The position numbers and the translations under genes are program-made. This document shows positions 1 through 64,000 of a DNA stretch of 64,000 nt, piece by piece (within the stretch, counting starts at the first letter, position 1; the number at the start of each line of letters is the position of its first letter). The notes under the pieces are model-generated. The model did not search any database. It saw only the letters and a list, made by a program, of their open reading frames with translations, and was not told the origin of the DNA. Source of the stretch: Alkalimarinus alittae (lineage in GTDB: Bacteria > Pseudomonadota > Gammaproteobacteria > Pseudomonadales > Oleiphilaceae); assembly GCF_026016465.1 (NCBI RefSeq), contig NZ_CP100390.1, positions 620,001 through 684,000 of the forward strand, written 5' to 3'.

Positions 1-165
1 ATATTATGCCCCGCAATGGCCTTTGATGGAACCGTAAGCTGTTGACATGTTAATTCAACGTGACGATTGGGTTAAAGCTATGGAGACTATTGCCATAACC
101 GTTTATCATTGCGGGTTTATTTGTCACTATTTACATGCACCCATTTGCGGAGTAGTCAGCATAAA

Positions 166-2526
166 ATGACTAAAACGGTTTATCGATTTGCACATATATT
201 AGTGCTGCCGCTGATTATTGGTTCCGCTCAATCATTGGCTGACGAGCTGAATTCAGAGACTGGCCGGGCTAAAACGGCAGCAGAAATTGATTGGCGCCCT
301 ATTGACCAGATGACTGAAGCAGAACGCAGTAAGTTATCCGCGGTGTGTAAGGGCGGCTATGTGGTCCCCTCATACTTGCCAGAAGGCAGTGTTAGCTCAT
401 CTGGCGACCCTTCAGAAACACCGATGCGCGTTTTGGCAGATAGCGCTTCGTTTGATGCCGAGCAAAATGCTTATGTCGAGGGGGGGGTTGAAATTACCCA
501 GTCGCCCTATTTTTTGACGGGTAGCACAGCTAAATTAAATCAAAGCACCCAGCAGGTGACGGTTAAAGGGGGTATACAACTAAGAAGCCCTGAGATGTTC
601 TTAACCGGCGACACTGTTAATTATGATATTTCAACGGGGGCATTTGATATTGAAGGTGCCTCATACCTTGCACATGAGCAAGGGTTTCGTGGTCAGTCTG
701 CGACCGTAAAGCGACCCTCAGAAAACTTGGTCGTAATTGAAAAGGGTACCATCACCCGTTGCGACCCTGATGATAAAGCATGGTCGATAGCAGCCAGTGA
801 AATCACGCTTGATCAAGAAGAAGGTGTGGGGTATGCCAAGCATTTTCGCTTTAGAGTTCAAGATGTACCTATTTTCTACTTTCCTTGGGTGACGTTCCCG
901 ATTAATGATGACCGAAAAAGTGGTTTCTTGTACCCGTCCATTGGAAGCTCCAATGTAGGGAGAGGGTTGGCGCTTTCAGCTCCGTATTATTTTAATTTAG
1001 CCCCTGATTATGATGCGACGTTAACGCCTCAGTATGTTCATGGTAGAGGGATTTATACGGAGCTAGAAGGTCGTCATTTAAATACCTTCGGGCTGTCGAA
1101 GATAAACCTCGGCTATATTAATGATGATGAAGAATACATCGAAGAGTACCCGTGGAGCGATGGCGAACGCTGGGGGCTCAGTTTTGAAAATGAATCGAAA
1201 CTTGCTGCAGGCTGGTCATCCAGCATTGATTATAATGTGGTTAGCGATGACGATTATCTTGAAGACTTAGCGCGGACGCTTAGCATAAACAATGATACAC
1301 ATATCGATCGGGTCGGTAAGATCAGCTATGTCGGTGATGTTTGGCAGTTTGATGGCGCGGTCCATGGTTACCAAACCGTTGACTCAAATATCACCGAAGC
1401 CAACAAACCTTATTCCAGGCTACCGGAGCTTAATCTGGTTGGCAGTTGGGATAATGAAGTGTTTGACTGGACTGTTGGATCTCAATATACCTACTTCTTC
1501 CGCGATAACGAGCTACTAACCGGTAATGACAAGGTGCAGGGTAGTCGTTTAAGGATAAAGCCAGAGGTATCATTACCCATGGAGCAACTATGGGGCTATA
1601 TCACACCATCACTAAAGATTGACCAAAGTAACTATGCGCTTGAAGATAACGGCTTAGGGGATGATGACATTAGTCGTACTGTACCGTTTGCAACTCTTGA
1701 TGCGGGTCTTTATTTTGATCGTCCTTTTCAGTTTGGTACCCAGGATTATAACCAAACACTAGAGCCTCGAGTGTTTTATGTGCATTCACCAGAGGTCAAG
1801 CAGGATGATATTCCTGACTTCGACACGTCTGTAAAAACATTCAGCTATTCACAGCTGTTTTCGGATGATCGATTTGTTGGTGGTGATAGGGTGGGTGATA
1901 ATAATCGTGTTACATTAGGTTTAACCTCCCGCTTCACGCAGCTTTCTAGCGGTATCGATAGTGCCGTTTTTAGCATTGGTAAAATCTATTATTTTGAAGA
2001 TCAACGCATTAACCTAAGTGGCGTCGGTGAGTATGCTGAAAGTGAGTCGCCTTATGCGGGTGAGTTTATTTTAACCCCGATTCAAGGCATGGATTTGAAA
2101 GTAACAGGGTTGTGGGATGATAGTGAGAATGAGACAGTGGAAGGTAACAGCACGCTAAGTCTTCATACAAAAGACTATGGATATGTGCTGAACCTAGGTC
2201 ACTACTATAAAGATGACAGCTCTCCCTTAGAGCAAGCTAATATCTCCACTATATTCCCTGTGACTAAAAAAGTGAGTGTTTTTGGCCGTTGGTTGTATGA
2301 CCTTAATGATAAACGTACGGCGGGTACATTAGCGGGTTTAGAGTATCGTAGTTGCTGCTGGCGAGCGCAGGTCTTATCGAGCAGCTACCTGACAGATGAT
2401 GCTGAACTGTCTCACACGATTATGTTTCGAGTTGAGTTAAAAGGCTTAGCAGGCTTTGGTGAAAGTGGTGAAGAGCTTGATGAACAGGTGCCTGGTTATT
2501 TGGGGCGAGAAAGTTTATATAACTAA
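166..2526 (+). CDS. lptD: LPS-assembly outer membrane protein LptD
   Basis: Outer-membrane beta-barrel that, with LptE, inserts lipopolysaccharide into the outer leaflet. The protein is 786 aa from the ATG at 166; an ATG 57 bases upstream is open too but would put a hydrophilic tail before the signal peptide, and GCGGAG lies before 166. A signal peptide (about residues 1-26, ending near QSLA) is followed by an OstA/LptA-like jellyroll domain (about 80-220) and a long barrel rich in aromatic-ended strands. Family cysteines are present: one near the N-terminus (SAVCKGG), one after the jellyroll (TRCDPDD) and the C-terminal CC pair (RSCCWRA), matching the disulfide set required for LptD maturation. 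First gene of the lptD-surA-pdxA-rsmA-apaH cluster. Confidence 0.97.
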   Translation: MTKTVYRFAHILVLPLIIGSAQSLADELNSETGRAKTAAEIDWRPIDQMTEAERSKLSAVCKGGYVVPSYLPEGSVSSSGDPSETPMRVLADSASFDAEQNAYVEGGVEITQSPYFLTGSTAKLNQSTQQVTVKGGIQLRSPEMFLTGDTVNYDISTGAFDIEGASYLAHEQGFRGQSATVKRPSENLVVIEKGTITRCDPDDKAWSIAASEITLDQEEGVGYAKHFRFRVQDVPIFYFPWVTFPINDDRKSGFLYPSIGSSNVGRGLALSAPYYFNLAPDYDATLTPQYVHGRGIYTELEGRHLNTFGLSKINLGYINDDEEYIEEYPWSDGERWGLSFENESKLAAGWSSSIDYNVVSDDDYLEDLARTLSINNDTHIDRVGKISYVGDVWQFDGAVHGYQTVDSNITEANKPYSRLPELNLVGSWDNEVFDWTVGSQYTYFFRDNELLTGNDKVQGSRLRIKPEVSLPMEQLWGYITPSLKIDQSNYALEDNGLGDDDISRTVPFATLDAGLYFDRPFQFGTQDYNQTLEPRVFYVHSPEVKQDDIPDFDTSVKTFSYSQLFSDDRFVGGDRVGDNNRVTLGLTSRFTQLSSGIDSAVFSIGKIYYFEDQRINLSGVGEYAESESPYAGEFILTPIQGMDLKVTGLWDDSENETVEGNSTLSLHTKDYGYVLNLGHYYKDDSSPLEQANISTIFPVTKKVSVFGRWLYDLNDKRTAGTLAGLEYRSCCWRAQVLSSSYLTDDAELSHTIMFRVELKGLAGFGESGEELDEQVPGYLGRESLYN

Positions 2527-2595
2527 CACGTAATTTGTTTAGAGACTGGCCATGCGCTTAGTCTTGAATTTTATATTATTAGGTAGTGCTGATTT

Positions 2596-3933
2596 ATGTT
2601 GTTGAAGAACACTCTGTTTCGTTTGTTAACATTGTCTATATTGCTTTTGTTATCTATTTCTACAGTTTATGGAAAGGTAAAGCCGTTAGACCATGTATTG
2701 GTCATTGTTGATGACGATATTGTTATGGCATCTGAGCTTGAGGCGCGTATTCGTACCATCACGGCCAGACTAAAAGCCCAGGGTACAGGGCTTCCACCTG
2801 CTGATCTTATGGCAGAGAGAGTGTTAGATCAGTTGATTCTTGAAAGCATACAGCTACAGATGGCTGAGCGAAATGGATTAAGAGTAGATGATAACCAGCT
2901 TAACGAAACCATGCAGAATATTGCCAAAAGAAACGGCATGACATTGGATGACTTTCAGGAAGCGATAAAGTCCGAAGGCGTCACATACCGAGAAGCCCGA
3001 GAGCAGATCCGTCGAGACTTGTTATTAAGCCGAGTTCAACAGCGGCAAGTTGATCGAAAGGTTCGGGTTACCGATAACGAAATCGAAACGTTTCTTGCGT
3101 CTTCTGAAGGTAAAAGCCGAACGGCGACTGAGTACTATTTAGGCCATATCTTGGTCTCTATTACAGACCCTGCCAACCCTGTCGTTGTCGAAAAAGCAAG
3201 AAAGCGTGCGGAGGCTATTATTGCAGAGCTTAAAAGTGGGGAAGACTTTAAACAGACCGCTGTGGCAAAGTCGGATGGGCGTAATGCACTGCAAGGCGGC
3301 ATTATCGGGTGGCGTAAAGAGAATGAAGTGCCATCAATTGCCGCTGATATTGTTCAAACATTGAAGGTAGGTGAGCCTTCTGAGCTTCTTAGAACATCGG
3401 GTGGTTTTCACATTATCGCCGTGCTTGATAAGCGCGGGGGAACAGAGCAGCTCGTTAAACAGTATAATGTGCGTCATATTTTAATTAAGCCTAGTGAAGT
3501 AAAAACAGAGCGTGAAGCGAAAGAGAATATTGAGCAGTTGCGTGAACGAATCATTAGCGGCGATGATTTTGCAGCCATTGCAAAGGCTCACTCTGAAGAT
3601 CCTATTTCGGCTATTAGTGGTGGTAGTCTTGACTGGGTAAGCCCAGGAGAAATGGTTCCGGCCTTTGATGATATTATGCAGAATAGTACCGTGGGTGAGG
3701 TGAGTCAGCCATTTTTATCAGACTTTGGTTGGCACATTTTGCAAGTTCAAGACACACGAATGGAGGACTTAGGTAATCGAATTCAGGCGAATCAAGCGCG
3801 GCAGGTTATTCATCGCCGAAAATATGAAGAAGAGTTAAGCTTATGGCTGCGAGAAATTCGTGAAGAAGCGTATGTTGAATTTAAAGATCGTACTGCCTCT
3901 GAAGATGACCAATCAGAAGACCTGAAAAAATAA
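2596..3933 (+). CDS. surA: Periplasmic chaperone / peptidyl-prolyl isomerase SurA
   Basis: Periplasmic chaperone that escorts unfolded outer-membrane proteins, LptD among them, to the BAM machinery. The 445 aa protein has a signal peptide (about 1-26, hydrophobic run LLLLSIST), an N-terminal SurA domain, and two parvulin domains (roughly residues 175-280 and 288-390), each opening with the conserved HIL motif (GHILVSI, RHILIKP) and containing GGxxGW/GGSLDW stretches. Length is as expected for the family. It starts 69 bases after lptD, so the two are probably cotranscribed. Confidence 0.96.
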   Translation: MLLKNTLFRLLTLSILLLLSISTVYGKVKPLDHVLVIVDDDIVMASELEARIRTITARLKAQGTGLPPADLMAERVLDQLILESIQLQMAERNGLRVDDNQLNETMQNIAKRNGMTLDDFQEAIKSEGVTYREAREQIRRDLLLSRVQQRQVDRKVRVTDNEIETFLASSEGKSRTATEYYLGHILVSITDPANPVVVEKARKRAEAIIAELKSGEDFKQTAVAKSDGRNALQGGIIGWRKENEVPSIAADIVQTLKVGEPSELLRTSGGFHIIAVLDKRGGTEQLVKQYNVRHILIKPSEVKTEREAKENIEQLRERIISGDDFAAIAKAHSEDPISAISGGSLDWVSPGEMVPAFDDIMQNSTVGEVSQPFLSDFGWHILQVQDTRMEDLGNRIQANQARQVIHRRKYEEELSLWLREIREEAYVEFKDRTASEDDQSEDLKK

Positions 3934-4034
3934 AACGGGTCCTAGCTAGCGTTAATCGTTACTTGGGTTAATCATCGCTTTGGTTGTTTAATTGGAGCGG
4001 CCATTGTCAATCTGTTGTATAAAAGGCTAGCCAA

Positions 4035-5021
4035 ATGCTACCACTTGCAATTACTGCTGGAGAGCCAGCCGGCATCGGACCAGACTTATGCATCCAACTT
4101 GCCCAGAAAGGGTTTTCAGACCCTGTTGTTATTGTCTGTGCGCCGACTCTGCTTAAAGAACGAGCCGACGCATTAGGTTTGCCTTTAGATGTACATCTTT
4201 GGGAGCCTGGCGATAGACTCGATAGCAAGCCCGGACAGGTGTTTGTTTACCCTGTTTCACTTGATGCCTCTGTCGATGCGGGTGTGCTGTCTGCTAAGAA
4301 TGCCCACTATGTATTGAAAACCCTTACGGTTGCGGCCGAAGGCTGTATGAATGGTGTGTTTTCAGGCATGGTCACTGCACCTGTACACAAAGGCATCATT
4401 AATGATGCGGGTATCGATTTCACCGGCCATACGGAGTTTCTTCAGGCGCTTTGCGGCGTTGATCGGGTTGTGATGATGCTCGCTTCTGAGAAAATGCGTG
4501 TGGCATTGGTTACGACACACTTACCGCTGGCCAGTGTTTCAAGCGCCATTACTAAGCCGTTATTAAGACAGATTATTAATATTCTTAATCATGACTTAAC
4601 GGTTAAGTTTGGTATAGCTCAACCTAAGATTTTGGTTGCAGGGCTTAACCCACACGCAGGAGAAGGCGGGCATATGGGAATGGAAGAAATAGAGGTTATT
4701 TCACCGGTGCTCGATGAGTTTCGTGAAAAAGGGGTCAATCTTGTAGGGCCTCTCCCTGCCGATACATTGTTTACGCCACGCTGGCTTGATGGCGCAGACG
4801 CCGTACTAGCGATGTATCATGATCAAGGCCTACCGGTGTTAAAATATCAAAGTTTCGGGTCCGCTGTGAATATTACTCTGGGGTTGCCTATTATTCGCAC
4901 CTCTGTAGATCATGGCACAGCATTGGATCTGGTGGGTACAGGTAAGGCCGATATTGGCAGTCTTCAGCAAGCTATTAAATCAGCGGCTTTGATGGCGGGG
5001 CTTGCCAGCTTTACGTCATAA
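4035..5021 (+). CDS. pdxA: 4-hydroxythreonine-4-phosphate dehydrogenase PdxA
   Basis: NAD-dependent oxidation and decarboxylation of 4-phosphohydroxy-L-threonine in the DXP-dependent pyridoxal phosphate pathway; cytoplasmic. The 328 aa sequence has the family N-terminus [12 protein letters not shown], the metal-ligand segments [17 protein letters not shown] and YHDQGLP, and the C-terminal [10 protein letters not shown] block. An in-frame TAA lies 15 bases upstream of the ATG, so the start cannot be much earlier; the Shine-Dalgarno is weak. Its position after surA and before rsmA is standard in gammaproteobacteria. Confidence 0.96.
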
Positions 5022-5078
5022 GGCCCGTAACTCGCTGTACTCAATTCAAGAAACCCCATCAAAATAGAGAAAAAGTAG

Positions 5079-5891
5079 ATGGCAAAGCAATCGTCCAATA
5101 TAGGACATCAGGCTAGAAAACGATTTGGTCAGAACTTTTTACAAGATCATGGTGTAATCGATCAAATTATCCGCAGTATTCACCCTAAGCCTGAAGAGTG
5201 TATGGTGGAAATTGGGCCGGGTCTTGGTGCTATAACTGAAGAGTTGCTGGCTGCAACTGATGGTAAGTTAAATGTGGTTGAGCTGGATCGAGACCTCATT
5301 CCTATTCTTAGAACGAAGTTTTTTAATTATCCTGACTTTGTCATTCATGAAGCCGATGCATTGAAGTTTGACTTTAATCAGCTGGCTTCACCTGGGCAAC
5401 CCCTGAGAATGGTCGGAAACTTACCTTATAATATTTCAACACCGCTTATTTTTCATCTACTAAAGCATGTCGATAATATGCGTGACATGCACTTTATGTT
5501 GCAGAAAGAAGTGGTTGATCGTTTAGCGGCAGGACCAAGTGAAAATAACTATGGGCGGTTGGGTATCATGGCCCAATATTACTGCCAAATACAGCCGTTA
5601 TTTATTGTTCCACCTGAAGCATTTGACCCTCGTCCTAAAGTTGACTCGGCGATCGTCAGGCTAACGCCGCATAAAAAACTACCTCATCCTGCCAAGGATA
5701 TTAAAACGTTGGAAAGGGTTGTCAGAACGGCTTTTACTATGCGTCGTAAAACACTCAGAAATGCATTGTCGACGTTGGTAAGCCCAGAACAGTTAGAGGC
5801 GCTTGGTATAAATAGTGCGCTTCGCCCTGAGAACTTATCGCTTGCCGAGTATGTAAAGATAAGCGATTCCATTACGGATCAGACTGAGTAG
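5079..5891 (+). CDS. rsmA: 16S rRNA dimethyladenosine transferase RsmA (KsgA)
   Basis: Dimethylates the two adjacent adenosines near the 3' end of 16S rRNA (A1518/A1519 in E. coli numbering) late in 30S assembly, using S-adenosylmethionine. The 270 aa protein shows the N-terminal KRFGQNFL signature, the SAM motif EIGPGLGAIT, the catalytic NLPYNIS motif and the C-terminal RRKTLRNAL block of the KsgA/Dim1 family. It sits 57 bases after pdxA and 25 bases before apaH. The apaG gene usually found between rsmA and apaH is absent. Confidence 0.97.
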   Translation: MAKQSSNIGHQARKRFGQNFLQDHGVIDQIIRSIHPKPEECMVEIGPGLGAITEELLAATDGKLNVVELDRDLIPILRTKFFNYPDFVIHEADALKFDFNQLASPGQPLRMVGNLPYNISTPLIFHLLKHVDNMRDMHFMLQKEVVDRLAAGPSENNYGRLGIMAQYYCQIQPLFIVPPEAFDPRPKVDSAIVRLTPHKKLPHPAKDIKTLERVVRTAFTMRRKTLRNALSTLVSPEQLEALGINSALRPENLSLAEYVKISDSITDQTE

Positions 5892-5916
5892 TTTTAAGCA
5901 CTTAAAGGGGGCTGTT

Positions 5917-6750
5917 TTGGCAATTTATGCAGTAGGCGATATTCAGGGGTGTTATGAAAACTTCTGTTGCCTGTTAGATGAAATAAAATTTGATTCATCG
6001 AATGATACACTTTGGGTCGCAGGGGATTTAGTTAATCGAGGGCCTGATTCGCTTAAAACGGTACGCCATATTAAATCATTGGGTAAGTCTGCTCGAGTGG
6101 TGTTAGGGAATCACGACTTGCATTTGTTAGCGGTTGCACGAGGTGCGCAAAGCCGTAAACGGAAGGATACCTTTGGCGATATTCTTGATGCTCCTGATGT
6201 CGATGAGTTAATGGACTGGCTACGACATCAAAAACTGATGGTTAGAGACAAAACACGTAAAATCGTCATGACCCATGCGGGTGTTCCTCATATCTGGAAA
6301 ATCAAACAAGCTAAGCGTTATGCCAAGGAAATAGAAACGGTTCTGAAAAGTGATGATTGCGATGCGTTTCTTAAAGAAATGTATGGCAATACCCCTAAAA
6401 TGTGGTGCGAATCGTTAGCCGGCATGGAGCGATTAAGAGTCATTACTAACTATTTCACTCGCATGCGCTTTATTGATGAAGGCGGCGTATTGGACTTTGA
6501 TAGCAAGCTTGGGCCTCTGAACGCACCGCCAGGTTATAAGCCTTGGTACGCATTCACCCGTAATGGCAGTTCAAAAATAATTTTTGGTCATTGGGCCGCG
6601 CTCGAAGGGCGAGTGTCTAACCCTCAGATGGTGGCTGTTGATACCGGATGTGTTTGGGGCGGAAAGCTAACCGCTGTAAACCTTGAAACGTGGGAAAGAA
6701 CAAGCTGCGCTTGTAATTTTGATGAGCGAGCATCGAAGGATAATCAGTGA
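5917..6750 (+). CDS. apaH: Symmetrical bis(5'-nucleosyl)-tetraphosphatase ApaH
   Basis: Hydrolyses Ap4A to two ADP and can remove Np4 caps from RNA. The 277 aa protein has the metallophosphatase motifs in order: GDIQGCYENF (residues 7-16), GDLVNRGPDS and GNHDLHLLA, plus TRMRF and GHWAALEG farther on, all typical of ApaH. The start is a TTG at 5917, chosen because AAAGGGGG ends six bases before it and because the protein then begins at the family N-terminus (xxIYAVGDIQG). Its TGA overlaps the GTG of the next gene. Confidence 0.95.
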   Translation: MAIYAVGDIQGCYENFCCLLDEIKFDSSNDTLWVAGDLVNRGPDSLKTVRHIKSLGKSARVVLGNHDLHLLAVARGAQSRKRKDTFGDILDAPDVDELMDWLRHQKLMVRDKTRKIVMTHAGVPHIWKIKQAKRYAKEIETVLKSDDCDAFLKEMYGNTPKMWCESLAGMERLRVITNYFTRMRFIDEGGVLDFDSKLGPLNAPPGYKPWYAFTRNGSSKIIFGHWAALEGRVSNPQMVAVDTGCVWGGKLTAVNLETWERTSCACNFDERASKDNQ

Positions 6751-7166
6751 CCAATAACATTCATATGAAACCTCAGCGCCATATTATTATTGCGTTGGGG
6801 GCGGTGTTGTCTTTTTGCAGTGTTACTGCCGGCGCCTTTGGGGCTCATGGTGCAAGGCCGCTGCTAAGCGAGAAGTTGTTTAGTGTTTATGAGACTGCAG
6901 TGGAATATCAGTTTTATCACAGCATCGCATTGTTAGTAGTCGGTGTAATGTTGGCGCTGCCCCTGTCGATCAATGAAAAATATCTAAAAGTCGCGGTCGT
7001 CAGCTTTTTGTTAGGTATTTTATTATTTTCGGGTAGCTTATATTTATATGCATTTACAGGGATGAGTAAACTCGGGATGATTACGCCCGTGGGAGGTTTC
7101 TGCTTTCTTGTGGGTTGGCTCATGATTGCGTTGAGTGCGTGCTCAACTAGCCTGGCCAAACGGTAA
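6747..7166 (+). CDS. DUF423 (YgdD-like) inner membrane protein
   Basis: Small integral membrane protein of 139 aa with four predicted transmembrane segments and the family hallmark GAFGAHGA near the N-terminus, followed by YQFYHSIALL. Function is not known. The GTG start overlaps the apaH stop in a GTGA, and AAGGA lies six bases before it, which favours GTG over an ATG 17 bases later in another frame position that would trim the N-terminus by five or six residues. Translation is probably coupled to apaH. Confidence 0.85.
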   Translation: MTNNIHMKPQRHIIIALGAVLSFCSVTAGAFGAHGARPLLSEKLFSVYETAVEYQFYHSIALLVVGVMLALPLSINEKYLKVAVVSFLLGILLFSGSLYLYAFTGMSKLGMITPVGGFCFLVGWLMIALSACSTSLAKR

Positions 7167-7194
7167 ATTGAATACGTATTAGCGGGAGATGATA

Positions 7195-7395
7195 TTGAAC
7201 GTTATTGTAAATGGCGACGAGAAAACGCTTGAAGTGGGTGCCACTGTTGCAGACCTGATTCATGTTCTTGCGCTTGAAGGCAAGCGAATTGCGGTTGAGC
7301 TAAACATGGAAATTGTACCTCGAAGTGAGCATGCCTCTACGGTATTAAAGCAGGGCGACAACCTTGAGGTAGTACATGCAATAGGGGGCGGATAG
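7195..7395 (+). CDS. thiS: Sulfur carrier protein ThiS
   Basis: Ubiquitin-like sulfur carrier for thiazole synthesis; its C-terminal Gly-Gly is adenylated, converted to thiocarboxylate and used by ThiG. The chain ends in HAIGGG, giving the required terminal diglycine. An ATG at 7189 is in frame, but GGGAG ends immediately before it with no spacer; the TTG at 7195 lies six bases from that Shine-Dalgarno and yields MNVIVNGDE, the usual ThiS beginning. I therefore place the start at TTG (66 aa). thiG follows after 47 bases. Confidence 0.9.
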
Positions 7396-7442
7396 CCTTT
7401 TGAATAAAACAACACAAGACAACTTATTAATCAGGTAAGAAA

Positions 7443-8249
7443 ATGACAACTAACACCGTGGACAACGCTACTGATAAACCCTTAATAATTGACGGAAAAA
7501 CATACCAGTCAAGGTTGTTGGTCGGAACCGGTAAATACAAAAATCTTGATGAAACCCGTGAAGCAATTGCAGCCAGTGGCGCTGAGATTGTGACAGTTGC
7601 AGTTAGGCGAACAAATATAGGGCAAAACCCTGGTGAGCCTAATTTACTCGATGTCATATCGCCAGACCGCTATACTATTTTGCCTAATACCGCTGGTTGT
7701 TATACGGCTAAAGATGCCGTAAGAACCTGTCGATTAGCTAGAGAGTTGCTAGGCGGGCATGACCTCGTTAAATTAGAAGTATTGGGTGATCAGAAGACGC
7801 TTTACCCTGATATTACTGAGACATTGGTCGCAGCAGAAGAGCTAATTAAAGATGGCTTTAAAGTCATGGTGTATACGACCGATGACCCTATCATTGCTAA
7901 GCGTTTAGAAGAAATGGGTTGCGTTGCTGTGATGCCGCTAGGTGCCCCAATTGGTTCGGGTTTAGGTATCAGAAACCCGTACAATATTCGTATGATTCTA
8001 GAGAATGCGACGGTGCCTATCTTGGTTGATGCTGGTGTAGGTACCGCGTCAGATGCGACCATTGCGATGGAGTTAGGGTGTGATGGCGTACTGATGAATA
8101 CAGCTATTGCTGCCGCACAGAATCCTATCTTGATGGCGCGAGCTATGAAGGGCGCTGTAGAGTGTGGTCGTGATGCCTTTTTGGCAGGCCGAATGCCAAG
8201 AAAGTTATATGCATCTGCTTCGTCACCGATTGATGGTACTTTCTTTTAA
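7443..8249 (+). CDS. thiG: Thiazole synthase ThiG
   Basis: Forms the thiazole phosphate of thiamine from deoxyxylulose phosphate, dehydroglycine and ThiS-thiocarboxylate. The 268 aa TIM barrel carries the Schiff-base lysine segment LVKLEVLGD, the [15 protein letters not shown] block, the phosphate-binding [11 protein letters not shown] and GVLMNTAIA motifs, all characteristic of ThiG. ThiS and ThiG form a two-gene thiazole cluster; I see no TPP riboswitch upstream and no thiC, thiE or thiF in the window. Confidence 0.97.
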
Positions 8250-8318
8250 ATAGGTAAGTACCTTTTACCCATCATAGAACAACTTTTTATCAAACATATC
8301 AGATATTACTAGTAGGAA

Positions 8319-8924
8319 ATGGCGATGGCTGCTCCACCGAAAAAAGATCGAAACAATCGTCGTCAGCAGATTCTGGAGTCATTAGCCAGAATGCTAGAAC
8401 AAAGCCCTGGTGCTCGTATTACCACTGCAAAATTAGCAAAAGAAGTTGGGGTCACTGAGGCGGCGCTTTATCGTCACTTTCCTAGTAAGGGTAAGATGTT
8501 TGAAGGCCTTATTGAGTTTGTAGAAGAAAGTATTTTTAGTCGCGTTAATCGAGTCATGCAAGAAGGCGCTAATGCGGAAGCAAAAATTGAAGCGATTCTC
8601 ACTCTCGTACTCACGTTTGCTGAAAAAAACCCAGGTATTTGTCGAATTTTAATGGGCGATGCATTGGCAGGCGAAAAAGAGCGTTTACGTACCCGTGTAT
8701 CTCAGTTTTTTGAGCGGCTCGAATCCCAGATTAAAAGAATACTTCGCGAGGCTGCAATTAGAGAAGGAAAGCGCTCAGCGTTAGTAGCCAGCAAGGCATC
8801 AAACCTATTGGTTGCGATTGTAGAAGGGCGAATTCATCAGTTTGTAAGGACAGAGTTTAAGCAAGCACCTCTAGAAGGTTGGAACGAACAATGGGCATTT
8901 TTATCAAAAGGTCTACTCGTATAG
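8319..8924 (+). CDS. slmA: Nucleoid occlusion factor SlmA (TetR family)
   Basis: DNA-bound inhibitor of FtsZ ring assembly over the nucleoid. The 201 aa protein has an N-terminal TetR helix-turn-helix (about residues 15-60; TTAKLAKEVGVTEAALYRHF) followed by SKGKMFEGLIEFVEESIF and the all-helical SlmA C-terminal domain with CRILMGDAL. Length and spacing match SlmA rather than metabolic TetR repressors. AGGAA precedes the ATG at a good distance. Monocistronic as far as I can tell. Confidence 0.92.
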   Translation: MAMAAPPKKDRNNRRQQILESLARMLEQSPGARITTAKLAKEVGVTEAALYRHFPSKGKMFEGLIEFVEESIFSRVNRVMQEGANAEAKIEAILTLVLTFAEKNPGICRILMGDALAGEKERLRTRVSQFFERLESQIKRILREAAIREGKRSALVASKASNLLVAIVEGRIHQFVRTEFKQAPLEGWNEQWAFLSKGLLV

Positions 8925-8986
8925 GTTGTGACTCTTAATTTCTCTGTTAGTATAATTAGTAATCCAAACTGTAAGGCTGCATAGCG

Positions 8987-9778
8987 TTGACAAAGTTGAC
9001 TTTGTATTTAAAACACATCTTTATCCTGCTGATATTGTCATCGTCAGTGGCAGTCGGGGCTGAGACGATTCGAATTGCTACTGGGGAGTGGGCTCCCTAT
9101 GTATCTAAGGATTATCGCCATAACGGGGCGATCGGCCATGTCATTGAAAAAATATATCAAGCTGAAGGGATTGGCGTGAAGTTTGGTTATTTTCCTTGGA
9201 CTAGGGGTTATAAAATGTCCAGCGATGGTGGTGTAGATGCCACAATGCCTTATTACTGCTCGGCTGAAAGAGAGAAACTTTTTTATTGCAGTGACCCTAT
9301 AGTCAGTGGCCAGTTGGTTTATTTTCATCGCAAAGACTTTCCCTTTAAGTGGCGCAGTATTGATGATCTTAAAGGACTCAATGTGGGGGGGACGCTGGGA
9401 TACTTTTATGGCGAAGAATTCGAAAAAGCGGAGCGAGACAACCTATTTAAGGTTCAACGGATTGTGAGTGATGAAACTAATTTTGTCGTTCTGATGAAAG
9501 GTCGTACTCATGTATTTCCTCAGGATAAAGAAGTTGGCTATGCAATGATTCGACGTCTGTTTCCAGAAGAAGAGCGTCAGTTGATCACGCACAACCCAAA
9601 CCCTATTCATACGCAGTCGCTACATTTGATATTTCCTCGTAATAACGAAGAGAGCAAAAGACGCCTTGATATATTTAATCGAGGGTTGAAGGTGCTCAAA
9701 GACTCTGGTGAACTACAGGGTTATCTGAATGCTATGAGTGAGGGTGTTTATATAGAAGGCGGGGCTTACGGAGAGTAG
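8987..9778 (+). CDS. Orphan periplasmic solute-binding protein, family 3
   Basis: Predicted periplasmic amino-acid-type binding protein of 263 aa: signal peptide to about residue 24 (VAVGAE), then the SBP_bac_3 fold (RIATGEWAPY, then DATMPYYCSAEREKLFYCSDPI, split here as two adjacent motifs). Start is TTG at 8987 with GTAAGG upstream; a second TTG nine bases later is possible. No permease or ATPase is adjacent, so it may serve a transporter encoded elsewhere or act as a sensor partner. Two cysteines about seven residues apart could form a disulfide. The ligand cannot be assigned. Confidence 0.75.
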   Translation: MTKLTLYLKHIFILLILSSSVAVGAETIRIATGEWAPYVSKDYRHNGAIGHVIEKIYQAEGIGVKFGYFPWTRGYKMSSDGGVDATMPYYCSAEREKLFYCSDPIVSGQLVYFHRKDFPFKWRSIDDLKGLNVGGTLGYFYGEEFEKAERDNLFKVQRIVSDETNFVVLMKGRTHVFPQDKEVGYAMIRRLFPEEERQLITHNPNPIHTQSLHLIFPRNNEESKRRLDIFNRGLKVLKDSGELQGYLNAMSEGVYIEGGAYGE

Positions 9779-9960
9779 CCGCTTAATGCGTTCACTACGA
9801 GTGTTTCCCTTTCCTCCAATCTTGTTTATTCTTCTTTTTCTTTCACCTCCGTTCTTTACACCTCTTTTTTCATCGCTCGCAACTTTTGTCTTTAAGTTTG
9901 TGTGCCTATCGATATTAATAATATTCTTCGCGATTAAATTCTCACCCCCTAGATATTTTT
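9779..9960. other. Intergenic pyrimidine-rich tract
   Basis: No gene seen. From about 9803 to 9872 the plus strand is almost entirely C and T with few purines. The minus-strand reading frame that crosses it is an Arg/Lys/Gly-rich artefact of that composition and is not supported by a ribosome binding site. Confidence 0.5.
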
Positions 9961-9961
9961 C

Positions 9962-9992
9962 TTGACAAAAACATAAATGAGAATCATTATCA
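9962..9992 (+). promoter_or_regulatory. Fur-regulated sigma-70 promoter
   Basis: A -35 TTGACA at 9962-9967 and a -10 CATTAT at 9985-9990 are separated by 17 bases. Overlapping the -10 is TGAGAATCATTATCA (9978-9992), a 7-1-7 inverted repeat differing from the Fur core TGATAATNATTATCA by one base. Seen directly; repression by Fur under iron sufficiency is inferred from the known motif. It points at the 42-codon gene starting at 10042. Confidence 0.85.
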
Positions 9993-10041
9993 TTTAATGC
10001 TTTAAGTGTAACCCTCATTCAAAAACAAAGGCGGTTTCAAA

Positions 10042-10170
10042 ATGATAATGGCTCGTCGTTATAGTGTTGGAAAATGGCTTGATAAATACTGGGTGGCTAT
10101 TTCTCCTGTTTTGGTCGCAATTCCTTTGATTGCGGTCGCAGTCATAAGTTTACCTGCTGCCAATATCTAA
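10042..10170 (+). CDS. Fur-controlled 42-residue single-span membrane peptide
   Basis: Short gene: ATG at 10042, TAA at 10168-10170. GGCGG lies seven bases before the ATG. The product begins MIMARRYSVGKWLDKYW and continues as one hydrophobic segment (about residues 17-40) with a positively charged N-terminus, so it should insert in the inner membrane with its N-terminus inside. It is the first gene after a strong Fur-box promoter and is followed 30 bases later by the gene at 10201. I do not recognise a family. Iron homeostasis is inferred from the promoter only. Confidence 0.65.
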   Translation: MIMARRYSVGKWLDKYWVAISPVLVAIPLIAVAVISLPAANI

Positions 10171-10200
10171 TTTTGTTTATAAAACTATAAAGGGAGAACG

Positions 10201-10713
10201 GTGTTGTTCAATCATAAATGGAAAAGACTGACAACCGAAGGGAATAAGGCACTAAAAAGGCGATGCAATAGTGATGCTCGAGATTTTTATAGTCAGGCGA
10301 TCACTGAGTCAGATAGGTTGTTAAAGCTGTTTCGCATTCCTCTTTGTGAGAAGGTTAAAACAGTCGATAACAGCTTGGCTATGGTCTCAATGGTCGTGGT
10401 GTCACATCACAATTTGGCGGATATATGGGCAAGGTATGGGGTTCGTGTATCGCAAACGTATTATCTTGAAATGGCCCACCAGAAGCTGGTTGATATCGTT
10501 CGGGATGGGCGTTTCCCAACGGCGCTAAGGTCAGTCGCGTTGTCGGAGCTCAATAGAACATATATGGCATTGTTATCGCATTACAAAACAAATGAATTGG
10601 AGCATTCGGCTGTACTGTTGGCAGATCAATATAGCCGCATAAGGGGGGCGTTTAATTTGACGAGTGACGCGTCTGATGATGTAAATGTATCCTCAAGTAT
10701 ACTCGTTCATTAA
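10201..10713 (+). CDS. Hypothetical helical protein, second gene of Fur-box operon
   Basis: 170 aa soluble, mostly helical protein with no signal peptide. The opening (WKRLTTEGNKALKRR, then DARDFYSQAITESDRLLKL) resembles a tetratricopeptide helix pair, and a second helical repeat surrounds SQTYYLEMAHQKLVDIV; a TPR-like or DUF2753-like fold is possible but not certain. Starts with GTG at 10201 (GGGAG four bases upstream) or TTG at 10204 (seven bases). It lies 30 bases after the Fur-controlled micropeptide and is probably cotranscribed, so it is likely induced under iron limitation. Confidence 0.7.
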   Translation: MLFNHKWKRLTTEGNKALKRRCNSDARDFYSQAITESDRLLKLFRIPLCEKVKTVDNSLAMVSMVVVSHHNLADIWARYGVRVSQTYYLEMAHQKLVDIVRDGRFPTALRSVALSELNRTYMALLSHYKTNELEHSAVLLADQYSRIRGAFNLTSDASDDVNVSSSILVH

Positions 10714-10858
10714 AGGCTGACTGCTTAGACAATAGACGTCAATATATAGAGCGTTTGGGTTTAAAAAATTAGCGAAGCATTGACAGCGATGTTGAGTGGC
10801 TTAGACTAAGAGGTATCGATACATAATTATATTCAAGCCACTGGATTGACCTGCTCCT

Positions 10859-11554
10859 ATGCCTCAAATTTCCCCATCATGCCCCTTACAAGAGGCGTCT
10901 TGCGACATTATTACAGAGCTTGTTGGTTTACGAGAGCAAGTGTCGGAGCTTTCAGAGCTTGTTCACACCGACACGTTAACCGGTCTTTCTAATTTTCGTT
11001 ATTTTATGCAGGCGCTAGAGCAAGAGATGGAGCGCACCCGAAGAACCGGGCATGCAACAGGTCTGATCATGGTAGACCTAGACTATTTCAAGAAGGTTAA
11101 TGATGAATGGGGGCATGATGTTGGAAATAAGGCGCTTATATTAGCTTCAAGTCTTATTAAAGCCAGTGTTAGAAAAATGGACGCACCCTGTCGCTATGGA
11201 GGAGAAGAATTTGCGATTATTTTACCCTCTACAGACCGTCAGCATTCAATATTGGTCGCCGAAAGGGCTCGAGAGCTCATTGCGTCAACGCCGCTTGAGT
11301 TTGATGGAAATGAAATTATGCTAACCGCTAGCTTTGGCGTTGATATTTTTACTGGGGTAGAGAGGGGGTGTGCTGAAGAAATGGTAAAAAGGGCTGACGG
11401 CTACCTTTATAAGGCCAAAGAAAGCGGCCGAAACAGGGTGTGTATTGCCCCTGTGGAAGAAAAAATCGACAACTCATCGGTTAATCAAGATGAAAAAGAT
11501 GCACTCTTTGGCCTATTTGGACGTGCTAGCAATTTGAGTGATTCATCTTATTAA
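10859..11554 (+). CDS. Soluble diguanylate cyclase (GGDEF)
   Basis: 231 aa, no membrane segment. A short N-terminal coiled-coil-like stretch (residues 15-38) leads into a GGDEF domain from DTLTGLSNFRYF to the C-terminus. The active-site signature is RYGGEEF, and RKMD lies five residues before GGEEF, so the product-binding inhibitory site is intact. It should make c-di-GMP from GTP in the cytoplasm. No sensor domain is present, so control may be through the N-terminus or at expression. The Shine-Dalgarno for the ATG at 10859 is weak, so the exact start is less certain. Confidence 0.9.
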   Translation: MPQISPSCPLQEASCDIITELVGLREQVSELSELVHTDTLTGLSNFRYFMQALEQEMERTRRTGHATGLIMVDLDYFKKVNDEWGHDVGNKALILASSLIKASVRKMDAPCRYGGEEFAIILPSTDRQHSILVAERARELIASTPLEFDGNEIMLTASFGVDIFTGVERGCAEEMVKRADGYLYKAKESGRNRVCIAPVEEKIDNSSVNQDEKDALFGLFGRASNLSDSSY

Positions 11555-11727
11555 ACTATTCTTATCGAATTAAATGTAGCGAGGAGAACCCTTTTTAGCC
11601 TATTATTGCCTCCTATTTTATAGACAGCATTTAAACTAAAAATCGAATGAATTTTCTTAATTTGAATATTTGTGCGATTTTTATGCGTAAAGTTACAGTT
11701 TTTTTCGAACATATTTTTGAAATCCTG

Positions 11728-11733
11728 TATACT
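11728..11733 (+). promoter_or_regulatory. Probable -10 element of the EF-G gene promoter
   Basis: TATACT in an AT-rich stretch 38 bases upstream of the EF-G start; the -35 region is poorly conserved (TTCGAA-like, about 17-18 bases upstream). Placement is by inspection. Confidence 0.45.
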
Positions 11734-11770
11734 TACGCGCAATTTTCGCCCTGACTTATCGAGTAACGTA

Positions 11771-13855
11771 ATGACAGATTTATCCAAATATAGAAATATC
11801 GGTATTTTCGCGCACGTTGATGCGGGTAAAACCACCACTACAGAACGAATTTTGAAGCTTACCGGTAAGATCCATAAGCTTGGAGAAACTCATGAAGGTG
11901 AGTCAACGACTGACTTCATGGAGCAGGAAGCCGAGCGAGGTATTACTATCCAGTCTGCAGCCGTTAGCTGTTTCTGGAAAGATCACCGCTTTAATGTTAT
12001 CGATACACCTGGACACGTTGACTTCACAGTAGAAGTTTACCGTTCACTAAAAGTACTTGATGGTGGTATTGGTGTATTTTGTGGTTCTGGTGGTGTTGAA
12101 CCACAGTCAGAAACTAACTGGCGTTACGCTAACGAGTCAGGTGTTGCTCGTATTATCTTCGTGAACAAATTAGACCGTATGGGTGCTGATTTCTTCCGTG
12201 TTACCGACCAGATCACTAAAGTTTTGGGTGCTAAGCCTCTTGTGATGGTTTTACCTATCGGTACTGAAGATGAGTTTGTTGGTGTTGTAGACCTAATTAC
12301 ACGTAAAGCATATGTATGGGATGAGACTGGCTTGCCAGAAAACTATTCTGTACAAGACGTTCCAGCTGATATGGTTGATGACGTAGAAATGTACCGTGAG
12401 CAGCTAATTGAAACAGCTGTTGAAATGGATGATGACGTGATGATGGCTTATATGGATGGCGAAGAGCCTTCTGTAGAAGACCTTAACCGTTGTATCCGTA
12501 AGGGTACTCGTGATCTTGCATTCTTCCCAACGTACTGTGGTTCTGCGTTTAAGAACAAAGGCATGCAGTTGGTTCTAGATGCTGTTGTTGCATACTTACC
12601 AAGCCCAACAGAAGTAGATCCACAAGACCTTACTGATGAAGAAGGTAACCCAACAGGCGAGAAAGCGATCGTATCTGCAGACGAGCCATTACGTGCGTTA
12701 GCATTTAAGATAATGGATGACCGCTTTGGCGCTCTGACATTTATCCGTGTTTACTCAGGTAAGCTAAACAAAGGTGATACTGTTCTTAACAGCTTCACGG
12801 GTAAGACTGAGCGTATCGGCCGAATGGTTGAGATGCAGGCTGATGACCGTAACGAGATCGATTCTGCACAAGCAGGTGACATCATCGCGGTTGTAGGTAT
12901 GAAGAACGTACAGACGGGTCACACACTATGTGATCCTAAGCACGAATGTACACTTGAAGCGATGGTATTCCCAGAGCCAGTAATCTCTATCGCTGTTGCA
13001 CCTAAAGATAAGGGTGGATCAGAGAAGATGGGTGTTGCTATTGGTAAAATGGTTGCTGAAGATCCATCATTCCGCGTTGAGACTGACGAAGATTCTGGTG
13101 AAACTATCCTGAAAGGGATGGGTGAGCTTCACTTGGATATCAAAGTTGATATCTTGAAGCGTACTTACGGCGTTGAGCTTGAGGTAGGTGAGCCACAAGT
13201 TGCATACCGTGAAACGATCACTCAAGAAATTGAAGACAGCTACACGCACAAGAAGCAGTCTGGTGGTTCTGGTCAGTTTGGTAAGATTGATTACCGCATC
13301 AAGCCAGGTGAGCCTGGTTCTGGTTTCGTATTCACTTCAACGGTTGTTGGTGGTAACGTACCGAAGGAATTCTTCCCAGCTGTTGAGAAGGGTTTCAAAT
13401 CAATGATGACTGAAGGTGTTCTTGCAGGATTCCCTGTATTAGACGTTGAAGTTGAATTGTTTGATGGTGGTTTCCACGCGGTGGATTCATCTGCAGTCGC
13501 GTTTGAAATCGCAGCTAAAGGCGCATTCCGTCAGTCGATTCCAAAAGCGGGTCCTCAGTTGATTGAACCTATCATGAAAGTTGATGTGTTCACGCCTGAA
13601 GATCACGTTGGTGATGTTATTGGTGACTTGAACCGTCGTCGTGGCATGATCAAAGATCAAGAAGCCGGTGTTACTGGTGTTCGTGTTAAAGCAGACGTTC
13701 CTCTTTCTGAAATGTTTGGTTATATCGGAAGTCTTCGTACAATGACTTCTGGTCGTGGTCAGTTCTCTATGGAGTTCTCACACTACATGCCTTGTCCAAA
13801 CTCAGTAGCTGAAGTTGTTATTGCAGAAGAGAAGGAAAGAAAAGCTAAGAAGTAA
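11771..13855 (+). CDS. fusA: Elongation factor G, second-type (EF-G2)
   Basis: Translational GTPase of 694 aa that translocates tRNA-mRNA on the ribosome. G motifs: [12 protein letters not shown] (P-loop), [12 protein letters not shown]; then EF-G domains II-V. The N-terminal region ([41 protein letters not shown]) matches the EF-G2 type known from Vibrio and relatives rather than the str-operon copy. The ATG at 11771 gives the family start [11 protein letters not shown]; a longer frame from 11672 has no support. It is isolated from rpsL, rpsG and tuf, and its codons look strongly biased (CGT for Arg, GGT for Gly), suggesting high expression. A strong terminator follows. Confidence 0.93.
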
Positions 13856-13880
13856 TGATTACTTAATTTAGCTTTAAGAG

Positions 13881-13913
13881 AAAACCCGGTAGTGAAAACT
13901 ATCGGGTTTTTTT
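13881..13913 (+). terminator. Intrinsic terminator of EF-G gene
   Basis: AAAACCCGGTAGT, loop GAAA, then ACTATCGGGTTTT and further T residues. A 13-base stem with one G-U pair followed by a T run, 26 bases after the stop codon. Confidence 0.92.
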
Positions 13914-13940
13914 GGTTTTAAGACCAGCGCTATGCTGAGC

Positions 13941-14270
13941 TTATGGACAAAGGTATACTCTGAAAGTACGTTGGCCTTCTTCTATCTCGCTAATCGGCAC
14001 AATGGCGTTAGCGTCTGATTTTATTGCTTCGTTACGAGCGAGTACTTCAAGCTCTGAAGCCATTTTTTCTTCATTGCGTGATATGAACATTACCTCGTCA
14101 ATCACCTTAGTGGTGACTGTTCCTACCGACTTACAGTTGGCTACTTGCTCTGCCGTTAACGTTTTTACTGTGTCTGCGTTTGGCTTGAGTTGAACAAAGC
14201 TACAACCTGAGATTATTGAAGCAAGTAAAGGGAGTGAGATAAGTAATTTTGAGGATGCTACTTTTTTCAT
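13941..14270 (-). CDS. DUF4156 family lipoprotein
   Basis: 109 aa. Signal peptide with lipobox IISGC (Cys at about residue 23) predicts lipidation. The mature part carries the DUF4156 pattern: a conserved Cys (ANCKSVG), LARNEAIKSDANAIV and the terminal RVYLCP, the two cysteines probably pairing. Function unknown; the E. coli relative is YjeI. Encoded convergently with the EF-G gene. Confidence 0.85.
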   Translation of the reverse strand: MKKVASSKLLISLPLLASIISGCSFVQLKPNADTVKTLTAEQVANCKSVGTVTTKVIDEVMFISRNEEKMASELEVLARNEAIKSDANAIVPISEIEEGQRTFRVYLCP

Positions 14271-14472
14271 AAGGTATCCATGATGATATTATCAATAAGC
14301 TTGAATAGCATACATGCAGGATGTCACTCATGTCTATTGGTGGCTATTTTCCCCTTGGTTCCGCTACGCTTCATCACGGCTACTAGGACTTTTAAAGTAA
14401 AAGGCAATACGGGCACTTAGCCCGTATTGGATGGAGGAGGTGGACGCTAGTTAGGTGTTAGCAGTAGGTGTT

Positions 14473-17400
14473 TCAAGTGCTCGTAGTCGGTGGTGTTACG
14501 TTCGCCTGCCCTAAGTTGTGAGGGTTATCACGATCTTGCTGTTGGCCTTCTGAACTGCGGTCTTTAGCTATTATGACGTACACTGCAGGTACTACGAATA
14601 ACGTGAAGATAGTTCCAACAGAAAGCCCTGAGGCTACCACTAAACCAATATCAAACCGGCTTGCTGCGCCTGCTCCAGATGCTAGAATTAACGGAAACAC
14701 GCCAACAACCATAGCGGATGTCGTCATCAAAATAGCTCTTAGGCGAATACCTGCTGCTTTTTCTATGGCTTCCCGTTTACCTAGCCCTTCTTCGACTTGA
14801 AGTTTGTTGGCAAACTCAACCATCAATATGCCGTGCTTACTAATAAGGCCAATAAGTGTTACTAGACCCACTTGAGTATATATATTGATCGAGGTAACAC
14901 CGAAGGCAATAGGTAGTAACGCGCCGAGTAACGACATAGGGACACTGATCAAAATAATGAAGGGGTCCCGGAAGCTTTCAAACTGTGCTGCTAGAACCAA
15001 ATAAATCATGATGAGTGCGAAGAAGAAGGTAAAGATTAGTGCGCTACCTTCTTGAATAAATTGGCGTGATTGCCCAGCGTAATCAATGCCAACGCCTTTA
15101 GGAAAGGTCTCACGCGCGGTAGACTCAAGATAGCTGAGTGCATCCCCAAGACTAACACCAGGTCTCATGACGCCTTCAATCACTAAAGAATTGAGCTGCT
15201 GGAATTGGCCCCGTTTATTGGGCTCGACGTCTTCGGTTATTTTGGCAATGGTCGATAGTGGAATTAAGGATCCTGCAGCCGTTCGAATATAGTAATCATC
15301 AAGCTGTTGAGAGGTCCGCCTATAATCTTGCTCCACTTGTGGAATAATGTCATAGCTTCTGCCATCAACATTGAAGCGGTTAACGGTGCCTCCACTTAAC
15401 ATCGTGCTGAGGGCTGAGCCAATGTCTTTCATGCTAATACCCATTTCAGCCGCTTTGCTACGATCAATGCTGATATCGGCCTTAGGTTTATTGAACTTCA
15501 GGTCAGTATCGAGAAAAATGAACTTACCACTTTGCATGGCCTGACCCAGTAGGTCTTGGCCCAACTCGTATAGCACTTCATGGTCTTGCGCTGAAGTGAT
15601 TACAAATTGAATCGGCAGTCCGCTTGCACCGGGCAATGTTGGCAGGTTAAAAGAAACAGACCTAAAGCCTGCAATGCCCGCTAGCTTTTGCTGCATAACA
15701 GGTACGAGCTCCATTTGAGTGGCTTCGCGCTCACTAAAAGGCTTTAACAGCATTCCTGAGAAAACAGAGTTGACGCTGTTCATCCCTGCTACAACAAATG
15801 AACCTTCTTTTTCTTCAAATGAATCAATGGCTTTCAGCAGCTCACCGGTATAGGCGTCAACATAGTCATGGGTAGCACTTTCGGGTGCAGTTGAAAGGCT
15901 GAATATAATGCCTTGGTCTTCACTTCGAGCGAGTTCTTTTTTCGAAAACTGATATAAAAATACGCAGCTTATCAACATAGTGACGACCATCACCATCGTG
16001 ACAGGTCTATAGTTCAAGGTATTGTGTAACCGGTTCTGATAACTGACTCTTATTTTATCAAAGAGTTTGTCGAGACGTTTAGCCATTGGGCTGTTGGTCT
16101 CTGTTAGTAGTTTAGAGCACATCATCGGGGAAAGCGTTAGTGCAATAATGCCCGATATAATCACGGCGCCAGCCAGCGCAAAGGCAAACTCTTTGAATAA
16201 CCCGCCTGTGAGTCCGCCCATAAATCCAATAGGGGCATATACGGCTGCAAGGGTCAGGGTCATTGATATAACAGGGCCTGCGATCTCGCGCGCACCTTCA
16301 ATGGAGGCTTTAAAGGGTGATAGGCCCTCATCAATATGCCGGTGGATGTTTTCTACTACGACGATAGCATCATCTACCACCAGACCGATAGCAAGTACCA
16401 TTGCAAGAAGTGTCAGTAAGTTTAGTGAGTAGCCCATGGCAAGCATGAAAAAGCAGACGCCAATCAACGAAAGTGGAATAGTGACGACTGGAATCAATAC
16501 GGCACGACCACTGCCCAAAAACATGAAGATAACGAAGATAACAATGACGGTTGCTTCACCAACGGTTATCACAACTTCTGTAATTGAGTCACGAATAAAG
16601 CGTGTTGCGTCATAGTTTATTTTTGCTTCGAGGGCGCTCGGTAGTTGACGTTCGATGTCTGGAAGTTTTGCATAAACGCCATCAATAACCGTGAGTGGGT
16701 TTGCGGATGGTTGTGCATCGATTGCAATAAAAACGGCACGTTTGCCGTTAAAGTAGACCGCTGAGTCATCATTTTTGGCGCCTAGTTCTACTGTCGCTAC
16801 ATCACGAAGTCTAACTAAAGCCCCTTCATCACGTTTAACTACGAGGTCTTGAAATTCTTCAATGCTTTTTAGGTCTGTGTCTACCGTCACGTTGATCGCG
16901 ACATATTGTCCTTTGGTTTGTCCCGCCGCCGATAAAAAGCTATTGCTATTGAGGGATGCCGCAACGTCTTGGGGTGTTAATTCGTAAGCGGCTAGCTTGC
17001 TAGGGTTTAACCATACACGCATCGCAAATGACTTATCACCAAGAATTTTTGCACTTGCAACGCCGTCGAGGGTTTCAAGTTGTGGCTGAACAACACGTTT
17101 GAGGTAGTCGGTAATTTGAGTTTCTTCCATTTCTGTACTGAAAAAACTCAAATAGAGGAGTGAGGTCGTGCCCCCAGTTGATTTGGAGACCACGGGTTCT
17201 TCGGCGTCCGCCGGAAGCTCTTTTCGGGCTTCAGAGACTTTTGCTAACACTTCAGTCATTGCTGAGTTAGCATTTTGGCCAAGTTTTAAGTGAGCCTCGA
17301 TTAAGCTAACCCCCTGAGAACTCGTCGACTTTAGGTAGTCAATCCCTTCAGCACTGGCTACCGCTTGTTGAATGGGGCTTGTTATAAACCCTGCTACCAA

Positions 17401-17571
17401 GTCGGAACTCGCACCAGGGTACGCCGTCACAATTGATATTATTGAGTTTTCTAATTCTGGGTACTGGCGGACCTGCAGTTCTTTTAATGCATTTAAACCG
17501 AGCAGCAGAATAACCAAGCTGACAACTGAGGCAAGAACCGGCCGGCGTATAAATAAATCAGTAAAGCGCAT
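14473..17571 (-). CDS. RND efflux pump inner-membrane permease (HAE1 family)
   Basis: 1032 aa proton-driven exporter. Layout: TM1 near residues 10-30 (VLASVVSLVILLLGL), first porter loop, a block of TM segments with the proton-relay aspartates in LVVDDAIVVVENIH, second porter loop, and a second TM block. The N-terminus FIRRPVLASV and YPGASSDLV are typical of AcrB/MexB-like pumps; it looks closest to two-gene systems such as MexW or VexF types, but substrates cannot be named. The adaptor gene lies immediately upstream, ending 9 bases before this ATG. No outer-membrane TolC-type gene is in the operon. Confidence 0.93.
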   Translation of the reverse strand: MRFTDLFIRRPVLASVVSLVILLLGLNALKELQVRQYPELENSIISIVTAYPGASSDLVAGFITSPIQQAVASAEGIDYLKSTSSQGVSLIEAHLKLGQNANSAMTEVLAKVSEARKELPADAEEPVVSKSTGGTTSLLYLSFFSTEMEETQITDYLKRVVQPQLETLDGVASAKILGDKSFAMRVWLNPSKLAAYELTPQDVAASLNSNSFLSAAGQTKGQYVAINVTVDTDLKSIEEFQDLVVKRDEGALVRLRDVATVELGAKNDDSAVYFNGKRAVFIAIDAQPSANPLTVIDGVYAKLPDIERQLPSALEAKINYDATRFIRDSITEVVITVGEATVIVIFVIFMFLGSGRAVLIPVVTIPLSLIGVCFFMLAMGYSLNLLTLLAMVLAIGLVVDDAIVVVENIHRHIDEGLSPFKASIEGAREIAGPVISMTLTLAAVYAPIGFMGGLTGGLFKEFAFALAGAVIISGIIALTLSPMMCSKLLTETNSPMAKRLDKLFDKIRVSYQNRLHNTLNYRPVTMVMVVTMLISCVFLYQFSKKELARSEDQGIIFSLSTAPESATHDYVDAYTGELLKAIDSFEEKEGSFVVAGMNSVNSVFSGMLLKPFSEREATQMELVPVMQQKLAGIAGFRSVSFNLPTLPGASGLPIQFVITSAQDHEVLYELGQDLLGQAMQSGKFIFLDTDLKFNKPKADISIDRSKAAEMGISMKDIGSALSTMLSGGTVNRFNVDGRSYDIIPQVEQDYRRTSQQLDDYYIRTAAGSLIPLSTIAKITEDVEPNKRGQFQQLNSLVIEGVMRPGVSLGDALSYLESTARETFPKGVGIDYAGQSRQFIQEGSALIFTFFFALIMIYLVLAAQFESFRDPFIILISVPMSLLGALLPIAFGVTSINIYTQVGLVTLIGLISKHGILMVEFANKLQVEEGLGKREAIEKAAGIRLRAILMTTSAMVVGVFPLILASGAGAASRFDIGLVVASGLSVGTIFTLFVVPAVYVIIAKDRSSEGQQQDRDNPHNLGQANVTPPTTST

Positions 17572-17580
17572 ACCGACTCC

Positions 17581-18702
17581 TTAGTTAAGTTCGACGATGT
17601 TATTAATCACAACACGTGAGCCGTTTTGTAGTTTTAATTGCCCAGCAACGACGACTTGCTCTCCGCTTTTTAGGCCAGAGGTTATTTCAATGTGGCCACC
17701 AATACTTTGACCGGTTTGCACATAGCGTCGATCGACGGTTAGTACTTTCTCGACTTTCTCGCCTTCTGCGCCAGAAGATTCTGGGGTGGTTTCAGAGATG
17801 ACGAATACAGAGGTGCCATACAGTTTTCGCTCAACGGCCTGCTCAGGTACCGTGACTAATTCTCTAGGTTGCCCGGTTACAAGTCTTACTTCTGAGAACA
17901 TGCCAGGTAGTAATGCGTGGTCTGGGTTGTCGATAGTCGCTTGAACCGTGAAGTTTCGAGAGGCTTCACTGATTCGAGCATCAACCGCAGTGACTTCGCC
18001 GCTAAACTCTCTGTCAGGCCATGCGGCTACTTTAATAAGCGCAGTTTGCCCAATTTTGACTTGGCTAAAGTTTTGCTCAGGTAAGTGAAAATCAACATAT
18101 ACCTTATCTAATGCCTGCAATGAGACAATGGGGGTGCCGGCTTGTAGGTATTCGCCTAGGTTAATCTTGCGAATACCTAGTTTGCCACCAAACGGTGCGC
18201 GAATAGACTTTTTGCTAATAGTAGCTTTTTGGCTTTCGATGCTTGCTTCAGCGTTGCGTAGCCCTGCAACACTGGTTTCATAATCGAGTGAGCTAACCGC
18301 TTTGCGTGCTATGAGTTGCTTATCTCGTTTAAAGTTCGCTTCTGCTAGTTTTCCTGACGCAATAAGGCCTTTAAGTTCAGCTTGATCGACGGAGGTATCG
18401 AGCTTAACGAGTAGGGTGCCTGCTTCAACATCCTGACCTGATTGAAAGTTAATAGATTGAATGGGGCCTGCTACTTCACTAGTCACTACGACTTCTTGTA
18501 CCGCCACAATGCTGCCGGTTGATTCAAGAAATGGAATGCGTGAGTTTACGGTTGCAGTTGCTGACGAAACAGTTGCAGGGGGGGGTTGGAAGTTAGCAAA
18601 GTATTGATTGACCATTTTGGGTTTAAAATACCCCAAAAACCAAAACATGCCACCGAAAATGATAGCGAGAATTAAAACCATTATAGTCATGCGCTTTAGC
18701 AT
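17581..18702 (-). CDS. RND efflux pump periplasmic adaptor (membrane fusion protein)
   Basis: 373 aa. N-terminal membrane anchor (about residues 5-25), then barrel-sandwich/lipoyl half (VVTSEVAGPIQSINF), a short helical hairpin (about 110-160), the second lipoyl half (IRAPFGGKLGIRKINLGEYL), a beta-barrel domain and a membrane-proximal domain. It links the permease at 14473 to an outer-membrane channel encoded elsewhere. It starts the two-gene minus-strand operon; the 189-base gap upstream (18703-18891) would hold its promoter, which I could not define. No regulator gene adjoins. Confidence 0.92.
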   Translation of the reverse strand: MLKRMTIMVLILAIIFGGMFWFLGYFKPKMVNQYFANFQPPPATVSSATATVNSRIPFLESTGSIVAVQEVVVTSEVAGPIQSINFQSGQDVEAGTLLVKLDTSVDQAELKGLIASGKLAEANFKRDKQLIARKAVSSLDYETSVAGLRNAEASIESQKATISKKSIRAPFGGKLGIRKINLGEYLQAGTPIVSLQALDKVYVDFHLPEQNFSQVKIGQTALIKVAAWPDREFSGEVTAVDARISEASRNFTVQATIDNPDHALLPGMFSEVRLVTGQPRELVTVPEQAVERKLYGTSVFVISETTPESSGAEGEKVEKVLTVDRRYVQTGQSIGGHIEITSGLKSGEQVVVAGQLKLQNGSRVVINNIVELN

Positions 18703-18891
18703 GGGTGTTTCTCCGTCAGATTTTTTCTTAATTAGTTATAACACCCGATCTTAATGCGAGTGAATAAGAAGAATATTCTAGTATCGTAATGTGTGAGGCA
18801 TGGGTCATATAAAGCTGTTGCTGTATCGTAACCGATTTATTATAAACAGTTCTTCGAAATTATAGATACGTAAAAACCGAAATGTAAATAT

Positions 18892-19737
18892 CTATTCATG
18901 GAAGTTCGCAGTGGTACGAAATGCGTTTGCTTCATAAGTCCCTAATACTCGAACTTCTTCAGCAAAAAAGTTTAATTCCTCAATAGCGAGCGCCATAGAC
19001 CGCATACTTAAGTGCCCCTCGATATCAGCATGAAACTGACTTGCGTTTAAACGACCGCCAGGCATATAGCTCTCAAGCTTGACCAAGTTAACACCATTAG
19101 TGGCAAACCCGCCTAACGCTTTATATAGCGATGCGGGGATATTTCGAACGCGAAAAATAAGCGATGTAATATAAGCTTTTTGGGGGTCAAACTTAGGTAG
19201 TTGCTCGGTATGAGATAAAATAATAAATCGAGTGGTATTGCCTTGTTCGTCTTGAAAGTTTTCTTTCAGTATTTTTAACCCGTAGAGTTCTGCGGCTAAA
19301 GAGGATGCGATAGCCGCTTTGCTTAGATCATTACTCTGGCTGACTTCTCGGGCCGCGCCTGCGGTATCGAGTTTGGCCAGTTCGGTTAACTTCAACTGGG
19401 CGATATGGTTATTACATTGAGCGAGTGCTTGTGGGTGAGAGCCAACCGTTCGAATCGTCTCTAGCGAGGCGTTTGGTAACCCGAGTAAGCAGTGGTTCAC
19501 TGGCTCATAATGTTCACCAACGATGTGTAAACTCATCTTGGGAATCAGTCGATAAATCTCTTCGACTCGTCCGGCAGTAGAGTTTTCGACAGGTATCATC
19601 GCAAGGTTAGCGCGACCCTGTTCAACCGCTTGCATAGCCTCTAAAAAAGTATCGCAAGCTGAAGCCTCTCGTTGAGGGAATACATGCTGACAGGCTAGGT
19701 GAGAATAGGCACCTTCTACGCCTTGATAAACGATCAA
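18892..19737 (-). CDS. pheA: Monofunctional prephenate dehydratase
   Basis: Converts prephenate to phenylpyruvate for phenylalanine synthesis. 281 aa: catalytic PDT domain (VYQGVEGAYSH, MIPVENSTAGRV, GNTTRFIIL) and a C-terminal ACT regulatory domain (about 195-270; NGVNLVKLESYMPG). There is no N-terminal chorismate mutase domain, unlike the enterobacterial P-protein. I choose the TTG at 19737: AAGGAG lies seven bases upstream of it and the resulting N-terminus MIVYQGVEGAYSH fits the family; the GTG 30 bases earlier has no Shine-Dalgarno and adds ten unconserved residues. Confidence 0.92.
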   Translation of the reverse strand: MIVYQGVEGAYSHLACQHVFPQREASACDTFLEAMQAVEQGRANLAMIPVENSTAGRVEEIYRLIPKMSLHIVGEHYEPVNHCLLGLPNASLETIRTVGSHPQALAQCNNHIAQLKLTELAKLDTAGAAREVSQSNDLSKAAIASSLAAELYGLKILKENFQDEQGNTTRFIILSHTEQLPKFDPQKAYITSLIFRVRNIPASLYKALGGFATNGVNLVKLESYMPGGRLNASQFHADIEGHLSMRSMALAIEELNFFAEEVRVLGTYEANAFRTTANFHE

Positions 19738-19932
19738 ATCGTTGCTCCTTAAACGGGTTGTGGTCACTCGCGAAGATTACGAATAGCTAATTTAACATAT
19801 TCTATAATAGGCTTATAGCGACGCATTTTCTTGTGTGATCATGCTGGGAGGTGCGTTTAACCCGATTGCAGGTTGATTTTATCGAGATAGCTAACGTATG
19901 GTTAAGACATATCAACCGTTAAGAGTTTACTT

Positions 19933-20685
19933 ATGCACCTTCTCATTGGTTTTTTAGCCGCTCTACTCGTGTTTACGCTAATTCGCTATGGCATCAATAG
20001 TAGCCCGAAGCAGCGACGTAAACTGGTTTATATCGTGGCCGTTGGATTGGCGGGCGCGGTTTTACTATTGCTACTGATAACCGGCAGAATTCACTTTGTT
20101 GCGGCTATAGTCGCAGCGATTATCCCATTTGCTAAAAAAATACCCGCATTGTTGAAATATATACCCATTGTGCGCTATTTAAAGCAATGGGTGGGGGGCT
20201 CGACGCCTGTTGGTCCAGATGGCGTCACGGTTGTTGAAACCTCTTTACTTACGATGTCACTGACGCACACAAGCGGAAAAATGGACGGTGAAATCTTGCA
20301 GGGTGAGCTTAAAGGCCAGCGCTTATCGCAGTTGAATCCTGCACAGCTTTATCAACTCTATCAATTAGCATCCGAACAATATGCAGACTCAGTTCCTGTC
20401 TTTGATGCCTTTCTACAGCGGCATATAGGGCAAGCGTGGCGTAAAAAAGCTGAACAGTGTGGGTATCAGTTTGATGAACTGAATGCGCCTACCTTCCATT
20501 CTGACATGGACGAGTCTCAAGCATTGCAGATTCTGGGGTTAACAGAGGGGGCCACTAAAAAAGAAATACTAGATGCACACCGAAAACTGATGCAGAAATT
20601 GCACCCAGACCGCGGTGGAAGTAACTTTTTAGCAGCACAGGTGAATACTGCGAAAGACGTGTTGTTAAATAATATGAATGCTTAA
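19933..20685 (+). CDS. Membrane-anchored J-domain protein
   Basis: 250 aa. Two N-terminal transmembrane segments (about residues 1-18 and 30-50), a hydrophobic patch, a middle domain with LTMSLTHTSGKMDGE and LQGELKGQRLSQL, and a C-terminal J-domain (about 195-248) with the HPD motif in KLHPDRGGS. It should stimulate Hsp70 ATPase at the membrane. The domain order (J-domain last, after a TM anchor) resembles the Pam18/DjlC-like class. Divergent from pheA across a 195-base gap. Client unknown. Confidence 0.85.
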   Translation: MHLLIGFLAALLVFTLIRYGINSSPKQRRKLVYIVAVGLAGAVLLLLLITGRIHFVAAIVAAIIPFAKKIPALLKYIPIVRYLKQWVGGSTPVGPDGVTVVETSLLTMSLTHTSGKMDGEILQGELKGQRLSQLNPAQLYQLYQLASEQYADSVPVFDAFLQRHIGQAWRKKAEQCGYQFDELNAPTFHSDMDESQALQILGLTEGATKKEILDAHRKLMQKLHPDRGGSNFLAAQVNTAKDVLLNNMNA

Positions 20686-20728
20686 ACGGCTATTAATGAA
20701 GCCACAGCATGGCATAACCGGGCATTGT

Positions 20729-21556
20729 TTAGTCGCCTACAAGGTCAACTTTAATGGTCATGCTTTGGTTATCAATCGAATGTCGTTCAGTAGAGTAGCC
20801 AATGCCGCTCGTGCTACGTTGAGAATCTTGGCGGGTGCCTCCAATCGTCGCCCACTCACCCAATCTAACGACTTGAACTGACTCAATCGTGGCGGTATTG
20901 ATTGTATTGGGTTGGCGTTTGCTAGCTTGATTTTGCTGGGTACGTATTTTTAGTTCAACCTGATCGCTACCCATTAGTCTAGGTTCAATATAAAACCCGC
21001 TTGTCATATCAATATAATCTACTCCGTTAACCCACTGGCCGTTTATTAATTGTCGCTCACGTACGGGGTGTTTTTGGCCTGCGCTAACGAATGCAGAATG
21101 GCCTTCTAATACTCTAACGGCTTGACTGCCTGTTCCACGGGTTTTGTACGATTTTTTATGCGCTTGAATGTTTATGCTGCCATTGTTCATGGTGTTTGTG
21201 GATGTTGATATCGAGCCTGATATTCCTTTATTGTTTTGTTGGGCGTTGGCATCGCTAGATACGCTGATCAGGAACTGGTTAGGTGCAACATCTAAAGAGG
21301 TTACCAGTTGTTTGATCTCTTCTAAGGTTGACCCGTCAGCCCTAATGGTTAATTGCTGACCCCTTCCGACCACTCGCACTTGCTGTTCAGGGTAGAGTGC
21401 TTTTATTTGGCTTGCTATATCTTCTGCTGCTCGGTATTGAACTGAGATTACCTCAATATTTTGTGCAAATACTGCCTGACTCACGCTTAATAGTAAGAAC
21501 AGTATGCTTATTTTAATAGCGGCTAAACTCGGCGTTAAAACCCAACTGAATCTCAT
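20729..21556 (-). CDS. Secreted secretin-domain protein without a complete channel
   Basis: 275 aa with a signal peptide (about 1-31, ending VFAQ). The N-terminal part (NIEVISVQYRAAEDIASQI, VVGRGQQLTIRADG) matches the N-domain (NolW-like) of type II/III secretins, and the C-terminal part (ESVQVVRLGEWATIGGT) resembles the secretin core, linked by a Ser/Asn/Thr-rich segment. It is less than half the length of GspD or PilQ and stands alone, with no secretion genes nearby. It may be a small periplasmic secretin relative; function not assigned. Confidence 0.75.
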   Translation of the reverse strand: MRFSWVLTPSLAAIKISILFLLLSVSQAVFAQNIEVISVQYRAAEDIASQIKALYPEQQVRVVGRGQQLTIRADGSTLEEIKQLVTSLDVAPNQFLISVSSDANAQQNNKGISGSISTSTNTMNNGSINIQAHKKSYKTRGTGSQAVRVLEGHSAFVSAGQKHPVRERQLINGQWVNGVDYIDMTSGFYIEPRLMGSDQVELKIRTQQNQASKRQPNTINTATIESVQVVRLGEWATIGGTRQDSQRSTSGIGYSTERHSIDNQSMTIKVDLVGD

Positions 21557-21745
21557 GTTTAATCCTTAATCTGCGCAAAGATATAAGTTTAAATAGCGTT
21601 ACACCCTACACAAAAAATGTAGCATTAAAACGCTAACGTAGCAGCCTTTCAGTTTAGACCTTTATGCGGCAGACTAAACAATGAATATTGATAAGTTTAG
21701 CCTGAGTGGGTTTGCAAGCGAGTTTAATTGGGTTAAGATTCTTTC

Positions 21746-21937
21746 ATGAATATGAAAAACACACGCCTACACATCACTGCATTTGACCTCTTTGTCGCGT
21801 TGACGAAGCCGTGTTCTGCCGTGTCTGTCGATAAAAATGGCAATAACGGTGTTGTTTCATCTAACAATTTTTCTGGTTGGCAGTATTGGTTTTACTATTT
21901 TAGTAAGACGGTTAAGCGAACCCTGGATACTCGTTAA
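21746..21937 (+). CDS. Aromatic-rich leader peptide of the DAHP synthase gene
   Basis: 63 codons from ATG 21746 (or ATG 21752) to TAA 21935-21937. Codons 45-52 (21878-21901) read W-Q-Y-W-F-Y-Y-F: two Trp, three Tyr and two Phe within eight codons, a density unlikely by chance. It ends 137 bases before a gene for the first enzyme of aromatic amino acid synthesis and is followed by alternative RNA hairpins and a terminator. By analogy with trpL and pheL, I infer the peptide is a ribosome-stalling sensor for charged Trp, Tyr and Phe tRNAs. The Shine-Dalgarno (GGGTTAAG) is weak and the peptide is long for a leader, so the true start could be internal. Confidence 0.75.
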   Translation: MNMKNTRLHITAFDLFVALTKPCSAVSVDKNGNNGVVSSNNFSGWQYWFYYFSKTVKRTLDTR

Positions 21938-22031
21938 GTACGACAATGTATCAGGAAGGTGAGTTTAACAAAACAGCCTTCCGGACAAGTTTTATAAAAC
22001 CCCGAAAGGCTTTGGCTAATCGGGGTTTTTT
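21922..22031 (+). promoter_or_regulatory. Transcription attenuator of the DAHP synthase gene
   Basis: Successive alternative pairings read from the sequence: segment 0 (21922-21930, CCTGGATAC) with segment 1 (21948-21955, GTATCAGG); segment 1 (21954-21959, GGAAGG) with segment 2 (21977-21982, CCTTCC); segment 2 (21975-21984, AGCCTTCCGG) with segment 3 (22002-22011, CCGAAAGGCT); and segment 3/terminator 5' arm (21996-22005, AAAACCCCGA) with the terminator 3' arm (22020-22029) before a T run. A ribosome stalled at the aromatic codons leaves 0:1 free to form, so 2:3 forms and transcription continues; a ribosome reaching the stop codon melts segment 0, so 1:2 forms and the terminator follows. Mechanism is inferred. 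Confidence 0.75.
21996..22031 (+). terminator. Intrinsic terminator of the attenuator
   Basis: AAAACCCCGA, 14-base loop, TCGGGGTTTT and T run, lying 44 bases before the DAHP synthase start codon and after the leader stop codon. Its place inside the leader of a gene, rather than after one, is what marks it as an attenuator. Confidence 0.9.
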
Positions 22032-22074
22032 CGTTTTAGGGCTTTAACTAAGTAAGGAATATAAGGATTCATCT

Positions 22075-23139
22075 ATGACTAACTCAACTAGCATAGGTTT
22101 AGATCATCAGGCTGAAGCTGAGACATCTTCCACCTCTGTGGATGTTTTGCCTTCATCACTAGTGATTAAACAGCAGTTACAAGCGGCTGGCGCTTTACGA
22201 TTGCAGGTTCAGCAACAACAGCAAATGATTAATCGCATTGTCAGTGGTGCAGATCCTCGCATGATGGTGGTGACAGGGCCTTGCTCAATACATGACACCG
22301 CATCGGCTATCGATTACGGGCGACGCCTTGCGCATTTATCTTCTAAAGTGAGTGACCGTTTGTGCTTAGTCATGCGTTGCTACTTTGAAAAACCAAGAAC
22401 AACCGTCGGGTGGAAGGGGCTGTTACATGACCCGTTATTAGATGGCAGCGATGACATGGAACGGGGCGTGAGATTATCTCGTACTCTATTACTTGAACTT
22501 GCCGGTATGGGGCTGCCATTGGCGACAGAAGCACTTAGCCCATTAGCCATTAGCTACTTTGATGACCTTATTAGCTGGGTTGCTATCGGTGCAAGAACAA
22601 CTGAATCTCAGCCTCATAGAGAAATGGCGAGTGGATTGTCTGCTGCCGTAGGATTTAAGAACGCGACAGATGGAGGTTTTACGGCAGCGATTAATTCCAT
22701 GAAGTCAGCGGCAAATCCTCATGTGTTTATGGGGGTGTCTGAGAATGGTGAGATAGGAATCGTTCGTACCGCCGGAAACCCTAATGGCCATATCGTACTC
22801 AGAGGTGGAAACGGACAACCGAATTATGATGCGCTCAATATAGCGCGTTGCCAGCATGCACTTCGAGATGCCGGTTTGAATCAGCGCATTATGATTGACT
22901 GCAGTCACGAGAATTCAGGCAAAGACCACCTCAAACAACCCCTTGTACTGAAAGACATTGCTGAACAAGTGAAGGCGGGTAATAGCGCTATTATGGGCAT
23001 AATGATTGAAAGTCATATAAATGAGCATCGACAAGATATTTCAGCTGACATGGAGTACGGTGTCTCTATCACTGATGCGTGCATGAGTTGGGAGCAGACT
23101 GAGCGTTCAATTAACGCGCTGTATGAGTCGCTTGGTTAA
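22075..23139 (+). CDS. Class I 3-deoxy-7-phosphoheptulonate (DAHP) synthase
   Basis: Condenses phosphoenolpyruvate and erythrose 4-phosphate, the entry step of the shikimate pathway. 354 aa, AroF/AroG/AroH type: MVVTGPCSIHD, MRCYFEKPRTTVGWKG, AIGARTTESQ, SAAVGFKNATDG, DCSHENSGKDH. Which isozyme (Phe-, Tyr- or Trp-inhibited) cannot be read with confidence, so no symbol is given. AAGGA lies seven bases before the ATG. The gene follows an aromatic leader peptide and attenuator, so expression should rise when Trp, Tyr or Phe tRNAs are uncharged. Confidence 0.94.
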   Translation: MTNSTSIGLDHQAEAETSSTSVDVLPSSLVIKQQLQAAGALRLQVQQQQQMINRIVSGADPRMMVVTGPCSIHDTASAIDYGRRLAHLSSKVSDRLCLVMRCYFEKPRTTVGWKGLLHDPLLDGSDDMERGVRLSRTLLLELAGMGLPLATEALSPLAISYFDDLISWVAIGARTTESQPHREMASGLSAAVGFKNATDGGFTAAINSMKSAANPHVFMGVSENGEIGIVRTAGNPNGHIVLRGGNGQPNYDALNIARCQHALRDAGLNQRIMIDCSHENSGKDHLKQPLVLKDIAEQVKAGNSAIMGIMIESHINEHRQDISADMEYGVSITDACMSWEQTERSINALYESLG

Positions 23140-23178
23140 TTGAAAGTGCTGATGAAAAAAGAAGCTGATTAATTGAGG

Positions 23179-23367
23179 CTATCTTTTTTCATTTTCTGAT
23201 TGGTCTTGATCAGATTTTGGACATGCAGTGGATACCGTGAACGCAATGCCAACCAACGCGGCGGATACAATCATGATAAACACCCATATATGCCCCAAAT
23301 ACCAAGTTAGAAAGACGCAAATAGCCCCTAGTGAAAAGGTATAGAGTAACGCTTGTTTAACCGTCAT
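23179..23367 (-). CDS. Small two-span membrane protein, hypothetical
   Basis: 62 aa with two hydrophobic segments (about residues 7-23 and 27-47) and a charged C-terminal tail (CPKSDQDQSENEKR). No family recognised. The Shine-Dalgarno is poor. Its hydrophobic profile and separation from other genes favour a real small membrane protein, but it could be a chance frame. Confidence 0.45.
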   Translation of the reverse strand: MTVKQALLYTFSLGAICVFLTWYLGHIWVFIMIVSAALVGIAFTVSTACPKSDQDQSENEKR

Positions 23368-23673
23368 TTTTGTCTACTTTTTAGAACGTGCTTAAGGGTA
23401 TGCCATCAGCGCTAATGAGTTGAAGAGCAAAAGAGTGCAGTGCCTACCGTATTGAAACTTAGCGGTGATTCATCTGAGATAGACTAGACTTAAGGGGGTT
23501 ATGGTCGCAGAGTCTTAAGCCTAAAACAACATAAACGGACGAGCTGATAATAGATAAGAAACATCAGTTATATGTAAAAGCTATCAATATGATTGAATCA
23601 ATTGATTGTATTAATTTTAGGCTTTGCGATATCTTATGATTATCAGATAAACACTACGCACTAGGAGACGTAC
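23368..23673. other. Intergenic region upstream of Prx-Grx gene
   Basis: No gene seen. Just upstream of the peroxiredoxin-glutaredoxin gene are a perfect 12-base palindrome AATCAATTGATT (23596-23607) and an imperfect inverted repeat TATCTTATGATTATCAGATA (23630-23649, 16 of 20 positions symmetric). Either could be a regulator site; neither is a clear OxyR box (no ATAG-N7-CTAT series). AGGAG lies before the ATG at 23674. Confidence 0.4.
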
Positions 23674-24408
23674 ATGTTGCAATCTAAAGAAGGTCAAGCA
23701 GTACCACAGGTCACCTTTCCAACTCGTGAAAATAATGAGTGGAAACAGGTCAGCACGAATGAACTATTTGCAGGTAAGACTGTTGTGCTGTTTGCATTAC
23801 CCGGAGCATTTACACCGACTTGCTCAAGCACACACTTACCTCGATATAACGAATTAGCGGGTGTATTTAAAGAAAATGGTGTTGATAGCATTATTTGCTT
23901 GTCTGTAAACGATCCGTTTGTAATGGACGCATGGAAAGAAAACCAAAAGGCCGAGAATATCTCTTTCTTACCGGATGGAAATGCGGACTTCTCAGAAGGT
24001 ATGGGAATGGCCGTCGATAAAAATGACTTAGGGTTTGGTAAGCGTTCGTGGCGTTATTCCATGCTAGTAAAAGATGGAGTCATCGAGAAGATGTTTATTG
24101 AGCCAGAAAAGCCAGGCGACCCTTTTGAAGTGTCTGACGCCGATACGATGCTTAATTACATCAACCCGAATGCGAAGTTGCCGTCACGTATTACGTTATT
24201 CAGTAAGCCTGGTTGCTCACACTGTCACAGAGCTAGAGATTTGCTGAATAAGAAAGGCTTTAGATTTGAAGATATCGAACTGGGTCAAGGCGGTGTTAGT
24301 TACAGCTCATTGCAGGCCGTTACCGGTAAAGGAACTACGCCTCAAGTATTTGTTGATGGTGCTTTGATCGGTGGGGCAGATGAGTTGGAAGCCTACTTAG
24401 GTCAGTAG
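23674..24408 (+). CDS. Peroxiredoxin-glutaredoxin hybrid (Prx5-Grx)
   Basis: Thiol peroxidase fused to its own reductant. 244 aa: N-terminal Prx5-type domain (residues 1-165) with the peroxidatic Cys50 in GAFTPTCS, and a C-terminal glutaredoxin domain (about 172-244) with Cys181 and Cys184 in CSHC and the cis-proline segment TTPQVFVDG. Such hybrids reduce hydroperoxides with glutathione as electron source (as shown for Haemophilus hyPrx). The next gene encodes a pyridine-nucleotide disulfide oxidoreductase, which may belong to the same redox chain (inference). Confidence 0.95.
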   Translation: MLQSKEGQAVPQVTFPTRENNEWKQVSTNELFAGKTVVLFALPGAFTPTCSSTHLPRYNELAGVFKENGVDSIICLSVNDPFVMDAWKENQKAENISFLPDGNADFSEGMGMAVDKNDLGFGKRSWRYSMLVKDGVIEKMFIEPEKPGDPFEVSDADTMLNYINPNAKLPSRITLFSKPGCSHCHRARDLLNKKGFRFEDIELGQGGVSYSSLQAVTGKGTTPQVFVDGALIGGADELEAYLGQ

Positions 24409-24520
24409 TCCAAAGAGCGCGAGCTTTGCCGGTCGGTAGGGCTCACGACTCATGCACGATGTTATCCGGTTCATTCTGAGTAAGGATGCTCTCTCTATTC
24501 ATGCGAGGCAAGAGGCAATA

Positions 24521-26035
24521 ATGCAGTCAGATCAGTTAGACAATAGAATACAAAACGTTGATGTTGTCATTATCGGGGCCGGTACGGCAGGCCTAGGGGC
24601 TTACCGAGAGGTTAGTAAGCATACTGATAGTGTCGTATTAATTGAAGGAGGCCCCTATGGTACGACCTGTGCTCGAGTGGGGTGTATGCCGAGTAAGTTG
24701 TTAATTGCCGCAGCAGAAGCCGCTCATGCAATAGAGAAAGCGCCTATATTTGGAGTAAGTGCAGGCCCAGTATCCGTTGATGGGAAAGCCGTTATGCAGC
24801 GAGTTCGCTCTGAAAGAGACCGATTTGCCGGCTTTGTTGTTGAGTCTGTTGAAGAGATCCCAGAATCAAAGCGTATTCGAGGTTATGCCACGTTTGTAGA
24901 TGATCACCGGTTAAACATCTCGCTTGAAGCGGGCGGCGAAACAGCGCTATATGCTGAGCGTGTGGTGATTGCTACCGGCAGTCGTCCGACTTATCCTCCT
25001 ACCTTTGAAGCTTTAGGCGATAGACTCTTAATTAACGACTCGGTTTTTGAACTAGAAAGCTTGCCTGAATCGGTTGCTGTATTCGGGCCGGGCGTTATCG
25101 GTTTAGAGATAGGGCAGTCTTTGAGTCGGTTAGGTGTGGATATTCGAGTATTTGGTTTGGGAGGCGGCCTCGGTGCAACACGTGACCCTGAAATTAGAGA
25201 ATATGCTAAACACGCTTTTAACGAAGCGTTTTATCTGGACCCCGATGCCGAAGTAAAAGGCATGGAGCGAGTTGACGGCGATGATAAAACACAGGTTTCA
25301 GTGACGTATATTCATAGAGAAAAAGGCGAGATTACCGAGTGCTTTGATTATGTGCTTGCTGCGACAGGTCGCAAACCGAATGTCGATAACTTGGGGTTAG
25401 AAAATACGTCATTGAAACTTGATGACAGAGGTGTGCCTGTATTTGATCGTTACACGTTGCAAACGAAACTAGAAAATACAGGTGGCGCTCACACCAGTAG
25501 CCATATCTTTATTGCAGGGGATGCCAGTAACGACATTCCACTGTTGCACGAAGCCGCAGATGAAGGGCGAATTGCAGGGGGAAATGCAGGTGGTTACCCC
25601 AGAGTCCTAGCAGGCCATAGGCGAGCACCCCTTGCGGTCGTATTTACTGATCCTCAAATTGCAGCGGTGGGCTTAACGCTAGATCAGGTTAAAGCGCGTT
25701 GCCATACCTGTTATGCAACGGGCAAAGTATCTTTTGAGAATCAGGGTAGAAGCCGAGTAATGGGCAAAAACAAAGGGCTTTTGAAAGTCTATGGCGAGCA
25801 AGGTACAGGGTTGTTTTTAGGGGCTGAAATGTTTGGGCCTGCAGCCGAGCATATTGCCCACCTTTTATCTTGGGCGGTACAGAAACGTATGACGGTATCT
25901 GAAATGCTAGATATGCCATTTTACCACCCTGTTATTGAAGAAGGGGTACGAACAGCGTTGAGAGATCTCAATAGTAACCTTAATATCGGGCCTGATGTTA
26001 TTAAGGGTTGCCTAGATTGCGGCCCTGGCGCCTAA
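24521..26035 (+). CDS. Dihydrolipoamide dehydrogenase-like flavoprotein with C-terminal CxxC
   Basis: FAD- and NAD(P)-dependent disulfide oxidoreductase. 504 aa from the ATG at 24521, chosen because GAGGC precedes it and [19 protein letters not shown] fits the fold; a frame from 24452 is open but unsupported. FAD motif [12 protein letters not shown], redox pair Cys50/Cys55 in [10 protein letters not shown], second dinucleotide fold [13 protein letters not shown], and a C-terminal dimer domain with YHPVIEEG (His-Glu pair). Unusually, the last residues [10 protein letters not shown] contain another Cys pair (C497, C500), recalling the mobile C-terminal redox centre of large thioredoxin reductases. 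Substrate unknown; it is not next to 2-oxoacid dehydrogenase genes but follows the Prx-Grx gene. Confidence 0.85.
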
Positions 26036-26078
26036 CTTCAATAGGCTGATAAACGATCTGAGTATTCTTGTTGTCGTT

Positions 26079-26112
26079 AGACGGTACTGGTAATCTAGTG
26101 CCGTCTTTTTGT
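26079..26112 (+). terminator. Intrinsic terminator after the flavoprotein gene
   Basis: AGACGGTACT, eight-base loop, AGTGCCGTCT with a T run; ten pairs including one G-U. Confidence 0.88.
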
Positions 26113-26116
26113 TTTC

Positions 26117-27337
26117 ATGAATGGAATAACCATGAACTACGCTGTCGAAGGAACCGATTTTCTGATTCTCAGCATCATCGCTGTATTTGCGGGTGGTTAC
26201 ATTAACCGCGTTATCCCCCTTCTCAAAAGAAACAATATACCCGAAGCTGTGACCGGTGGGTTGCTATTTAGCATCGTTATTGGCGTCGTGAGTAGCCAAT
26301 GGGATTTGACTCTCGACTTTGATATGCGGCTTCGCGATATTTTATTACTGATCTTTTTTACCACCATCGGCTTAACTGCTAAATTTAGGCTGTTAATGGC
26401 GGGCGGAAAGGCGTTAGTTATCTTGCTGTCGATATCAATGGTGTTTCTTATTCTGCAGAATGCCGCAGGCGTGTTCATCATGACTTCTTTTGGCAGTGAG
26501 CCAGCGTATGGTTTATTTGTAGGCAGTATCTCTCTAGCTGGCGGGCATGGCACTGCCATCGCTTGGGGTGCAGAAGCGGCAAAGGCTGGTTTAGAAGATG
26601 CCGAAGCGCTAGGCATCACTTTTGCTACGTTTGGTTTAATTATGGGGGGTATTATTGGTGGCCCGATTGCAGGGCGGCTAATAAAAGCCAATGGGCTTAA
26701 ACCTAAGGGCGAGATTGATATTATAACCACCGTATCAGAGGTCAAAGAGCGCTATCATCCTACAACGCTTGAAGATATTCTTAAAACCACTTTGGTGATT
26801 GCGGTTTGTATTCAAACAGGTGATTTAGTAAACCGTTTTTTATTTAATACTGGCATGCTGCTCCCTGGATTCTTAACTGCCATGTTGATGGCTATCACCA
26901 TAACCAATAGCGCTGATGTTGCAAAATTCAAGATTAGCGAACGGGCTGTCAGTGTGGCTAATAACGTAAGTTTACAGATATTTCTCGTGATGAGTCTTAT
27001 CTCCATGCAGTTTGCTGCTCTTTCAGATGATGTGCTGTTAGCGGTAATCGTCATGTGCACACAAGTAACCGTTATTACGTTGTTTACAATGTGGGTGGTT
27101 TTTAGGGTGATGGGGCGTGACTATGATGCCGCTGTTATGGCGTCCGGTTTCGCTGGTCTAGGCTTAGGCGCTACCCCAGTCGCGATCGGTAATATGAACG
27201 CCATCACCAATCGATTTGGTCCCTCACCAAAAGCATTTTTGGTGGTTCCATTGGTCGGTGCTTTCTTTATTGATATCGCAAATGCATTAATTCTAAAAAT
27301 CTTCCTTGCACTGCCTATGATGGGCGGTGGTTTCTAG
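26117..27337 (+). CDS. gltS: Sodium/glutamate symporter GltS-like
   Basis: Inner-membrane Na+/glutamate uptake carrier. 406 aa, around ten hydrophobic segments, with the family features GGYINRVIPLLKRNNIPEAVTGG (given here as GGYINR and IPEAVTGG), SISLAGGHGTAIAWG in the first re-entrant loop and GLGATPVAIGNMNA in the inverted second repeat. The start may be the ATG at 26132, which has GGAATAA just before it; the upstream ATG adds five residues. It follows the terminator of the flavoprotein gene, so it has its own promoter. Confidence 0.85.
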   Translation: MNGITMNYAVEGTDFLILSIIAVFAGGYINRVIPLLKRNNIPEAVTGGLLFSIVIGVVSSQWDLTLDFDMRLRDILLLIFFTTIGLTAKFRLLMAGGKALVILLSISMVFLILQNAAGVFIMTSFGSEPAYGLFVGSISLAGGHGTAIAWGAEAAKAGLEDAEALGITFATFGLIMGGIIGGPIAGRLIKANGLKPKGEIDIITTVSEVKERYHPTTLEDILKTTLVIAVCIQTGDLVNRFLFNTGMLLPGFLTAMLMAITITNSADVAKFKISERAVSVANNVSLQIFLVMSLISMQFAALSDDVLLAVIVMCTQVTVITLFTMWVVFRVMGRDYDAAVMASGFAGLGLGATPVAIGNMNAITNRFGPSPKAFLVVPLVGAFFIDIANALILKIFLALPMMGGGF

Positions 27338-27398
27338 GGGGGGGGGTAAAATTCGAGCATGCTATACGAAAAGCATTACACACAAGGCGTAAATTATA

Positions 27399-27671
27399 AT
27401 GGCAAGGAATCGTGGCCAAGGTGGTCCTATTGAATCAAGGTTGATGGGCCTGTTTGCATCTCTATTTTTCTCGGTACCTACCGCCGCTTTTATTTGGCTC
27501 GGGGTCAACAAAGAGCTCGCATTTTGGGGTGGGTTTATCGATAGTATTTACTTGATCAGCTGCATTGCTGTGTTTGCGGTATTGGCGTTGCTACTCCCGC
27601 AACTGTTTCCATCTATTCTTGGGCGTATCTGGCGGGGCATTCTCAAGGTTGAGCGTTGGTGGGGGTGGTAG
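27399..27671 (+). CDS. Small two-span membrane protein, hypothetical
   Basis: 90 aa: a charged N-terminus, two hydrophobic segments (about residues 15-34 and 45-68) and a Trp-rich end (VERWWGW). No family recognised. It lies 61 bases after gltS, past a run of ten G residues (27337-27346), and may be cotranscribed with it. Confidence 0.6.
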   Translation: MARNRGQGGPIESRLMGLFASLFFSVPTAAFIWLGVNKELAFWGGFIDSIYLISCIAVFAVLALLLPQLFPSILGRIWRGILKVERWWGW

Positions 27672-27777
27672 TCTTTGTAGAAGGGGGATGTGCTAGATGC
27701 ATGTCTCGCGATTAAGCATTAGGGTGTTTAAAATGCCACTTATCGTCTATCCTAATATTGTGGTGACGAGGAGTTGT

Positions 27778-28518
27778 ATGTCAAAAATACTAATTCGACT
27801 CAGTTTTATACTATTGCTTATATCTAATAAGTTGGCGTATGCCGACGTTAATCAATATGTTTGTGGCATCTCTGATGGATTCCCTCCTTATCAGTTTAAA
27901 AGTGCGCAGGGGGACGTTGATGGTTTCGATGCAGATGTTTTGAAACTTATTTCAAACTCAGAAAGCAATCAATTTAGTTTTTACCAAGCTAACTGGGATA
28001 GCGTCGTTAGCGACTTGGTTCATACACGTAAATTAGATTGTGCCGTTGGTATGGAGATAACGGAGGTTAGAGCAAGGTACTTTGACTTTACCGTTCCGTA
28101 TTATTATCGTTACACAGTTGTTTTTGTCTTATCTACTAATACTCATATCAAAAGCTTAACTGACTTAATGGGCAGAAAAGTCGCTGGAGATAGACATTCA
28201 GAATTAGAGAAAAGTCTAGAGCTTAAAGGCGTGGGAAATTTAATTCGTTTAAGACAAACGGGTTCTAAAGAAGAGTCTATGAGACTACTAAAGAGCGGTG
28301 AGGTGGTGGCCGTTATTGCACCGAAAGAGGTCGGAATTTACCTAGCGAAAGCGCTTAATATGGACGTGAATATTATCGATGTATTCGAGCAAAGAAGCCC
28401 CGTTGGCATGGCTGTTAAGAAGGGCAATGCTGAAACATTGAACGTATTGAATAAGGCGCTCAAAAAGCTTATAAAAAATGGCGAGATTGAAAAACTGCAT
28501 CAGCAGTGGTTTGATTAA
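27778..28518 (+). CDS. Orphan periplasmic solute-binding protein, family 3
   Basis: 246 aa from the ATG at 27778, which has GAGGAG just upstream and begins a clean signal peptide (MSKILIRLSFILLLISN, cleavage after AYA). The mature part is an SBP_bac_3 amino-acid-binding fold: CGISDGFPPYQFK, DGFDADVLKLI, DCAVGMEITEVRARYFDFTV (two motifs adjoining) and IEKLHQQWF at the end. No transporter genes adjoin it. It resembles the protein at 8987 in type but not closely in sequence. Confidence 0.8.
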   Translation: MSKILIRLSFILLLISNKLAYADVNQYVCGISDGFPPYQFKSAQGDVDGFDADVLKLISNSESNQFSFYQANWDSVVSDLVHTRKLDCAVGMEITEVRARYFDFTVPYYYRYTVVFVLSTNTHIKSLTDLMGRKVAGDRHSELEKSLELKGVGNLIRLRQTGSKEESMRLLKSGEVVAVIAPKEVGIYLAKALNMDVNIIDVFEQRSPVGMAVKKGNAETLNVLNKALKKLIKNGEIEKLHQQWFD

Positions 28519-28597
28519 AATTATGGAATAAGTAGCGCTTTGTGTCTGCTAAAGTAAGGCATATTTTTACGATGTGCTAAATTATCAAGGATGAACC

Positions 28598-29386
28598 GTG
28601 CAAGAGTTACGAAAAATAGAAGATTACCTAACTGTGCGTCCAAAGCCAAAGGGCATAGACGTGCTTTGTGGTTTAAAGCACTTTGCGATTATTACTTATG
28701 CCGTACCTGTTGATCGTTTTAAGGGGGTATTTCCTGAGCGATTCCAGTTAGACACTATTGAAGTTAAAGGCCAAACAATGGGCCTTGTTTCAGTTGTACC
28801 CTTTATTGATGTGGATTTTACCTCAGCTGTTTTTCCTTTCCCCAAGTTTACAATGGGGCAAACAAACTACCGTATATATATTGTCGACAAAGAAACAAAT
28901 GAACGCTGCGTATGGTTTTTAGGTACAACGCTCGACTCTTGGACTGTAGTTGTCCCCAGATATTGTTGGAGTCTTCCTTGGCATTCAGGAAAAATTAATT
29001 TTGATTGTCATTTTAATGAATCTACAAAGCTGTATGATAAGTACATAATGGACACTCGATCCACGTGGGCAGACGCGTCTGTTGAGCTAGTTCAATCATC
29101 GCGCGACGTGTTTGATTTCCCAGGTTTTCCAGATACACAGTCTGCGCTTGTGTATCTTACGCATCCCCTTGCTGGGTTTTATCATCGCAGAGATGGAAAA
29201 TTGGGCACCTATAGAGTTTGGCATAAAAAGCTAGAGGTGAAACCTGCGCAGTTGAAGTCAGCAAAATTTAAGCTCCTATCAGACCTTGGCCTTGTTCAAG
29301 AGTCAGAACAACTCTTACCTTATAGTGTTTTAATTGAACCCATTAATGAGTTCACAATATATTTACCGCCAACCGTAATCGAGTAA
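28598..29386 (+). CDS. DUF2071 family protein
   Basis: 262 aa cytoplasmic protein of the DUF2071/YqjF-like group, recognised from VPVDRFKGVFPERFQLD near the N-terminus, the GLVSVVPFIDVDF segment, TNYRIYI and the SALVYLTHPLAGFYHRR region. Function is unknown. Start is GTG at 28598 with AAGGA eight bases before it. Confidence 0.7.
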   Translation: MQELRKIEDYLTVRPKPKGIDVLCGLKHFAIITYAVPVDRFKGVFPERFQLDTIEVKGQTMGLVSVVPFIDVDFTSAVFPFPKFTMGQTNYRIYIVDKETNERCVWFLGTTLDSWTVVVPRYCWSLPWHSGKINFDCHFNESTKLYDKYIMDTRSTWADASVELVQSSRDVFDFPGFPDTQSALVYLTHPLAGFYHRRDGKLGTYRVWHKKLEVKPAQLKSAKFKLLSDLGLVQESEQLLPYSVLIEPINEFTIYLPPTVIE

Positions 29387-29577
29387 ACGTCTAGCTATAA
29401 ATATTAAGGGGCGCCGAAAATACCGTCGGGATAATTTACAGATTGTTATTCGTCAGTAGGGGGGTAAAAATTTAGTGCTTTGTTCTGCCGTTAGTTGTTT
29501 TTTTATGGATTAATTATTGCTAATAACTATTTCTCTATTATTGATTAAAGATCGACTACATCAAGGAATGAGTAAAA

Positions 29578-30168
29578 ATGAAAAAATATTTATTATTAGG
29601 CGCTTTGCTTTCATCTATATCAGGCGTTGCTTCTGCAACAGTGATTGTTGACCAGATTGGTGATGCAGATGGCTTTGGTATTGGGGCAACTCATGGGGCA
29701 TCGTTTGACTGGAGTGCAGTTAGCTCTTCTGGTGACGGGGATGGAACGGATAGCTGGATAACGGGTGATACGACTATTTCCCATACTTATGATGTGTCAG
29801 GGCTTGGCACTATTACGTCTGCTTCTTTAGAGATTTTCTCGGGCGGTCAGGGGTTGTATGGTCTTACATCTCTGTCTATTGATGGTACGTTTATAGGCTA
29901 CCTAACGGATGGCGATGATGCTGGCCCTGGGTATAACTATGCTTGGTTGGATGTATTCGATTTATCGTCTTATTCATCGTTACTTGATGGCGCAAATGAA
30001 CTGACTATTGATGTATATAGAGATGGCGGAGATGGATGGACCTTAGATTATTCTAAGCTAACCATCTCAGATGAAGGCGCTGCTTCAGCAGTACCAGAGC
30101 CAGCGAGTCTTGCACTTTTCGGTCTTGGACTTGCGGGTCTTGGTCTGACTAGAAGAAAGAAGTCTTAA
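29578..30168 (+). CDS. PEP-CTERM sorting-signal secreted protein
   Basis: 196 aa. N-terminal signal peptide (about 1-20, cleavage near ASA) and a C-terminal tripartite sorting tag: VPEPAS, a hydrophobic span (LALFGLGLAGLGL) and TRRKKS. The body is Gly/Asp/Ser-rich and beta-strand-like. PEP-CTERM proteins are exported and processed by an exosortase and are tied to exopolysaccharide production; no exosortase gene is in this window. A terminator follows directly. Confidence 0.9.
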   Translation: MKKYLLLGALLSSISGVASATVIVDQIGDADGFGIGATHGASFDWSAVSSSGDGDGTDSWITGDTTISHTYDVSGLGTITSASLEIFSGGQGLYGLTSLSIDGTFIGYLTDGDDAGPGYNYAWLDVFDLSSYSSLLDGANELTIDVYRDGGDGWTLDYSKLTISDEGAASAVPEPASLALFGLGLAGLGLTRRKKS

Positions 30169-30189
30169 TAGCCAACAGGTTATAGCGAT

Positions 30190-30219
30190 AAAGCCTCGAT
30201 GTGAATCGGGGCTTTTTTT
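30190..30219 (+). terminator. Intrinsic terminator of the PEP-CTERM gene
   Basis: AAAGCCTCGAT, loop GTGA, ATCGGGGCTTT and a seven-base T run; 11 pairs with one G-U. Confidence 0.92.
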
Positions 30220-30301
30220 GTCCCCAAAAGCGCCTATAAATAGAGTGTTGTGGTTTTACTATATACGATGTGTTTAGCGAGTGAGTAGTAAGCCGTGTCG
30301 C

Positions 30302-31159
30302 TTAGTAAGTTTTTTGATTGAATTTATCATTCACCATAAGCGCGAATAAAATAATCCCGCCACCGATTGATAGACGTAAAATATCCGCATCACGATTCCA
30401 GAACAATACGTTGACCAATATGCCCGCAGGTATTAATAGGTTATTGGCGACCGCCAGGGTTCCGACGCTTACCTGTGTGGCCCCATTGTTCCATGCAAAA
30501 TACCCAATGCCAGAAGCTACAACGCCTAGATAAATTAAAATAGACCACTGTAGTGTGGTGGTGGGCAGCTTATCTGGATTGCCGAGGAGTAGAAAACAAG
30601 GAATAACAACCGCTAATGCGCCCATAAAAAACCAACCAAACACGGTGTGCTGAGGTAAATCTATTCGTTCTTTTGCAATAATGCGTTTATACGCGACTTG
30701 TCCTGCCGCGAAACAAAAATTGGCCCCCTGCACGATTAATAATCCCTTTAAAAAGCCTTCATCTACGCCTTGATAGCGAATGGTAATGGCGCCGATAACG
30801 GCTAACAATGCGCTGATGGTAAAGCCAATATTTAGTCGGCGATCAAGCAGACCGTTAAGCACCGTAATGTAAATAGGGGTCATAACGGTGAACAATAATA
30901 CCTCGGGCACAGAAAGGTATAAAAAGGATTGGTAATAAAACCCATACATGATGCCGAGTTGAATCGCACCACACATCATCAGCTGTAAAGCTATTTTGGG
31001 GTTGATTTGGCGCGGTTTTAAAAACGGTAAAAACACCAACGTAGCGAGGGCTACTCTGACCAATACAGAAAACCAAGCATCTACCTGTCCAGCAAGATAG
31101 ACCCCGATCAAACTAAACGAAAATGCCCACAAAACAGTGACGGCAATAAGCATTGGCAT
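30302..31159 (-). CDS. EamA/DMT-family membrane transporter
   Basis: 285 aa with about ten transmembrane segments in two EamA repeats; the second repeat holds GVVASGIGYFAWNNGATQVS and begins after residue 145, both typical of drug/metabolite exporters of the RhaT/YdcZ-like group. Substrate unknown. It is divergent from the CDGSH gene across 124 bases. Confidence 0.87.
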   Translation of the reverse strand: MPMLIAVTVLWAFSFSLIGVYLAGQVDAWFSVLVRVALATLVFLPFLKPRQINPKIALQLMMCGAIQLGIMYGFYYQSFLYLSVPEVLLFTVMTPIYITVLNGLLDRRLNIGFTISALLAVIGAITIRYQGVDEGFLKGLLIVQGANFCFAAGQVAYKRIIAKERIDLPQHTVFGWFFMGALAVVIPCFLLLGNPDKLPTTTLQWSILIYLGVVASGIGYFAWNNGATQVSVGTLAVANNLLIPAGILVNVLFWNRDADILRLSIGGGIILFALMVNDKFNQKTY

Positions 31160-31283
31160 GAGAATAATCCATAAGCTAGAGTATGGGTAAGTCTACCGAT
31201 TTCTCTAATATGCGTATAGCTTTCATCTGAGGGTATCGGGTGTGTAGCTAAAACATTATAGATCACAAGTATGGAGCCAATAA

Positions 31284-31718
31284 ATGAAGCCGACAGTAGC
31301 CAATAATAAGCCCGTCAAAGTCGATTTAACTGAGGGTGATGCGTATTAATTTTGTACTTGTGGACGTTCAAATAACCAGCCTTTTTGTGATGGTTCTCAT
31401 GTAGGAACCGATTTTAAACCAATGTCCTTTACCGCCGAAAAGTCGGGTGAGGCTTTTTTATGCCAATGTAAGCACTCGGCAAATTTGCCTTATTGCGATG
31501 GTAGCCACAAACAGTTTGATGATGGGGCAATAGGAAAAGAAGGGCCGGGTATTCAACCACGATCAGGTAATACGCCTGTTGCTAGCGCTACGGCAGAAGA
31601 ACCTACCGTTGAGTTTATACATCAGTTGGCTAGAGATGGCTTATCGAAGATGGGGCATCACGGCCCTATGACGTCTATGGGGGTACCTCGACATCTTGGG
31701 ATGACATTCAAGTTATGA
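31284..31718 (+). pseudogene. CDGSH iron-sulfur part of a broken CDGSH-glutamate synthase gene
   Basis: Reading from the ATG at 31284, the frame encodes a KVDLTEGDAY lead-in, then TAA at 31347-31349, then without any shift CTCGRSNNQPFCDGSH (first CDGSH cluster motif) and CQCKHSANLPYCDGSH (second). The part after the stop could be expressed from ATG 31422 with the second cluster only. The frame ends in TGA at 31716-31718. In the +2 frame just before the next ATG the codons read WDDIQVMTAQMATKPL, which continues the fused family I remember; one missing base near 31690 would restore PR-x-SWDDIQ. Two lesions suggest decay or sequence error. Confidence 0.7.
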
Positions 31719-32821
31719 CGGCGCAAATGGCGACTAAGCCTTTGCTCGAAGATGTGGCTGTTAGTACCGAGCTTGTTATTGGGCCAAAGGCTAATAAGCC
31801 GCTGAAATTGAAGATCCCTCTATTTGTGTCAGATATGAGTTTTGGCGCACTCTCAGAAGAAGCAAAGCTTGCTTTAGCAAAAGGCGCTGAATTGGCCGGT
31901 ACAGGCATTTGTTCTGGTGAAGGGGGGGGGGGGCTGCCAGAAGAGCAGATGGCCAATTCTCGCTATTTTTATGAATTAGCGAGTGCGCAATTTGGATACG
32001 ATGAAACTAAGCTAAAAGGTGTTCAGGCTTTCCACTTTAAAGGTGGGCAGGGCGCAAAAACAGGTACCGGCGGCCACCTGCCGGGCAATAAAAATGTGGG
32101 TAAAATTTCAGCGGTACGGGGTATTCCTGAAGGTGAACCTGCAATTTCACCCCCTACCTTTAAAAACCTACACTCAGTGGATGATTGTAAGGCATTTTCT
32201 GACCGTGTGCGCGAAGTCACGGGCGGTATTCCTATTGGGTTTAAATTGAGCGCGAACCATATCGAAAAAGATATTCAGTTTGCATTAGATGCCGGTGCAG
32301 ATTATATCATCCTAGATGGGCGCGGAGGGGGAACAGGGGCAGCACCCGAAATGTTTCGTGACCACATAAGTGTACCCACTATACCTGCGTTAGCACGTGC
32401 ACGTCGTTACCTTGATCAACAGGGCGTGAGCGGTCAAGTAACCCTTATTATTACCGGTGGCCTGCGCACACCAATCGATTTTGTAAAAGCGTTAGCATTA
32501 GGCGCGGATGGTGTGGCTGTCGCAAATAGTGCTATGCAATCAATCGGTTGTGTTGCGGCTCGCATGTGTAATACAAATAATTGCCCAGCAGGTATTGCGA
32601 CTCAAAAAGCGGATTTACGACAACGACTAAACGTCGATAAATCAGCAACGCAACTCAAGAACTTCTTTGTAGCATCTGTTGAACTTATGCAAGTGATGGC
32701 GAGGGCATGTGGACATGATTCGTTAAGTTTATTTAATCATGATGATCTAGCTACGTGGCATCGAGAGATGGCATTATTATCTGGCGTAAGGTTTTCGGGT
32801 TTTACCCATCCAGAAAGTTAG
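31715..32821 (+). CDS. FMN-binding glutamate synthase-domain protein (separated C-terminal half)
   Basis: 368 aa TIM-barrel domain related to the large subunit of glutamate synthase: DMSFGALSEEAKLALAKGAE (two adjoining motifs), AFHFKGGQGAKTGTGGHLPG, ILDGRGGGTGAAPEMF, LIITGGLR, ALGADGVAVANS and the cysteine cluster CNTNNCPAG that holds an iron-sulfur centre. In relatives I recall it is the C-terminal half of a CDGSH fusion; here it starts at an ATG overlapping the upstream TGA (ATGA), probably an internal Met of the ancestral protein. A run of twelve G residues at 31922-31933 encodes GGGG. Whether it is made and active is uncertain. Confidence 0.75.
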   Translation: MTAQMATKPLLEDVAVSTELVIGPKANKPLKLKIPLFVSDMSFGALSEEAKLALAKGAELAGTGICSGEGGGGLPEEQMANSRYFYELASAQFGYDETKLKGVQAFHFKGGQGAKTGTGGHLPGNKNVGKISAVRGIPEGEPAISPPTFKNLHSVDDCKAFSDRVREVTGGIPIGFKLSANHIEKDIQFALDAGADYIILDGRGGGTGAAPEMFRDHISVPTIPALARARRYLDQQGVSGQVTLIITGGLRTPIDFVKALALGADGVAVANSAMQSIGCVAARMCNTNNCPAGIATQKADLRQRLNVDKSATQLKNFFVASVELMQVMARACGHDSLSLFNHDDLATWHREMALLSGVRFSGFTHPES

Positions 32822-32837
32822 GAATAACAACTATTAG

Positions 32838-32858
32838 GCGGGTCGGGTTAAGACCCGC
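32838..32858. other. Hairpin after glutamate synthase-domain gene
   Basis: GCGGGTC, seven-base loop, GACCCGC. No T run follows on either strand, so it is not a clear intrinsic terminator. Confidence 0.5.
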
Positions 32859-32898
32859 TATAAAAAATTGGCATACTTTAAATAGCACGAAGGCTCAC

Positions 32899-33267
32899 AT
32901 GAAATTTATCACCCCTTTGACACTTGCATCTACTCTGTTTATTTCTGCCTGTACAAGTTCCCCCCAGGTTGAGTTAGATAATCAAGCCCATACGGTCAAA
33001 CTGTCGCCCGTCGCAATGCATCGTTTTCAGTGTGAGAGCGGTGCTGCGATTGTTGCAACTTATACGAGCGACGACGCTGTAACGGTTCAGTACAAGGGGA
33101 GTGATTACCCTATGAAAATAGCGGTCTCGGCTAGTGGGGCTCGTTATGTTGGCGGTGAGTTAGAGTGGTGGACAAAGGGTTCGGGACCTCAATCTGAAGG
33201 CGCTCTTTTCCGCCATAGGCCTGATGGTACGACGGGTGACCGTGTCGAGCTTTGCACAGAAGTTTAA
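32899..33267 (+). CDS. MliC/PliC-type lysozyme inhibitor lipoprotein
   Basis: 122 aa. Lipoprotein signal with lipobox FISAC, then the MliC domain: HRFQCESGAAIVATY, a SASGARYVGGELEWWTKG core and GALFRHRPDG. Members bind and block C-type lysozyme in the periplasm through the conserved SASGARY-type loop. Start is ATG 32899 with GAAGG six bases before; a longer frame upstream overlaps the previous gene and is unsupported. Confidence 0.87.
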   Translation: MKFITPLTLASTLFISACTSSPQVELDNQAHTVKLSPVAMHRFQCESGAAIVATYTSDDAVTVQYKGSDYPMKIAVSASGARYVGGELEWWTKGSGPQSEGALFRHRPDGTTGDRVELCTEV

Positions 33268-33641
33268 TTCTGAGCGAACAGACTGTACTAGTTAGTTTAT
33301 AGATTCTGATTATTAAGCCCTAATCTAGTCTAACGAAATTAGAGAATCTTATAGAGGATTCTATTAGGATTCTCGCCTTCTTTTAGCGTATTTGTCGCCT
33401 ACCTAAATTACACACTGCACTAATAAGCGCCATCCTTTCTGGTCTCTCTGCACCATAATAAGGCGTCCAGCTTTCGTTTGAACTATTTTGGGGAGTTCTT
33501 AGGTTAACGCATATCTGTTTGCGCACATAAATGAATGTTAATTCACTGAAATATAAGTGTTTTTTTGGCAGGTGGATTGAATCATGCTTTGTATGGGATG
33601 TTGATGAAAATAAGCCCTACTGCCCATGCAAAGGATGAAAG
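33268..33641. other. Intergenic region upstream of urease operon
   Basis: No protein gene apparent. It contains an inverted repeat GAGAATC (33342-33348) / GATTCTC (33368-33374), an NtrC-like half-site TGCACCA (33449-33455), and the candidate sigma-54 promoter listed separately. Confidence 0.4.
33566..33581 (+). promoter_or_regulatory. Candidate sigma-54 promoter of urease operon
   Basis: TGGCAGGTGGATTGAA: the GG at -24 and the G of TTG at -12 have the correct spacing for the consensus TGGCACG-N4-TTGCA, with C to G in the first box and C to A in the second. Position 156 bases before ureD and the half NtrC-like site about 110 bases upstream fit nitrogen control of urease, but the match is imperfect. 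Confidence 0.4.
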
Positions 33642-33725
33642 ATGAGCATCAAAAAACTCTCTAAATTAAACCGACGTCTTGATGTGTTTAAGCGCCCAAA
33701 TCAGATCAAACTGTTGACGGTATGA
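33642..33725 (+). CDS. 27-residue basic upstream ORF overlapping ureD
   Basis: ATG at 33642 with AAGGA six to seven bases before it, ending in TGA at 33723-33725 that overlaps the ureD ATG at 33722 (ATGA). The peptide is strongly basic (MSIKKLSKLNRRLDVFKR and nine more). ureD itself has no good Shine-Dalgarno, so translation of this short ORF may be coupled to ureD. No family recognised. Confidence 0.45.
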   Translation: MSIKKLSKLNRRLDVFKRPNQIKLLTV

Positions 33726-34633
33726 CGGCCTTCTTGCACGTTAAACCCTCACGAATGCTCGTTAAGCACTCAGGCCACCGGTTTGATTTAGAACGGCGTT
33801 GGGCTGCTGGGTTATCGCTTGGCTTTGAATCAAAAGCCGATGGTGATGAGGGCGTGGTCACTCGTTTGGTGCGCCGTAAACATCATGGCCCTCTAAGAGT
33901 GCAGCGGCCATTTTATCCAGAAGGCCGACACGGCTGCTGCCACGTTTATCTGTTACACCCTCCTGGTGGATTAGTCAGTGGAGACGAGCTTCGTATTGAG
34001 GCATCTGTCGGTGAGGGTGCCCATGTACTGCTAACCACCCCTGCGGCGGCCAAACTCTATAAAGCGGATAGTCACGGTGTTGCTTGGGGGCAGCATACTG
34101 ACCTACAGGTCGCTAGCAACGGCATTCTCGAATACTTGCCTCAGGAAACCCTTGCCTTTGACGGTTCCCGCGGCGAACAGACGACGACTATCAGTCTTGA
34201 AAGCGGCGCCAAGTGTATCGGTTGGGAAGTTCTTGCCCTCGGTCGACCTGCTAGCAAATTGCCGTTTGTTTCTGGGCATTTGGAACAACGCTTTCGCCTG
34301 TCGGTGGACGGCCGTCCTTTGTGGCTTGAGCGTCAACTGATGGAGCCCTCACACCCCCGTTATAACGGCCATTGGGGGCAAGGTGGCGCAACGGTTCAGG
34401 CGACCCTTTGGGTTGTCGGTCTAGAGGATGAAAGTAGCGCTATTGAAGCATTGCGGGAAGTCCTGCCAGATAACTCTCGATGGGCTGTCACCCGCCGCCG
34501 AGGTGTGTTGCTACTGCGCTATTTAGGGCAGGAAAGAAACGAAGCTTGGGCGCTTTGCCAGCAAGCCTGGGCGCTACTCAGACCACAACTGATTGGACAG
34601 CCTGCCAGTGTTCCCCGAATCTGGCTGACCTGA
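33722..34633 (+). CDS. ureD: Urease accessory protein UreD
   Basis: Part of the UreDFG scaffold that delivers nickel and CO2 to the urease active site. 303 aa with the family blocks VRRKHHGPLRVQRPFYPEG (RRKHHGPLRVQRP quoted), HPPGGLVSGDEL, TTPAAAKLYK, YLPQETLAFDGS and GWEVLALGR. First structural gene of the operon; its ATG overlaps the stop of a 27-codon ORF. The next gene, ureA, starts 29 bases on. Confidence 0.95.
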   Translation: MTAFLHVKPSRMLVKHSGHRFDLERRWAAGLSLGFESKADGDEGVVTRLVRRKHHGPLRVQRPFYPEGRHGCCHVYLLHPPGGLVSGDELRIEASVGEGAHVLLTTPAAAKLYKADSHGVAWGQHTDLQVASNGILEYLPQETLAFDGSRGEQTTTISLESGAKCIGWEVLALGRPASKLPFVSGHLEQRFRLSVDGRPLWLERQLMEPSHPRYNGHWGQGGATVQATLWVVGLEDESSAIEALREVLPDNSRWAVTRRRGVLLLRYLGQERNEAWALCQQAWALLRPQLIGQPASVPRIWLT

Positions 34634-34662
34634 AAAATATACGAATAGCGGAGTAAAACAAC

Positions 34663-34965
34663 GTGGAATTAACACCGAGAGACAAAGACAAGTTGCTGCT
34701 GTTTACAGCCGGTTTATTAGCTGAACGCCGCAAAGCCAAAGGCCTTAAATTGAACTATCCAGAAGCCATTGCGCTGATCACTACAGAGGTGATGGAAGGT
34801 GCTAGGGAAGGGCGGTCCGTTGCAGAGTTGATGAGCAGCGGGGCAGAAATTCTGACTCGTGACGATGTGATGGAGGGTATTGCAGAGATGATCCCCGAAG
34901 TACAGGTGGAGGCTACATTTCCGGATGGCACCAAGCTTGTCACCGTTCATAATCCAATAGTATGA
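34663..34965 (+). CDS. ureA: Urease gamma subunit UreA
   Basis: 100 aa structural subunit of urea amidohydrolase; [49 protein letters not shown]-type blocks and the C-terminal VTVHNPI are diagnostic. GTG start at 34663 with GCGGAG upstream at a suitable distance. Full length. Confidence 0.97.
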
Positions 34966-34975
34966 GGGGCACGCT

Positions 34976-35293
34976 ATGATTCCCGGAGAGTACCAGCTTA
35001 AAGACGGTGATATCGAACTCTGCGTTGGCCGCGAACGCATTACGTTAGAGGTCGGCAATACTGGCGATCGACCGATTCAAATAGGCTCGCATTATCACTT
35101 TGCCGAAGCAAACCCTGCGCTGACGTTTGATCGCGAGCTGGCAAGAGGTTATCGACTCGATGTGGCCGCAGGCACGGCGATTCGTTTTGAGCCGGGTCAG
35201 TTTCGTCAGATTACGTTAATTCCTTTTGTGGGCCATCGTGAGATATATGGTTTTCGAGGCGAGGTAATGGGCAAACTAGAGGACAAAGAATGA
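34976..35293 (+). CDS. ureB: Urease beta subunit UreB
   Basis: 105 aa structural subunit: [33 protein letters not shown], and [12 protein letters not shown] match the family. It starts 10 bases after ureA and overlaps ureC by four bases (ATGA), so translation is coupled. Confidence 0.97.
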
Positions 35294-36993
35294 AAATCTC
35301 AAGACAAGCCTATGCTGATATGTACGGCCCCACGACTGGCGACCGGGTAAGACTCGGTGATACCGAACTGTGGATTGAAGTCGAAAGCGATGCGACTCAC
35401 TATGGTGATGAGGTTAAATTTGGCGGCGGTAAAGTGATCCGCGATGGGATGGGTCAGAGTCAGCGCGCGGATGATTCTGTTATGGATACAGTCATCACTA
35501 ACGCCTTAATTTTAGATTGGTGGGGCATCGTAAAAGCGGACGTTGGCATTCAACAAGGGCGTATCGCGGGTATTGGCAAATCTGGTAATCCAGATATTCA
35601 GCCAGACGTAGACATTGTGATTGGCCCGGGTACAGAAATCATCGCAGGGGAAGGTAAAATTCTGACCGCGGGTGGCGTTGACCCCCATATCCACTTTATT
35701 TGTCCTCAGCAAGTGGAAGAAGCCCTGATGAGTGGTATTACCACCATGTTGGGTGGCGGCACGGGTCCTGCTACTGGCACCAATGCAACGACCTGCACAC
35801 CGGGTGCTTGGCACATGGGTAAAATGCTTCAGGCAGTGGATGAACTGCCGATGAACATTGGTTTTTTAGGTAAAGGAAACGCGAGTCTCCCTGAGGCCTT
35901 AGAGGTGCAGATAAAAGCAGGGGCTATCGGCCTAAAATTACATGAAGATTGGGGGACGTCGCCAGCGAGTATCGATAACTGTCTCACGGTCGCAGATCAA
36001 TATGATGTGCAGGTTGCGATCCATACCGATACGCTAAACGAATCTGGCTTTGTAGAAGATACCTTGGCTGCGTTCAAGGGGCGATGCATTCACACCTTTC
36101 ATACTGAGGGCGCTGGAGGTGGGCATGCACCGGATATTATCACCGCGTGCTCTAAAGATTATGTGTTGCCGTCTTCCACCAACCCTACGCGACCCTATAC
36201 GATAAACACGGTCGATGAGCATTTAGATATGCTGATGGTGTGCCATCATTTGGACCCTAATATCCCAGAAGATGTCGCCTTTGCTGATTCACGTATTCGC
36301 CGAGAAACGATTGCTGCCGAAGATATTTTGCACGATATGGGGGTGATTTCGATGATTTCATCGGACTCACAAGCCATGGGGCGGGTGGGTGAGGTGATTT
36401 GCCGTACCTGGCAAACCGCACACAAGATGAAAGTTCAGCGCGGCTTGCTACCCGAAGATGAAAGCTTAGGCGCTGATAACTTTAGAGCCAAACGATACAT
36501 CGCTAAATATACCATTAACTCTGCTATTACCCATGGTATCGCCCACGATGTGGGGTCTGTAGAGGTGGGTAAGTTGGCTGACTTGGTGCTATGGAATCCA
36601 GCATTTTTTGGTGTGAAGCCTGCCTGCATTATTAAAGGCGGTATGATCGCGGCGGCCCCTATGGGAGACCCTAATGCATCGATACCCACACCTCAGCCGG
36701 TGCACTATCGCATGATGTTCGGCGCTTTTGGTAAAGCCGCCAGTGCCACCCGTCTGACCTTTGTTAGTAAGGCTGCGCTCGACGCCGATATTGGCAAAGA
36801 ATTAGGGCTAGATAGCCCGCTCTCGGCCTGCACTGGGGTAAGACAAGTCCGCAAGCGCGATATGAAACTGAATGACGTCTGCCCGAATATTACGGTAGAC
36901 CCTCAAACCTATGAAGTGCATGCAGATGGCGAACTGCTGACCTGTGAGCCGGCTTCTGAATTACCGTTGGCCCAGCGCTATCACTTGTTCTGA
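35290..36993 (+). CDS. ureC: Urease alpha (catalytic) subunit UreC
   Basis: Nickel-dependent hydrolysis of urea to ammonia and carbamate. 567 aa, the standard length. Nickel and active-site elements are all present: HIHFICPQQ (metal His pair), GLKLHEDWG with the lysine that is carbamylated, [29 protein letters not shown], and the flap histidine in MVCHHLD. It should be catalytically competent. Confidence 0.98.
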
Positions 36994-37013
36994 GCCATAA
37001 ACCGGAGACCTAT

Positions 37014-37526
37014 ATGTTGGAATTAATTAAACGCATCAATCACGTAGATTCTGAAATACACGATAGTTTGACGCTGCCTTATGAGCTTCGCATTCGTGGT
37101 CGACTTCGATCGATCACTGAAACCGGTCAAGAAGTGGGGTTATTTCTCGATCGGGGGCCAGTATTAAGGGATGGCGATTTGCTACAAGCCAAGACGGGCG
37201 AAATTATTCGAATTAAGGCTGCTGAAGAGCCGGTCGTAACTGCGCGGATTAACGCTGGTTTAGCGCTGGCGCGTCTTTGCTATCACCTGGGTAACCGCCA
37301 TGTCTCTCTTGCAATAGGTGAAGATGAGCAGGGTAGCTGGGTGCGTTTTCCGCCTGATCACGTGTTAGAAGAATTGGCGGTGCGCTTAGGTGCGAAGACG
37401 ATTCATCATGCGGCGCTTTTTGATCCTGAACCTGGTGCTTATGCTCAAGCGGGACAGCGCGATAATAGCCATGGTAAGCGTCATCACACCCATGAGCACG
37501 GGCACCATCATGCTCATGCCCATTAA
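37014..37526 (+). CDS. ureE: Urease accessory nickel chaperone UreE
   Basis: 170 aa metallochaperone that brings Ni2+ to the UreG-containing complex. N-terminal UreE domain, then the C-terminal metal-binding domain with LCYHLGNRHVSL, and a His-rich tail (HGKRHHTHEHGHHHAHAH) typical of nickel-storing UreE. The 3' end overlaps the beginning of ureF in another frame. Confidence 0.96.
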   Translation: MLELIKRINHVDSEIHDSLTLPYELRIRGRLRSITETGQEVGLFLDRGPVLRDGDLLQAKTGEIIRIKAAEEPVVTARINAGLALARLCYHLGNRHVSLAIGEDEQGSWVRFPPDHVLEELAVRLGAKTIHHAALFDPEPGAYAQAGQRDNSHGKRHHTHEHGHHHAHAH

Positions 37527-38229
37527 TACCCAAGCTACAGCCGCTCAAACATCATCAGCTGCAGGCGACTTAGCCCTGCTAGGGCTGATGCAGTTGGTGA
37601 GCCCTGGACTGCCTATTGGTGCGTTTGCATGGTCCCAAGGGTTAGAAAGCGCCTTTGAACTCGGTTGGGTGGAGAATGAAGCGGGCCTGCAGTCGTGGTT
37701 AGAGGGCGTTCTTGAGGATGGTCTGAGTCGCTGCGAACTGCCTTTACTCGCACGTTTGCAGAGTGCATGGGCCGCTGAAGATACAGCGTTGATTGCAGAA
37801 TGGAATAGCTGGCTACAAGCGACGCGTGAAACGTCCGAATTAAGTAACGAAGATGCGCGCCTTGGCGCAGCCCTTGTGACCCTTTTACGCAGCCTTGAGT
37901 TGCTGCCCGATGCTCGTCTTATCCCCGATGAGCCTGGTTACATCACGATGTTTGCTTGGGTGGCTCATCATCGAAATGTACCTGTACGCCAGACGTTACT
38001 CGGCTTTGCCTGGGCTTGGTTAGAAAATCAGCTAGTGGTTGCCTGCAAAGCGTTACCTTTAGGTCATACCGCGGCTCAACGTATCACTGAGCATATGCGC
38101 TCTCGACTGGTAACAGCAGTAGAGGCCGCGCTTCAGAGAGACGATCAAGAATTGGGCCCAATATTGCCGGGTCTAGCCCTCGGGAGTGCCTTACATGAAA
38201 CACAATATTCGCGTCTTTTTAGAAGCTAA
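37510..38229 (+). CDS. ureF: Urease accessory protein UreF
   Basis: 239 aa from ATG 37510 (ATG 37516 is also possible, 237 aa). Family motifs: LMQLVSPGLPIGAFAWSQGL, DEPGYITMFAWVA, VACKALPLGHTAAQ. The frame is open well upstream inside ureE, but those residues are an out-of-frame reading of the His-rich tail and are not UreF-like. UreF gates UreG activity during nickel insertion. It overlaps ureE by 17 bases. Confidence 0.94.
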   Translation: MLMPINTQATAAQTSSAAGDLALLGLMQLVSPGLPIGAFAWSQGLESAFELGWVENEAGLQSWLEGVLEDGLSRCELPLLARLQSAWAAEDTALIAEWNSWLQATRETSELSNEDARLGAALVTLLRSLELLPDARLIPDEPGYITMFAWVAHHRNVPVRQTLLGFAWAWLENQLVVACKALPLGHTAAQRITEHMRSRLVTAVEAALQRDDQELGPILPGLALGSALHETQYSRLFRS

Positions 38230-38257
38230 ATAGCAAACAGAATTAGGAGAATATATC

Positions 38258-38896
38258 ATGAAACATTGTTTGAGAGTCGGTGTCGGCGGGCCGGTTGGTT
38301 CTGGCAAAACAGCCTTGTTGCGGCAGTTATGCAAGGCGCTAAAAGATCACTATGACATAGCGGTTGTGACCAACGATATTTACACTCGTGAAGATGCCGA
38401 CTTTCTGCTCAAGCACGACGCACTGCCTGCCGATCGAATACTCGGTGTCGAAACGGGGGGCTGCCCTCATACCGCCATTCGCGAAGATGCATCTATGAAT
38501 TTAGCGGCTATTGATGACCTGCAAAGTCGCCATCCGAACTTGGAGCTAGTGATGGTTGAATCGGGAGGCGACAATTTATCGGCGACGTTCAGCCCAGAAT
38601 TGTCTGACCTCACGTTATATGTTATTGATGTCTCTGCTGGCGACAAAATTCCTCGTAAGGGCGGCCCAGGCATCACAAAGTCTGACCTGCTGATAATCAA
38701 CAAAATCGATATTGCGGAGCAAGTTCATGCGTCGCTTGACGTGATGGAGCGAGACTCAAAGAAAATGCGAGGTGAGCGGCCTTTTGTCTTTACCAACCTC
38801 TACGATGGCGTAGGACTGGAAACGATCATTAGCTTTATTCTGGAGCGAGGTATGTTGCCAGAAAGGCGTAATAATAAACTTGTCGAGACTGCCTAG
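38258..38896 (+). CDS. ureG: Urease accessory GTPase UreG
   Basis: 212 aa SIMIBI GTPase that powers nickel delivery to urease. P-loop [42 protein letters not shown] (Cys-Pro-His metal site), [15 protein letters not shown] and the NKID guanine motif are all present. AGGAG precedes the ATG. Confidence 0.98.
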
Positions 38897-38936
38897 AGGT
38901 CGACGAACAGAACGTTAAAATATTAGGAGAAATATC

Positions 38937-39515
38937 ATGACAACAATTACTCGACTATTAATAGCCGGTGGTCTGATGATCAGCGCAACAGCTGCCTCTG
39001 CTCACTCAGGTCATGACGCGAGTGATAGCTTTACGAGCGGCTTATTGCACCCGATGCTCGGGTTGGATCACCTATTGGCGATGGTGGCCATTGGATTTTG
39101 GAGTGTGCGACAAACAGCTACTTTGAAAAACAGCACACCGTTGTTTGTTGTGGGTGGCATGATTCTCGGCGCTGTCATTGCCTGGGGTGGCTTTAGCCTT
39201 CCAGCAGTAGAAAACGGTATTACTTTATCCGTTATACTTGCGGGTGTTTTGGTCGCTGCGATGACAACCTTACCGACGGCAGTGGGTGGTTCACTGGTAG
39301 CTATATTCATGGTGTTTCATGGGTTTGCTCATGGCGCTGAAATGCCGACAGGTGCAGCATTAATGTCTTACCTTGCTGGGTTTACGGTCGCAACGTTAGC
39401 GCTCACCCTTGCCGGTCGCGGGTTGGGTGCGCTTATACATAAAATGGACAAGCGTTACGGCGTTGTATTTGGTGGAGTAGTAGCGGCTACCGGAGCCATG
39501 CTTGCAGCTGGATAA
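38937..39515 (+). CDS. HupE/UreJ family nickel permease-like protein
   Basis: 192 aa. Signal-like N-terminus (to about ASA, residue 22) followed by about six transmembrane segments; HPMLGLDHLLAMVAIG is the family signature (His and Asp likely contact nickel), and FHGFAHGAEMP is the second conserved site. As the last gene of the urease operon, it most likely supplies nickel (UreJ role); HupE relatives do so for hydrogenase. Ni specificity is inferred. Confidence 0.9.
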   Translation: MTTITRLLIAGGLMISATAASAHSGHDASDSFTSGLLHPMLGLDHLLAMVAIGFWSVRQTATLKNSTPLFVVGGMILGAVIAWGGFSLPAVENGITLSVILAGVLVAAMTTLPTAVGGSLVAIFMVFHGFAHGAEMPTGAALMSYLAGFTVATLALTLAGRGLGALIHKMDKRYGVVFGGVVAATGAMLAAG

Positions 39516-39537
39516 TTTATGACTAAAGGGGTGGCAT

Positions 39538-39560
39538 AAAGGGGGCGCTGCTCCCCCTTT
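39538..39560 (+). terminator. Hairpin after urease operon
   Basis: AAAGGGGG, seven-base loop, CCCCCTTT: eight perfect pairs 22 bases after the last operon gene. The T run is only three bases, so termination may be partial. Confidence 0.6.
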
Positions 39561-39650
39561 AGGTGAAATAAAAAGGAGGTAGATAAAACGTTTAATTCTG
39601 CTGCAATGGTCTATGCTTAACTGAGTTCCCTCCAGAAAAAAGGGCTTATA

Positions 39651-41459
39651 GTGAGACTAATACGACAAATTAGCGTATTACTTAGCTTCATAGGCATTCT
39701 ATTCTTTATATCTGTCGCTGCTCAAGCAGCGACGTTAGTGCTTACCTCACAAGACCAAAACTATTTACTCAGCGGCATCAATTTTATTGAAGATAAAGAA
39801 AGATCTTTAAGCCTTGACGATATTCGTTCGCTTAAAGGTGAGTGGCGTATTAATGAAAACGAAACCTTCAATAAAGGCTACAACACGTCTGCGTGGTGGT
39901 TAAATTTCACCATCGATAATCAAAATAGCAATTCAGATTGGCTTCTAGAAATATCCTATGCGGTTTTGGATTATGTGGATGTTTTTATCGTCGATCGCAA
40001 TGGCCAGGTCTCTAAAAGTATTATGGGTGACAAACTGCCATTTAACGCTAGACCCATTGTGCATCGTTACTTCACGGTGCCGATGACGATTCCTCAATCA
40101 GAGTCAGTGACTGTATATATTAGAGTGGTCTCAAGTAGCTCGGTACAAGTGCCGATTACTGTCTGGAATAAGCGTGCTTTTAACGCTGCCGATATAGGCC
40201 ATACCGCTATCCAGGGGTTGTACTATGGCGGCCTCATCATAATTGCCATTTATAATTTACTCATTTATTTCGCTTTAAGAGAGCGTACCTATTTATATTA
40301 TGTAAGTTATGTCTTGTCGATGGTGGTCTTTATGGCCAGCCTAAACGGTTGGGCTTTCCAGTTCTTATGGCCCTACAGTGTTGATTGGAATGACATGGTT
40401 ATTTTGCTGTCATTAGACTTGGTTGTTTTATTTGGGCTATTGTTTACTCATCGCTTTTTAGCGTTTAACCCATCATCACGACCGTTGTGGGTATTCGCTA
40501 AAACAATAGTGATCATTTGTGTCGCTTTGTTTTTTGTATTTATGGTTATTCCTTACAGCATCGGTATACGCATCATTATTATTTATGCCGTCTTCGGTTG
40601 CTTTTGGGCGTTAGTTGCAGGCGTTATTGCTTGGAGGCAAGGGCGGCAGTCTGCAGGTATCTATGTGGCGGCATGGTCTTGGCTTTTAATTGGCGGCGTG
40701 GTTTTAGCGCTAAATAAATTCCATGTTTTCCCCCGAAACATTTATACCGATTACGCAGCACAAATAGGCTCGTTAATAGAGGTTTTGTTATTGTCATTTG
40801 CTATGGCAGAACGCATTAGTAAAGAAAAAACGTTACGATTTGCAGCTCAGAAAGAGGCGCTGTTAATTCAGAAACAGGCAAATGAGGAGCTTGAAGAACG
40901 TGTTGCTGCCCGCACGATTGAGCTTCAAGACGCAAACAAGAAACTGCAAACGTTGAGTGATACAGACCAACTGACAGGGTTGAAAAATAGACGTTACTTG
41001 AATCAATATATTGATAAAGAAATTGCACGAGGAGCTCGATATAAGCATGGTGTTGCCGTACTGTTGATTGATATTGACCACTTTAAAAGCGTCAATGATA
41101 CTTATGGTCATTTAGTGGGGGATGAGTGCTTGCAAGAAGTGGCTAAACGAATAAGTGGTCAGATGCGTTGGCCGACGGACCTTGTTGCACGGTATGGCGG
41201 TGAAGAGTTTTGTATGGTTTTGCCTGTAACTGGCTTAGAAGGGGCTGTCACTGTTGCTGAAAGGGTGTGTGAAAAGGTACATGCTTGTGTGGTGAACGCA
41301 GGCGACATTGAGCTTGAAACGAGCGTTAGTGTTGGCGTATATGCCGCCGTGCCTACATCTGCGGATCAAGGGAATGAATTTTTAACTTTTGCGGATGAAG
41401 CGCTTTATCAAGCGAAAGAAAATGGTCGTAATAGAGTTGAGTCGAAAGGCTCGGTTTAA
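39651..41459 (+). CDS. 7TM-DISM sensor diguanylate cyclase
   Basis: 602 aa. Signal peptide (1-26), periplasmic 7TMR-DISMED2 sensory domain (about 30-175), seven transmembrane segments (about 185-390), a coiled coil (about 395-440, EELEERVAARTIELQDANKK) and a C-terminal GGDEF domain with RYGGEEF. The residues at the inhibitory-site position read WPTD instead of RxxD, so feedback inhibition may be lost. Extracytoplasmic ligand (often carbohydrate-like for this domain) unknown. GTG start at 39651 with AAGGG seven bases upstream. Confidence 0.92.
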   Translation: MRLIRQISVLLSFIGILFFISVAAQAATLVLTSQDQNYLLSGINFIEDKERSLSLDDIRSLKGEWRINENETFNKGYNTSAWWLNFTIDNQNSNSDWLLEISYAVLDYVDVFIVDRNGQVSKSIMGDKLPFNARPIVHRYFTVPMTIPQSESVTVYIRVVSSSSVQVPITVWNKRAFNAADIGHTAIQGLYYGGLIIIAIYNLLIYFALRERTYLYYVSYVLSMVVFMASLNGWAFQFLWPYSVDWNDMVILLSLDLVVLFGLLFTHRFLAFNPSSRPLWVFAKTIVIICVALFFVFMVIPYSIGIRIIIIYAVFGCFWALVAGVIAWRQGRQSAGIYVAAWSWLLIGGVVLALNKFHVFPRNIYTDYAAQIGSLIEVLLLSFAMAERISKEKTLRFAAQKEALLIQKQANEELEERVAARTIELQDANKKLQTLSDTDQLTGLKNRRYLNQYIDKEIARGARYKHGVAVLLIDIDHFKSVNDTYGHLVGDECLQEVAKRISGQMRWPTDLVARYGGEEFCMVLPVTGLEGAVTVAERVCEKVHACVVNAGDIELETSVSVGVYAAVPTSADQGNEFLTFADEALYQAKENGRNRVESKGSV

Positions 41460-41579
41460 AGGTCACTAATACTAAAACAGCAGCAGTGGCTGCTTGAAAA
41501 CAAAAACTCGCGCCAAAGTGGCGCCCCTACTTAGTTGTTTCTTGTGTAGGGGCTGCTCTTAGCCGCGATTTTTTTACTT

Positions 41580-42872
41580 CTACTTATTACCTGTCTCACG
41601 TGCAATGGCGCGATAAGCAATATCATTACGGTAGAATGCACCTTTCCAGCTGATCTTTTTGGTTAGGGCATAAGCACGTTGCTGCGCTTCAGTAACGGTA
41701 TCGCCTAAGGCACTGGCACACAGTACCCGACCACCATTGGTGGTGACGTTGCCGTCTATTTCTTTAGTCCCTGCGTGGAACACTTTTTCACCACTGACTT
41801 CTGTATCTGGAATGCCTGAAATAACATCGCCTTTGTTATAGCTTTCAGGGTAACCGCCTGCAGCAAGAACAACGCCCACCGATGCGCGCTCGTCCCAGTC
41901 TGAACACTTCTCATTTAGCTTGCCATCAACGGCTGCCTGGCAAAGGTCAACGAGGTCAGATTTCATTCGAAGCATAATTGGCTGTGTTTCAGGGTCTCCA
42001 AATCGGCAATTATACTCAATTACCTTTGGGGTCCCATCTGCAGCAATCATCAAGCCGGCATAAAGAAAGCCCGTATAGTCATTGCCTTCAGCCGCCATAC
42101 CGTTAACGGTAGGGTAAATAACTTCATTCATAATGCGCTGGTGAATTTCAGCTGTTACGACGGGTGCAGGAGAGTATGCACCCATGCCACCAGTGTTAGG
42201 CCCTGTATCGCCATCACCTACACGTTTGTGATCTTGACTGGTGGCCATAGGCAATACATTTTTGCCGTCAACCATCACGATAAAGCTGGCTTCTTCACCT
42301 TCAAGAAACTCTTCAATTACGACACGGTGACCTGCATCGCCAAACTTATTGCCGGCAAGCATATCTTTGATGGCGTCTTCTGCTTCTTCAAGGGTCAGAG
42401 CAACGATGACACCTTTACCTGCCGCAAGGCCATCAGCCTTAACAACAATCGGTGCACCTTTTTCACGTACGTAGCCAAGTGCTTGTTCCATATCGGTGAA
42501 GTTTTGGTATTCACCTGATGGAATATTATGGCGAGCTAAAAAGTCTTTAGTGAAGGCTTTTGAACCTTCTAATTGTGCAGCGCCTGCTGAAGGGCCAAAG
42601 ATACGCAGGCCACGTTCATTAAACAGATCTACAACCCCGGCAACTAACGGTGCTTCAGGACCTACAATCGTCAGACCTACTTGCTGCTCTTCTGCAAATT
42701 TAGCCAGACCTTCAAGGTCCATGACATCGATATTGACGTTTTCTAGCTTAGGCTCTAGTGCAGTACCGGCATTGCCGGGTGCTACATAAACGGTGTCTAC
42801 ATAGTCAGCTTGTGCTGCTTTCCATGCCAACGCATGTTCGCGGCCACCACTTCCGATAAGGAGTACTTTCAT
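41580..42872 (-). CDS. purD: Phosphoribosylamine-glycine ligase PurD
   Basis: ATP-dependent formation of glycinamide ribonucleotide, second step of purine synthesis. 430 aa ATP-grasp enzyme: MKVLLIGSGGREHALAWK, GPEAPLVAGVVD, VKADGLAAGKGV, GPNTGGMGAYSPAPV, EYNCRFGDPETQ. Last gene of the dusB-fis-purH-purD series on the minus strand, 96 bases after purH. Confidence 0.98.
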   Translation of the reverse strand: MKVLLIGSGGREHALAWKAAQADYVDTVYVAPGNAGTALEPKLENVNIDVMDLEGLAKFAEEQQVGLTIVGPEAPLVAGVVDLFNERGLRIFGPSAGAAQLEGSKAFTKDFLARHNIPSGEYQNFTDMEQALGYVREKGAPIVVKADGLAAGKGVIVALTLEEAEDAIKDMLAGNKFGDAGHRVVIEEFLEGEEASFIVMVDGKNVLPMATSQDHKRVGDGDTGPNTGGMGAYSPAPVVTAEIHQRIMNEVIYPTVNGMAAEGNDYTGFLYAGLMIAADGTPKVIEYNCRFGDPETQPIMLRMKSDLVDLCQAAVDGKLNEKCSDWDERASVGVVLAAGGYPESYNKGDVISGIPDTEVSGEKVFHAGTKEIDGNVTTNGGRVLCASALGDTVTEAQQRAYALTKKISWKGAFYRNDIAYRAIARETGNK

Positions 42873-42968
42873 TTTTTGTTTGTCCTGTATTGTCTGCCAG
42901 ACAGCCCTATCGATTAGGGTTATCTGGCATCAGAGGATATCTATAAAAGGCTAACCTCTAAGCAGTGC

Positions 42969-44552
42969 TTAGTGTTTAAAGTGACGCATGCCGGTAAAGA
43001 CCATCGCAATGCCATGCTCGTTTGCCGCATCAATAACTTCTTGATCGCGCATTGAGCCACCTGGCTGAATGACCGCTGTAATACCGGCTTTAGCAGCGGC
43101 GTCGATTCCGTCTCTGAATGGGAAAAATGCATCAGAAGACATCACTGAACCTTTCACTTCAAGGCCTTCGTCGGCTGCTTTTATACCCGCAATTTTTGCG
43201 CTATAAACACGGCTCATCTGACCTGCGCCGACACCAATGGTACGCCCGTTTTTGGCGTAAACAATAGCGTTTGATTTAACAAACTTGGCGACTTCCCAAG
43301 CAAACAATAGGTCGTTCAACTCTTGCTCAGACGGAGAACGTTCAGTCACCATCTTGAGTTCGTCGTGATTAACCATACCCAAATCGCGATCTTGAACTAA
43401 CAGCCCGCCATTAACGCGCTTATAGTCAAAGCTAGGTACGCGTGTGTCACCAAACTCGCCACAAGCTAATAAGCGAACGTTTTGTTTGGCTGACACTACA
43501 TCAATAGCACCCTGCGATACGGTTGGCGCAATAATGACTTCAACAAATTGACGGTCGATGATCTCTTTTGCAGTGACTTCGTCTAACTCTCTGTTGAACG
43601 CAATGATGCCGCCAAAAGCAGATGTAGGGTCGGTTGCATAAGCAAGATCGTACGCTTGTTTAATGTCAGCACCAATCGCAACGCCGCAAGGGTTTGCGTG
43701 CTTTACAATCACACAAGCGGGATCGGCAAATGGCTTAACACATTCAAGGGCTGCGTCTGTGTCGGCAACATTATTAAATGAAAGCGCTTTACCCTGAAGC
43801 TGTTTAGCGGTACTAATGCAGGCTTCTGCAGGGTTTCTTTCGACATAAAATGCAGCTTGCTGATGCGGGTTCTCGCCATAACGCATATCTTGTGCTTTAA
43901 CAAACTGGGTATTGAATGTACGAGGAAACAAGTCAGAGTTATTGTCTTCTGTTTTGGTGCCCAAGTAGTTTGCAATCATGCCGTCGTAAGCTGCAGTGTG
44001 CTCAAATGCCTTAACCGCTAGATCGAATCGAGTATTAAGTGAAAGGGCGCCTTCTGCGCTGTTCATTTCAGCTAATACTGCATCATAGTCGGGTGCATTA
44101 ACGACAATCGCGACGTCTTTGTGGTTTTTGGCTGCAGAGCGAACCATCGTGGGTCCACCGATATCGATATTTTCGATCGCCATCGGTAAGTCACAATCAG
44201 GTTTTGCGATAGTGGCTTCGAACGGGTATAGATTAACCACAACCATGTCGATAGGATTGATGTCGTGAGTATTCATCACATCGTCATCAATACCCCGTCG
44301 CCCTAATATACCGCCATGAATTTTAGGGTGAAGTGTTTTTACGCGGCCATCCATCATTTCAGGAAAGCCTGTATAGTCGGAAACTTCAACAGCAGCAACG
44401 CCGCTATCAGTTAACAACTTGAATGTGCCACCAGTAGAAAGGATTTCAACACCCATTTTTTCGAGGGCTTGAGCAAATTCTACGATGCCAGTTTTGTCAG
44501 ATACGCTGATTAGAGCGCGGCGTATACGGATACCTGATTGCATTTCAGTCAT
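42969..44552 (-). CDS. purH: Bifunctional AICAR transformylase / IMP cyclohydrolase PurH
   Basis: Catalyses the last two steps of IMP synthesis. 527 aa: N-terminal IMP cyclohydrolase domain ([29 protein letters not shown]) and C-terminal formyltransferase domain ([36 protein letters not shown]). Length and motifs are standard. The purH-purD pairing is conserved in gammaproteobacteria. Confidence 0.98.
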
Positions 44553-44590
44553 GGTTTATAATCGTGAGCAAGTTGATAAAAATTGAGGCG

Positions 44591-44630
44591 GGTAAACTAC
44601 GCCTTTTACGGGCAGAGTATGTAGTTTACC
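44591..44630 (-). promoter_or_regulatory. Inverted repeat between fis and purH
   Basis: Perfect 10-base inverted repeat GGTAAACTAC / GTAGTTTACC separated by 20 bases, in the gap between the end of fis and the start of purH. It could be an operator for purHD, an RNA hairpin, or an attenuator stem; it does not match the PurR box. Confidence 0.4.
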
Positions 44631-44712
44631 GATGGCCTGGATTTAAGGCTGTCATGCGCAGGATCTCTCCTAATGCTGACTTTCTCTTGTCGCAGGTTCA
44701 CTGCTGTAGATA

Positions 44713-45036
44713 TTATAGCAGACCGTATTGCTTTAGCTTTTTGCGTAAAGTTCCACGGTTCAAACCCAATAAAACAGACGCTTTGGTTTGATTGTTACGA
44801 GTGTACTTCATTACCTGCTCTAGCAGCGGTGCTTCAACTTCGGAAAGTACTAGTTGATACACTTCTGTAGCCGGTGTGCCATCTAACTGTGCAAAATAGT
44901 TAATTAGCGACTTCTCAACGCTATCACGCAGCGTTACGTTACCTTCGGCACCAAAGGGTAAACCAACTTCGGTCTGGTTTTCAGGTAAAGAAACTGGGAT
45001 TGCAGTGGCGGGTTCTGCAAATGCTTCAGTTGTCAT
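44713..45036 (-). CDS. fis: DNA-binding protein Fis
   Basis: Nucleoid-associated protein that bends DNA and activates rRNA promoters. 107 aa: variable N-terminus, then the dimerising helices and C-terminal helix-turn-helix (about 70-107; [20 protein letters not shown]). The terminal KLKQYGLL is typical (often KKYGMN). Its ATG overlaps the stop of dusB by four bases, the classic dusB-fis operon. Confidence 0.97.
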
Positions 45037-46058
45037 GCGGCGATGTCCTCTCCATTACTTAAACGCTCAAAATACTTAGTTATAGTTGCAATTTGTTGTT
45101 GTGCTGAGTCTAACTTATTAAAGTTTTGACGGAAGTCACTGCCATCCTTGTGTGATTTCAGATACCAGCCAACGTGCTTGCGGGCAATACGAGTCCCCAT
45201 AAGCTCACCATAAAAATGATGCAATTCGTGAAGGTGAGAAAGCAGTATTTCTCCTACCTCAGAAGCGCTAGGGGGGTTAAGGTGCTCACCCGTTTTTAGG
45301 AAATGATCCATTTCCCGAAAAATCCAGGGGCGACCTTGAGCCGCTCGCCCAATCAGTAAACCGTCCGCTTGGGTATGGTTTAAGACAAATTGGGCTTTTT
45401 CCGGCGTGTTAATATCCCCGTTAGCAAAAACGGGGATGCTGATATGTTGCTTCACTTCAGCAATCGTGTCGTATTCAGCGTCTCCGCTGTATCCGCAGGT
45501 TCGGGTTCGACCATGAATAGCCAACGCCTGAATGCCGAGGTCTTCTGCCATACGGGCAATCGTAATAGCATTTTTATGATCCGTATCCCAGCCCGTCCGG
45601 ATTTTTAGCGTGACCGGAATATCGACTGCATCGACTACAGCTTTGAGAATACTGGCAACTAGCGGCTCATCTTTAAGTAGCGCAGAGCCTGCGGCGCGAT
45701 TGCATACTTTTTTGGCAGGGCACCCCATATTGATATCAATAATCTGGGCACCTTGCTCTTGGTTCATTTTTGCGGCTAGCGCTAACATCTCAGGCTCACC
45801 ACCCGCTATTTGAACTGAGCGCGGGTCTGGTTCACCGGTGTGATCGAGACGATGTTTAGATTTTCGTGTGCCCCAAAACTTAGGGTCAGCAATCACCATT
45901 TCTGAAACCGCCATTGCGGCGCCCATTCTTCGACAAAGAAGTCTGAACGGCCGATCAGTTACACCTGCCATAGGTGCAAGAATCAGTTGATTTTTCAATT
46001 TGTAAGGGCCAATTTGAATCACAGCTGATCTCATCGAAAGGTTATTAAATGCATGCAC
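45033..46058 (-). CDS. dusB: tRNA-dihydrouridine synthase B
   Basis: FMN enzyme reducing specific uridines in the tRNA D-loop. 341 aa: [34 protein letters not shown] (GCPAKKVC with catalytic Cys), [37 protein letters not shown]. Start at ATG 46058; an internal ATG eight codons later is equally plausible. The first gene of the dusB-fis operon. Confidence 0.96.
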
Positions 46059-46222
46059 ATAACACCCCCAAAAAAATCATAAGACACGATTGGGGGACAA
46101 CCGAAATGATGTTCTGTTTCCGGTCTAATCAGGGGGGGTAATGATACTCGTCAGAGGCTTGTCATTAAAGAGGCATTTGAAGGAAAAATAGATTATTTTT
46201 CATTCAAATTGGTTGACAATTG

Positions 46223-46256
46223 AGCGCTTTTTTGCAGTTTATTAGTCAAAAGCGCT
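46223..46256. other. Inverted repeat upstream of dusB
   Basis: AGCGCTTTT (46223-46231) and AAAAGCGCT (46248-46256), nine perfect pairs with a 16-base loop, between the stop of the zinc-ribbon gene (46274) and dusB. On the minus strand it lies 18 bases after the stop codon but lacks a clear T run, so it is at best a weak terminator. Confidence 0.45.
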
Positions 46257-46273
46257 TTTAGTGGCGATAAAGT

Positions 46274-47542
46274 TTAGTTTTGGGCTGTGTGCTTAAAAAA
46301 GTCAATCTTATAATTGACTGCGTTTTTTCCTGGGTCGAGTATTTCTATCGAGATATGAATAGGCGTATTTTTCGGCATTGCAGGCCAGTTTTTGATTTCA
46401 CCTGAGAGGTAATCTGATGGCTCAAATAGGCGCTGTGCAATCACGTTATTGTTCAGGTCTGAAAAATAAAGCGCAAGGTTTGGAAAAGGCTGATCGTAAG
46501 GTGCTTGATTAACAATCACCGTATCGATAATAAGTGCTTTGCGCGCAGTCGGATGGCTCCGCACTACTAAATTCTGGCTTTTGATCTTAGTGGTATCGAC
46601 AAGATCGGGTAATTGGCAACCTACAAGTTGGCAGCCTTTTTCATAGAAGGGTCTTAATTGTTCAAACTGCGCCAACTTGTCATAATGAAACCAAGATAAC
46701 TGTGCCAGGAGTGTAACCAGTAATAGAATGTTTAATGTGGACCAAATAAATGTGCCAATAATAGAACGACCCGAAGCATTAGGAAGGTCGAGAGGGTCAA
46801 CCTGAAGGTTCTGGTATTGGTGTGATAAATCTGTACTGGCGTAGCGTTGTGATTGCTCTGCTTTAATAGGGGGTGTGTGGTTTGCTTGTGTGACATTAGC
46901 GTCGTCATGAGTCGGTGGCTCGACTTGGGGAGCGCGGATGGCTATTTCTTCTTGGCTGTTTTCTTGGTCGAGTGCGGCGAACTCTGCAGAAAACGAGTCT
47001 GATTCTTCGGCCGTCGGCTTTTTCGCTGAGTGATCGCTTTTATTGGTTTCTATATCTTCCAGCATTTTCTCGGCCCAACTCTCGTCAGAACCTGCTTTTT
47101 TATTAGTTAGATCTTCGTTAAGGTCATCGTCTAATTTATGGTCAGAAAAATGGCTAGAACCGCCTTCGCCTAATTCGAGAAAACTGTCGCTGAGTTCAGA
47201 AGAGAATGTACCTGGGCCGGTATAGCCTTCATCTTCGCTATCTTCATCGGGGTTGTCTGCAAAGACAAACTCATCGTCGTCGTTTTCATCTGCTGTTTTT
47301 TGTGGTTCTGAGGTCTCTGGTGAATGGGTATCAGAGGTTTCGGTAAGCGGTTTTTGAGGTGCTTGTGGCTGGCTAGTCGGAGCGGGTTTAGGCTGCGCAG
47401 ACTGCGTCAGATTTTCTAGTGCATTAAATACTTCTAGGCAAGATCCACAGCGGACTTTTCCACCTGCAGCGTTAAGATGCTGGTCTTGTACTTTGAAGGT
47501 CGCTTGACAGTGAGGGCATTGAGTTAAGTGAGTGTTACTCAT
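46274..47542 (-). CDS. Zinc-ribbon DUF3426 membrane protein
   Basis: 422 aa from ATG 47542 (AAAGGA four to five bases upstream; longer frame not needed). N-terminal MJ0042-type zinc ribbon with two Cys pairs (CPHC, CGSC), a long acidic, low-complexity linker (about 45-250), one transmembrane segment (STLNILLLVTLLAQLSW) and a C-terminal DUF3426 domain facing the periplasm. Commonly found next to prmA in gammaproteobacteria; function unknown. Confidence 0.9.
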   Translation of the reverse strand: MSNTHLTQCPHCQATFKVQDQHLNAAGGKVRCGSCLEVFNALENLTQSAQPKPAPTSQPQAPQKPLTETSDTHSPETSEPQKTADENDDDEFVFADNPDEDSEDEGYTGPGTFSSELSDSFLELGEGGSSHFSDHKLDDDLNEDLTNKKAGSDESWAEKMLEDIETNKSDHSAKKPTAEESDSFSAEFAALDQENSQEEIAIRAPQVEPPTHDDANVTQANHTPPIKAEQSQRYASTDLSHQYQNLQVDPLDLPNASGRSIIGTFIWSTLNILLLVTLLAQLSWFHYDKLAQFEQLRPFYEKGCQLVGCQLPDLVDTTKIKSQNLVVRSHPTARKALIIDTVIVNQAPYDQPFPNLALYFSDLNNNVIAQRLFEPSDYLSGEIKNWPAMPKNTPIHISIEILDPGKNAVNYKIDFFKHTAQN

Positions 47543-47668
47543 CGCGTCCTTTTGCATCCTTTGAAAAAAATCTGACTTAGTATTTAGTATAATGATATTA
47601 AGTGTAGCGACTTTTATGGGTTCTGAATAGCGGTGACTTTTAGCCACCGCCTATTTTGGCTAACCGTT

Positions 47669-48559
47669 TTATCGCTTGCTTCCGCTCAGCCTAATCCATT
47701 CTTCTTTTTGCTCGGGCGGGTTCATTTCAAACCATTCGCTATAGCACTCACTAACATCGCTGGCTTGCTGTTCTAATATGCCTGACAGAACTAATAAACC
47801 ATCTTTTTTTGTCATGTTTGCTAAGGTGGGCGATAGGCTGATAAGCGGTTGTGCCAGTATATTTGCAATCATGACATCAGCTTCAATGTCTGGCGCCTCA
47901 CCAGGGAGGTAAATCTCAAACCGATCTTCTTCTATATTATTGCGGCGAGTATTCTCTCTTGAGGCTTCGAGTGCTTGAGGGTCATTATCGACGCCTATCA
48001 CGCGCTTAGCGCCTAATAATAGTGCAGCGATACCTAAAATTCCTGAACCACAGCCATAATCGACGACGACTTTATCTTTGAGGTCCTGTGCATCAAGCCA
48101 AGCCAAGCAGAGTGCTGTTGTTGGGTGAGTCCCAGTACCGAATGCTAAGCCAGGGTCAAGCATTAAGTTAATGCCATTTGGGTCTTCTGGCTCTCGCCAA
48201 CTAGGGCAGATCCACAGTCGGGTGCCAAATTGCATGGGGTGGAAATTGTCCATCCAGGCACGTTCCCAGTCTTTATCTTCTAAGATCTCGACCCTGTGAG
48301 CGGGTAGAGGGCTCCCGCTTAGTGCCTGATAACGCGCTTCAATTTTTGGAATAATTGATTGCATATCAGCCGCAGCATCAAACAGCCCCGTTAGTTGGGT
48401 GTGCTTCCAAAGCGGTGTTGTGCCGCGTTCTGGCTCATAAATTGGCTGATCTTTGCCATCTTCCATGGTCACCGCGCAAGCGCCAGACGTTAGCAAAAGC
48501 TCTTCTATGCTATCAATCTGAGCGGGGTGTATATCGATTTTAACTTGTATCCACGGCAT
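47669..48559 (-). CDS. prmA: Ribosomal protein L11 methyltransferase PrmA
   Basis: Trimethylates ribosomal protein L11 using S-adenosylmethionine. 296 aa: N-terminal substrate-recognition domain (MPWIQVKI, VTMEDGKDQPIYEP) and a C-terminal Rossmann methyltransferase with DPGLAFGTGTHPTT, VDYGCGSGILGIAA, GVDNDPQA and NILAQPL (NPPY-equivalent). Usual length and gene context. Confidence 0.97.
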   Translation of the reverse strand: MPWIQVKIDIHPAQIDSIEELLLTSGACAVTMEDGKDQPIYEPERGTTPLWKHTQLTGLFDAAADMQSIIPKIEARYQALSGSPLPAHRVEILEDKDWERAWMDNFHPMQFGTRLWICPSWREPEDPNGINLMLDPGLAFGTGTHPTTALCLAWLDAQDLKDKVVVDYGCGSGILGIAALLLGAKRVIGVDNDPQALEASRENTRRNNIEEDRFEIYLPGEAPDIEADVMIANILAQPLISLSPTLANMTKKDGLLVLSGILEQQASDVSECYSEWFEMNPPEQKEEWIRLSGSKR

Positions 48560-48632
48560 GGCTTGACCTTAATAATAAAAACTTAACAGTTGATGATGCT
48601 TTTTTCTGGAGAACTCGGGCGTAGCAAGTGTG

Positions 48633-49973
48633 CTATTTTTTAATCAGTTTCTCTAAATAGTGGATAGTAAAGTCGCCTTGGCGGAAGCTTTGATCCTGGA
48701 CCAATCTTTGGTGTAACGGGACGTTGGTTTTTATGCCGTCGATGACGAGTTCATTAAGGGCAACCGACATGCGATTTAATGCACTTTCTCTATCTTCACC
48801 ATGGGTAATGAGTTTACCAATCAGTGAGTCATAAAAAGGCGGAACGTTGTACCCGCTGAACAAGTGAGAGTCGACTCTGACACCATAACCACCTGGGGCG
48901 TGAAAATGATTCACTTTACCGGGGCTTGGGATGAACGTTTTAGGGTCTTCAGCATTAATGCGGCACTCTATGGCATGCCCGCTAAAGACAATATCGTCTT
49001 GGGAGACAGAAAGCGGTAGGCCGCTGGCAATTCGCAGTTGCTCTTTAACAATATCAACGCCGCTGATCATTTCAGAAACAGGGTGCTCTACTTGAATTCG
49101 AGTGTTCATCTCAATAAAGTAGAATTGATCATCCTGATAAAGAAACTCAAAGGTTCCCGCGCCTTTATAGCCAATATCGATGCAAGCTTTAGTGCAGGCT
49201 TTAAAGACAGCAGCTCTTGCGGCTTCATTAATATTGGGGGCTGGGGCCTCTTCAATTACTTTTTGGTGGCGTCTTTGTAACGAGCAGTCCCGATCACCAA
49301 GATGGATTGCATGACCTTGGCCATCTGCGAGCACTTGGACTTCGACATGACGTGGTCGATCAAGAAATTTTTCGAGGTAAACGGTGTCATCCCCAAATGC
49401 GGCTTTTGCTTCACTCTTTGTAAGTTGAATGCTGCTGAGAAGCTGGTCTTCAGAATAAACAGCCTTCATACCTCGTCCTCCGCCACCGGAAGCCGCTTTA
49501 ATCATGATCGGGTAGCCAATTTTATGTGCGATGGCGAGTGTGCGATCATCATTGTTGGTCACCGGTCCGTCTGAGCCTGGCACTGTCGGCACACCTGCTT
49601 TTGCCATCGCTTGAATAGCTGATACTTTGTTGCCCATTAAGCGAATTACATCATGAGATGGGCCGATAAAAGCAAATCCACTTTTTTCGACCTGTTCTGC
49701 AAAGTCGGCATTCTCTGCCAAAAATCCGTACCCTGGGTGGATGGCTACTGCCTCGGTGACTTCTGCCGCTGCGATAATTGCGGGTATATTTAGGTAGCTA
49801 TCCGTTGGGCTATCGGGGCCTATGCAGACAGACTCGTCAGCCATCCGAACGTGCATTAGATCTCGATCTACTCGAGAGTGAACGGCTACCGTTTGAATGC
49901 CTAGCGCTTTGCATGCACGCAAAATACGGAGTGCGATTTCTCCTCGATTGGCGATTAATACTTTTTCAATCAT
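48633..49973 (-). CDS. accC: Acetyl-CoA carboxylase biotin carboxylase subunit AccC
   Basis: Carboxylates the biotin carried by AccB, the first half-reaction of fatty-acid synthesis. 446 aa ATP-grasp enzyme: [59 protein letters not shown] (two adjoining motifs), [13 protein letters not shown]. It starts 13 bases after accB. Confidence 0.98.
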
Positions 49974-49986
49974 TCTGCTTACTCAA

Positions 49987-50439
49987 TCAAACAATAGTAA
50001 TAAGGGGTTGATCGAATTCGACAGGCTGCCCATTTTCGATGAGGATTTCTGAAACGGTACCGGTTTTATCTGCTTCAATCTGGTTCATCATTTTCATTGC
50101 TTCAACAATACAAATGATATCGCCGGCTTTAATGTTTTGACCTACTTCAATAAATGACGGTGCACTAGGAGAGGCTGCACGATAAAAAGTGCCGACCATC
50201 GGAGAGCGAACCGCGTGACCATTTAGCTCGGGTGCTGATGGCGCTTGGTCAGATGAGGTGTCAGTCGGTTCAGTAGACACTGAGGGCGCCGCTGCAACGT
50301 AAGTAGGCTGAGGGGCTGCGGCGCTCACTTGTTTGCGTCGACTAATACGTACAGCGTCTTCACCTTCTTTAATCTCAATTTCTTCAATATCAGATTCTTC
50401 AATTAACTCAATCAGTTTTTTTATTTTACGAATATCCAT
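49987..50439 (-). CDS. accB: Biotin carboxyl carrier protein AccB
   Basis: 150 aa. N-terminal helix ([18 protein letters not shown]), Ala/Pro/Ser-rich linker (about 40-75), and C-terminal biotinyl domain with the modified Lys in VEAMKMMNQ. Operon accB-accC is standard; the 133-base gap upstream likely carries the promoter. Confidence 0.98.
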
Positions 50440-50572
50440 GTTTATATCTCTTTTCGCCGTAAATAGCCTGAATATATACTCGCTCGGCGTGGTTGTAGTT
50501 AAGGTCTTGTTAGTGTGCAGTCATATTTAAGTTCTGATCATTGTTTAATCTAAGCTGACTGACACTGATTAA

Positions 50573-51010
50573 TTAGTTCAATTGTTTAATGGCGGCTTGT
50601 AAGGCTAAGTCATAGCCTTGGCTGCCTAGACCACAGATAACTCCGACAGCCACATCTGAAAAATAAGAGTGATGCCTGAATGTTTCCCGTGCATGTACAT
50701 TCGATAAATGTACTTCAATAAAAGGTATCTCTACTGCAAGCAGGGCATCCCTAAGAGCGACACTGGTATGTGTAAAAGCCGCAGGGTTGATAATGATAAA
50801 GTCGACCCCTTCCTGTTTTGCATCGTGAATGCGGTCAATTAATTCATACTCTGCATTACTTTGAAGTGTTTGCAGGTGATGACCGAGTTCAGTGGCTGAG
50901 TTTTGAAGCCTATGATTGATATCGCTGAGGGTTTCAGAGCCGTAAATCTCTGGTTCTCGGCTGCCTAGCATATTCAAGTTAGGACCATGAAGAACAAGTA
51001 TTGTCGCCAT
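50573..51010 (-). CDS. aroQ: Type II 3-dehydroquinate dehydratase AroQ
   Basis: Third step of the shikimate pathway. 145 aa, the typical compact type II enzyme: [20 protein letters not shown] ([10 protein letters not shown]), [50 protein letters not shown]. Position before accBC is conserved. A third aromatic-pathway gene in this window besides pheA and the DAHP synthase. Confidence 0.97.
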
Positions 51011-51154
51011 AGCGGAGTGTCCTTTCCCGATAATATTGAGGTTGATTGTAGAGAGGTGTAGGTAACTTAGTTGCGATTTCTACGAAGTTTGCCGTCTTTT
51101 CCCTATATTTTCAAGAAAATTCGGCAAACTTGTATTTAGTTAGAATTAATTTCT

Positions 51155-52783
51155 CTATTGAGAAGAGGGTTCGCGATAACTGCGAACTGCGTTGCGACCT
51201 GCTCGCTTCGCATCGTATAGGGCGTTATCTGCACGCTCGCAAATAAGTTGTGCATTTTCATGGGTTCCTGAGGCAACGCCACAACTGAATGTGACATGGA
51301 ATTCAGAGTTGCCGGCGGGTTGTTGCAGTTCTGCGAATTTCTCGCGAATTTCATTGAGTATGATCTTTGCGTCGTTTTCGCTGGTGTTAGGCAGCACGAT
51401 GGCAAACTCCTCACCACCATAACGACCAATATGATCGGTTTTTCTTAGTCGCTGTTTTAAAAACAGGGAAAGGCTTTTTAATACTCTGTCACCGATAGGG
51501 TGGCCGTAGCTATCATTGATTTTTTTGAAGAAATCGATGTCCAGCATCGCAAATGTTAGCTTGGTCCCATTCTGGTGAGCCTTAGCAATTTCATTTTCTA
51601 ATAAATAAAGCGTATGGGTGTGATTGTAGAGCCCTGTAAGGCTGTCTCTGATCATGAGCGCTAATAAAGAGCGTGCGCGCCGGCCTCGGTTATGTATGGT
51701 TGAGGCTAGGTGCTTAGGATTGATGGGTTTTGTTAAAAAGTCATCTCCACCTAGGCTCATCGCATGAAGCTGTTTGTTGATATCATCTTCTGCAGATAAG
51801 TAGATAATAGGGACGCTGTGAAATTTGTCTTGCTGACGAATAACACGTGCGAGCTCCATCCCAGTACATCCCGGCATGTACATATCCATGATGACAATTT
51901 CAGGCGAAAAATCATTAAGCGCGATAAGTACTTGCATGGGGTCTGTAATAACACAGGTGGTCATGCCTGCTTTTGTTAGAACATTTTCAATATAGCGTGC
52001 TTGAGCCCGAGAGTCGTCAACGACTAATACCTTATATGGATCGAGTGGGCTTGCATTGGTGTACTCTTCTATTTTTTCAATCAGCTGACCTAGATCCACC
52101 ACTTTATGGAAAAACTCTTCACCGCCGCTTCTTGACGCCATTAAACGGATCTCGATGCCATCATCATCTTCGCTAGTATAAATGATAGGGATTGGTGTCT
52201 CGTGGTTTGACTGTATTGATTTAATAGTTTCGATGCCGGCAAATTTATCACCGTTAAAATCAACATCAATGACGATTGTTTCGGGTTTGTTGTGTTGGGC
52301 TGCTTTTATCAGTTCATCGCTCGTATCAAAACTGATTGCTCTAAAACCGAAAAACTCTAGCTGTTTGATAATTCGCTGAGCGTTTTCCTTGTGATTGATC
52401 GCAATATAAATAGGGGTTCGAAGAAACGTGCGAGGGGCCGCACTAGCATCACAATCGCTTTTGCGTTGAGTGCATTCGCTTAGCGCGGTAATTGCTTTGT
52501 TTATTTTTTCTTTTTTGAGGTCGTCCAGTTGGGTTTCATCTGACTGTATTGAATCTAATACATTGGTTAAATCTTTTGCGACAAGCAGGTGTTGGTTCAT
52601 CTCAAAGCGAGAAGCAAATTTGCCTAGTTTTTCAGCCGATTCTTTCAGGTCATTTAGCCATTGCATGTCGGCCCAATCGGAGTCTTTAAGTTTCTGCCAG
52701 TTATCAAGCACGATTCTAGCCTGACTGGTTACTCGCTTAGAGAAGTGTTGCTTTAGTTTATCCCGCTGATCTTCTGATGACAT
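51155..52783 (-). CDS. Two-receiver response regulator diguanylate cyclase
   Basis: 542 aa. Helical N-terminus (1-115), a degenerate receiver (about 122-240; IYIAINHKENA lacks the acidic pair), an intact receiver (about 250-365; VVDDS, IVIMDMYMPG with the phospho-acceptor Asp, YLSAED, LTKP), and a C-terminal GGDEF domain (about 375-540) with RYGGEEF and an intact inhibitory site RKTD five residues before it. Phosphorylation should control c-di-GMP synthesis. No histidine kinase is adjacent. Divergent from the LapD-like gene. Confidence 0.92.
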   Translation of the reverse strand: MSSEDQRDKLKQHFSKRVTSQARIVLDNWQKLKDSDWADMQWLNDLKESAEKLGKFASRFEMNQHLLVAKDLTNVLDSIQSDETQLDDLKKEKINKAITALSECTQRKSDCDASAAPRTFLRTPIYIAINHKENAQRIIKQLEFFGFRAISFDTSDELIKAAQHNKPETIVIDVDFNGDKFAGIETIKSIQSNHETPIPIIYTSEDDDGIEIRLMASRSGGEEFFHKVVDLGQLIEKIEEYTNASPLDPYKVLVVDDSRAQARYIENVLTKAGMTTCVITDPMQVLIALNDFSPEIVIMDMYMPGCTGMELARVIRQQDKFHSVPIIYLSAEDDINKQLHAMSLGGDDFLTKPINPKHLASTIHNRGRRARSLLALMIRDSLTGLYNHTHTLYLLENEIAKAHQNGTKLTFAMLDIDFFKKINDSYGHPIGDRVLKSLSLFLKQRLRKTDHIGRYGGEEFAIVLPNTSENDAKIILNEIREKFAELQQPAGNSEFHVTFSCGVASGTHENAQLICERADNALYDAKRAGRNAVRSYREPSSQ

Positions 52784-52947
52784 TAACTGTTCCTTCGGTC
52801 GTGAAGCGTTGTTTCCGAAATGTGTAACTAAAGCCGTTATAAATTGTGGCGGCTTTATCGGTTAGCGCTCACGGTATTGGCTGCTTTTTTATATTTATTA
52901 AGCTTTTTGTCTAAAATGTATAACTATTATTGTAGAGATTCTGTACC

Positions 52948-52971
52948 GGACTATAGTGTTTAATATAGTCC
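52948..52971. promoter_or_regulatory. Inverted repeat in the divergent c-di-GMP promoter region
   Basis: GGACTATA, eight-base spacer, TATAGTCC: a perfect eight-base inverted repeat in the AT-rich 297-base gap between the two divergent c-di-GMP genes. Candidate operator for either or both; no known regulator motif recognised. Nothing else coding is seen in 52784-53080. Confidence 0.45.
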
Positions 52972-53080
52972 TTTAATGTCATAGTGTGTAACTATTTGTA
53001 ATAATTCAAATTGTGATCATATTAAAACTGTGAAATTGATTACTATTGAATTATGAGTTTATTAACATGAGGTAGTTAAC

Positions 53081-55066
53081 ATGAACAATAAAGAACCTCG
53101 TAGTGTTACGTTAAAACAGGTGCTGCTGTGGTTTACAGGCCTACTGATGGCATCGCTACTGGTTATTAATTTCTTACTAAATGTTAGTAGCTCTAAAGCG
53201 TATATGCAACAACAACTAAGCTCTCACTCAGAGGACGCGGCTACGTCGCTTGGTTTGCTGCTTTCGACCGTAATTGATGCGAATGATTTAGTGAGTGCTG
53301 AATCACTGATAGATGCCATGTTTGATCGTGGCTACTATCGACACATTATCTATTACGATGTTGATGGCCAGGCTAAAGTATTACGTCACTCGACAATGAA
53401 AATTGAAGGGGTTCCCAGCTGGTTTGTTGATCAAATAGATTTGCAAGCGCCAGAGGGGACAGCACAGGTTATGAGTGGGTGGAGCCAGTTGGGCAGTGTT
53501 TCTGTGGTGAGTCATCCTGGGTTTGCCTATATCAAACTATGGGACAGCCTTAAGGTTGAGCTGATTTGGTTCACATTAATTGCTGCAGTGGCATTTTTAG
53601 TCATGCAGTTTGTTATCACGACCATATTGCTTCCGTTAACAAGAATAGAGAAACAGGCGAAAGCGATTAGAGATAGGGATTTTAGCTTTCGACCACCGTT
53701 GCCGAAGACGCGTGAATTAAAACGGGTTGCGGTTGCGATGAATAGCATGTCAGATCGGCTTGGAAAGATGTTTGGCGAGCAACTATCACTTATTGAACAT
53801 TTGCGTACAGAGTCATTTCATGACCCTATTACCGGACTCGGTAACCGTGCTGAATTTGATGGACGGCTGAAAGCGGAACTTGAGTCTGAGCAAAGTACTG
53901 CAGTAGGCAGTTTGTGTTTAATTCAGCTAAGTGACTTTGCGAGTTATAACCAAAAAAATGGCCGCCGTTCAGGTGATGATTTATTGATTGAGCTGGCAAA
54001 TACGATTAAAGCGAGCATTGTGCCAATTGCTGGCGCTTTTGTTGCTCGCCGTTCGGGGTCAGATTTTTCAATATTTTTGCCCGGCGTGATTGATGAGCAG
54101 GCCGATAAGTTTGCTAATGATTTGCTACATAAACTGTCGGGACTGCATTTAGTTAAGCAAATCTGTCGAAATGATATTTTGCATATTGGTATTGCATCTA
54201 CGCTGACTAATTTACCGCTGCCTGTCTTTTTATCTGAAGCGGATATGGCGCTACGTAATGCTCAGGCTATTGGGCCAAACGGATGGCAGCGTTATGTTGG
54301 TGATAGCAACTTTTCAACCCCCGGAGAGTCGGTTAGACAGGCTAATGAGTGGCAGAAAATACTGGTTGATACGCTGGCGGAAAAGAATATTATTTTTCAC
54401 TTTCAACCCGTGTATAGCGGTGACCGGAAAACTATTTTGCATCATCAGGTATTATCGCGTATCGAGGTTAACGGCGAGTTGATCGAAGCGGGTAAATTCA
54501 TTCCGATGGCTGAACGTTTTTCGATGCTGGCGGACTTTGATCGCTTGGTAGTGGATAAAATGGTCCGGCTGGCAGAGAGCGATACAGTTACAAGACGTTA
54601 CTGCATTAATTTATCGGTTCACTCACTGACAGACGAAATGTTTGTTGAGTGGTTTTTGAATAAAATGACAGAGCACCCTGATGCGGCTAGATGGTTTATT
54701 TTTGAAGTCTCTGAATATAGCCTGCAACTAGCAAATGAGGCGCTTGAAAAAATCGTAACGGCAAGCTCAACGCTAGGGTATGAAATATCGATTGATAAGT
54801 TTGGCGTAGCGGCGGTTCCATTTGCCTATTTACAGCATTTGTCGATTCATTATATTAAGGTTGATCATAGCTTTATTCGTGATATACAACATAGTCGTGA
54901 TAATCAGTTTTTCTTGCGGACAGTGTTGCAGATTGCTCATGGGCAGGATATTCAGGTTATTGCCGTGGGTGTTGAGTTTGAAGATGAGTGGGATTCTATA
55001 GAGCCACTCGGCATCGATGGCGCGATGGGGTATTATCTCTGTAGACCGCAAGCGAAGATTGAGTAG
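53081..55066 (+). CDS. LapD-like c-di-GMP receptor (degenerate GGDEF-EAL)
   Basis: 661 aa inner-membrane protein: TM1 (about 12-32), periplasmic LapD/MoxY-type domain (33-155), TM2 (about 158-182), HAMP (to about 235), GGDEF domain with the active site decayed to RRSGSDF, and an EAL domain whose signature reads QVLSR instead of E-A/V-L-x-R. The layout and double degeneracy match LapD, which binds c-di-GMP and then sequesters the adhesin protease LapG through its periplasmic domain. No lapG or large adhesin gene is in the window, so the LapD role is inferred. Confidence 0.85.
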   Translation: MNNKEPRSVTLKQVLLWFTGLLMASLLVINFLLNVSSSKAYMQQQLSSHSEDAATSLGLLLSTVIDANDLVSAESLIDAMFDRGYYRHIIYYDVDGQAKVLRHSTMKIEGVPSWFVDQIDLQAPEGTAQVMSGWSQLGSVSVVSHPGFAYIKLWDSLKVELIWFTLIAAVAFLVMQFVITTILLPLTRIEKQAKAIRDRDFSFRPPLPKTRELKRVAVAMNSMSDRLGKMFGEQLSLIEHLRTESFHDPITGLGNRAEFDGRLKAELESEQSTAVGSLCLIQLSDFASYNQKNGRRSGDDLLIELANTIKASIVPIAGAFVARRSGSDFSIFLPGVIDEQADKFANDLLHKLSGLHLVKQICRNDILHIGIASTLTNLPLPVFLSEADMALRNAQAIGPNGWQRYVGDSNFSTPGESVRQANEWQKILVDTLAEKNIIFHFQPVYSGDRKTILHHQVLSRIEVNGELIEAGKFIPMAERFSMLADFDRLVVDKMVRLAESDTVTRRYCINLSVHSLTDEMFVEWFLNKMTEHPDAARWFIFEVSEYSLQLANEALEKIVTASSTLGYEISIDKFGVAAVPFAYLQHLSIHYIKVDHSFIRDIQHSRDNQFFLRTVLQIAHGQDIQVIAVGVEFEDEWDSIEPLGIDGAMGYYLCRPQAKIE

Positions 55067-55200
55067 CGTGTATTGGATGACGCCTAAGGTAGTTGAAGTA
55101 AAATATACCTAGGCAGCATAGGGCAAGCGAAAACGAATTGATAAGATATCGTTAAGTAAAATAATATAACGTAATTATAGAAAGTAAATAGGGTTATAGA

Positions 55201-56253
55201 ATGGCATTTCAAAGGGTTAAAGATTTCGTAAATGATCGCTGGGAAGACCTGCAGGATTATATGGGCGGCGGGCTGTTACCCAAAGTGCTAATGGGTGGGC
55301 TCGGGCTCTATTTAATTATCTCTGTGGTGCTGGGTATGTTCTGGAGTAGCGAGCCTGAAACCTTTGACGTTGCACCGGCTGCAGCGGTAAGGGCGAGTGC
55401 AGAAGGCCATAAAGTGGTTGTCGGTTCTACTACAACGGCGACACTGATTATCTTGGCTGAAACGATACTCGATAAGCCTGGCGGCTATATTCATAATGAT
55501 ATTTTTCCCCCAGGAATTTGGCTTGATAATATGTCAAGTTGGGAGTTTGGAGTATTGGTACAGGTAAGAGATTTAGCAAGAGCCCTGCGTAAAGACTTGA
55601 GCCGAGTACAAAGTCAGTCGACAGAAGACCCTGACTTGGCGATCGCTGAACCGCAATTTAACTTTGATAGCCGAAGCTGGGCTATCCCGTCTACAGAGAG
55701 AGAATATCGTCGTGGTATTGCGGCATTAAACCGATACCTTGGGCGTTTATCTGACGATAATAAGCAAGACGCTCAATTTTATGCGCGTGCTGATAACTTA
55801 AGAAACTGGTTGTCTGACATAGAAAACCGTCTCGGCAGCCTTTCTCAGCGATTGAGCGAAAGCGTCGGTCGTAACCAGTTGGATATGGGCTTAGCAGGCG
55901 ACCCTTCAGCTCAGCAGTCAACAGCCACGACAAAGTTGATTGTTAAGAAAACACCTTGGTTAGAAATTGATAATATTTTCTATGAAGCAAGAGGAACCAC
56001 TTGGGCGTTGATACACATCTTAAAGGCGATTGAAGTGGATTTTGATAAAGTGCTTAGAGATAAGAATGCCTTAGTGAGCTTAAAACAGATTATTATTGAG
56101 TTAGAAGCCACTCAAGAAACGGTTTGGAGCCCGATGATTCTAAATGGTAGTGGGTTTGGAATGACTGCAAATCACTCGATTACTATGACGTCTTACATTT
56201 CTCGTGCTAATGCGGCAATTATTGAATTAAGAAACTTGCTGCAACAAGGGTAG
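55201..56253 (+). CDS. DUF2333 family protein
   Basis: 350 aa with one N-terminal membrane anchor (about residues 28-48; LPKVLMGGLGLYLIISVVLG) and a helical periplasmic part. Conserved blocks KPGGYIHNDIFPPG and DNMSSWEFGVLVQVRDLARA identify the family; function unknown. It follows the LapD-like gene after 134 bases on the same strand. Confidence 0.88.
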   Translation: MAFQRVKDFVNDRWEDLQDYMGGGLLPKVLMGGLGLYLIISVVLGMFWSSEPETFDVAPAAAVRASAEGHKVVVGSTTTATLIILAETILDKPGGYIHNDIFPPGIWLDNMSSWEFGVLVQVRDLARALRKDLSRVQSQSTEDPDLAIAEPQFNFDSRSWAIPSTEREYRRGIAALNRYLGRLSDDNKQDAQFYARADNLRNWLSDIENRLGSLSQRLSESVGRNQLDMGLAGDPSAQQSTATTKLIVKKTPWLEIDNIFYEARGTTWALIHILKAIEVDFDKVLRDKNALVSLKQIIIELEATQETVWSPMILNGSGFGMTANHSITMTSYISRANAAIIELRNLLQQG

Positions 56254-56302
56254 ATATAAAGCAAAAGACCAATCGCAGTGGGTCTCCGCCTGACATAAAC
56301 GA

Positions 56303-56340
56303 GGGGATGACAAATACCTCATCCCCGCGCAGGCGGGGAT
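56303..56340. repeat. Overlapping palindromic repeat between DUF2333 and nosL
   Basis: Two hairpins sharing an arm: GGGGATGA (56303-56310) pairs with TCATCCCC (56319-56326), and ATCCCCGC (56321-56328) pairs with GCGGGGAT (56333-56340). The second resembles the dispersed REP-like elements of the ATCCCCGC-N4-GCGGGGAT type seen in many proteobacteria. It separates convergent genes and may act as a bidirectional terminator or mRNA end. Only one copy is seen here. Confidence 0.6.
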
Positions 56341-56345
56341 CCATT

Positions 56346-56888
56346 CTAATGATGCATCGACCCCATATTACTTACAGAACCCGTATTCAATATATCCATC
56401 GTAATCTCATTGAACCCCAGCACAGTACCGCCATGTTTCGTTACAAATGCCTCTGCAGCCGCTTTCTCTGCAAAAGAGCCTAAAGTAGGCCCCATGGCAC
56501 CTTTCATACTTGAGCCAACAACAAACCAAGCATCTTTAGCGTTAATCATGTGCTCATCATTGGGAGAGTTCCAGTCACTACGGCTCATATCATGAACATA
56601 GATGTCTTTACTGTTAGGCTTGTTTTCAGGCTGTAAGTACCAACTCATCAAGTCGCGGGTAGAGCAGAATTTTCTTACACTATTTTGACGGCCTTCAAAG
56701 AGCTCGCCTTTAGGGCCTGGAAATTCGCTAATGACCATACCGCACAAATGGCATTCATCTCCTGATTCAATCGCAACAGGAAGGTTCTTAGTGTGTTGTG
56801 TAGTGTCTTCATTGCTACAGGCCGTGATAAAAAGCATCGCAATGGCGGCTGTTATTATTTTGAATCGGTCAGCATTAAGAATGTTAAT
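56346..56888 (-). CDS. nosL: Copper-binding lipoprotein NosL
   Basis: Outer-membrane-type lipoprotein that supplies Cu(I) for NosZ maturation. Mature part has the metal site CHLCGM and the family blocks EGRQNSVRKFCSTRDLMSW, DAWFVVGSSMKGAMGPT and FAEKAAAEAFV. The first ATG (56837) gives MLFITAC, too short to be a lipoprotein signal. Extending in frame to an ATT at 56888 adds a proper n-region and hydrophobic core (NILNADRFKIITAAIA) and places AGGAG eight bases before it; no ATG, GTG or TTG is available in that stretch, only a CTG too near the Shine-Dalgarno. I infer an ATT start (180 aa). Distal gene of the nos operon. Confidence 0.87.
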   Translation of the reverse strand: MNILNADRFKIITAAIAMLFITACSNEDTTQHTKNLPVAIESGDECHLCGMVISEFPGPKGELFEGRQNSVRKFCSTRDLMSWYLQPENKPNSKDIYVHDMSRSDWNSPNDEHMINAKDAWFVVGSSMKGAMGPTLGSFAEKAAAEAFVTKHGGTVLGFNEITMDILNTGSVSNMGSMHH

Positions 56889-56925
56889 GGTCAGTACTCC
56901 TGATTATTTAATGATCGGTATAGGG

Positions 56926-57750
56926 TTAGATTTTTCTGCGCGAAAAAGCCCAGTAAGCGGCACTGAGAGGTAATAGCAGCCAGCCAATCAGTACAGCGAA
57001 TAATGTCATAAACCCAAACTCTACTTCACTAGCCATCACTAGTAAGCCGCCTCCGCTGCCTTCGAATCCGACTAGGTTTATTAACCTGAACACATCTGTG
57101 GGGTTTAATAATAGTAAATAAGGAAACAGCTCAGGGTTAAATTGTCCATCAGTTGCTACCAATAGTCCCAGTAACGCGAGATCAAACACCAGTACAAACA
57201 GAAACCAAAAAATTAATGCCATACCCGCTGCTTTTGATTTTTCAGAGACCAGCGCACTGATAAAATAGGCGGCGGCGACAAATATTACACCGAGTAACGT
57301 GGCTGAAATAATAAAGCGAGTGAACGCAATTGAAAGCGCAGGAATGTCTACCCCGCTGGCAAATATCGCAATAATTACTGCAGACGAACCAAACCCAAGC
57401 GCCGTCGAAATACCCATGATCAGACCGTGACCTAATAATTTGCCCAGTAATAGCTGTGCTTTTGTTAAAGGGTAGGTGAGAAGTAGTAGTAAGGTACCGT
57501 CTTCATCTTCCCCGACAATAGCGTCATAGGAAAGCAGAAGTGCAATTAAGGGGATAAGAAATACTGCCAGGCTAGCCAAACTGATAATGGTATTAGGGAT
57601 AGAGGTAAACCCTACTACGCCTGACGCCGCAGCACCAAACCAAGATATTCCGATTGAAAGCAGTGCAAACACAAGCGTGATGGCAATAATCCAACGATTG
57701 CGAAGGCCGTCTTTCAGTTCTTTTTGTGCTACACACCAAATCGCATGCAT
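56926..57750 (-). CDS. nosY: ABC transporter permease NosY
   Basis: 274 aa, six transmembrane segments, permease partner of NosF. N-terminal WCVAQKELKDGLRNRWI and DEDGTLLLLLTYPLTKAQLL are family blocks. NosDFY is required for assembling the copper-sulfide centre of NosZ, probably by handling sulfur species or copper handover. Overlaps nosF by one base. Confidence 0.93.
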   Translation of the reverse strand: MHAIWCVAQKELKDGLRNRWIIAITLVFALLSIGISWFGAAASGVVGFTSIPNTIISLASLAVFLIPLIALLLSYDAIVGEDEDGTLLLLLTYPLTKAQLLLGKLLGHGLIMGISTALGFGSSAVIIAIFASGVDIPALSIAFTRFIISATLLGVIFVAAAYFISALVSEKSKAAGMALIFWFLFVLVFDLALLGLLVATDGQFNPELFPYLLLLNPTDVFRLINLVGFEGSGGGLLVMASEVEFGFMTLFAVLIGWLLLPLSAAYWAFSRRKI

Positions 57751-58727
57751 TATTGAACCCCCTCTTTGTCTTTTGTGATTGAATTGGTCATATGTGGCGG
57801 TGGGGTGTCGTGATTATGGCTGGCACTAGCTTCAACATAATGACGGTAGATTTGCTCTAGCGAGGGTGTTTGAAGATCAATGTCTGATACGCCAGGGTGC
57901 TTCATTATTTCTCGTAACACTTGGGTTTTATAAGCGTGTGACGTTTGAATCTCCATTGCGTTATCGCTAGCGGTACTGATATCAACCGCGTGACCTTCTA
58001 GCTCTGAGCGTAAAATATCTCGGTTGATCTCGCCATAAGCGCGAATGGTTGTGGGTAGCTGGGCTTGCTCTCGGAGTTCAGTTAAGGTACCAAGTGCCTG
58101 TAGTTGACCGGCACCCAAAATGGCCGCTCGATCAATATGTTTTTCAACGCCGGGTAATACATGTGAGCAAAGCACCACAGAGCAGCCCGATTTTTTAAGT
58201 TGATCAACCATGGCGTAAAAATCTTGTGTGGCAATGGGGTCTAGTCCAACCGTGGGTTCATCAAGTAATAATAGTTTAGGCGCTGTTAATAACGCTTGAG
58301 CAAGGCCGAGCCTTTGCTTCATGCCTTTTGAATAAGTTTTAACCTTACGATTGGCCGCGTGGTTTAAGCCGACTTCTTCTAGTAGTTGCTCGACTCGATT
58401 TTTATGGACCTTTTTTAGCTTTGCAAAATAGGCAAGGACTTCTTTGCCGGTTAACTGCTGGTAGAACGAGACGTTCTCTGGCAAAAAACCAAGCCTGTAT
58501 CGATGGTCGCTGAAATGTGGCGAGGTGGGTGCATGACCAAAAACAGAAACAGTACCCTCTGTTGGTTTTAATAAACCAAGGATTAGTTTCATGGTGGTGG
58601 TTTTACCGGCGCCATTGTGACCAAACAGACCTAAAACTTCGCCTTCTTCGATATTGAGCGATAATTCTTTAATTGCCGCAATTCCATCAAAGTATTTTTT
58701 AACTTGATTGAGCTGGACTACGCTCAT
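57750..58727 (-). CDS. nosF: ABC transporter ATP-binding protein NosF
   Basis: 325 aa ATPase: Walker A GHNGAGKTTTMK, signature YSKGMKQRLGLAQ, Walker B LLLLDEPTVGLD, switch His in CSHV. Works with NosY and NosD in NosZ cofactor assembly. Its start overlaps the nosD stop, and its stop adjoins the nosY start, so translation is coupled. The C-terminal His-rich stretch (SHNHDTPPPH) is longer than I expect. Confidence 0.95.
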   Translation of the reverse strand: MSVVQLNQVKKYFDGIAAIKELSLNIEEGEVLGLFGHNGAGKTTTMKLILGLLKPTEGTVSVFGHAPTSPHFSDHRYRLGFLPENVSFYQQLTGKEVLAYFAKLKKVHKNRVEQLLEEVGLNHAANRKVKTYSKGMKQRLGLAQALLTAPKLLLLDEPTVGLDPIATQDFYAMVDQLKKSGCSVVLCSHVLPGVEKHIDRAAILGAGQLQALGTLTELREQAQLPTTIRAYGEINRDILRSELEGHAVDISTASDNAMEIQTSHAYKTQVLREIMKHPGVSDIDLQTPSLEQIYRHYVEASASHNHDTPPPHMTNSITKDKEGVQ

Positions 58728-60145
58728 GAGGCGGCTCCTGTTGTTTGGTTTTTATTTGAAAGTTGAGGGCTGAGGATGTTGTTACTTTCAGTAGGGCGCA
58801 TAAGTGGATAGCTATCGGTTACACCGGGAGACTTTAATACCGGAAACTCACGCTGAATCCATCTCAGTGTTTCAACCGCTGGGCTATTCATGAGTACTTT
58901 TGCAGAGGGGTATTTCCACAGCATTTTGTCGACACCATCGTTGGGTTCGTAGGGTATATCACCCACGCCATTGCTGTCTCTATCCCAACCGAGGTAGTCA
59001 CTCCAAAAATTGCCCGCACCTTCGTTTGACCATTCCTGCGTGCGGGTGGATACATATTTCACCTGCTGTTTATTGCCGATGAAGTTATTACCAATAATGA
59101 TATTGTCTTCTGAACCTGCCGTAATATGGATTCCCAAATCACCTTCTCTAAAGGTGTTACCGACGAGCTTATTGTAAAAAGAATTATAGATAAATAAAGC
59201 CTTTCCCTCGGCCCCTTGTGCTGAGCTGTCACCGATATAGTTGCTACCTTGTCGAGTATTAGATACATGGTTATTCTTGATGGTGGAGTCGGTGATATAG
59301 TTGAGTAGAATACCGTAGTTCTCATTCCACTCTGAACGATTGTTAAGAATCTGTAGGTACTTGGACTGCATTAATGCATAGCCGGTACGAGTGTGATGGG
59401 TGTAGTTGTTCTCGACTAAATTGCTATATGAATACATGTAATGCACGCCATAACGAAGGTGGTGAAATTCATTATTGCGGATCGAATTTTTGTGGCTAGT
59501 ATCGATATAGATGCCATCTCGTGTGTGCCATACTTCATTAAACGCAACGTCTGCACCTGTAGAGCCGTAAAGATGGATGCCGTTTCCCCGGTCTTGAGAG
59601 CGGGTTTCTAGTGAGCCTTCAACACGGTTTGATAGCACTTGGGTGTTGACGCTTGAATCTAAAAATATGCCAAACGCAACGCCCTTTAAATAGTTGTTTT
59701 TGATCACGGCATTTTCAGCTGTCTTCTTAACAATAATACCCGCGTCCATCGCGGTGAGGTCATCCCCCCAATTAAGAATATTACACCCCTTAACAGTGAC
59801 GTTGGGGGCGGTGATACGAATGGCATCTTTGGTCTTATTAGCGTCTAAATTTGTGCCGGGTTCACAGTTGAGGGTTAGTGGTTTGTCGATTAAAAGGCTG
59901 CCAATATAGCGGCCGGGTCTCAGTTGGAGTGTGTCACCATTCTGAGCCTCATCAATCAGCTTTTGTAACGTGTTTGTGGGGCTTACAACGGTTATGTTGC
60001 GCGTTGTATTGTCGCTGATTTCTGCGCTATTTTCTGCACTACTAAGCTGTTCATTGGCATCAAGGTTAGCTGAAAACAAGACCGTTAATACGGAGTAAGT
60101 GATTAAGGCACCAATGTGAAGGACTGAAGGTTTTTGTGACATCAC
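58724..60145 (-). CDS. nosD: Periplasmic copper-centre assembly protein NosD
   Basis: 473 aa. Signal peptide (about 1-30), then a parallel beta-helix (CASH domain) seen as repeating short strands with N-N turns from about residue 95 to 345 (VKGCNILNWGDDLTAMDAGI quoted in part as NWGDDLTAMDAGI; HTRDGIYIDTS; YALMQSKYLQILNNRSEWNE in part). C-terminal SDYLGWDRDSNGVGDIPYEP is a family block. Partner of NosFY for NosZ maturation. Confidence 0.95.
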   Translation of the reverse strand: MMSQKPSVLHIGALITYSVLTVLFSANLDANEQLSSAENSAEISDNTTRNITVVSPTNTLQKLIDEAQNGDTLQLRPGRYIGSLLIDKPLTLNCEPGTNLDANKTKDAIRITAPNVTVKGCNILNWGDDLTAMDAGIIVKKTAENAVIKNNYLKGVAFGIFLDSSVNTQVLSNRVEGSLETRSQDRGNGIHLYGSTGADVAFNEVWHTRDGIYIDTSHKNSIRNNEFHHLRYGVHYMYSYSNLVENNYTHHTRTGYALMQSKYLQILNNRSEWNENYGILLNYITDSTIKNNHVSNTRQGSNYIGDSSAQGAEGKALFIYNSFYNKLVGNTFREGDLGIHITAGSEDNIIIGNNFIGNKQQVKYVSTRTQEWSNEGAGNFWSDYLGWDRDSNGVGDIPYEPNDGVDKMLWKYPSAKVLMNSPAVETLRWIQREFPVLKSPGVTDSYPLMRPTESNNILSPQLSNKNQTTGAAS

Positions 60146-60280
60146 GGCTACTCATTCAAATCGTTAAAAACAGACAGCAGATAATAGGCTAATTAGCAGG
60201 CTGATGGGCTGAATCTGTAAATGAAATTACATTTAATATGATTAAGTATTTTAGGGTAAACAAGAAGGGGATAACTTGAG

Positions 60281-60312
60281 TTAGCTCAACCTCCGAGTAG
60301 AGGCTGAGCTAA
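60281..60312 (-). other. Strong hairpin between nosZ and nosD
   Basis: TTAGCTCAACCTC (60281-60293) pairs with GAGGCTGAGCTAA (60300-60312); on the minus-strand transcript the single mismatch becomes G-U, giving 13 pairs around a six-base loop, 41 bases after the nosZ stop. No T run follows, so it looks like an RNA-stability or processing hairpin rather than a full terminator. Confidence 0.6.
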
Positions 60313-60353
60313 TTAAGGCACGTTATCAAGCGATCACGTGTCTAAAGCGCTTA

Positions 60354-62252
60354 TTAAGCTTTTTCTACCAACATGCGACCACGCATTTCCATGTGTAGTG
60401 CATGACAGAACCACTGACAGTAGTACCAGAAAACACCTGGTTGGTCTGCAGTAAATGTTACTGAAGACGTTGCCTGAGGCCCGATCTCCATCGCCACGCC
60501 GTGGTTTGTCATTGAGAAACCATGTGTTACATCTTCAATGGTATCAAGGTTAGTGACAATTACGGTGACTTCATCACCTTGCTTAACGGTGAAGTCGGTC
60601 ATGCCAAAGCTAGGCGCAACAGAGGTCATGTAAACACGAACCTTCTTGCCATCACGAATAACTTTGCTCTCTGATTCAAGAGTAACGCCGTCTTTTTTCG
60701 CTTGAGCCACAGTTTCTGCGAAGAACGGATCGTCACGCGTCCAAAGCTTCTTAGGCTTTAATTGTGAACGGTGAACAATGATGCAGTCATGAGGTTCTGC
60801 GAATGCAGGGCCATCGTGAATAAGCTTCATTTCTTCACCAGAAATATCGATCAATTGATCGTTCTCAGGGCGAAGTGGTCCAACAGGTAAGAACCGGTCT
60901 TTCGAGAACTTACAAAGAGAAACCAAGTATTTACCATCGGCATCACGGGTTTCACCCATTGAAGTATGGTTATGACCAGGCTGGTAGTGAACATCTAGCT
61001 TTTGCTTGATGTAGTTAACCTTTTCACCATTGTAAGCTTTGATTGCATCTTCAACATTCCACTTGGCGATTTGGCTATCAATAAATAGTGTGGTGTATGC
61101 GTTACCGCGACCATCAAATGCGGTGTGCAATGGCCCTAAGCCTAATTCTGGCTCTGCTACAACAGTATCACGCTCTTCGATCTTACCATCAAATAAAGCA
61201 GGTAGTTTGTCGATAGCTATGATCGTAACCGTTGGTGATAGCTTACCGTTGGCAACAAAGTATTTACCATCTGGGGACGTGTTTAAGCCGTGTGGTGACT
61301 TTGGTACAGGGATATAGCGCGTGAAAGGGCTGTTAGCGGCTTTACGGCCATCAACTACTGGCACTTTAGAGTCGCCAATGGTTGTGTACTTGCCTTCTTT
61401 AACTGCTTTCTCAACCGCATGAATATCAAATACAACTGTCCAGTCACGCTCGTTACGCATTGACTCGGCTAGTGTTACACCATTTTCAGAGTTGTAACAG
61501 GTCGATGCAGCAAAGCGGCCCGTGTAGTCAGCATCTGTGTTATCAAGGTTGCCATCAACAATAACCTGGAATGCCATTTCCATTGTTTCAGCATCAATGG
61601 CGTTGTACATGGTGTAGTATTTTGATGGATCGTTTAGGTCACGACCATCATTTGGCTGAGGGATACGGAACTCGCCATTACAGAATACATATTTAGTGTG
61701 AGGTACTTTTTGTACTCGCAAGCCGTGAACAGCCTGAACGTTAGGTACATCAAGAATTTTGTCACACTTCATGATGTCGCAACGAATACGAGCTACGCGT
61801 GTGTTTAGTTTGTCGTTGATAAATACGTATTTACCATCGTATCGGCCGTCAGTCATAGACATGTGAGGGTGGTGAGCATCACCGCATAGGTGTTTGTCAG
61901 ACTTGCCACGAATCAGCTTACTTTCGTTGGTGATACCCCAACCTGTTGCAGAGTCAACATTGAATACAGGGATACGCATCAACTCACGCATTGACGGAAG
62001 ACCCATGATACGTACTTCGCCTGACTGACCACCACTCCAAAAACCGTAGTACTCATCAAGTTCGCCAGGGTGAACCTGTGCTTTTGACATTGAATCTTTT
62101 GCTGCTTGAGCAAATGACTCACGCGTCATGACTGTACCGGCTAAACCGGCAACGCCTGCAACACCCGCAGCACTTGCAGCTGCCGATGCGCCCAAAAAGC
62201 CACGTCGGCTTATGGATGGCTGATTTTCGTTTTCGTTCTTCTTGTCTTCCAT
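60354..62252 (-). CDS. nosZ: Nitrous-oxide reductase NosZ
   Basis: Periplasmic copper enzyme reducing N2O to N2. 632 aa: Tat signal ([10 protein letters not shown], residues 15-24), beta-propeller with CuZ histidine ligands ([10 protein letters not shown] and others), and C-terminal cupredoxin domain with the CuA site [12 protein letters not shown]. The Tat signal marks the clade I (typical denitrifier) form. Catalytic ligand motifs look intact. It follows nosR on the same strand. Confidence 0.98.
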
Positions 62253-62376
62253 CGTTTTACTCCGCTTTAGTCGGGTTTTATTGGGGTACGAGACAACACA
62301 TTTAACTCATATCCCGTGTTTATCTTAGGTTTACTAATTTTAAACTGTGTTTAAATTGTTGCGTTTATCGCGCGGC

Positions 62377-64000
62377 TTATCCGACATTGATCGCGTCAAT
62401 GGGCTTCAGATTAGGCGCGGGTTTATTCTTTCGTGCTTTTTTGGCTTTATTCACCAAAGGTGGGCACTTATTCTCGTTGTGATATGTCATTTGGCAATCA
62501 AGGCAGTGGTGACACTCGTTCGCATTGATGGTGCCGTCTGGGTGAATCGCTTGAATCTCACACTCAACCGCGCAAAGCTGACAAGGCTGACCGCATTCTT
62601 TACGGCGCTTCAACCAATCAAATAATCTAAGTTTGGTTGGAATAGCCAACGCTGCGCCAAGAGGGCATATATAGCGGCAATAAACTTTGCGTGTGAAAAT
62701 AGAGATAAAGAGCAACGTTACAGCGTAAGTCACAAACCACCACTCACGTTGGAATGCCAGTAAGATCGTTGTTTTAAACGGCTCAACCTCTGCAAAGCGC
62801 TCAGCTGTAGACATTGACTCTAGTGAGATACCGAAAAGTGCTAGCAAGATGATATATTTTACTGCCCATAGGCGCTCGTGGACGGCAAAAGGGAGTTCGA
62901 ACTGCTTGATTTTGAGCTTTCTGGATAGTTCGTTAATAAGTTCCTGCAGCGCTCCGAATGGGCACAGCCAACCGCAGAATATACCTCGACCCCAAAGCAA
63001 AATTGATGCAGCCGTGAAGCCCCATAAAATGAATATGATGGGGTCCATTAAGAACAGCTCCCAGCGGAAGTCTCCCATAACGGCATGTGTAAAGGTCAGC
63101 ACGTTGACGACGGACAGTTGTCCGAGGGTGTACCAACCAATAAATAATACAGTATAGATGAGGAAGCCTCTACGAAGGTTGTGCAGTAGGCGAGGGTAGC
63201 GCACTAAAATATCTTGCATAAAGATAACAGCACTTAGGAATACTAAACTAACTACTAACACCGAGATCGAAAAGGCTTTCTGCTGCCATATAGTCACCCA
63301 TATCGGCAGTTCTTCTTCTGCGACGGGTTGGATAGGGCGATCGATGTAAGCTTCTGGTGTTTGGTACCCACCCACAAAGCTAACAAAAACACTATCTAGC
63401 GGACCCGTCTGGCGACGTACAAGTAGTTCTATATCCCAAGGCGTGCCAGGGTCAAACTCAAATTGAGGACGAATAATAAAAATATCCATCTCTTTAAAGT
63501 CAGGCGTATTCGCAGTATATACGTCGGTTAAACGGTGATGGTCTACATCTCTAAAGCTAACGGTATCGTCACCTTGGTTGAGTTGCATACGATCAAATAT
63601 ACCGCCACGCACATAGCCATTCCCCTTAAATGAGTAGGGGCCTGTGCCGAGCACTGCGATTGCGTGTTCGCCTTCTTTAAGTTCACCCATTAACCAATCA
63701 TACTCACGATCACCTAATAGGTTTTTACCCACTGTAGGTGCGTTGAGGTAGGTGTAATACATGTCGATGAAGGTATCTTGTTTTTCATCTGCCGATGCTT
63801 CTTCTATCCCTTCGCCTGTTGAACCAATAAAGGCTTTGTCAACCTGAGCGCGGTCAAGGTGTAAGCGGCGAATGGAGCCGTCTCCGGTGAGGGTTGTCCA
63901 GTCGGCTTCTTTAAATACATCTTTCTTAACGGTGGCAGGTAGTATTGTACCGCCCGTAGTCGGTTCAATAAGGCCTATTTTTTCAGCGACCTTGTGAGCT
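62377..64000 (-). CDS. nosR: Nitrous-oxide reduction regulator/electron donor NosR (C-terminal part)
   Basis: Partial: the frame is open from 62377 to the window end, 540 residues so far, with the N-terminus outside. The visible N-terminal part is the periplasmic FMN-binding domain (LTGDGSIRRLHLDRAQVD, YYTYLNAPTVGKNLLG), then membrane segments with the CGWLCPFGALQEL and CRYICPLGAALAIP motifs (CxxxCP), and a C-terminal cytoplasmic pair of 4Fe-4S sites (CQLCAVECEIQAIHPDG, CHHCLDCQMTYHNENKCPP). NosR is needed for nosZ expression and electron supply to N2O reductase. An internal Met at 63762 should not be taken as the start. Confidence 0.96.
   Translation of the reverse strand, partial: AHKVAEKIGLIEPTTGGTILPATVKKDVFKEADWTTLTGDGSIRRLHLDRAQVDKAFIGSTGEGIEEASADEKQDTFIDMYYTYLNAPTVGKNLLGDREYDWLMGELKEGEHAIAVLGTGPYSFKGNGYVRGGIFDRMQLNQGDDTVSFRDVDHHRLTDVYTANTPDFKEMDIFIIRPQFEFDPGTPWDIELLVRRQTGPLDSVFVSFVGGYQTPEAYIDRPIQPVAEEELPIWVTIWQQKAFSISVLVVSLVFLSAVIFMQDILVRYPRLLHNLRRGFLIYTVLFIGWYTLGQLSVVNVLTFTHAVMGDFRWELFLMDPIIFILWGFTAASILLWGRGIFCGWLCPFGALQELINELSRKLKIKQFELPFAVHERLWAVKYIILLALFGISLESMSTAERFAEVEPFKTTILLAFQREWWFVTYAVTLLFISIFTRKVYCRYICPLGAALAIPTKLRLFDWLKRRKECGQPCQLCAVECEIQAIHPDGTINANECHHCLDCQMTYHNENKCPPLVNKAKKARKNKPAPNLKPIDAINVG

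Follow-up and report, generated by a model that had tools for sequence, protein, structure and literature searches.

The DAHP synthase gene of Alkalimarinus alittae in the window, the stretch of 64,000 nucleotides analysed here, is very probably governed by a ribosome-mediated transcription attenuator whose leader peptide carries control codons for each of the end products Trp, Tyr and Phe, a reading that draws on the anatomy, conservation, covariation and folding observed for the leader region. Textbooks describe DAHP synthase, the entry point of aromatic biosynthesis, as controlled by TyrR, TrpR and feedback inhibition. The sequence comparisons give good support to the mechanism class, and we read the leader as a variant of ribosome-mediated attenuation that is both new and widespread.

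The leader ORF, whose translation reads ...NNFSGWQYWFYYFSKTVKRTLDTR, carries a run of eight codons made up of two Trp, three Tyr, two Phe and one Gln, and its stop codon lies 137 bases before the DAHP synthase ATG at 22075 (Table 1). An earlier note, made from the letters alone, had singled out this run in a short ORF ahead of a DAHP synthase gene, and both re-reading of the ORF and the match of the enzyme to TIGR00034 bore it out. The arrangement is that of leader-peptide attenuators, with an ORF bearing a run of product codons upstream of a pathway gene. Between the leader ORF and the gene there is, as in attenuators, an intrinsic terminator (AAAACCCCGA...UCGGGGUUUUUU), a feature absent from the earlier note. 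The leader ORF has a second in-frame ATG at 21752, which some relatives lack, and AAGGA at 22063-22067 precedes the ATG of the DAHP synthase gene.

Table 1 Features of the putative attenuator and its gene, in window positions
Feature	Positions	Strand	Description	Basis
Promoter-like site (putative promoter)	21712-21739	+	TTGCAA 21712-21717, 16-nt spacer, TAAGAT 21734-21739	
Leader peptide ORF	21746-21937	+	63 aa, ATG start, TAA stop	ORF list, translation, alignment with relatives
Segment 0	21873-21881	+	CUGGUUGGC; shares bases with the first Trp codon; possible partner of C in the absence of a ribosome	
Control codons W-Q-Y-W-F-Y-Y-F	21878-21901	+	TGG CAG TAT TGG TTT TAC TAT TTT	
Segment A	21911-21922	+	GUUAAGCGAACC; within the leader ORF, 9 nt past the control codons; predicted to pair with B	
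Segment B	21954-21969	+	GGAAGGUGAGUUUAAC; predicted to pair with A or C	
Segment C	21974-21984	+	CAGCCUUCCGG; predicted to pair with B or D	
Intrinsic terminator	21996-22031	+	stem AAAACCCCGA/UCGGGGUUUU; U tract 22026-22031; segment E = 22020-22029	
Segment D	22001-22012	+	CCCGAAAGGCUU; predicted to pair with C (antiterminator) or E (terminator)	
DAHP synthase gene	22075-23139	+	type I aroFGH, 354 aa	NCBIfam TIGR00034, 436.6 bits (cut-off 173.2)

The six reading frames of the 64-kb window hold one eight-codon stretch with at least seven aromatic codons of all three kinds, and 60 dinucleotide-preserving shuffles of the window yielded one between them. By itself the run is only mildly improbable, and its conservation in relatives is much stronger evidence. 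The background rate, about one such run per 60 windows of this size, is what would be called upon if the region held no switch and were just a plain terminator next to an ORF that is aromatic by chance; a lone intrinsic terminator would be conserved too. Against such a chance ORF, the nearest long upstream ORF (20729-21556) is on the strand opposite to the leader.

Among the five genomes of the genus comparison, a close orthologue of the DAHP synthase gene (78-83% identity) was found in three besides the window's own, and none in G004; the upstream sequence of G003 is that of L005, a 'Hahellaceae bacterium' metagenome bin. All four orthologues have the leader, with the ATGAAT start aligned in each. 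Its core, GW[QH]YWFY[YF]FSK[TS]VK, is identical at 11-14 of 14 positions in every pair, whereas the part before the core shows 7-17 identities over 32-43 positions and varies in length, always in frame. The earlier note had proposed looking for aromatic codons that are kept as the rest of the ORF drifts, and this is the pattern seen. In each pair the core codons show 0-1 synonymous differences and 0-3 that alter the amino acid, and the small number of changes suggests that RNA pairing may also constrain the core.

The conservation of SK[TS]VK just past the run in the genus could also mean that the peptide is a nascent-chain sensor, as the TnaC leader peptide is, or acts in trans, rather than reporting slow aromatic decoding. 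We regard this as very unlikely, since the stretch overlaps RNA segment A, which would explain its conservation, and since flanking residues vary by lineage with the aromatic content kept, unlike in an arrest peptide.

In the model given in Table 1, the alternating pairings of five RNA segments (A-E) downstream of the run are those expected of classic attenuation. The region 21860-22075 folds better than 200 of 200 shuffles (z -3.83). A simple terminator scan did not list the terminator, perhaps because of its long loop; a terminator follows the first leader in 24 of the 25 loci listed, the exception being L267. The letters predicted to pair in A:B are GUUAAGC/GUUUAAC in the window, GCGGUU/GACCGC in G154 and GGCCAGCC/GGCUGGCC in G023.

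In the mechanism that we infer, which includes promoter, translation, stalling and a response to each amino acid, RNA polymerase would start at or beside the leader ATG and the ribosome would load onto a leaderless 5' end. In a shortage of Trp-, Tyr- or Phe-tRNA, the ribosome would stall in W-Q-Y-W-F-Y-Y-F with its leading edge before or at segment A; A would then pair with B, C would be free for D, D:E would come too late and the gene would be transcribed. With all three charged tRNAs plentiful, the ribosome would reach the stop codon and cover A, upon which B:C and D:E would pair and transcription would end near 22031. If translation is absent, C would be held by segment 0 or by B, again favouring termination. 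The net result is predicted to be an OR gate, responding to Trp, Tyr and Phe, placed where the shared aromatic pathway begins.

Folding of only the RNA 3' of the ribosome, a scheme which assumes that the RNA upstream of the ribosome plays no part, gave A:B at all five stall positions tried in 4/4 orthologues. With the ribosome at the fourth control codon, A:B formed together with C:D, and with the ribosome at the stop codon B:C formed with D free, each in all four orthologues. Without a ribosome C was occupied in all four, by an upstream segment in the window and L087 and by B in L086 and L088; the segment 0 pairing is part of the minimum free energy fold of the window and L087 and absent from L086 and L088, and segment 0 is where the model is weakest. 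When the whole region of the four orthologues was folded at equilibrium, with the ribosome footprint blocked and D just emerged, the switch was supported only in part. It is fully seen in L087 only. In the window, C:D reached 0.77-0.78 with the ribosome stalled at codons 1-7 and 0.22 at the eighth, and the stop-codon state was mixed (C:D 0.49, B:C 0.26). L086 and L088 showed no switch in this scheme, as would be expected of a chance ORF. A mutually exclusive antiterminator is predicted in 4/4 orthologues by downstream-only folding, versus fully in one, partly in one and not in two by whole-region equilibrium folding; the pairings that it needs are present in 7/7 representatives of the swap test described below. 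When E is included D:E dominates in every state, so the switch, if real, must be kinetic.

Covariation was assessed in an alignment of 13 loci, four of them near-identical, in which 97.4% of cells pair; the model used to fit this alignment presupposes B:C and D:E. Pairs with changes on both sides number six in B:C and four in D:E, and the slid-helix controls gave at most three. On four of five measures 0 of 500 shuffles reached the observed values; the fifth, further pair types, was as high in 156 of 500. A swap test that is free of the alignment model exchanged segments among seven representatives (5040 permutations). For A:B the cognate mean was -16.0 versus -11.5 kcal/mol, with 11 permutations equally good, while 50 permutations matched the cognate B:C and one the cognate D:E. 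C:D pairing is present in all seven representatives, and both of its sides are strongly conserved; 1432 permutations were equally good, so the cognate C:D is not discriminated. In these sequence comparisons A:B, B:C and D:E covary, and C:D is conserved without covariation.

The promoter-like site upstream of the leader was not in the list of the simple scan. A TANNNT box ending 6-8 nt before the leader ATG is present in 13/13 loci (four near-identical), against 6.3% of all ATGs in these loci (95 of 1508), and a Shine-Dalgarno-like site precedes the leader ATG in 0/13. The -10-like box at this distance together with the lack of a Shine-Dalgarno sequence suggests that the leader mRNA of the window is probably leaderless. 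Leaderless leader peptides are known from Streptomyces lividans, according to the accessible portion of PMC8079986.

Segments A-E of five sequences (those of the window, L086, L087, L088 and L099, the locus of G154) were used to build a covariance model, which was run on 163 family genomes. The 11 best matches (E 2.6e-32 to 4.2e-8) are the five model members and six g2 genomes, and all 11, six of them from outside the model, lie upstream of DAHP synthase genes with a W/Y/F leader each. The control run is GW[QH]YWFY[YF]F in the four genus orthologues and GWHFWFYF[YF] in the six g2 loci, where the new runs are GWHFWFYFY and GWHFWFYFF; G010, the seventh g2 genome, gave only a weak match. Two weaker matches are DAHP-linked too, G023 (run FWWFGFGYF, E 3.6e-5) and G158 (run WHFSFYFGYY, E 1.8e-4), the latter with the sequence of the Oleiphilus locus L032. 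The first unrelated match, in G004, has rank 12 (E 1.1e-5). Altogether 68 of the 163 genomes matched at E up to 0.1, and 20 loci were examined; the weaker matches outside these 20 include ranks 13 and 14 (G005, G009) and three further ones in the window's own genome. Thirteen of the 20 are DAHP-linked; the other seven (L136, L138-L140, L142-L144) were rejected as plain terminators, with an aromatic leader in none. Rfam gave one unrelated match and no leader family for the whole window at gathering score, three matches for 21650-22150 at E up to 1, all below gathering, and none for ten relatives' loci; the leader was not placed in Trp_leader, Phe_leader, His_leader or the like.

To score leaders more widely, we required an ORF with at least six aromatic codons in nine, of all three kinds. 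Nine of 117 non-redundant DAHP upstream regions contain such a leader, four of them from the window's genus, compared with 1/117 on the reverse strand, 0/112 downstream and 4/2340 in shuffles. This enrichment, together with the conservation of frame, run and segments across genera, makes a chance ORF beside a plain terminator extremely unlikely. In Acinetobacter, which we take to share the window's order (Pseudomonadales of GTDB), 30/30 of the best 30 of 60 genomes have two leaders, one after the other, that hold 5-8 aromatic codons (for example NAYFYFWQF and YSYFSNFYWFYFSQ); under the strict rule some of these loci show one leader only. At the order level, 1/29 best-matching genes has leaders (L190). 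Among 60 further upstream regions, 14 pass a loose test versus 3 on the reverse strand, and 10 pass the strict test (six of nine, three kinds) versus 0 on the reverse strand.

Trees of 98, 137 and 177 DAHP synthase proteins place all leader-bearing genes of the order and Acinetobacter in one group. The window's gene, whose leader has at least six W/Y/F codons within nine and all three kinds nearby, is a member. Traced to their genes, the 11 strong-leader regions among the further 60 (the 10 strict ones and L257) fall inside the group and the other 49 outside. In the 177-protein tree, a leader accompanies 33/33 group rows, 17 of which were chosen for a leader (11, L264-L274) or an attenuator match (6: L130, L131, L133-L135, L137) and 7 of which are from Acinetobacter, a genus chosen because L055 had leaders, versus 3/144 other rows; the reverse-strand control gave 1/177. 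The three are L041 (Desulfobacterales), L042 (an uncultured gammaproteobacterium) and L082 (Lentisphaeria-like). Sixty-six genes (L175-L203, L276-L280, plus 18 and 14 more) were picked blind to the upstream region: three fell in the group, all with leaders (L190, L276, L277), and 63 outside it, without leaders. Other genes (20, L302 and 26) were added after their upstream sequence had shown no strict leader, to test group membership. The earlier note had thus described one instance of something larger: the run itself stands, but it is not a one-off, since a group of DAHP synthase genes bears such leaders.

Leaders were labelled in the 137- and 177-protein trees from 700 nt upstream (six of nine, three kinds in context). 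For the 98-protein tree the labels came from 560 nt upstream and a different rule, under which L130, L131, L133 and L274 went unlabelled, and the leaderless rows of this tree were partly hand-picked. L081 is labelled 'none' despite a similar five-of-nine run, and G263 and L272 are the same gene entry. Two rows were left out of the trees, L073 (short) and L004 (query not matched), the latter presumably another enzyme of the same Pfam family. Support for the group branch was 62/86 in the careful tree of 98 rows and 91 and 89 in the quick trees of 137 and 177 rows. The trees are midpoint-rooted, so one origin of the leader-bearing group is likely and no firmer than that. Run order and spacing vary within it (WQYWFYYF, FYWWQFYF, WHFSFYFGYY, FWWFGFGYF, NAYYYFWQF).

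Outside the main group, leaders with terminators before DAHP genes carry RFYYFWYYF, RFYGFFWRF and kin, and WQGFFYFIGFYF; they are those of L041 (about 2770-2930, Desulfobacterales), of L073, L081 and L082 (Lentisphaeria) and of L042. Aromatic leaders with terminators outside the main group suggest repeated origin.

The E. coli trp, pheA and his leaders have codons for one cognate amino acid each, and stalling on them leads to antitermination. They also differ from the window's leader in standing before end-branch genes and not before the first common step. The likeness between trpL, pheL and the his leader and the window's leader lies in cognate codons, alternating segments, an intrinsic terminator and stalling that gives antitermination, some of which is set out in the available part of PMC11802643. 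The nearest described case is aroR-aroF of C. glutamicum (Neshat et al. 2014), likewise an aromatic-codon leader before a DAHP synthase gene, in which ribosome stalling on a Phe-Tyr-Phe leader peptide raises transcription (passages of PMC11802643 and PMC4046766). Compared by these partial descriptions, AroR belongs to another phylum and is given as Phe-Tyr-Phe with no Trp mentioned, whereas the window's run has two Trp codons and is not of the AroR type.

AroR also bears on how many amino acids the window's leader would sense, as it answers to Phe and Tyr availability is without effect in the account excerpted from PMC11802643, although its leader contains both. By this precedent the window's attenuator could sense just one aromatic amino acid (Trp, or Phe as in AroR) with the other codons as passengers or for tuning the level, and Y and F do swap between relatives. 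We consider single sensing unlikely, although clearly worth weighing: all three kinds lie within a few codons in every row of the group (the label demands all three, and no row failed), and codons that are not sensed should drift away. Sensing of all three thus remains the preferred reading.

Other precedents are more distant. The uORFC-13-1 motif of Acholeplasma aroF, in the text extracts of PMC8632094, likewise has a uORF and an intrinsic terminator before a DAHP synthase gene; it is another motif, with at least one Phe codon in the uORF, and is reported there from Acholeplasma and environmental sequences only. E. coli aroF-tyrA also includes a DAHP synthase gene, but Tyr attenuation there is a hypothesis (Camakaris 1980, as cited in the portions available of PMC2659441 and PMC8632094). 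A Tyr attenuator is cited in a prediction for Shewanella aroF, and attenuators are predicted before a DAHP synthase-tyrA operon in Vibrio, both in partial texts. Among the open-literature matches listed, and in the available parts of PMC2965389, PMC1262725, PMC8079986, PMC3937554, PMC7822408 and PMC6435475, no DAHP gene was preceded by a leader that combines Trp, Tyr and Phe, and absence from print is not established by this. The earlier note did not recall the arrangement as described; leader control of DAHP synthase as such does have precedents, whereas the literature searched offered none for a three-aromatic leader.

The window's genome has three DAHP synthases that match the query, and only the gene at 22075-23139 has such a leader. 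A CYWYTF ORF about 110 nt before a second paralogue (L001/L098, L094, L096) was rejected as a chance occurrence, being out of frame in an upstream transporter-like gene. The described controls of the E. coli DAHP synthase genes are TyrR and TrpR repression (PMC11802643, in the part available). TrpR (PF01371) and the TyrR-type HTH (TIGR04381) had no match in the window's genome, and the E. coli positive controls matched in both cases, which suggests that in this genome aromatic amino acids may exert their genetic control mainly through the attenuator. About 2 kb from the leader, 18892-19767 (-) is presumably a prephenate-dehydratase-like gene of the phenylalanine branch; no aromatic leader was found among the listed ORFs before it.

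A second tri-aromatic uORF lies between the first leader and the DAHP gene in L145-L174 (Acinetobacter), L190, L266, L267, L268, L269 and L272. In the examined loci it is mostly past the first terminator, with no terminator of its own found, and ..WRF.. recurs in several families. This second uORF may give further, translation-level control. The same relatives could be taken to mean that control runs through translation of the DAHP gene or through Rho and not through the intrinsic terminator at all, which is most unlikely for the window, where a single leader is accompanied by a strong intrinsic terminator that has a U tract, and where D:E covaries. In L134 and L135 (g2), a conserved uORF ending RWEPYHFYWIRWWCQSRFS[YH], about 150-340 nt before the gene, is a second aromatic ORF.

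Attenuation at the intrinsic terminator may be part of a wider pattern, on which we are evenly divided: an old order-wide module that would join one DAHP synthase orthologue group to a tri-aromatic OR-gate attenuator, leaderless in the window's family, with two-stage control in some relatives and, in the window's genome, apparently replacing TrpR/TyrR repression. The two-stage part would concern Acinetobacter, families f20, f36, f38 and f43 and two g2 genomes, with the second stage probably acting on translation. The leader marks one DAHP synthase group across several families, including Acinetobacter and Oleiphilus, and a long-studied enzyme may carry an undescribed shared layer of control. 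If the predicted response is correct, a single RNA switch would sense Trp, Tyr and Phe together; metabolic engineering would have in it a natural attenuator with several inputs, and it would serve as a test case for a ribosome that integrates several slow codons.

Elsewhere in the window, 35437-35722 (-) matches the Rfam family 5_ureB_sRNA (95.8 bits). This family is known from Helicobacter, and the match may reflect just conserved urease coding sequence.
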